DNA of 24,613 nt from a virus, in IMG/VR virus record IMGVR_UViG_3300032665_000182, positions 1-24,613 of that record; one strand, given 5' to 3'. This document shows, piece by piece, positions 1 to 24,613 of the stretch. Both the position numbers and the translations under genes were made by a program. The notes beneath the pieces were generated by a model. The model worked only from the letters and a program-made list of their open reading frames with translations, was not told where the DNA came from and did not search any database. Positions within the stretch are counted from its first letter, which is position 1; each line of letters begins with the position of its first letter.

Positions 1-1420
1 CGTCAGCAATTTTTTCTTCACTCGTGGAGACTACACCTTTTGCAGCGGCATCTAACCAACCTAGTAATTGAAATAAAACAGGACTAGGTTGATTGAAAGG
101 TACAGGCATTGCAATCTTACGAATGTCATCTACTCCTGGCGCGCCTTCAATCTCAGATACTTGCGTAGGTTCGATGACTGTAGATTGACCTGAGATCTTC
201 GCACCTTTAAGTTTAAGCATTGTGGGGGCGGTGTTGATGTGCGCGGAGTCGAGCAGAGCGCGTAATGCACCAGTAAGAGCAGCAGATAACCCACCAATAA
301 GATGAGGTAAGCCAATAGCATAAGCACCACGCCAAGGTATGAATTTAAACTCAATAATCCAGTCCAACTTACTGAGGGTATCATCACCATCCTCCCAATT
401 TCGATAGAGTCCAACTACAGTACGCTCGTTCTCATCAATCATCATGATGTACGGAGCACGTTCACCTTTACTGAACTCGTCGGCTTCTAATTCTAACCAT
501 GTCGCAATATGGTAAACACGACGGATACCGTCAATGTTGTCAGCTTGAGACTTACGACCTTCAATCTTATTGTTTGCTTTTTCAGCTTTGCTTTCTTCTG
601 GCTCTTGAGAGGCACGGAAGATGTCTGTGTCAATGTAAAGACCAGATGAAACACGTAACTCATATTCCTCTTGAGTTATGTCTTGCACCTCGGTTACGCG
701 TTGGGCAGTGTAAAAGTTACCAGCGGCGAACGGAAGGTAGATATTATCAATCGGGACGAACTCAGCGCGTGGGCGACGTTGCTGGGCATCGTGCCACATC
801 TTGAGGTACTGACTACCCCCGAGTGGGAGTTGTGAGGTTAATTGTTCTTCCTCATCTCTAAACTCAGGAATCTGCTCAGTAAGTTGCCAATTCATATAAT
901 CACGCTTGCGCTCTGCTTTAGAGACTTTTTGCTCGCTAGCTTCGCCAATAATCTTTGTACGTACTGGTCCGTCAGGTGGAAATAATTCCTTAATCGCCCG
1001 AGCCGAGAAGTCAACACAGGACTCCGCCATGACTGGGTGAACGACCTTACTAGCACCTTGAAACTGAGCACCACCAGGAGCATCATGCCCTAAGCCAGTG
1101 CGGCGCAGTCCTTCTTCATACTGCTTGTCTCGGTCTTCCCGTGCTTCTTTATCTTTCTCGATCAAGTCAAGATACTTTAATCCTAGGCTCGCCGTGTCCC
1201 ATGAGTCAAGAGTGTCAGCGAGGTTCTCATAAAAGTCTGGGGACTCATCTGGTCCTTTAGTAGTCAAGCGTACAATAGCTGAGCCGTCTTCCTGCTCTTC
1301 TACCTCGGACTCTTCTTCTGGAATGTCAAATATAGAATCCTCATCATCTTGAGAAGCAGGCTCACCGCTTAAAGGGGCTATGTGACGTTCGTATTCCTGC
1401 GGGATGGGCATTTGAGCCAT
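1..1420 (-). CDS. Phage portal protein, P22-like type (3' end cut by window edge)
   Basis: Portal proteins form the dodecameric ring at one capsid vertex through which DNA is packaged and ejected. The frame is open from the ATG at 1420 to the window edge, about 473 residues, so the C-terminus is missing. The N-terminus (residues 1-60) is acidic and probably disordered. About residue 110 onward holds the family-like block with FQGASKVVHPVMAES and ARAIKELFPPDGPV, followed by LPLGGSQYLKMW and a hydrophobic GLPHLIGGLSAALTGALRAL segment typical of P22-type portals. The start overlaps the stop of the upstream 916-residue gene by one base (TAATG), so translation is probably coupled. Family assignment is from recalled motif resemblance; position next to the large terminase supports it strongly. 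Confidence 0.85.
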   Translation of the reverse strand, partial: MAQMPIPQEYERHIAPLSGEPASQDDEDSIFDIPEEESEVEEQEDGSAIVRLTTKGPDESPDFYENLADTLDSWDTASLGLKYLDLIEKDKEAREDRDKQYEEGLRRTGLGHDAPGGAQFQGASKVVHPVMAESCVDFSARAIKELFPPDGPVRTKIIGEASEQKVSKAERKRDYMNWQLTEQIPEFRDEEEQLTSQLPLGGSQYLKMWHDAQQRRPRAEFVPIDNIYLPFAAGNFYTAQRVTEVQDITQEEYELRVSSGLYIDTDIFRASQEPEESKAEKANNKIEGRKSQADNIDGIRRVYHIATWLELEADEFSKGERAPYIMMIDENERTVVGLYRNWEDGDDTLSKLDWIIEFKFIPWRGAYAIGLPHLIGGLSAALTGALRALLDSAHINTAPTMLKLKGAKISGQSTVIEPTQVSEIEGAPGVDDIRKIAMPVPFNQPSPVLFQLLGWLDAAAKGVVSTSEEKIAD

Positions 1421-4170
1421 TATTTATTCCTAAGTATTGTGAGGCGCATTTCGTCCATTGATGGAATTTTAACTGATCCACCACTTTTGTAAACTGGATT
1501 CTTTGCGCTAATTTCATTTCTGAGTAAACCGTCTCCGCCAGAGCCACCTGAACCGCTTTTTGCTGGCAATCGACCTTGGTCAATCATACGTTGTTCAAGA
1601 GTGCGTGGCTCATTGGCTTTGCGTTCGGCTTCGTCAACTCTACTTTTTGCGAATAGCTCTTCTCGCATTTGAGCGGGAGTTAAGGCGGGTGGCGTACCGC
1701 CTTCATTCATTTTGACATGCCCGCCTTTTTTGTAAAGCTGAGTACGACCCACGACCTGCTCAGGAGTCAAGTTACGAGCCTGAGTTATGAGGTTCGGTTG
1801 AGCACCTGTACCCGCAGTGGCATGCCCATACTTAACACCAGCGAACGGATCCGCCAATACCATTTCAGCATGCGGAGCCAAGCCAGTTTGCCCTGCTCGC
1901 TTTTGAGCGTAGTAATCGGCTACTGCTTTCTGCGGGGAAACAAAAGTAGTTCCCTCAGGATGAGCACCTTCACCTGCGTATCCGCGGTAGAATCCCTGGA
2001 GCATCTTTTGCTCCTTGACCTCGGGGCGCGTCATGATGTGTTTGATTTCATCATCAGAGGCGAACCGCTTTAACTCACCTGACTCAAGAGCTTTGACAAT
2101 CTTTGGGTCCATCTTTCCACGACGTGGTAATAAACCGTTCTTGAGGTCCATTACTCCGATGTTATCTAAGTCTTCAGCATGGCCAATCTTATCTTCTTCT
2201 TTATTGAGCCAGTCTTTGATGTAGGTGCGATATTTATCGGAGACTGCTTTGTTGCCTTTACCTTTAATCTGCTCGATGTTGAGCATGGGGTTATTCTTGA
2301 AGTACTTCTCACCTTCTTGAATCTGTACGCCAGTGTAATGATGAAGCCAACCCATAGAGTCTTTTGGGTAACCTGCTTTGACTGTTTCGTCATGAGCTTT
2401 TTTATCAATCTTTGTTTTGACTTCATCAGGTATTAAGGCAGGGGTGTAAGTCAGCCGCCTCGGAGTCGCTTCTACAGTGGCATGTGCTCCACCCTTGTCA
2501 TCACGTAATGAGAATATGCGAGATTCACCACTGGCAACTGAATCAGTATAACCACCGACGCAGTGACCCATTTGTTCACCTTCATTTTTGAGAGCCTTGT
2601 CTAGCTTATTACGTGCTAAATTTGAGTTATATTTATATATAAGATTTTCTGGCGTTTTAGCGTATGGTGAGTGCATTATCTCAGTACCATCTTGGGTTCC
2701 AATTCCAAGTAACCCATCTCCAGCGTCAATTACTTTTAATCCGTGGGGTAATTCAAGAGAAGCATTAGGCATCTTCAATTCATGAATCTTGAATCCTTTG
2801 TCACCCTCATGCACTACAGGAAAGTCTTTGAGACCCTCTTTTGCAGCTTTCTCCATCTGATCAGCGCGGTACTTATTGATCTTTGCTACATGCTTGACGG
2901 CATGCGGCACGGTCATCTTATCAAGTGTCTCAGGTTTGAGGCGTAAATGAGCGGGCAAATCAGAGTTATGACTGATTGAATTCTTGAGTTCGTCAATCAA
3001 ATGCCTAAACTCTAAATCATTAACAAATCCATTGGCATCATGTACAGGAGTAGTCGGCTCAACTGTTTTTAACCACGGATTCTCTTCTAATGCTCTTTTC
3101 ATTTGAGGAAAGGCTGTTGCACTTTCACCCTGTTTAACGCGCATACCTGCACTTCTGTTTCGAATTGCTTGGTCTGTCAGATTCTCCCAATGCTTACCGA
3201 GGGGGGCGCTAGCAAAACCTTGTAACGGCATATTAGCAGCAGCGCGTTGAACTTTTACATCCTCCATTGAGGGCGCGTAATTAGGATTAATACCTTCTAT
3301 ATTTTGTAGATGAGTGATTCCTTGGTCTGCCAACTCACGTACGGGGTCAGTTGGTGTACCCATTTCATTCTTAACATACTTCTTGAGTTTAGAGTCGATC
3401 CAGTTGTTGATTACTCCATTTTGAGCATTACCTCTTAGAGCAGTTTGTAAAGATTCAGGTTGTTGAACCCCATCAAGTATGTCATTTCTTATTTGATTGA
3501 GGTAGCTTTCTTCTCGTATTGGTTTTTTAAATTGATCAAAAGCACTTAATGAGCTATCAATCCAATTACCACCTTTGTTCTTGACGGCGGAAAGGATCTG
3601 CGGATTTACGAGGTCAGCGGGAACTCCTGGGATCAAACTTTGACCCGCCATAATACGCTCACCAGCGGCTTGACCGAGGAAGCGACCAGCGGGCGCGAGG
3701 GCAGGCACGCCCATCGCCGCGATTGAAACAGGTTCGCCAGATTCATAACCTTTGTTGTACGCCATGCCCGCAGGAGTGAACAATGAGTTCGGGTTCTGAG
3801 GCGGCAAGCCAGTAGCCGAGGCTGCAAAGCCAGTCTGCTCCGGTAATGGGTTTTTACCCGTTAGCATTTCTGTAAATGCAGCGGGATTGGTCAAAAGGCG
3901 TTGCGCTTGAGCGGGAAGATTAGCGAGGTAATTACTCGCCTCATCAAGAGTCGGTAATGAATCCAAAACCGAAGGGCTGGGCGCGGGAGTAGGGTAATTG
4001 GTTTGATACTGAGGAGAAGCTACTTGAGTAGCGTATTGCATCTCATCAACGCTAGGGGCTGGAACACCCAATCCGCTTTGACCACCTAGCAAGCCAGCCT
4101 GCTGCATTGCTGCGAGCTGGGCGTCAGTTATGCCTGTGACGTTTACTGATGAGGACGGATCATTATCCAT
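1420..4170 (-). CDS. 916-residue virion-module protein with PcfJ-like domain and possible ADP-ribosyltransferase-like segment
   Basis: Function unproven. Residues 1-135 are rich in Pro, Ala and Gln and look disordered; residues 147-185 are hydrophobic and small. Residues about 515-655 match the PcfJ-like pattern: MGHCVGGY at 534-541, SRIFSLRDDKG at 550-560, then a QIKGKGNKA block near 634-642 and a tail like the family's. Residues 727-785 (FYRGY, then TTFVSPQKAVADYYA, then HAEMVLADPF) resemble the Arg / Ser / Glu layout of phage ADP-ribosyltransferase-like domains, but this is weak. The C-terminus carries two related short motifs, YKKGGHVKM (813-821) and YKSGGSVKI (894-902). It sits between large terminase and portal, so a structural, injected or packaging-linked role is likely. 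A promoter-like sequence precedes it in the 38-base gap after the terminase gene. Confidence 0.7.
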   Translation of the reverse strand: MDNDPSSSVNVTGITDAQLAAMQQAGLLGGQSGLGVPAPSVDEMQYATQVASPQYQTNYPTPAPSPSVLDSLPTLDEASNYLANLPAQAQRLLTNPAAFTEMLTGKNPLPEQTGFAASATGLPPQNPNSLFTPAGMAYNKGYESGEPVSIAAMGVPALAPAGRFLGQAAGERIMAGQSLIPGVPADLVNPQILSAVKNKGGNWIDSSLSAFDQFKKPIREESYLNQIRNDILDGVQQPESLQTALRGNAQNGVINNWIDSKLKKYVKNEMGTPTDPVRELADQGITHLQNIEGINPNYAPSMEDVKVQRAAANMPLQGFASAPLGKHWENLTDQAIRNRSAGMRVKQGESATAFPQMKRALEENPWLKTVEPTTPVHDANGFVNDLEFRHLIDELKNSISHNSDLPAHLRLKPETLDKMTVPHAVKHVAKINKYRADQMEKAAKEGLKDFPVVHEGDKGFKIHELKMPNASLELPHGLKVIDAGDGLLGIGTQDGTEIMHSPYAKTPENLIYKYNSNLARNKLDKALKNEGEQMGHCVGGYTDSVASGESRIFSLRDDKGGAHATVEATPRRLTYTPALIPDEVKTKIDKKAHDETVKAGYPKDSMGWLHHYTGVQIQEGEKYFKNNPMLNIEQIKGKGNKAVSDKYRTYIKDWLNKEEDKIGHAEDLDNIGVMDLKNGLLPRRGKMDPKIVKALESGELKRFASDDEIKHIMTRPEVKEQKMLQGFYRGYAGEGAHPEGTTFVSPQKAVADYYAQKRAGQTGLAPHAEMVLADPFAGVKYGHATAGTGAQPNLITQARNLTPEQVVGRTQLYKKGGHVKMNEGGTPPALTPAQMREELFAKSRVDEAERKANEPRTLEQRMIDQGRLPAKSGSGGSGGDGLLRNEISAKNPVYKSGGSVKIPSMDEMRLTILRNK

Positions 4171-4189
4171 GAGATTGACCTAAAGGGAT

Positions 4190-4207
4190 TTCTGCAAATT
4201 ATAACTG
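4190..4207 (-). promoter_or_regulatory. Promoter-like -10 element before the PcfJ-like gene
   Basis: On the minus strand the gap between terminase and the 916-residue gene reads CAGTTATAATTTGCAG, with a perfect TATAAT at 4203-4198. It resembles the 16-base promoter block seen elsewhere in this genome. No good -35 box is present, so it may need an activator or be fortuitous. Confidence 0.4.
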
Positions 4208-4208
4208 A

Positions 4209-5636
4209 TTAAACAGAGTATGGGTTGATTCTGCGCGGTTGGGTCTCATCAACGTACATATCTGAGTTGTCAGGTACGTAGTCAGTAGTGAGGAAGCCCG
4301 CATCCCGCAGGTAGCGCAGAGCCTGTGACGTAGCGTCAACGAGGTCATCATGCCTCACCTCAGGGAATGCGCAGAGTTGATTGACGAGTGGATCACACCA
4401 AGTCCTATGCACCTTCGCCTTTGTTTCACTCTCGGGCAGGTAGACCAATCCACGAGCAATGATTGGCGAGACGATGTTGAGTCGCTGAGTCTTGTCGGCA
4501 TGTCCAGGATTGTAAGCACGGACTGGCAGCCCAGCGCGTTGTAAGTCTTGAATGAGTGAGATGCCTGCGGACTTGTCCTCGATCAAAACTAGATCCACCT
4601 TCTTCCCGTTACCCCACTCGTCATCATCGCCGTAGATTGAGCCATACTCCTCAACGACTCTCGGTCTCAAGTCGGGATACTGCATGTGCTCGGTCCAGCA
4701 GTCAATGACCATGGCGGACATCGGCTTGTCTGGTGACGGCTTAAAGATGCCGAGTACTACGCAAGCAGTCGGGTCGTTCGCGGTCTTGTCGCTCGTTGCG
4801 CAGTCATAACTCTGCACTACGTACTGGAACTGAGGCAATGGGCGGTCAGCTGGCCAGAGTTTGAACCACTGACGTTTGATGATGCCTGACTCCTCAGGGT
4901 CAATCAACTCGGCGTATAGCTCTTGACGTCCCAGCGTTGTTCCTTCGTATTGGAGGATCTGCTTCTTGAACGTCGGTGCGAGGTTGTCAATGTTGTCGTA
5001 TGTGCTTGCTGACACGTAAGCAACGTCATCACCGTCACGAGCTACGAGGTCAACGATCAATGGCTTTGGCTTTGGAGTAGTCGTGCAGATCAACTTAGGA
5101 TGTTGTCCTAGGCGCATACCGAACTGAATCATGTCCCACGACTCGTCAAGGTAGTCCCATGCTGCTAACTCGTCCAGCCAACCGTGATGAAACTGCGGAC
5201 CACGGAAGCGTCCAGGCTCACTGGCGGGAATACCTTTGATGAGCGAGCCGTTAATCAGGGTCAACTCGTTGAGCGATGACTTGTATCCGTTGGGCGCGAT
5301 GATCTCATGCGGGATGACGTTCAGGATTCCCGACTCACCCTCAAAGCACGTATCCCTAACGTCGGCAGACGTGGGCGCGGAGACAAGGTAACGAATGTTC
5401 GGCTGATCCCATGCTGTCCACCAACACTCCTCAGCTGCGGTTCGGGTCTTCCCTGCGCCGCGCCCCGCGAGCAGCAACCAGATTGACCACCAATCCCCTG
5501 TGGGTTCTATTTGATGGTTACCTGCCACAGCGAGCCACTGCATCCGTTTGAGCATCGCTGCTCTGTGCGGTGCGGGCAGGGCATCTAGCGGATTGGGCTT
5601 TGAGAGTTCCCGCTTGACAATCTCAGCAATGTTCAT
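4209..5636 (-). CDS. terL: Terminase large subunit (packaging ATPase and nuclease)
   Basis: The motor that cuts concatemeric phage DNA and pumps it through the portal into the prohead. At 475 residues it is full length. The ATPase half has Walker A AGRGAGKT (57-64), Walker B WLDE (153-156, Asp155 and Glu156) and the coupling motif CTTTPKP (184-190). The RNase H-like nuclease half has SYDCATSD (276-283, Asp278), LIEDKSAG (351-358, Glu353) and RHDDLVDA (428-435, Asp430/Asp431/Asp434), which supply the metal-binding acids. The gene starts at an ATG overlapping the preceding small gene (ATGA). The Walker A form and overall layout fit the Terminase_6 / DNA-packaging gp17-like group. High confidence. 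Confidence 0.95.
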   Translation of the reverse strand: MNIAEIVKRELSKPNPLDALPAPHRAAMLKRMQWLAVAGNHQIEPTGDWWSIWLLLAGRGAGKTRTAAEECWWTAWDQPNIRYLVSAPTSADVRDTCFEGESGILNVIPHEIIAPNGYKSSLNELTLINGSLIKGIPASEPGRFRGPQFHHGWLDELAAWDYLDESWDMIQFGMRLGQHPKLICTTTPKPKPLIVDLVARDGDDVAYVSASTYDNIDNLAPTFKKQILQYEGTTLGRQELYAELIDPEESGIIKRQWFKLWPADRPLPQFQYVVQSYDCATSDKTANDPTACVVLGIFKPSPDKPMSAMVIDCWTEHMQYPDLRPRVVEEYGSIYGDDDEWGNGKKVDLVLIEDKSAGISLIQDLQRAGLPVRAYNPGHADKTQRLNIVSPIIARGLVYLPESETKAKVHRTWCDPLVNQLCAFPEVRHDDLVDATSQALRYLRDAGFLTTDYVPDNSDMYVDETQPRRINPYSV

Positions 5637-5866
5637 CCGATGCCGTGGAACTTTTCTACCTTGCGGACGAACTCAAGAGCTTGAGTCGAGAACTCATCCT
5701 CCGCTGAGAGCGGTATGTCAAACAATTCTTGAATATCAGCGAACGACATAGGACGCATATTGTCCCTGAATCGCTTCGGATTCTCACACCGACAAAACGG
5801 CAGCGTCACTCCCGTCATCAAACCTTGCAGTGGGATCAATCCTCCGCAGTTAGCGCATGTGCTCAT
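5633..5866 (-). CDS. Small Cys-containing protein, putative zinc-binding, with C-terminal VEKFHGIG motif
   Basis: A 77-residue protein of unknown function. Residues 4-7 form CANC and residues 25-27 form CRC, a spacing compatible with a zinc ribbon or knuckle. The second half (PMSFADIQELF, then ALEFVRKVEKFHGIG at the very end) resembles the second half of the gene at 6078-6344, so the two look like diverged copies sharing a C-terminal module. It overlaps terL by four bases (ATGA), so its translation feeds into terminase translation. No specific role can be assigned; a packaging accessory role is only a guess from position. Confidence 0.7.
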   Translation of the reverse strand: MSTCANCGGLIPLQGLMTGVTLPFCRCENPKRFRDNMRPMSFADIQELFDIPLSAEDEFSTQALEFVRKVEKFHGIG

Positions 5867-6081
5867 ACCGACTGCCTCCAGTAGAGGTTACGTTTCTTTT
5901 TACGCAAGCTAGCGGAACGCTGAATAGGATGCTTAATCAAACCCAGTATGCGTAACGCAGACTTCAAATACGGAGGATATACCCAAAGCGTGGTCGGCTT
6001 GATGTTGATACGCTCACCACCAATCGAATCTCTCATCTTGATGATTGCGTCCTCTAAACTCAGTTCGCTCAAATTGCTCAT
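5863..6081 (-). CDS. Hypothetical basic small protein
   Basis: A 72-residue protein with an acidic, helix-like N-terminal third and a very basic C-terminus (SLRKKKRNLYWRQSV). The middle reads KPTTLWVYPPYLKSALRIL, which is faintly like a segment of Mu-type major head proteins; at this length that is not evidence of homology. It overlaps both neighbours by four bases in ATGA junctions and has a GGA-type ribosome binding site. Function unknown. Confidence 0.6.
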   Translation of the reverse strand: MSNLSELSLEDAIIKMRDSIGGERINIKPTTLWVYPPYLKSALRILGLIKHPIQRSASLRKKKRNLYWRQSV

Positions 6082-6344
6082 GATATTCCGTGGAACCGCT
6101 CAACAGCGCGGATTGCAGCAAAAGTCAATCCTTGATTCGCGGCAATCAATTCTTCTGCCTCAGTGAACGACATTGGCTTAGTCTTGATTGTCTTTTCTTC
6201 TTTCAAATCATGCATGAACGCCAACCCACGCTCAAGCGCGGCGATGTCCTCTATCAATTTGTTCTTCGGCATAGTGTTAAATCCGTCAACTGAAGCATTC
6301 TGCATCGGGACAAACCCATCTGGGTGATAATTATCATTGCTCAA
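6078..6344 (-). CDS. Hypothetical small protein with C-terminal VERFHGIS motif, TTG start
   Basis: An 88-residue protein of unknown function. The start appears to be TTG at 6344, because it forms a TTGA overlap with the stop of the gene upstream and a GAGG ribosome binding site lies seven bases before it; the next in-frame Met is at residue 14. Its C-terminal half (PMSFTEAEELI, then FAAIRAVERFHGIS) is alignable with that of the 5633-5866 gene, and the ending recurs in the 10464-10748 product. The middle (residues 25-55) is probably helical. It lies in the tightly overlapping run leading into terL. Confidence 0.65.
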   Translation of the reverse strand: MSNDNYHPDGFVPMQNASVDGFNTMPKNKLIEDIAALERGLAFMHDLKEEKTIKTKPMSFTEAEELIAANQGLTFAAIRAVERFHGIS

Positions 6345-6670
6345 TTGTCTGCCTCTTTCTGTTTAGCCTCTAGGATTTTTGCCATAAGCTCTTTAGCGAA
6401 TGTACCTGCTTGTTCTACTTGAATTGGGTCTCCGTCAGGACCGCTCATCTCAATACTTTGAGTCGGCGTTCCGTCTAGGCGGGAGGCTAGCTCCTTGATT
6501 GCAGCCATGTCTCCTTCCTCCGCTAATTTGAACAAAGCCTCAGCAATGCGTTCTAATTTCTTAGGATCTTGAACTAGCTTCCTCCGCAGGAGCGCTACAA
6601 AAGCTCCCCTTTTTACGCCGTTTTCATTGCCCTTCATACTCTCTGCAATCTTTTGATTTTTCGTAGCCAT
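6341..6670 (-). CDS. Putative terminase small subunit-like protein
   Basis: A 109-residue, mostly helical protein. The N-terminus is basic (KNQKIAESMKGNENGVKRGAF) and the middle reads ALFKLAEEGDMAAIKELASRLDGTPTQ, a pattern I associate with DUF5681-like and small-terminase-like proteins found just before large terminases. Small terminase subunits recognise the packaging site and regulate the large subunit. The position four genes upstream of terL on the same strand agrees. A helix-turn-helix cannot be confirmed by eye and no catalytic motif is expected. An AGGAAC ribosome binding site precedes the ATG. Moderate confidence; it could be another helical packaging accessory. Confidence 0.5.
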   Translation of the reverse strand: MATKNQKIAESMKGNENGVKRGAFVALLRRKLVQDPKKLERIAEALFKLAEEGDMAAIKELASRLDGTPTQSIEMSGPDGDPIQVEQAGTFAKELMAKILEAKQKEADN

Positions 6671-6701
6671 ATACAGTTCCTACCCGATTGATTTCTGAGA
6701 A

Positions 6702-6926
6702 TTATCCCTCATTTTTACGCAAAGGCAAAATTCGCTCAATAATGATCTGTTCATCCTTCATTTCTACCCGCGCTTTTCCCTCAGCAATGTCACGCAAAAC
6801 ACCAGTCGTCATCACCAGCATTATTACGGACTTCCTGACCTCAAACTGACACCATACCGCAAAAGCCGAGGCAGAAATTGCCCAAGCGAGCAGGAACAAC
6901 TCAGCAATACTCAAACTAATTTCCAT
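6702..6926 (-). CDS. Small single-pass membrane protein
   Basis: A 74-residue protein whose first 25 residues (SIAELFLLAWAISASAFAVW) form one transmembrane helix, followed by a second weakly hydrophobic stretch (VIMLVMTTGVL) and a charged C-terminal tail ending in RILPLRKNEG. The topology could suit a spanin, holin-like or other envelope protein, but no lysozyme or spanin partner is next to it. The ATG overlaps the stop of the gene upstream by one base (TAATG), and a GGGGG ribosome binding site lies seven bases before it. Function unknown. Confidence 0.65.
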   Translation of the reverse strand: MEISLSIAELFLLAWAISASAFAVWCQFEVRKSVIMLVMTTGVLRDIAEGKARVEMKDEQIIIERILPLRKNEG

Positions 6927-7117
6927 TATTTATCCCCCAGTAAAGGTGCACCGTCATCATTTGATTTGAATATCAACTTCATCAACAACTCTTCCCTTGC
7001 TTTTCTAAATCTTTCATTAGCCAACTTTTCCATTGTTTGATGCCGAGCAATTGCTCTTATTTTTTCTTCCTCAGTCCACTCTGAACCATCATTACTTTCA
7101 AACTCAAATTTAGTCAT
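6926..7117 (-). CDS. Small charged helical protein
   Basis: A 63-residue protein beginning MTKFEFESNDGSEWTEEEK. It is rich in Glu, Arg and Lys, and residues 18-50 probably form an amphipathic helix (IRAIARHQTMEKLANERF). The ATG at 7117 is chosen over an upstream in-frame TTG at 7132 because a GGAG ribosome binding site lies six bases before it. It is the first gene after the 254-base structured stretch following the primase gene. Function unknown. Confidence 0.6.
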   Translation of the reverse strand: MTKFEFESNDGSEWTEEEKIRAIARHQTMEKLANERFRKAREELLMKLIFKSNDDGAPLLGDK

Positions 7118-7371
7118 TTCATACTCCAACAAAAGTACTCGCCTGATCTCTAGAACAACAGGCAGGCAGGCGAGTTAGAACCCAACAGATACATGCCTCA
7201 CCACTGGAACGCATGAATGCGATTCCAGGGGAGTTCCTGAATGGTAATTGCGCTGTGGTTTTTACTTCAGGTAAGTAAAACCCAAAAGTAGCAACAAAAC
7301 TATAACCCATTAGGTTTAGAACTCGCCTGAAGCAGTTCAGGTAAGTGCAGGCAGGTTCAGGCAAGTTAAGT
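7118..7371 (-). other. Non-coding stretch with three hairpins and repeated TTCAGGYAAGT
   Basis: No convincing gene lies between the primase stop (7372) and the start at 7117. The stretch contains three inverted repeats: 7320-7331 with 7356-7367 (12 bases, one mismatch, with a nested CCTGAA/TTCAGG at 7326-7341); 7204-7213 with 7218-7228 (ten pairs, one bulged base, TGAA loop); and 7137-7145 with 7167-7175 (ACTCGCCTG, perfect). TTCAGGTAAGT occurs at 7266 and 7336 and TTCAGGCAAGT at 7356, the last two 20 bases apart. A small RNA, mRNA processing or attenuation region, or iteron-like protein-binding site are all possible. No U-tract follows the hairpins, so simple intrinsic termination is not indicated. 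Confidence 0.55.
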
Positions 7372-9450
7372 TTAATCATGGTAAGCCCAGTTACCAAGGG
7401 TTCTGACCAATCTGGCGTTTCTATGTATACCAAATTCCTTACATTGTTCAGGAGTCGGCACAATTCTTTCTACCATTCCGCGGTCAATCATGGTTGAAAA
7501 TATATGTGGAATATTACTCTTGTCTCCCGCCACTTTTGAGTCTGTTATTTCCCCGTAAGTGCATCGTCCTAGGTCTTGAATCTGAGTGTTGATGAACTTG
7601 ATTATTCGGCGAGCTGCATCGTCCGCTTTATTCTCAGCATTAACTACTTCGCGCTCCTTCTTACTGGAACTGACTAACTCAACTGAATAGTATGGAGATG
7701 ACTCGTTAATATCCCCATAACGGTTCTTTGATTGCGTGGTGTGGTGGCGTAATACGGCTCGCACTTCCTGAATCGTCTCGCTGAATCTTTTCTTTTTTGT
7801 AGCGAGTATGCGTCCCTCAATATTCTCGTCTTCAAATATAAAGGCTGTACCCGTAGCGTTACCGCCCCAAGCCGACGCGCCCCTCGCACTCAATTCCTCT
7901 ACCGCACTGGTCCTACTCAAAGTCTTTGAGGTATGCCCACTAATCCAGACTGGCATATAGTTACGGTAAAAGAACTCATTGTTAATTACGCTCATTAGGC
8001 GGCTGGCTTCGCTATTGTCGTTTTCATTTTCAAGCACGAACGTAGCGGACGCAGTATCAAATACCGTAAGCGGTGGAATCTCCCGTCCGTCAATATTCAC
8101 CGTAAAGTCTTTTGCGTATTCCGCAGTGAACTTAATTTCATCGTCATTCATACGGAAGGCGGGGATAATCTTTATCCAATACTCCCAATCATCGCGCCCC
8201 AACTTTGAATAATGTGAACGCATACCGTAACAAATGCGGTCGGCTTGCGCATGGTCTTCAGTAATGTAAAGAACGCGCCTACGATGTTTTACCGTCAATC
8301 CCGTTGGTTCGGTTAGGTGTGCTACTTGTAACGCGAGGGGGAGCAATAGGGATGATTTACCTTTACCTTCCGCACCCGCAATAAAGGTTACGCCTTCCCC
8401 AATAAATCCGTCAATAACCCAGTCAGGTTCAGGCAGGTAATCATAACTCAGCGGTACTGGTTTGAACTTCTCAAGAAATTGATCCTTCTTTTTATTTACT
8501 CCTAGTTCTTTTACTAGGTTTTCTCCTACCTCGGTTGATGAATATTCAGGATTCCTAGACGCATAATGATACAAAGTTCCGAGTGTTATCTCGCCACGGG
8601 AGTTTGCATACACATCATTCCATTGATCCTCAATGTCTGCGTCACTCGCTACGGAATGCTTTGCACCTGATGAACGCTTAGACCATTCGTAAAATAATCT
8701 ATAACCATCAGGTATGCGCGCAAGTGAGAAACATATCTGCAACCATTCATCACGAGGGCAATCTGGGTCAATAAAACGCAATGCGCGTTCAATATCTTCC
8801 AATTGCTCAGGTCCAATAATGAGTTGCCCCAATGAACCTTTGCGCTCCGCGGATTCATCTGATATATCTTTGTCTATTTTTCTTTTGATGAACGGCTTCA
8901 GATCAACAATCTCACCGTCTTTAAACATGTTACCAGTAAAGGTAAAAAACTTAGCACGGGAGTAATATTCCCATCCTAACTCACCTGAACGATTCTTACC
9001 GCGGAAGTATTCTCCATAACCAATGGCATGCACCCCATTACCACTCGGACTCATTTCTACGTATCCTGGTAGGCTTTGCGCTAGGGAATCATTCTTGTGC
9101 TCTGTAATATTGTCTAGGTCAATCCCTTGCCAGTATCCCTCACCATCTTTACCGAGCGCAAAACCAAGACCAGTAAAGTTACCTTCACCTAATATCTCTA
9201 CTGCTTTGTCATAAGTTACTAGGCGTTCTAAATCATCAGGGGTGTCAAGAGTACCACGGCGGAATGTCCCGTCAGCATAATACGGAACTTTTCTGGACTT
9301 GTTGCTGTTACTTTTATCTTTCTCACTGCGCCAGAGTAACCATCGCCGAGCATGCCGCATCTTTTCAGGGACGATATCCTTGAAGCCGTCATTACTTTTA
9401 ATTTCCTCAGTATTGTAGTCACCGAGGTTAAATCCAAATCTGTTAGCCAT
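7372..9450 (-). CDS. Bifunctional primase-helicase (Prim-Pol domain plus RecA-like helicase)
   Basis: Expected to prime and unwind DNA at the phage fork. Of 692 residues, about 25-180 form an archaeo-eukaryotic type Prim-Pol domain: GLGFALG (94-100), the catalytic GIDLDN (109-114, Asp111 and Asp113), SPSGNGVHAIG (134-144, His141) and a late EYYSRAKFFTFTG. Residues about 210-300 resemble the PriCT_2 helical domain. Residues 340-580 are a RecA/RepA-like (AAA_25) ATPase: Walker A GAEGKGKSS (359-367), a VLYITEDHA strand, Walker B-like LTVFDTASA, and VWISGHTSK. The start has only a weak ribosome binding site (GGAT), and a large hairpin lies in the probable leader. Its first residues resemble those of the DUF669 protein at the other end of the window. 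It is the first gene of the packaging-strand unit, away from the polymerase. Confidence 0.88.
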   Translation of the reverse strand: MANRFGFNLGDYNTEEIKSNDGFKDIVPEKMRHARRWLLWRSEKDKSNSNKSRKVPYYADGTFRRGTLDTPDDLERLVTYDKAVEILGEGNFTGLGFALGKDGEGYWQGIDLDNITEHKNDSLAQSLPGYVEMSPSGNGVHAIGYGEYFRGKNRSGELGWEYYSRAKFFTFTGNMFKDGEIVDLKPFIKRKIDKDISDESAERKGSLGQLIIGPEQLEDIERALRFIDPDCPRDEWLQICFSLARIPDGYRLFYEWSKRSSGAKHSVASDADIEDQWNDVYANSRGEITLGTLYHYASRNPEYSSTEVGENLVKELGVNKKKDQFLEKFKPVPLSYDYLPEPDWVIDGFIGEGVTFIAGAEGKGKSSLLLPLALQVAHLTEPTGLTVKHRRRVLYITEDHAQADRICYGMRSHYSKLGRDDWEYWIKIIPAFRMNDDEIKFTAEYAKDFTVNIDGREIPPLTVFDTASATFVLENENDNSEASRLMSVINNEFFYRNYMPVWISGHTSKTLSRTSAVEELSARGASAWGGNATGTAFIFEDENIEGRILATKKKRFSETIQEVRAVLRHHTTQSKNRYGDINESSPYYSVELVSSSKKEREVVNAENKADDAARRIIKFINTQIQDLGRCTYGEITDSKVAGDKSNIPHIFSTMIDRGMVERIVPTPEQCKEFGIHRNARLVRTLGNWAYHD

Positions 9451-9483
9451 TAATTGATCCGCTTTTGTTGTTCGTTTAACAAT

Positions 9484-9584
9484 GAGTTCATTTTAGGTTC
9501 CTCACCAATAGCCGATTGGTTGCGTGGCCAAGCGGATGACTCGTGAAGGAGCTGGCGTATTGATGAGGAAGCTAAAATGAACTC
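9484..9584 (-). repeat. Long inverted repeat in the leader of the primase transcript
   Basis: The arms 9484-9513 and 9554-9584 pair over about 30 bases with two mismatches and one bulge; the outermost 21 bases have a single mismatch. The loop is about 40 bases and includes the small palindrome TGGCCA. On the minus strand the structure starts roughly ten bases after the predicted leftward transcription start and ends 33 bases before the primase ATG. It could be a 5' mRNA stabilising hairpin, a processing site, an attenuator, or a DNA element such as an origin or operator pair. Confidence 0.8.
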
Positions 9585-9615
9585 AACCACGCACCTTGAA
9601 TTATAGTTCATTTTA
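9485..9615. promoter_or_regulatory. Three copies of TAAAATGAACT around the leftward promoter (possible operators)
   Basis: The 11-base word occurs on the plus strand at 9573-9583 and on the minus strand at 9495-9485 and 9615-9605. Two copies are the outer arms of the long inverted repeat; the third lies directly upstream of the leftward -10 box, inside its spacer. This placement would suit binding of a regulator that loops or blocks the promoter. No candidate regulator gene was recognised in the window. Confidence 0.5.
9592..9607 (-). promoter_or_regulatory. Leftward promoter for the primase-packaging unit
   Basis: The minus strand reads GAACTATAATTCAAGG with a perfect TATAAT at 9605-9600, nearly the same as the 16-base rightward promoter block. 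The -35 region is poor. Transcription would begin near 9593 and run into the long hairpin and then the primase gene. Confidence 0.6.
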
Positions 9616-9647
9616 CACGCCACGGGTTTCCCCTCACAAAATATCCC

Positions 9648-9683
9648 TTGCCTCCCTGAAGCAATCCGAGCTATAATTTCAAC
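9648..9683 (+). promoter_or_regulatory. Rightward sigma70-like promoter with the shared 16-base block
   Basis: TTGCCT at 9648-9653, an 18-base spacer and TATAAT at 9672-9677. The -10 box lies within GAGCTATAATTTCAAC (9668-9683), which is found identically at 17786 and 23092. It drives the DUF932 gene, whose ATG at 9721 follows the common leader AATAAAGGAAATA (9706-9718). Confidence 0.75.
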
Positions 9684-9720
9684 TGCTTCACCTTATAAAC
9701 GCTTAAATAAAGGAAATACT

Positions 9721-10467
9721 ATGACTTTTGAATTACCCGTAGCCGCCGTCTCTCCTTTGCAATCCGAGGGTCTCTCGCAGAAATACCAGATCATTCACAC
9801 CACCGACGTAGTGGACATCATGACCGAGCATGACTTCATCGTTACGCAGGTACATTCGATGAAGCCTAGAGTCCGTGATCCCCGTGTTGTAGAACATTTT
9901 ATTAGATTGCGGCACAAAGACTTTTCTCACGAAATTAACGGCACAATCCCTGAAGTGTTAGTAGTCAATTCTAACGATGGTTCAACTTCATTACGCATGG
10001 ACGCTGCGCTGTTCCGCTTGATTTGCGGGAATGGTTTAATCGTCAAATCCGCTGATATCTATAGGTCTCGGCTACGCCACGTGGACGTGACTGAGCAATC
10101 AGTTATTGAGGAATCAAAAAAGGTTATCAACGCTGCAATAGAAGCCGCAAAGCGTATTGAAAAGTTTCAAAAGAAAATACTAATGGGTTACGCGGTATAT
10201 GAGTTTGCATGCGAGGCTAGTGAATTAGCCCTCAAAATTGTAGGTTCAAATATTAAACCAGGAGACCTATTAGTTTCTAGGCGAGATGAGGATTCAGGCG
10301 GTGCACTCTGGAACGTCCTGAACCGAGTTCAAGAGAACCTAGTCAAAGGCGGAATCACTTATCGCACTCGCAAAGGTCGGCAGATGACCTCACGAGGCAT
10401 CACTGGTGCTACGCCGTTAATTCAAATGAACGAACGCTTATGGGCATTAGCGGAGGACTATCTATGA
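9721..10467 (+). CDS. DUF932 domain protein
   Basis: A 248-residue protein of the DUF932 family (phage/plasmid-like proteins), common in phages and plasmids and of unknown biochemical role. The family hallmark is in the middle: PEVLVVNSNDGSTSLRMDAALFRLICGNGLIV (about residues 78-109) followed by RSRLRHVD. A helical region with IEAAKRIEKFQKKIL follows, then a C-terminal domain with GGALWNVLNRVQENLVKGG and a basic RTRKGRQMTSRGI. It is the first gene of the rightward unit, transcribed from the promoter just upstream, with an AAAGGA ribosome binding site. Its stop overlaps the next start (ATGA), so the small genes behind it are co-translated. Confidence 0.8.
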   Translation: MTFELPVAAVSPLQSEGLSQKYQIIHTTDVVDIMTEHDFIVTQVHSMKPRVRDPRVVEHFIRLRHKDFSHEINGTIPEVLVVNSNDGSTSLRMDAALFRLICGNGLIVKSADIYRSRLRHVDVTEQSVIEESKKVINAAIEAAKRIEKFQKKILMGYAVYEFACEASELALKIVGSNIKPGDLLVSRRDEDSGGALWNVLNRVQENLVKGGITYRTRKGRQMTSRGITGATPLIQMNERLWALAEDYL

Positions 10468-10748
10468 ACGCAAATGAACTACCAGCAGAACAATTAGCTC
10501 AATGGTGCGATGAAGCATCACAGGAATATGGTAATAAACCACTTGTGCAGGTAGCCAACATGCTACGCAAGCAACACGCTGAAATAGAAGCATTGAAAGA
10601 ACCAAAGATACCTTTACTTGAGCAAGAAATTAAATTCATACTTGGTAATGGTCAATGCTGGCAAGGTGAAGATTGTAGTATGCCGAACCTAATGTACATT
10701 ATTCGTGCAGTAGAGGTGGCACATGGAATAGGAGTTAAACAAAAATGA
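10464..10748 (+). CDS. Small protein with LRKQHAEIEALK helix and AHGIG C-terminus
   Basis: A 94-residue protein of unknown function. The ATG at 10464 is preferred over an upstream in-frame start because GGAGG lies eight bases before it and it forms an ATGA overlap with the DUF932 gene. Residues about 33-45 (MLRKQHAEIEALK) are a short coiled-coil-like helix whose DNA and protein sequence recur in the next gene and in the 11519-11680 gene. The C-terminus (IIRAVEVAHGIGVKQK) shares the VE..HGI ending with two minus-strand proteins. It is the first member of an array of shuffled small genes. Confidence 0.65.
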   Translation: MNANELPAEQLAQWCDEASQEYGNKPLVQVANMLRKQHAEIEALKEPKIPLLEQEIKFILGNGQCWQGEDCSMPNLMYIIRAVEVAHGIGVKQK

Positions 10749-10969
10749 ACATACAAAGATTAATAGAAACACACAACACCCATGAAGAACCACATGACTG
10801 GTCGGAACAAGCTAAAGAGGCGTTGGGGCAATTACAAAATGCTTTAGAACAAGAAACCACCATGCTACGCCAGCAACAAGCTGAAATAGAGGCGTTAAAA
10901 ATGGAAATACATTCTTTGACTTATGGCAAAAGACTTGCAGAATACTTGAAAAAGGCACAAGAGAAATGA
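10745..10969 (+). CDS. Small coiled-coil protein ending KAQEK
   Basis: A 74-residue, almost entirely helical protein. It starts in an ATGA overlap with the previous gene. Residues 40-52 (MLRQQQAEIEALK) are nearly identical to a segment of the preceding product, and about 40 bases of DNA there are almost the same. It ends EYLKKAQEK, encoded by the junction sequence AAGGCACAAGAGAAATGA that also supplies the ribosome binding site and start codon of the next gene. Function unknown. Confidence 0.65.
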   Translation: MNIQRLIETHNTHEEPHDWSEQAKEALGQLQNALEQETTMLRQQQAEIEALKMEIHSLTYGKRLAEYLKKAQEK

Positions 10970-11322
10970 ACAATAAACCAGTAGCGTGGATTGCGGTAGG
11001 TGATAACACAAGTGTATTTTTTGATTTAGATTGTGCTTTGGCAATTGATGAAAACCCAACACCACTCTACACCCATCCAGCAAAAGAACTAGATGAACAG
11101 TTTAAGAAAGGTTTTGAAGCTGGCAAAGAAGAAGGGTGGAAAGCCCATAAGTTTCACCATCCAGCAAAGACACTAACAGATGAGGAAATAGAGGAAGTGC
11201 GTATAACCATTATGAACACCGCATACTGGTGCGCTGATGAAAATATGTCAGAAGCATATAACGCAGTCAAAGTATGTTGTAGTGAAGTATTAGCAATATT
11301 AAGAAAGGCACAAGAGAAATGA
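10966..11322 (+). CDS. Cassette protein with THPAK and HPAKTLTDEE motifs, ending KAQEK
   Basis: A 118-residue protein. It opens NNKPVAWIAVGD and continues to PTPLYTHPAKEL (residues about 33-44), then a Lys/Glu-rich helix, then HHPAKTLTDEEIEEVR (about 64-79) and a Cys-containing helical end. PVAW...PLYTHPAK proteins of this type are frequent in phage small-gene arrays, with no known function. CATCCAGCAAA is repeated internally (near 11075 and 11159), suggesting duplication. The last residues and the next start come from the repeated junction sequence. Confidence 0.7.
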   Translation: MNNKPVAWIAVGDNTSVFFDLDCALAIDENPTPLYTHPAKELDEQFKKGFEAGKEEGWKAHKFHHPAKTLTDEEIEEVRITIMNTAYWCADENMSEAYNAVKVCCSEVLAILRKAQEK

Positions 11323-11522
11323 GCTTAATTGAAATGCGTGAAGATTTATGCACCCAAAAACGAGTTAGTAGGTCAAGAGTTACCTACGATATTAACTATG
11401 ACCAAGAAGTTATTTATACCCAAGAAGGTTGGAATGATGGTCAAAATACAGTTTGGGACAATGAAATAGGCATTGTTTTGGTAGATGCTTTATCTAAACA
11501 TAAAAAGGTACAAGAGAAATGA
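11319..11522 (+). CDS. Small cassette protein ending KVQEK
   Basis: A 67-residue acidic protein of unknown function (YDINYDQEVIYTQEGWNDGQ in the middle). Start and stop both lie in copies of the junction sequence; the downstream copy has a T in place of C, changing the ending KAQEK to KVQEK. No domain is recognised. Because it shares only its junctions with its neighbours, it looks like an independent insert into a common frame. Confidence 0.6.
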   Translation: MSLIEMREDLCTQKRVSRSRVTYDINYDQEVIYTQEGWNDGQNTVWDNEIGIVLVDALSKHKKVQEK

Positions 11523-11680
11523 ACGCTAAAGAACTGGCTGAAGATTTAGAAGGCGCTAAGTTAGTAATTTTAAGACTACAAGCTGAAATAGAGGCGTTGA
11601 AAGCAGAAAAAATTAGGGCTTATGACAATGGATATGAAGATGGTAGAAAGCCTAATACAAATAAGGCACAAGAGAAATGA
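11519..11680 (+). CDS. 53-residue coiled-coil protein ending KAQEK
   Basis: A short gene from the ATG at 11519 (ATGA overlap with the preceding stop) to the TGA at 11680. The product begins MNAKELAEDLEGAKLV, continues with LRLQAEIEALKAEK, and ends NTNKAQEK. The 20-base stretch at 11579-11598 is identical to 10877-10896 in the second gene of the array, so the coiled-coil segment is a shared module. Its stop overlaps the start of the PLP enzyme gene. Small, but supported by junctions, helix repeat and coupling. Confidence 0.6.
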   Translation: MNAKELAEDLEGAKLVILRLQAEIEALKAEKIRAYDNGYEDGRKPNTNKAQEK

Positions 11681-12633
11681 GCCAATCAATCATTCCTACC
11701 CACACTCTTGACCGCAGTGTAATCAAGTGGGAGGATCACTTAATGGATCTCACTCCCGTTGAGAATCACAAAGGCATGTGGTTCAAGCGGGAGGACTACT
11801 TCAATACGCTCGGTTACGGTGGACCGAACGGGAGTAAGTTGCGCCAGTTAATTTATTACATGACAAAGAACCGAAAAGGTAAGACGCACGTACTCACTGG
11901 TGCGTCAATTCAAAGTCCGCAACTTTCAATGTCCGCTATTGTGGGCGCGCACCTTGGTTTACCTTCCCGCATGGTTGTGTACTCAAAGCCTGACACTGTA
12001 TTGCGCCATGACAACCCGCGTATTGCTAGGGGGTTCGGTACGCAGTTTGAGTATGCCGCAGCACCGTACAACCCAGTGTTACAGCGCATGGTAGGTGACC
12101 TTACCCGCTCTGACTCCCTAGTAGTTAACTATGGCATTACCGTTGACCATAGAGAACACCCTGAAGACTTGATGGGCTTTCATGACGTCGGGGCTAATCA
12201 GACGAGGAACATTCCGGATGAGGTCAAGACTTTAATTGTACCCGCTGGTTCATGCAATTCACTCTGCAGTATACTCCTTGGGCTTTCAAGAGATGCGCAC
12301 AACATTGAAACATTATTTACCGTCGGTATTGGACCCAGTAAAGCCCAATGGATTCGGGAACGCGCAGAGATTATGGGTATCAATCTTGACGCATTGCCGT
12401 TCAGGTGGAAGCATCATTCCTTGCATGACACGGGCTACTCAAAATATACTGATAAATTTAATGGTGAATCTTATGACGGAATCAAGTTTCATCCCACGTA
12501 CGAGGCAAAAGTTTGGCGATATTTAACTCAACAAGGGATGGACTTTGATGACAGCGCACTTTTTTGGATTATAGGGTCGGAGCCGAAGTTAAGCGTAATT
12601 ACGCCTCATTTTACGCATCCTTTTTCTAACTAA
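11677..12633 (+). CDS. Fold-type II PLP-dependent enzyme (ACC deaminase / D-cysteine desulfhydrase / tryptophan synthase beta-like)
   Basis: A 318-residue protein, the usual length for this fold. Residues 35-60 (WFKRED, then GGPNGSKLRQLIYYM) match the family block that holds the Schiff-base lysine, here probably Lys54. TGASIQSPQL (74-83) fits the conserved substrate-binding segment, and PAGSCNSLCSILLGL (189-203) stands where a Gly-rich phosphate loop is expected, though with fewer glycines. The reaction is unknown; relatives deaminate, desulfhydrate or eliminate from amino acids. It is the last gene of the junction-repeat array, with an ATGA overlap. Two roles fit: a metabolic auxiliary enzyme, or a tailoring enzyme acting on an amino acid attached to modified thymidine by the downstream module. 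The second is inference. Confidence 0.75.
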   Translation: MSQSIIPTHTLDRSVIKWEDHLMDLTPVENHKGMWFKREDYFNTLGYGGPNGSKLRQLIYYMTKNRKGKTHVLTGASIQSPQLSMSAIVGAHLGLPSRMVVYSKPDTVLRHDNPRIARGFGTQFEYAAAPYNPVLQRMVGDLTRSDSLVVNYGITVDHREHPEDLMGFHDVGANQTRNIPDEVKTLIVPAGSCNSLCSILLGLSRDAHNIETLFTVGIGPSKAQWIRERAEIMGINLDALPFRWKHHSLHDTGYSKYTDKFNGESYDGIKFHPTYEAKVWRYLTQQGMDFDDSALFWIIGSEPKLSVITPHFTHPFSN

Positions 12634-12656
12634 GGGTTTTCACTCAAAAATAATTG

Positions 12657-12685
12657 TTGCCTTTTATAAATTTCTATGCTATAGT
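12657..12685 (+). promoter_or_regulatory. Sigma70-like promoter TTGCCT-17-TATAGT
   Basis: The -35 TTGCCT (12657-12662) is the same as in the 9648 promoter, the spacer is 17 bases and the -10 is TATAGT (12680-12685). It follows the stop of the PLP enzyme gene and precedes a leader with AATAAAGGAAATA (12725-12737), so it starts a new transcription unit. Confidence 0.7.
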
Positions 12686-12740
12686 TTTTTACATAGCTTC
12701 ACAGGATAGTAAATTAATAACCCAAATAAAGGAAATACAA

Positions 12741-12974
12741 ATGAACGCAGAACGTAGAAAACAAATCCAGTCTTTAATTGCTCAAGTTGAAGACTTACAA
12801 TCTGAAATCAATGGTATACTCGAGGCTGAACAAGAATCTTTTGACAACATGCCAGAAGGTTTGCAATCTTCTGAGCGCGGTGAAAAAGCAGAAGAAGCAA
12901 TTCAGCAGTTAGAAGAAGCAGCAGGTTATTGTGATGAAGTTGTCAATGGCTTGCATGGTGCAGTAGAAGTTTAA
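12741..12974 (+). CDS. Small coiled-coil protein with FDNMPEGLQSSERGE motif
   Basis: A 77-residue, acidic, helical protein. The ATG at 12741 follows the common leader with AAAGGA; an upstream in-frame start at 12654 is rejected because it would precede the promoter. The pattern, a first coiled coil (RRKQIQSLIAQVEDLQSEI), then FDNMPEGLQSSERGEKAEEAI, then a second helix with a run of Glu, is very common in phages and some bacteria, where it remains uncharacterised. Moderately strong family resemblance; function unknown. Confidence 0.75.
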   Translation: MNAERRKQIQSLIAQVEDLQSEINGILEAEQESFDNMPEGLQSSERGEKAEEAIQQLEEAAGYCDEVVNGLHGAVEV

Positions 12975-12997
12975 TAATCTAAATAAAGGAAATACAA

Positions 12998-13597
12998 ATG
13001 ACTTCACGTTTATTCCACATTGGTCCTGAAATTGAAAATCCAGCTGCTTATGGAGAGGCAATTTCTAGAAATATTATTACCAACGCTAAAAAGACTTTCA
13101 GCCGTAATTATCCTGACTATGCTGAAATTGAAGCGTTCCTGTCTCAAGGTTATGAGATTGACGCTCATGAGCGTAAGATTTATAAAGACGGCTTTGTTGG
13201 TTCAGTTGCCTCTGCGTATGACACATACGGTAAATTAACCGAGAAGCAAGTAGCAGCAGTTCGTAAGTGCATCATCCAGCGCGATGCCCGCAAGGCAGAG
13301 TGGGCTGATAAACAGGCAGCTATCGACGCTGCTCGTGAATATGTCGGCATCATCGGTGATAAAATTGTTTTAACTTTGGTCTTGAAGAAAGTAATCAACA
13401 TTGATACTAACTTCGGTCCAATCGGTATCTTTATTTTTGAAGATGCCAACAAAAACGTAATCATCTACAAAGGTGGTTGCGATGCAGTATGGAACCTTGC
13501 AGAGGGTGAAACAGTAACTCTCAAGGCGACAGTGAAGGAGCATGGTACTCGTAATGGTGTAAAACAAACTTTGATTCAACGACCAAAAGCAGTTTAA
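12998..13597 (+). CDS. Hypothetical protein with OB-fold-like C-terminal domain
   Basis: A 199-residue protein. The first 85 residues are mixed; residues about 75-90 read YGKLTEKQVAAVRKCI, a short helical motif seen in many phage and plasmid proteins of unknown role. The last 85 residues (EYVGIIGDKIVLTLVLKKV, alternating strands, GETVTLKATVKEHGTRNGVKQTLI) look like a five-strand OB fold, suggesting single-stranded nucleic acid binding. It has its own leader (12982-12994) and lies between two small genes built the same way. A replication or recombination accessory role is an inference. Confidence 0.6.
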   Translation: MTSRLFHIGPEIENPAAYGEAISRNIITNAKKTFSRNYPDYAEIEAFLSQGYEIDAHERKIYKDGFVGSVASAYDTYGKLTEKQVAAVRKCIIQRDARKAEWADKQAAIDAAREYVGIIGDKIVLTLVLKKVINIDTNFGPIGIFIFEDANKNVIIYKGGCDAVWNLAEGETVTLKATVKEHGTRNGVKQTLIQRPKAV

Positions 13598-13620
13598 TAA
13601 ACTTAATAAAGGAAATACAA

Positions 13621-13935
13621 ATGAACTCTATCTCTACTAAATTAGTTAATCAAGCACTCAGCCAATCTGCTCAGATGCAGGATCTTGACCGCCTTGGCTT
13701 ATTGCAGGCTCAGGCAGCTGAACTCAATGAGCAGATTGAGCAGCTCAAAGACGTATTCAAGAACGCTGGTGAGGGCACTTATGAGGGTGACCTTTATAAA
13801 GCTACGGTGACCCTGTCTCAGCGTTCTACGTATGATTATAAACAGATGGTTGCTGACCTCGGTATTACTATTGAGCAATTGCAAAAGTATTACAAGTCCA
13901 CTGCTTCAATCGCCATTCGTGTAACCGCTAGATAA
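13621..13935 (+). CDS. Phage coiled-coil protein with EGDLYKATVTLSQRST motif
   Basis: A 104-residue protein starting after the common leader (13605-13617). Residues 18-50 form a coiled coil (RLGLLQAQAAELNEQIEQLK). They are followed by GEGTYEGDLYKATVTLSQRST and a C-terminal helix and strand ending IAIRVTAR. Proteins with this layout are widespread in phage early regions next to recombination and nuclease genes. Function is unknown; I do not equate it with the Gam nuclease inhibitor, although the coiled coil recalls it. Confidence 0.65.
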   Translation: MNSISTKLVNQALSQSAQMQDLDRLGLLQAQAAELNEQIEQLKDVFKNAGEGTYEGDLYKATVTLSQRSTYDYKQMVADLGITIEQLQKYYKSTASIAIRVTAR

Positions 13936-13942
13936 GAAAGGA

Positions 13943-13958
13943 TGCCCCTTCGGGGGCA
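13943..13958 (+). terminator. UUCG-tetraloop hairpin without a U-tract
   Basis: TGCCCC, loop TTCG, GGGGCA: a six-pair, very stable hairpin starting seven bases after the stop at 13935. No run of T follows, so it is a poor intrinsic terminator on its own. The next start (13963) lies five bases after the stem, so the hairpin also covers its only purine-rich binding sequence (GGGGGCA). Confidence 0.5.
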
Positions 13959-13962
13959 CATT

Positions 13963-14148
13963 ATGAAATACGCAGGTCAAGGTAAAAAAGAATACATCGT
14001 AATCAAGTTTGATGACTATCTCAATGACTGGAGAGCCTTTACAAAGCCAGTTACTATTAATCAGGCGGCTTGGATCATTCGTGACGCGCCCGCCCTCAAG
14101 TTGGACGTAGTGCGCATCAAAAGTTGGAACGGAGAAATCCCCGCGTGA
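13963..14148 (+). CDS. Small hypothetical protein behind a hairpin
   Basis: A 61-residue protein beginning MKYAGQGKKEYIVIKFDDY and ending WNGEIPA. An upstream in-frame ATG at 13942 has its ribosome binding site directly abutting and lies inside the hairpin, so 13963 is preferred. In that case the GGGGGC before the start is locked in the hairpin stem and translation may be low or regulated. The content (VTINQAAWIIRDAPALKLDVVRI) is globular and unrecognised. The stop overlaps a GTG start (GTGA). Confidence 0.55.
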   Translation: MKYAGQGKKEYIVIKFDDYLNDWRAFTKPVTINQAAWIIRDAPALKLDVVRIKSWNGEIPA

Positions 14149-14249
14149 AATTAATCTTTACACTTTTATTTTTTCCAGCTATACTTTGGTTTTACGCAGT
14201 CGTATTTATCAGCATCCCGTCTTACGTTTTATTTTTGATAACTAAATAA
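14145..14249 (+). CDS. 34-residue hydrophobic membrane peptide, GTG start
   Basis: Starts at GTG in a GTGA overlap with the preceding stop and ends with TAA at 14249. The product reads MKLIFTLLFFPAILWFYAVV and continues hydrophobic, giving one transmembrane helix. GGAG lies ten bases before the start. A good promoter (14157-14185) lies within the same bases, so the hydrophobic reading could partly reflect T-rich promoter DNA. Function unknown; tentative. Confidence 0.4.
   Translation: MKLIFTLLFFPAILWFYAVVFISIPSYVLFLITK
14157..14185 (+). promoter_or_regulatory. Sigma70-like promoter TTTACA-17-TATACT
   Basis: TTTACA (14157-14162), 17-base spacer, TATACT (14180-14185). The -10 context (CAGCTATACTTTGG) resembles the shared 16-base block. 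The gene it serves starts at 14261 behind the common leader AATAAAGGAAATA (14245-14257). Confidence 0.65.
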
Positions 14250-14260
14250 AGGAAATAACA

Positions 14261-14482
14261 ATGGCTAAAGCATCTAACTTTTTAATGTCTATGTATTGCG
14301 GTGATACGTTGCTAGACGTGTACGGCTACGTTGACAAAGATGAACCCAGCGTAGGTCACGTAGGCGGAATTGATATTGAGGACGTCTGCATCGCTGACAC
14401 AGAAATCAGCGTATGGGAAATGATTCATGCGCTTAACTTTGATAAATTTGATAAACAAGCTCAAGAATCTTGGAGGGGATAA
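14261..14482 (+). CDS. Small acidic hypothetical protein
   Basis: A 73-residue acidic protein (CGDTLLDVYGYVDKDEPSVG, then GIDIEDVCIADTEI) with a C-terminal helix rich in Asp and Lys. It is the first gene after the promoter at 14157 and uses the common leader. The start is set by the AAAGGA sequence. No domain is recognised. Confidence 0.65.
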   Translation: MAKASNFLMSMYCGDTLLDVYGYVDKDEPSVGHVGGIDIEDVCIADTEISVWEMIHALNFDKFDKQAQESWRG

Positions 14483-14484
14483 GC

Positions 14485-14748
14485 ATGAAGAAAATTACAT
14501 TTGAAAGACTCGCGGACTTTAAGAACTATATTCTTAAGCCGCACCCCATGCAACACCGCATTGATGAGTTCCGCTCTATTCCTTCGTTGTATAGATTGCA
14601 GGTAGCAGATTTTAAGATCAAGCTAGAAGGCGAATATGATCCTGACGTTGATGACCTAGAGGAATATGAAGAACCCGTATCAAAAGTAGAAGAGGAAGTA
14701 GAACCAGACCGCGACTTAATCATGGAGAAAATATATGACAAACTATAA
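14485..14748 (+). CDS. Small hypothetical protein with acidic C-terminus
   Basis: An 87-residue protein beginning MKKITFERLADFKNYILKPH. The ATG at 14485 is chosen because GGAGGGG lies just upstream; an in-frame TTG at 14470 is less likely. The second half is strongly acidic (EYDPDVDDLEEYEEPV and beyond). Acidic tails of this sort occur in DNA-mimic and single-strand-binding-partner proteins, but nothing here proves either. Its end overlaps a 26-residue membrane peptide in another frame. Confidence 0.6.
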   Translation: MKKITFERLADFKNYILKPHPMQHRIDEFRSIPSLYRLQVADFKIKLEGEYDPDVDDLEEYEEPVSKVEEEVEPDRDLIMEKIYDKL

Positions 14749-14815
14749 ATGGGAATGGATTGGCGTCATCATCCTCGGCATAATACTAGGTTGCATGTTC
14801 GGCTGGGGGTTTTGA
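14735..14815 (+). CDS. 26-residue membrane micropeptide
   Basis: The ATG at 14735 follows GGAG by seven bases and the frame ends with TGA at 14815. The product reads MTNYKWEWIGVIILGIILGC then MFGWGF, a single glycine-containing transmembrane helix with an aromatic N-terminus. It overlaps the end of the preceding gene by 14 bases and the start of the next by one base (TGATG). Small size makes it tentative, but the ribosome binding site and coupling are good. Confidence 0.5.
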   Translation: MTNYKWEWIGVIILGIILGCMFGWGF

Positions 14816-14955
14816 TGCGAAACAAATATCTTGACCTGCCGAGTAAGTGGCAGGTGATTGGCGCGATTTGCATAGGTATTGTGGGCTTGAGTTTTATTTA
14901 CGTTGTGTTTAAAATTACTATAGGAATAATATTATGTCTGATAAGTCTATTATGA
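14815..14955 (+). CDS. 46-residue single-pass membrane protein
   Basis: Starts at the ATG at 14815 with GGGGG six bases upstream, in a TGATG overlap with the micropeptide before it. The N-terminus is basic and polar (MRNKYLDLPSKWQ), followed by a long hydrophobic segment (VIGAICIGIVGLSFIYVVF) that continues to the C-terminus, so the N-terminus is probably cytoplasmic. The pair could be envelope-active, for example in superinfection exclusion, but that is only a guess. Confidence 0.55.
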   Translation: MRNKYLDLPSKWQVIGAICIGIVGLSFIYVVFKITIGIILCLISLL

Positions 14956-15152
14956 ATTGGGAACAGTCTTATGACGATTGGGTCAAGCTACTTGAACGAG
15001 CCAATGCAAAAGATATGCTCAATGACCCAAAAGCCTGTTTTGATGAAGGATGGCGTCAAGCAGCTATGATCGCCGCTTCAATCGTGCAACACAATCAACA
15101 CGCAACACCACTTGAAATTGCAGTATTTATTGAGCGAAAATTATTAAAATGA
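14934..15152 (+). CDS. Small hypothetical protein
   Basis: A 72-residue, mostly helical protein. It has an acidic and aromatic N-terminus (NWEQSYDDWVKLLERA), then FDEGWRQAAMIAASIVQHN and a C-terminal helix ending ERKLLK. It begins inside the end of the previous membrane protein gene with AGGA upstream and runs into the homing endonuclease gene by a four-base overlap. The EGW.QAA.IAA.IV pattern recurs in phage small proteins of unknown function, and the 15723-15989 product has a similar stretch. Confidence 0.6.
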   Translation: MSDKSIMNWEQSYDDWVKLLERANAKDMLNDPKACFDEGWRQAAMIAASIVQHNQHATPLEIAVFIERKLLK

Positions 15153-15739
15153 ACTATCAAAAAATTTACACTTTGTTAATTGATAATGCCAAACTACGTG
15201 ATTCAATTGACGGATATAAAGAACGTCATCACATAATTCCTAAATCTTTAGGCGGTTCTAATGATAATTCCAATTTAGTTGATTTAACAGCTAGAGAACA
15301 TTTTATTGCTCATTATTTGTTAGCAAAGATTCATGGAGGATTAGCATGGAGAGCTGTTATTTGCATGAAAGGTTCAAATAACGCTTATGTTAATTCTCGT
15401 TTATATCAAGTGGCTAGAATAAAATTTTCAGAAGCTCAAACAGGTAGTAAACATCCAATGTTTGGTAAAAAGAATCCCAAACGCTCGGAAATGAATAAAT
15501 TAACAACTGGTGACAGACATCCGATGTATGGTAAAAAACATTCTGAAGAAACTTTAATTAAATTTCGTTTTCCAAAATCTGAGCAACATAAACAGCGTTT
15601 ATCAAAATCAAGAAAAGGAAAATACGCAGGTGAGAATCATCCTATGTATGGGCGTAAATATAAAGTCCAAGAAGTTGTTAAACAATTTGCATTTAATTAT
15701 CAATACAATTTAGGAGAATTACATGTCAGAACAATCTGA
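15149..15739 (+). CDS. HNH homing endonuclease with NUMOD3 repeats
   Basis: A 196-residue free-standing HNH endonuclease, a selfish element that cuts related genomes lacking it and spreads by repair. The nuclease motif is at residues 25-60: ERHHIIPKSLGG, then NSNLVDLTAREHFIAHYLL, with His27/His28, Asn42 and His51. Three NUMOD3-type DNA-binding repeats follow (GSKHPMFGKK, GDRHPMYGKK, GENHPMYGRK). The sequence is visibly AT-richer than its neighbours, as expected for a recent arrival. Unusually for an insertion it is translationally coupled on both sides: a four-base overlap upstream and a 17-base overlap downstream, and it supplies the AGGAG for the next gene. Confidence 0.9.
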   Translation: MNYQKIYTLLIDNAKLRDSIDGYKERHHIIPKSLGGSNDNSNLVDLTAREHFIAHYLLAKIHGGLAWRAVICMKGSNNAYVNSRLYQVARIKFSEAQTGSKHPMFGKKNPKRSEMNKLTTGDRHPMYGKKHSEETLIKFRFPKSEQHKQRLSKSRKGKYAGENHPMYGRKYKVQEVVKQFAFNYQYNLGELHVRTI

Positions 15740-15989
15740 TTTCCAGAAATCATTCTTTGCTAAAGGTACTGGAGGAACGCTTTTTACGCAACGCGAGTTT
15801 GATGACGCACTAGCCGAGGCAAAAGCTGAACTCATCGTTCATGCAATTGAAGCTACAAAATACGCCGTAGTTATTGAGCGTGAAGAGTGCGCAAAGATTT
15901 GTGATAAGTGGTCTATTGACCTCATGGACGGTAACTTCAACACTGTTGCTGAGGAGATCCGTAACCGCATTCCTAGCCAACATATCTAG
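15723..15989 (+). CDS. Small hypothetical protein
   Basis: An 88-residue protein beginning MSEQSDFQKSFFAKGTGGTLF and continuing into a long helix with ALAEAKAELIVHAIEATKYA and VIEREECAKICDKW. The E.ECAKICD motif and C-terminal EEIRNRI are typical of phage small proteins annotated only as hypothetical. The start lies within the last 17 bases of the HNH gene with AGGAG upstream. Function unknown. Confidence 0.65.
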   Translation: MSEQSDFQKSFFAKGTGGTLFTQREFDDALAEAKAELIVHAIEATKYAVVIEREECAKICDKWSIDLMDGNFNTVAEEIRNRIPSQHI

Positions 15990-15997
15990 GAGCAGCT

Positions 15998-16243
15998 ATG
16001 AAGCTAAAACCAGAATCAATTCGTAGGCGTATGGACTTTAATGATTTAATGGATAAATACGCGCTACGAATTCAATTGAAGGTGGACCAGAAATTTGAAG
16101 ACAGGAATCCAGAAGAAATACCGATTGCCGCATGGGTTTATGTTTTTAGTGATAGGGACGTGGAGAACTTTATGGATCATATTGTAGAGTTTACTTACGA
16201 TGAAACTTTCAAAATGATAAAGAGAAACGTAGAGGCATTATGA
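15998..16243 (+). CDS. Small hypothetical protein
   Basis: An 81-residue charged protein (MKLKPESIRRRMDFNDLMDK at the start, then an aromatic and acidic C-terminal half). AGGAG lies six bases before the ATG. Its stop overlaps the next start by four bases (ATGA). No family recognised. Confidence 0.6.
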   Translation: MKLKPESIRRRMDFNDLMDKYALRIQLKVDQKFEDRNPEEIPIAAWVYVFSDRDVENFMDHIVEFTYDETFKMIKRNVEAL

Positions 16244-16524
16244 AGAACTTTTTATTTATGATAATCTTTTTTACGATTGGTTATCTCTCAGGTAATTCAA
16301 GCTGCTACGCTCAGAACAATGTTCAAGGAGCGATGCAGTATCTGAATCAGTTCGGTCAGAGCGTGGGTTCAGTTATGCCTATCGGTAACTCTCAGGTCGT
16401 TCTGAACCAGTATGGGCAACCCGTTGGATTTATTATTCCCAGCGTGCCTATGCCTGCTCCGTTACCTATGCCTACCGCTTTACCCACTTTACCTTTAATG
16501 CCAGTTCTGGGGGTGGCTAAATGA
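16240..16524 (+). CDS. Secreted Pro-rich protein with signal peptide and repeated NQFGQ/NQYGQ motif
   Basis: A 94-residue protein. Residues 1-25 are a signal peptide (MKNFLFMIIFFTIGYLSG, then likely cleavage after CYA). A lipobox is not clear because the Cys is preceded by NSS. The mature part carries two imperfect repeats, YLNQFGQSVGSVMPI (about 34-48) and VLNQYGQPVGFIIPS (54-68), then a Pro/Met-rich tail (VPMPAPLPMPTALPTLPLMP). A periplasmic or outer-envelope role is likely; Pro-rich small exported proteins include outer spanins, but there is no clear lipidation site and no partner. It overlaps both neighbours in ATGA junctions. Confidence 0.65.
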   Translation: MKNFLFMIIFFTIGYLSGNSSCYAQNNVQGAMQYLNQFGQSVGSVMPIGNSQVVLNQYGQPVGFIIPSVPMPAPLPMPTALPTLPLMPVLGVAK

Positions 16525-16595
16525 TACAACCAATTAAACCTGTATCGCCTGTTTACCCGACTCACAATAAGCAGCCGCCAAAGGATAGAAAATGA
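16521..16595 (+). CDS. 24-residue Pro-rich micropeptide
   Basis: The ATG at 16521 overlaps the preceding stop and the TGA at 16595 overlaps the next ATG, both ATGA. The product reads MIQPIKPVSPVYPTHNKQPP then KDRK. GGGGTGG lies upstream. It may be a real coupling peptide that carries ribosomes into the transferase gene. Confidence 0.4.
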   Translation: MIQPIKPVSPVYPTHNKQPPKDRK

Positions 16596-17587
16596 CTGAT
16601 TATAGATTACCTGAGAACCGTCTTGAATACTTCAAAGCGTTGTACACTATGAACCTTGAATACAAAGCACATCCAGGATTAGTTTATCTCTACATGCCTG
16701 CGCTCAAAAAGTATTATGGCTGGACGGATGAGCAGGCTCTCTGGTTTGCTACGCTTAATGGGCACACTCAAAACCCAATCACTAGTTTAAAGATTCTAGA
16801 GTTTATTCCTGCAATTCCTGAGAGTAATGAAGAATGGAAAAAAGCACATATTAAGTTCAATGATGACTGGGCTACTCTATCTTTTGATTCTGACCGTAAT
16901 AAACAGAAAAAAGACACTCTAAAAGGTCTCTACTCATATGCCCAACTCGTCAAAGAGCATGGTTCTCAAGTCAAGCTCTGGAGCGATGCTAACTATGACT
17001 CGCTATGGGCTAAGGCTAATAGCATTGTTAGCTTTGGGCGACTTTCTACTTTCTCTTACCTTGAGTATGTAAAAATTAACGGGTTCGGGGCAGACTGCAC
17101 TACGTTGATGTTTAATGACTTTGACGGCTCGCGCTCTCATCGTAACGGTATGTTGTTTTTGCTAGGAATGGATAATTATGTGTTTGACAAGCGTCAACCT
17201 AATTCACATTCAGGAAAATATGATGATTTTGAAGATATGTGTAAAGGGTTAGAAGCTAGAGCCAGTGAAGTTATTAGAGTGATGAAGCCTAATCCTGACC
17301 TCGGTCGGTTTACTTTTGAGTCATGCCTATGCCAATTCAAAAATGGATTCTTTAGCCGTCGGTATCCAGGAGTATATGCAGATCTTGGATTTCAAAGAAT
17401 AGAATGGTATGATAAAAGAAATCTGAGTCAATATACTGAACCTTTTAAAGAAATAAGGGCAAATTATTTACCTGAATGGTTGAGAGAAGAGTGTGAAAAA
17501 GATAGAATACCGTTTAAAATAAAGGCTGAGATGTTTGCTAAAACTGGCGTGCCATTCCGCGCTGAACATATACTGGAAAACAAATGA
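16592..17587 (+). CDS. Putative amino acid:DNA transferase of thymidine hypermodification
   Basis: A 331-residue protein that I relate to the amino acid:DNA transferase group, which displaces the pyrophosphate on phosphorylated 5-hydroxymethyl-dU in phage DNA with an amino acid. Supporting pattern: LVYLYMPALKKYYGWTDEQA (30-49), then WFATLNGHTQNPITSLKILE (51-70), whose NG.TQNP core is the most family-like part. Further on, SFGRLSTFSYLEYV and a GADCTTLMFNDFDGSRSHRNG segment follow, and the C-terminus has YLPEWLREECEK. It is the first large gene of a cluster with kinase, helical-domain protein and thymidylate-synthase homologue, which strengthens the call. The transferred amino acid cannot be read from the sequence. 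Confidence 0.6.
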   Translation: MTDYRLPENRLEYFKALYTMNLEYKAHPGLVYLYMPALKKYYGWTDEQALWFATLNGHTQNPITSLKILEFIPAIPESNEEWKKAHIKFNDDWATLSFDSDRNKQKKDTLKGLYSYAQLVKEHGSQVKLWSDANYDSLWAKANSIVSFGRLSTFSYLEYVKINGFGADCTTLMFNDFDGSRSHRNGMLFLLGMDNYVFDKRQPNSHSGKYDDFEDMCKGLEARASEVIRVMKPNPDLGRFTFESCLCQFKNGFFSRRYPGVYADLGFQRIEWYDKRNLSQYTEPFKEIRANYLPEWLREECEKDRIPFKIKAEMFAKTGVPFRAEHILENK

Positions 17588-17787
17588 AATCAAATAAAAA
17601 GAATATCAGTCAACAGTCATTAGAAGCCTTAGTGATTGCCCTCATGCAATGTAAAGATGAAGATGGGATTCTATTGAATATTAACCCCGCGACAGCTTTT
17701 CAAGATTGGCTCTTAAATAAATATCCTGAAACAATACGTAACATGTGGAAAAGACAACACGCATTTGAAGTGCCCGCAAAATATTGA
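17584..17787 (+). CDS. Small hypothetical protein
   Basis: A 67-residue, probably helical protein (SQQSLEALVIALMQCKDEDG, then NPATAFQDWLLNKYPETIRNM) with an ATGA overlap with the transferase gene and a GGAAA site upstream. Its stop codon overlaps the promoter block at 17786. It lies between transferase and kinase in the modification module, but no function can be assigned. Confidence 0.6.
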   Translation: MKSNKKNISQQSLEALVIALMQCKDEDGILLNINPATAFQDWLLNKYPETIRNMWKRQHAFEVPAKY

Positions 17788-17801
17788 GCTATAATTTCAA
17801 C
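17786..17801 (+). promoter_or_regulatory. Promoter block GAGCTATAATTTCAAC before the kinase gene
   Basis: Second exact copy of the 16-base block, with TATAAT at 17790-17795. The -35 is poor (TTGAAG with a 19-base spacer). It would give the kinase, helical-domain and thymidylate-synthase genes their own transcript. The kinase start follows a leader with AATAAAGGAAACA at 17812-17824. Confidence 0.65.
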
Positions 17802-17825
17802 TCAATAACCGAATAAAGGAAACAC

Positions 17826-18419
17826 ATGAACGTAATTCTATCACTCCGCGGAACTTCAGGCTCAGGTAAGACCACTGTAGCCCGTAAGTTTTTGACAGAT
17901 TACCCCTGCTCAGCAATAATAGACCCCAACGGTAAAAAGAAACATTGGGGGTATCATGTTGATTTGTCAAGTCAAGGAATTACTCAGCCGCTTTATGTGA
18001 TTGGTAGTTATGAAAACACTTGCGGAGGTACAGATGGTATCAGTACTCAAGAGGAAATTGCAGAACGAGCCTTGGCTGCTCATCCTAGGGGTCATGTTCT
18101 GCTTGAAGGTTTGTTACTCTCAAAAGTGGGTCCAGGAGCAATCACAACACAGATGCTTAAACCAACGGGTTCATACGTCGCGGCTATCCTCGATACGCCC
18201 CTCGCAACTTGCCTACAGAGAGTGCAAGCGCGTAGAGATGCCCGTGGGGAAACAAAGCCGTTCAATCCAGCGAATACTGTAAGCGCACATAAATCTACTT
18301 ATGACGCTTGCGTTAATTTGCATAATGCAGGTGGAGTAAAAATTATTACAATAGATCACACCGATGCCTTTAATGACACTCTAGAAGTTATCAGAAAGGC
18401 AGAGAATGGCACTCTTTAA
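17826..18419 (+). CDS. 5-hydroxymethyl-dU DNA kinase (P-loop kinase)
   Basis: Expected to phosphorylate 5-hydroxymethyl-dU residues in phage DNA, activating them for amino acid attachment. The 197-residue protein has Walker A GTSGSGKTT (9-17), a DPNGKKKHWGYHV segment, the motif GSYENTCGGTDGI (60-72), which matches the pattern I recall for this kinase family, and a VLLEGLLLSKVG strand (91-102). A lid-like QARRDARGETKPFNP near residue 140 completes it. The next gene begins 14 bases before its stop. In several phages this kinase is fused to or next to the helical domain encoded there. The call is supported by motif and context. Confidence 0.75.
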   Translation: MNVILSLRGTSGSGKTTVARKFLTDYPCSAIIDPNGKKKHWGYHVDLSSQGITQPLYVIGSYENTCGGTDGISTQEEIAERALAAHPRGHVLLEGLLLSKVGPGAITTQMLKPTGSYVAAILDTPLATCLQRVQARRDARGETKPFNPANTVSAHKSTYDACVNLHNAGGVKIITIDHTDAFNDTLEVIRKAENGTL

Positions 18420-19269
18420 TGAATTGGTTGAGTTTGTTAATGAACGAGAACAAATACGCCTAAACAAGGAGAAATCATTTCTACCGCCATATACGCTTGA
18501 TCCAATACTCGCTAAGTATCGGTTCTGTAATGTGCGTCGTAGGGATGACAGGGTAAGTAAGTGGCTCCTAACTTATTACTATAAGAATGTTCAAGGTGAC
18601 GTATGGTTCCGCGCCCTGTTAGCTCGTTTGATTAATTGGCCACCGACCCTGCTTTACCTTATGGATAACCTCGTGATTCCCCGCCGCGCTGAGGAGTTTA
18701 ATCCTTACTTGTTTATTGAGGCGATGAAGCATCTAGAATCCAAAGGTGAAAAGGTATATAGCTCTGCTTATATTGTTTACCCAACGATGGTCAAAGGTAA
18801 CACAAAGTCTGTAAACCTCGCGGAGTATATTATTGCGCCAATCATCAAGATTGCACCGCAGATTCGTGGGGCGATTGCTTCTGGTTCAATCAAGCATACT
18901 ACTAATGCGTTAGCTACTTCATTCGGTATTCAAACCTTTATAGCTGGGCAAGTGAGTTCAGATTTAACGTACATACGCGGGCAGCTTGACAATGCTATAG
19001 ATTTATATTCATGGGCACCGATGGGTCCAGGCAGTCAGCGTGGGTTGAATAGGTTGCATGAACGCACTATTAGTAAAAAGTTTACTGAGGAAAGATTCAA
19101 TCAGGAATTAACAGAGATCCGTTCAATCTTGATTGATTCAAATAATAAATTAAAAGATTTAACCCTGCATGATTGTCAAAACATCATGTGTGAGTTTGAT
19201 AAGTATCAAAGAGTAGTAAAAGGAGAGGGTAAGCCTCGTCAGAATTACAAACCAACAACAGAATTTTAA
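18406..19269 (+). CDS. DNA base hypermodification protein, helical domain (HMUDK_hel / aGPT-Pplase-like)
   Basis: A 287-residue, largely helical protein. Residues about 9-54 carry the recognisable block FVNEREQIRLNKEK, then PYTLDPILAKYRFCNVRRRDDRVSKWL, typical of the helical partner of 5-hydroxymethyl-dU kinases and of alpha-glutamyl/putrescinyl thymine pyrophosphorylase proteins. WFRALLARLINWPPTLLYL follows, and a DLYSWAPMGPGSQRGLNRL segment (about 198-216) resembles the second half of that family. It overlaps the kinase gene by 14 bases. Its biochemical step is less certain than the kinase's; it may bind modified DNA or take part in pyrophosphate activation or transfer. Confidence 0.65.
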   Translation: MALFNELVEFVNEREQIRLNKEKSFLPPYTLDPILAKYRFCNVRRRDDRVSKWLLTYYYKNVQGDVWFRALLARLINWPPTLLYLMDNLVIPRRAEEFNPYLFIEAMKHLESKGEKVYSSAYIVYPTMVKGNTKSVNLAEYIIAPIIKIAPQIRGAIASGSIKHTTNALATSFGIQTFIAGQVSSDLTYIRGQLDNAIDLYSWAPMGPGSQRGLNRLHERTISKKFTEERFNQELTEIRSILIDSNNKLKDLTLHDCQNIMCEFDKYQRVVKGEGKPRQNYKPTTEF

Positions 19270-19282
19270 TAAAGGAAATAAC

Positions 19283-20263
19283 ATGGAAATACGTTCTATC
19301 AACGTAAATGAATTATTTACTGATATGCTCTGGCGTTTTAAAACCTCAGGTGTAAAGGTTCAAACTCGTAATGGTCCTGCTTTGCGTATTGATGAACCAG
19401 TGCTGACTACAATCATCGAGCCGACTGAGCGCGTATTGTTCTTTGCTGAACGAGACGCGAATCCAATCTTTCACTTAATGGAATCAATCTGGATGCTCGC
19501 GGGACGTGATGACGTAGAGTTCCTGAAGCAGTTTAATTCTACCATTGGTCAATTCAGCGATGACGGCGTAAGATTCAACGCGGCGTACGGACACAGGATG
19601 CGTAAGCACTTTGGATTTGACCAACTCAAAGAGGTTATCAAGCACCTCAAGACTGATTCTAATTCCCGTCAGGCGGTTATTCAACTCTGGGATGCATCTG
19701 ACTTCAACAAAAGCACAAAGGATAAAGCCTGTAATACGCAGTTAGTATTTGCTGTTGTGAACGGATGTGTTGATTTGACAATCTTCAACAGGAGTAATGA
19801 TTTCTGGTGGGGATACTGCGGGGCGAATCCAGTTCACTTCTCTATGATTCAAGAGTTTGTAGCGATTGCGCTTGAGCTGCCAGTCGGTCAATACTTTACG
19901 GTGAGTAACAATCTGCATCTATATATTGAACTCTACAACGCTCAGCCGTATGTAGAAAATCCGCCGAGCAGTGAAGTATTTGATGCGTATTCAAACGGAG
20001 TAGTCAAGCCTAGTGTTTTGTATCAAGGTGATTGGGAACTATTCCTAACTGAGTGCGAGGCATTCTGCAATGACCCATTCAAGAAAAGTGGATTCGTTAA
20101 TCCCTTCTTTGAGTTTGTAGCGCAGCCAATGGCTATGGTCGCATATGAGCGTAAGCATAAGATTAGCGATGGCTCATATTGGGCAGATAAGATTTCAGCC
20201 TCTGACTGGAAGTTAGCTACTCAGATTTATATTATGAACAGAGAGAAGAAAAATGCTAGCTAA
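19283..20263 (+). CDS. Thymidylate synthase homologue, probable dUMP hydroxymethylase
   Basis: A 326-residue thymidylate-synthase fold enzyme. Residues 128-137 hold SRQAVIQLWD, the phosphate-binding Arg region. The catalytic Cys is Cys150 in KACNTQLVFAV, where classical enzymes have PPCH. Then come NRSNDFWWGYCGANPVHFSM (169-188) and NNLHLYIELY, matching the dUMP contacts with a CGAN in place of PFNI. This CN / GAN subtype is common in phages with hydroxymethyluracil or hypermodified thymidine, so 5-hydroxymethyl-dUMP from dUMP and methylene-tetrahydrofolate is the likely product rather than dTMP. It has its own leader (19268-19280) directly after the helical-domain gene. Confidence 0.85.
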   Translation: MEIRSINVNELFTDMLWRFKTSGVKVQTRNGPALRIDEPVLTTIIEPTERVLFFAERDANPIFHLMESIWMLAGRDDVEFLKQFNSTIGQFSDDGVRFNAAYGHRMRKHFGFDQLKEVIKHLKTDSNSRQAVIQLWDASDFNKSTKDKACNTQLVFAVVNGCVDLTIFNRSNDFWWGYCGANPVHFSMIQEFVAIALELPVGQYFTVSNNLHLYIELYNAQPYVENPPSSEVFDAYSNGVVKPSVLYQGDWELFLTECEAFCNDPFKKSGFVNPFFEFVAQPMAMVAYERKHKISDGSYWADKISASDWKLATQIYIMNREKKNAS

Positions 20264-20579
20264 GACTCATTCAGAATGGATTGATAGTTTAGAAGATATT
20301 CGTAAAACTTATAAGGAAATCATGAGCGCAAATAATAAGCAGGTAGGTGGTAAGCATTATAAAGTTGACGGGGAGCAGCACTGGGATAGAATCTATCGTC
20401 TATACGGTAGAGGTTATTTTGTAGGTTGCGCTACTAAGTATCTTGAGCGGTTTCACCTCAAGAACGGACGGGAAGACTTAGAGAAAGCAATTCACTTTAT
20501 TGAAAAGCTAAAAGAGTTAGAGTATCCCGTGCAGGCTCTTGACGGCGGTCCAACAGAACGCTATGTAAACCAAGATTAA
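20253..20579 (+). CDS. DUF3310 protein
   Basis: A 108-residue protein of the DUF3310 family, common near phage nucleotide-metabolism genes and of unknown activity. The family core is QVGGKHYKVDGEQHWDRIY (about residues 30-48), then YFVGCATKYLERFHLKNGREDLEKAIHFIEKL (55-86). The N-terminal 24 residues are an extra helix; a second Met at residue 24 could be an alternative start. The start overlaps the end of the thymidylate synthase gene by 11 bases and its stop overlaps the polymerase start (TAATG). Confidence 0.85.
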   Translation: MLAKTHSEWIDSLEDIRKTYKEIMSANNKQVGGKHYKVDGEQHWDRIYRLYGRGYFVGCATKYLERFHLKNGREDLEKAIHFIEKLKELEYPVQALDGGPTERYVNQD

Positions 20580-22414
20580 TGGGGACTATTGTTTTTGATA
20601 CTGAAGTTGCCCCAAACATGTTTCTATTAATGGGTAAGATTCTTGAGAGCGGAGAATACTTCGGTATCTGGGGAGATGATGAAGACGCTCGTGAGCGCGT
20701 CAAGTCTCTTTTCAAATCAAAAAATACATTCATTAGTTTTAATGGTTCAAAGTATGATATGCCCGTTATTAGTTATTTTATAGCGGGTAAATCAGAATTA
20801 GAATGTAAAAAGCTGGGAGATAGAATCATCGGGGATAACTTGATGCCTTGGGATGCTGAAAAGCAATTCAGGTTCAAGATCCCTATGATTGACCACATTG
20901 ATTTGATTGAGGTCGCGCCCAGCTTTGTGAGCCTAAAGACTTACGGCGCACGTATGCACATGCCGCTCATTCAAGACCTGCCGTTTCATCATTCGCAGGA
21001 GATTGATGAGTCTGCCCGACCAATGGTTTGGGATTACTGCAAGAACGACTTAGATACTACAGAGACGCTTTATAACAAGCTGCAAGGGCAACTCCAGCTT
21101 AGAGTTGAAATTAGTAAGGAGTATGGTTTTGATGCTCGTTCTAAATCTGACTCTCAAGTAGCTGAGCAGATGTTTATCAAGCGGCTCAAGTTAAAGCGTT
21201 CAAATGCAAAAATTCCTGAGAGCGTGCGGTATATAGTTCCACATTTTATTAACTTTAAACGCGCTGACCTTATTGAATTAACAAGAAGGATGTCAGAGCA
21301 CGTATATGAAGTTAAGCAGTCAACGGGGCACGTAGAGTTACCTGCCTTTCTGAAGGAAGACCTCGTAACGATAAACAATGGTATATATCAGATGGGCGTT
21401 GGAGGTCTTCATTCACAACACGATAGAAAGGTTTGCCATGTTACTGATGATGATTATCAAATTGTTGATTATGATGTTTCTAGTTATTATCCTAGCATTT
21501 TGCTTAATTGCAATCTCATACCTGTTAACACTGGTACAACCTTTATTGATGAGTATCGCAAAGTGTTCGAGAGACGATTAGAAGGTAAACGTCAAAAGAA
21601 CATGGTAATTGCAGATTCATTGCGGATTGCATTGAACGGAACATTCGGTAAAACAGCTAGTAAGTATTCAGCACTGTATTCTCCCGACGTTATGATTAAT
21701 ATTACTCTGACGGGTCAGCTTACTCTTTTAAACTTAATTGAGACTTTAGAGGACAATGGTATTCAAGTTGTTTCAGCCAATACCGACGGAATCATGCTCA
21801 AGCATAGGCGTAACGAGGTCACAAAAGTTCACAACATTGTAAAAGAGTTTAGCGACTTGACTGGCTTTATATTTGAGGATACGCCGTATAGAGCTGTTGC
21901 ACTCAAAGACGTAAATTCATATTTTGCGGTAAAACAAGACAGGTCATTAAAAGTAAAAGGGATATATGCGCCTTTAAGTTTAAATAAAAATCCAACTGCA
22001 CAAGTAGCTTCAAAAGCATTTGGATTATGGTTGTCTAGAGGCGCTCCAATGATGGAAACTATAAAGAATTCATTATTTTTAGATTTTATTTCTGCTAGAA
22101 ATGTAACTGGCGGAGGAGAACAAAATGGTAAATATTTAGGAAAAACGGTCAGATGGTACCAAACTAAAGACAAAAATTTTCAACCATTGAGATACAAGGA
22201 AAACGGTAATAAAGTTCCAAAAACTGACGGGGCTAGAGCCTGCATGAAAATAGAAGATCCTAATAAACATCCAGAAGATTTGGATTATGAATGGTATCTT
22301 TACGAATCAGTTATAATTGCTAACAACTGCGGTTGCGGTGAATGGCTTGACAAAGATTTATTAGAAAAAGCATTGTTGTCAAGGGGTATAAAATCAAAAA
22401 AGGCATCAAAATGA
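20579..22414 (+). CDS. Family B DNA polymerase with 3'-5' exonuclease
   Basis: The replicative polymerase, compact at 611 residues. Exonuclease motifs: FDTE (6-9, Asp7/Glu9), FNGSKYD (54-60, Asp60) and YCKND (153-157, Asp157). Polymerase motif A is DVSSYYPS (299-306), motif B is RIALNGTFG (349-357), and motif C is SANTDG (399-404), where the usual DTD has become NTD; catalytic Asp403 remains. It lacks a large N-terminal domain and resembles the viral/organellar PolB group. No terminal-protein gene is recognised nearby. From about 21930 the DNA becomes richer in A and T and a homing endonuclease gene follows with an ATGA overlap, so the 3' end may have been converted with it. Confidence 0.88.
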   Translation: MGTIVFDTEVAPNMFLLMGKILESGEYFGIWGDDEDARERVKSLFKSKNTFISFNGSKYDMPVISYFIAGKSELECKKLGDRIIGDNLMPWDAEKQFRFKIPMIDHIDLIEVAPSFVSLKTYGARMHMPLIQDLPFHHSQEIDESARPMVWDYCKNDLDTTETLYNKLQGQLQLRVEISKEYGFDARSKSDSQVAEQMFIKRLKLKRSNAKIPESVRYIVPHFINFKRADLIELTRRMSEHVYEVKQSTGHVELPAFLKEDLVTINNGIYQMGVGGLHSQHDRKVCHVTDDDYQIVDYDVSSYYPSILLNCNLIPVNTGTTFIDEYRKVFERRLEGKRQKNMVIADSLRIALNGTFGKTASKYSALYSPDVMINITLTGQLTLLNLIETLEDNGIQVVSANTDGIMLKHRRNEVTKVHNIVKEFSDLTGFIFEDTPYRAVALKDVNSYFAVKQDRSLKVKGIYAPLSLNKNPTAQVASKAFGLWLSRGAPMMETIKNSLFLDFISARNVTGGGEQNGKYLGKTVRWYQTKDKNFQPLRYKENGNKVPKTDGARACMKIEDPNKHPEDLDYEWYLYESVIIANNCGCGEWLDKDLLEKALLSRGIKSKKASK

Positions 22415-23100
22415 ATCCGAATTGTTACGTTTACAAATTAGAAGACAAAATAAATGGAAAGTACTATATAGGTTCAAATTATAAGAAAAATTCAAATCCA
22501 AGCCATATAGGAACTTCTTATTTTACTTCTAGCAAAATTGTTAGGAATATGTTTAGAGAAAATCCAAATAGATTCACAATAAGTATTCTTTTCATAGGTT
22601 ATCCTGATGAAGTGATAGAATTTGAAACTTTTACTCTGAAAAAGTTAAATGCTAGAAAAGATGAAAGATCTTACAATTGTCACAATAATGAAGGTGAATT
22701 GAACAGTAGAAAAATTGGAAAATTAACTCATGATAGCAAAATAGGAGTTCACGGTAGAAGTAAAGAAAAAATTCTTGAAGATTGTAAAAAAGCAGGTAAA
22801 GTGTCATGTGAATTAAGACATATGACTAAAGATTCTGATGGTAAAAGTATTTTTGCAAAGATGATCGGATCTGCTTCCCATTTAGAACGAGATGAACGCG
22901 GTAAAAGTATTAGAATGATCAAAGTGGGTAAAGCAACGATGGCAAAACTGCATTCAGAAAAGAATCTTGACGGTAAAAGTTTAATGGTTATGAGAAAATA
23001 TACTTGTTCAGAATGCGGATATTCTCATATCGCAATGATGATTGGCAAACATCAAAAGAAAACTGGACATTCTGGTAAGGTTTTAAATAATGAGCTATAA
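22411..23100 (+). CDS. GIY-YIG homing endonuclease
   Basis: A 229-residue free-standing homing endonuclease placed directly behind the DNA polymerase gene. The catalytic domain is at the N-terminus: YVYKLEDKINGKYYIGSNY (GIY-YIG variant with YVY and YIG), a conserved FRENPNRFTI and the metal-binding Glu in VIEFETFTLKKLNA. Residues about 137-195 contain three DGKS/RGKS-type repeats (DGKSIFAKMIGSA, RGKSIRMIKVGKA, DGKSLMVMRK), probably DNA-binding modules. The end has a C2H2-like finger (CSECGY, then HQKKTGH). The gene is AT-rich compared with flanking genes. Its last codons overlap the third promoter block. Confidence 0.85.
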   Translation: MNPNCYVYKLEDKINGKYYIGSNYKKNSNPSHIGTSYFTSSKIVRNMFRENPNRFTISILFIGYPDEVIEFETFTLKKLNARKDERSYNCHNNEGELNSRKIGKLTHDSKIGVHGRSKEKILEDCKKAGKVSCELRHMTKDSDGKSIFAKMIGSASHLERDERGKSIRMIKVGKATMAKLHSEKNLDGKSLMVMRKYTCSECGYSHIAMMIGKHQKKTGHSGKVLNNEL

Positions 23101-23107
23101 TTTCAAC
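23092..23107 (+). promoter_or_regulatory. Promoter block GAGCTATAATTTCAAC before the recombination genes
   Basis: Third exact copy, with TATAAT at 23096-23101 inside the last codons of the GIY-YIG gene. No good -35 box. It would produce a transcript starting near 23108 that carries the 23135, Sak4-like and DUF669 genes independently of the homing endonuclease. Confidence 0.65.
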
Positions 23108-23134
23108 ATAAACGAAATAACAGGAAAGGGAAAA

Positions 23135-23452
23135 ATGCAAGATGAATTAAATCTAGAGCCAGAAGTAGTTTGGGTAGTGGACAACACCCAGCGTAAAACT
23201 ATCAAGGATGCAGCACGCTTCGGAGAAATTGAACACGTCTTTACTGACGTTCAGTACGATGACCCCGTTGCTCATGCCCGCGAGGTTTTAAAAGATTTCC
23301 GAGAAGGTGATTATTTATGCATGATTGGAGATCCAAAGTTGTCAGCAGTGTGCGTCGGAGTATTGGCGCAAAACAATCCTGGGAATGAGATTAAGTTGTT
23401 GCAGTTTGACAGCCGAACCTTTCAGTATTTCCCAGTATATTTAAACTTTTAA
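23135..23452 (+). CDS. Hypothetical acidic protein before the Sak4-like gene
   Basis: A 105-residue protein beginning MQDELNLEPEVVWVVDNTQ. The ATG at 23135 is chosen because AGGAAAGGG lies just upstream; an in-frame ATG at 23090 would start before the promoter at 23096. The middle and end (FREGDYLCMIGDPKLSAVCVGVLAQ, then LLQFDSRTFQYFPVYLNF) alternate strands and helices in the manner of small Rossmann-like phage proteins. The DYLCMIGDP stretch is commonly seen in phage proteins of unknown role in this position. Function unknown. Confidence 0.7.
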   Translation: MQDELNLEPEVVWVVDNTQRKTIKDAARFGEIEHVFTDVQYDDPVAHAREVLKDFREGDYLCMIGDPKLSAVCVGVLAQNNPGNEIKLLQFDSRTFQYFPVYLNF

Positions 23453-23466
23453 TAAAGGAAATAAAC

Positions 23467-24204
23467 ATGAGCTTTATGGATTCCCTCGTGAAGGGAAAGC
23501 AGGAACTACCTCCCCGAATTTGTATTTACGGAAATCATGGTATCGGTAAGAGCACAATCGCGGCTCAATTCCCCGCACCAATTTTTGTTAATACTGAGGA
23601 CGGTATCGATTCATTGGATGTAACTTCATTCCCTCGTGCCTCTGAAATTGGCGACGTAGTAGGAGCTATCAAGACGTTGCTCAAAGAGGATCACAAGTTT
23701 AAAACACTAGTGATTGACTCTGTTGATTGGCTTGTTGAGCCGTTAATCTCTAAGAATGTTGAGTCATCGTATGACGCAAAAGACTTAGGATACGGTAAGA
23801 ATCAAGTTTACGTAGCTGAAGAGTTCCGTGAGATTCTTCAGGGTCTTGATGCACTACGCCGCAAAAAGGGTATGAATATCGTCTTACTCGCGCATGCCTC
23901 AGTGGTTCGTTATGAGAACCCTTTGACTGAGCCGTATGACCGCTTTGTACCTAAGTTGCCTAACCGCTGCAATGCATTGTTGCAGGAGTGGTGCGACGTA
24001 GTAGCGTATGCTGGGTTCAAAGTGATTGTCAAAAAAGCAGACGTCGGCTTCAATAACACTGTAAACCGTGGAATCACTACTGGAGAGAGATTGTTGCATG
24101 TGACTGAAAGTCCAGCGTACATTGCAAAAAACCGTTATGCCTGTCCTGATTCTTTTGAGATGACCATTGAGGAAATCTCTAAAAATATACCTGTAGTATC
24201 TTAA
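23467..24204 (+). CDS. Sak4-like RecA-fold ATPase (AAA_24), phage recombination
   Basis: A 245-residue RecA-fold ATPase of the AAA_24 type, which includes the Sak4 single-strand annealing / strand exchange proteins of phages. Walker A is GNHGIGKST (22-30), Walker B is TLVIDSVDWL (80-89, Asp84), and NIVLLAHASV (about 137-146) holds the sensor strand. Later segments (EPYDRFVPKLPNRC) fit the family. It is followed at once by a DUF669 protein, the usual partner, probably an SSB-like function for the same annealing system. The common leader (23451-23463) sets the start. Confidence 0.8.
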   Translation: MSFMDSLVKGKQELPPRICIYGNHGIGKSTIAAQFPAPIFVNTEDGIDSLDVTSFPRASEIGDVVGAIKTLLKEDHKFKTLVIDSVDWLVEPLISKNVESSYDAKDLGYGKNQVYVAEEFREILQGLDALRRKKGMNIVLLAHASVVRYENPLTEPYDRFVPKLPNRCNALLQEWCDVVAYAGFKVIVKKADVGFNNTVNRGITTGERLLHVTESPAYIAKNRYACPDSFEMTIEEISKNIPVVS

Positions 24205-24225
24205 TAACCTAAAGGAGTAATAAAT

Positions 24226-24613
24226 ATGTCTAGTAAATTTGGATTTGATTTAAATGAGTATGAATCAGAAGAACGTAGCTACGAGCCATTACCAAAAGGT
24301 GAGTATGAACTCAAATGCACAGAAGCTGAAGAGAAAACAACTCAAAAGGGCGGAACTATGATTGCTGCAACTTTTGAAGTAGTCTCAGGTAAGTATGCTA
24401 ACCGTAAAATTTGGAACAACTACAACATTCACAACGATTCAGAAAAAGCGCAACGCATCGGTCGTGAGCAGGTTTCAGCATGGGCACGTGCCTGCGGTAA
24501 GCCAAACGCTACCTCTGTTGATGAATTGCTTGAGCGTAGTTTTACGGCGGTTCTTGATATTGAAAAAGGCACAAATGGCTACTCTGACCGTAACCGTATT
24601 GTAGGCTACGTAG
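24226..24613 (+). CDS. DUF669 protein, SSB-like recombination partner (3' end cut by window edge)
   Basis: The frame is open from the ATG at 24226 to the edge, 129 residues. GGAG lies before the ATG. The N-terminus reads MSSKFGFDLNEYESEERSYE, followed by PLPKGEYELKCTEAEEKTTQ, the pattern IAATFEVVSGKYANRKIWNN, and SEKAQRIGREQVSAWARACG. This is the DUF669 layout, found behind Sak4-type and other recombination ATPases and thought to act as a single-strand binding protein. Its N-terminal FGFDLNEYESEE closely resembles FGFNLGDYNTEE at the start of the primase-helicase. Confidence 0.85.
   Translation, partial: MSSKFGFDLNEYESEERSYEPLPKGEYELKCTEAEEKTTQKGGTMIAATFEVVSGKYANRKIWNNYNIHNDSEKAQRIGREQVSAWARACGKPNATSVDELLERSFTAVLDIEKGTNGYSDRNRIVGYV

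Follow-up and report, generated by a model that had tools for sequence, protein, structure and literature searches.

Folding kinetics or the cutting of a stem gates translation in the MS2 maturation-gene leader and at the RNase III site of the lambda N leader. A pseudoknot at the 5' end of E. coli tisB mRNA activates ribosome standby (PMC7708055), and transient co-transcriptional structures control access to the Shine-Dalgarno (SD) sequence in the aapA3 type I toxin mRNA (PMC6733600). The operator of phage T4 gene 32 is bound by protein and serves autogenous control (PMC535899).

The locus described here lies in a 24.6-kb virus record, which was analyzed over its whole length (the window). Its leftward gene encodes a primase-helicase with PriCT_2 and AAA_25 domains, and the divergent gene a DUF932 protein. 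Two arms of 28 nt each (9483-9510 and 9558-9585; 26 of 28 positions paired, 93% complementary) form the longest close inverted repeat of the window, with 14 + 13 pairs, one G-U among them, in the long stem. The original prediction of a 30-bp hairpin with a 40-base loop is therefore right about the hairpin itself, its loop being nearer 47 nt and its arms slightly wider than stated. Folding of the leftward RNA, proposed as a check, gave -52.7 kcal/mol compared with -34.3 +/- 3.9 for shuffled sequences (z = -4.7), and none of 200 shuffles was as stable. When the window and related loci were scanned for long arms with loops of 25-90 nt, the hairpin alone passed the threshold in the window and nearly all repeats above it were copies of this element; one other was a different repeat in the near-identical pair L080/L081. 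Comparative data indicate that the hairpin is the trunk of a larger conserved folded RNA element, predicted to stand at the start of a lake-phage mRNA (Table 1).

Table 1. Putative promoter, predicted leader structures and first gene of the leftward transcript in the window (RNA letters given for the leftward strand)
Feature	Positions	Strand	Basis
-10 box TATAAT of the inferred leftward promoter	9600..9605	-	sequence; relatives have a -10-like hexamer 4-6 nt 5' of P1
P1 5' strand UGCGUGG, predicted first transcribed nucleotides	9587..9593	-	complementarity to 9521-9527, with covariation across seven lineages
P2a 5' arm, basal half of long stem	9572..9585	-	pairs with 9496-9483
Y.Y mismatch pyrimidine C9571, opposite C9497, adjoining UUAG/CUAA	9571	-	C.C in the window, replaced by U.C or U.U in relatives
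P2b 5' arm, apical half of long stem	9558..9570	-	pairs with 9510-9498
P3, small apical hairpin GCUC-CUUCAC-GAGU (GCUCCUUCACGAGC in L145)	9539..9552	-	predicted folds
PK2 loop strand AUCCGCUU	9530..9537	-	complementary to 9457-9464; compensated pair AUUCCGCUU/AAGCGGAAU in L008
P5, small hairpin UUGG/CCAA whose loop displays the P1 3' strand	9516..9531	-	relatives: UGA/UCA, UUGAA/UUCAA, AUUGA/UCAAU
P1 3' strand CCACGCA	9521..9527	-	complementarity to P1 5' strand
P2b 3' arm	9498..9510	-	inverted repeat; pairing across lineages
P2a 3' arm, without the unpaired mismatch base C9497	9483..9496	-	inverted repeat; pairing across lineages
A-rich linker from stem to SD region	9465..9482	-	sequence
PK2 3' strand AAGCGGAU with best anti-SD match CGGAU	9457..9464	-	complementarity to loop
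Primase-helicase ORF (PriCT_2, AAA_25), first gene of leftward transcript	7372..9450	-	domain matches

As originally proposed, the hairpin is located between the leftward -10 box (9605-9600) and the primase ATG (9450-9448), the putative promoter, like the -10 boxes of all lineages, having been read from sequence alone. Transcription is expected to start near 9593, about 8 nt 5' of the stem, in agreement with the roughly ten bases suggested before. The consensus promoter scan did not list the leftward TATAAT of the window because a good -35 is missing, and the -10 boxes of the relatives were likewise not called. Between the divergent promoters (about 9625-9640), there is a GTGAAAACCC-like block with equivalents in L006, L007, L011 and L081, mostly 22-23 nt before the leftward -10, which is a possible operator. 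On the opposite strand, a promoter-like block GAGCTATAATTTCAAC is repeated 5' of rightward genes (9668, 17786 and 23088, +), and a ribosome-binding block AATAAAGGAAATA is common to many of them (9703, 12708, 12965, 13588, 14228, 19265 and 23434, +). Other rightward regions of the window include tandem small ORFs in which start regions and a coiled-coil-like segment (QQAEIEALK) recur (10440-11690, +), ORFs resembling HNH and GIY-YIG homing endonucleases by eye (15149-15739 and 22411-23100, +), and matches to 5-hmdU DNA kinase domains together with a thymidylate synthase (17826-20263, +), which suggest modified phage DNA.

Relatives were gathered by using the primase, DUF932 and terminase proteins as queries, and all of them are uncultivated virus contigs. 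Besides near-identical copies (L001-L005, L009), seven diverged versions were found (L008, L006, L007, L011, L080/L081, L145 and L146-L150/L152), each immediately upstream of the primase ATG, with the long stem-loop ending 20-40 nt short of this codon in each relative. The element goes with the primase and not with DUF932, since the divergent upstream gene differs in L081. Kept in all are a stem of about 24-26 bp with a pyrimidine-pyrimidine mismatch, complementarity of the first 6-9 transcribed nucleotides to the apical loop (P1), and complementarity of the loop to the SD region of the primase (PK2); apart from UUAG/CUAA and patches of the loop, little sequence is conserved. A covariance model (R1) built solely from L006, L007, L011 and L081 recovers the window (E = 4.9e-5), L008 (1.3e-3), L145 (4.9e-7) and L147 (8.3e-6), E-values that are rough because the calibration was short; its weak scores on the opposite strand are expected because the element is a long inverted repeat. 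The search of terminase-related loci for further members yielded L080/L081 and L008 alone, and the scan of bacterial genomes found no relative. In the comparison with named phages, L081 had no DNA match and L154/L155 no significant R1 match, and L153, whose primase is related at 42%, lacks the element. Four extra matches to the DNA pattern CTCCTC..GACCGACATC (L058, L060-L062) lie in coding regions and were discarded as chance. Near a distant primase-like gene, L085 (2130-2215; also L110) has a 19-bp hairpin with a 48-nt loop, whose CAUCCA is complementary to UGGAUG in the leader; R1 does not match this hairpin.

The stem is kept by compensating changes across lineages. Uncompensated variation of the arms in relatives had been named as the observation that would speak against the hairpin, and the arm changes turned out to be compensated. 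In a MAFFT alignment of the four closer sequences, pseudoknots included, 92.6% of cells were paired and seven pairs had changed on both sides; none of 500 shuffles equalled this pairing, which fell below 50% when the partner was slid by 1-3 columns. An earlier, smaller set gave 94% pairing, a value reached by none of 1000 shuffles, which gave 74%. Because MAFFT misaligned the mixed set, a hand-made structural alignment was used across all lineages, in which 321 of 326 cells were paired and both sides had changed at 41 pair positions; these counts are inflated because registers were chosen by eye, and, the sequences being related, they do not represent independent events. The helices of this alignment contain 15 G-U cells and no A-C cells. 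As G-U is tolerated and A-C never is, it is the RNA of the leftward strand that is selected.

This asymmetry bears on a role at the DNA level. The adjoining primase gene makes it conceivable that a cruciform or single-strand hairpin serves, for instance, as a replication origin or as a site where primase is loaded. The GC-skew plot recommended as a check does have its cumulative minimum near the hairpin, at about 10 kb, but this is also where the coding strand switches. Selection on the RNA of one strand disfavours an origin acting as DNA only, one of the roles originally listed, and with P1 beginning at the predicted transcription start and PK2 overlapping the SD region, we consider a DNA element very improbable.

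Through PK2, pairing of the SD region to an element upstream of it is conserved in eight sequences. The best anti-SD match in the ~25 nt preceding the ATG is 5-9 nt upstream of this codon and shares 3-5 nt with the PK2 3' strand in all eight; these matches are mostly weak (-2.9 to -3.5 kcal/mol) and are good in L081 (-7.3) and L147 (-6.0). In one group, the loop of P3 contains the PK2 loop strand; in the others, this strand lies between P3 and P5. The PK2 helix is compensated between the window and L008. In every lineage, P1 starts no more than 1-2 nt away from the predicted transcription start, as judged by a -10-like hexamer followed by 4-6 nt. Since P1 and PK2 are helices of 6-10 bp picked after the sequences had been seen, per-sequence shuffle tests offer a fairer check than pair counts. 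P1 was equalled in 2 of 5000 shuffles for L145, 4 of 5000 for L081 and up to about 7% for L006 and the window; the values for PK2 were 3 of 5000 (L008), 11 of 5000 (L147) and up to about 12% (L007). Taken singly, P1 is thus unremarkable in the window and L006, as is PK2 in L007 and L011; the best helices of both kinds land in the same structural place each time. Together, these comparisons show that the predicted complementarities of the loop to the 5' end and to the SD region survive sequence change. The original prediction missed these two loop pairings, with the first nucleotides of the transcript and with the SD region, which are the main finding of this study and point to translational control.

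Only 0-4 nt separate P1 from the base of the stem, and its partner is at the far end of about 26 bp (~70 A). Given this short joint and A-form geometry, a single molecule should not be able to hold P1 and the complete stem at once, an argument from distances and not a computed result. Folding of the growing transcript with ViennaRNA, which scores no pseudoknots and is not a kinetic simulation, gave a P1 probability of about 0.8-1.0 once its partner had been made and of about 0 after the P2 3' arm had emerged, in eight of eight sequences. Burial of the terminal nucleotides in P1 or beside the long stem might instead protect a long mRNA from pyrophosphohydrolase and from 5'-dependent decay, as would be allowed by P1 starting no more than 1-2 nt from the predicted +1 in all lineages. 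Such 5'-end protection is unlikely, for it leaves PK2 unexplained and much of the 5' end is unpaired in the final predicted fold. Attenuation, with the long stem as terminator and P1 as antiterminator, could draw on the five or six T found 3' of the stem in L006, L007, L011 and L145. Although it was among the roles first listed, it is not conserved: the U-run is absent in the window, L081 and L147, the base of the stem is AU-rich, and no terminator was called at the stem in the window, L007 or L006, so that we give this role hardly any credence.

The best reading of these data is a leader with an SD-sequestering pseudoknot and a transient fold of the 5' end, from which we infer repression and timing of primase translation. 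The P2 stem of about 26 bp would present a loop with two short segments, one for P1 and the other for PK2. During transcription, P1 would form first; as the P2 3' arm emerges, the long stem would zip up and have to evict P1, and the SD region, once made, would be captured by the loop so that translation is shut. The 5' end would compete for a time and so order or delay the folding. Most primase would be synthesized during a period fixed by the folding kinetics, or else once the balance is tipped by a ligand, a protein or a nuclease. That the region acts in cis, as a structured RNA leader at the 5' end through which translation of the phage primase is controlled, has in our estimate a probability of roughly 50%.

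Two other readings account for parts of the same architecture. Host RNase III might cut the long stem, so that the loop is removed and the SD freed as an on-switch, or the half-life of the mRNA is set. The stem is long enough at about 26 bp, lies in the 5' leader and is preserved by compensation, but such cutting leaves the complementarity of the loop to both the 5' end and the SD unexplained, and we know of no need for the conserved mismatch; we regard it as rather unlikely. Similarly doubtful is a ligand riboswitch or an operator bound autogenously by primase or another replication protein, with the apical junction as pocket and PK2 as expression platform. The conserved Y.Y mismatch adjoining UUAG/CUAA, the junction of several hairpins, the replication gene downstream and the precedent of T4 gp32 (PMC535899) speak for it; against it, little sequence is conserved outside UUAG/CUAA and the loop patches, unlike typical aptamers, with no highly conserved core seen.

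We also checked the element against known RNA families. In five members, every match to the Rfam 15 covariance models was far below the gathering score, and none to the HDV-like ribozyme models appeared at E <= 10. The strand order P1, P2, P3, P1', P4, P2' of HDV-like ribozymes resembles that of the L006/L007 group; however, the stem of the element is far too long, only 1-2 nt lie between P4 and P2, and there is no conserved C and no joining region with a catalytic C, so this candidate was rejected. ARAGORN found no tRNA-like element. The small ORFs across the arms in the window (9612-9452; ATGAACTCA at both arms) are probably coincidence because they are not conserved in L006, L007 or L081, and a leader peptide was likewise discarded. 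The literature search returned mechanistic parallels and not this element, which, for an open-access subset, is weak evidence of novelty. The RNA family has apparently not been described before; comparative evidence for it in a group of uncultivated phages is strong, and its position would suit control of the gene through which DNA replication is entered. More tentatively, the element may belong to a new class of regulatory RNA in phages, with the first transcribed nucleotides and the SD both directed at a single apical loop across a stem of about 26 bp whose formation is incompatible with the 5'-end pairing; it would then act as a built-in folding timer or signal-driven switch for translation of a replication gene. 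If confirmed, it would be a compact natural case tying together transcript start, co-transcriptional folding and SD access.

The MS2 maturation-gene and lambda N leaders are unrelated to the element in sequence and architecture. In the T4 gene 32 operator, by contrast, we know of no long stem and of no pairing of the +1 nucleotides. The likeness to gene 32 of T4 and RB69 consists in a phage replication gene with structured RNA 5' of the ribosome-binding site, the related phage being diverged yet similarly structured (PMC535899). The resemblance to aapA3 lies in its transient structures, although that RNA is a toxin mRNA with an antisense RNA and has no long stem-loop plus pseudoknot (PMC6733600). 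With tisB, the element shares a structured leader near the mRNA 5' end, with a pseudoknot and a sequestered ribosome-binding site; in contrast to tisB, its loop is predicted to pair directly with the SD, and it has a stem of about 26 bp (PMC7708055).
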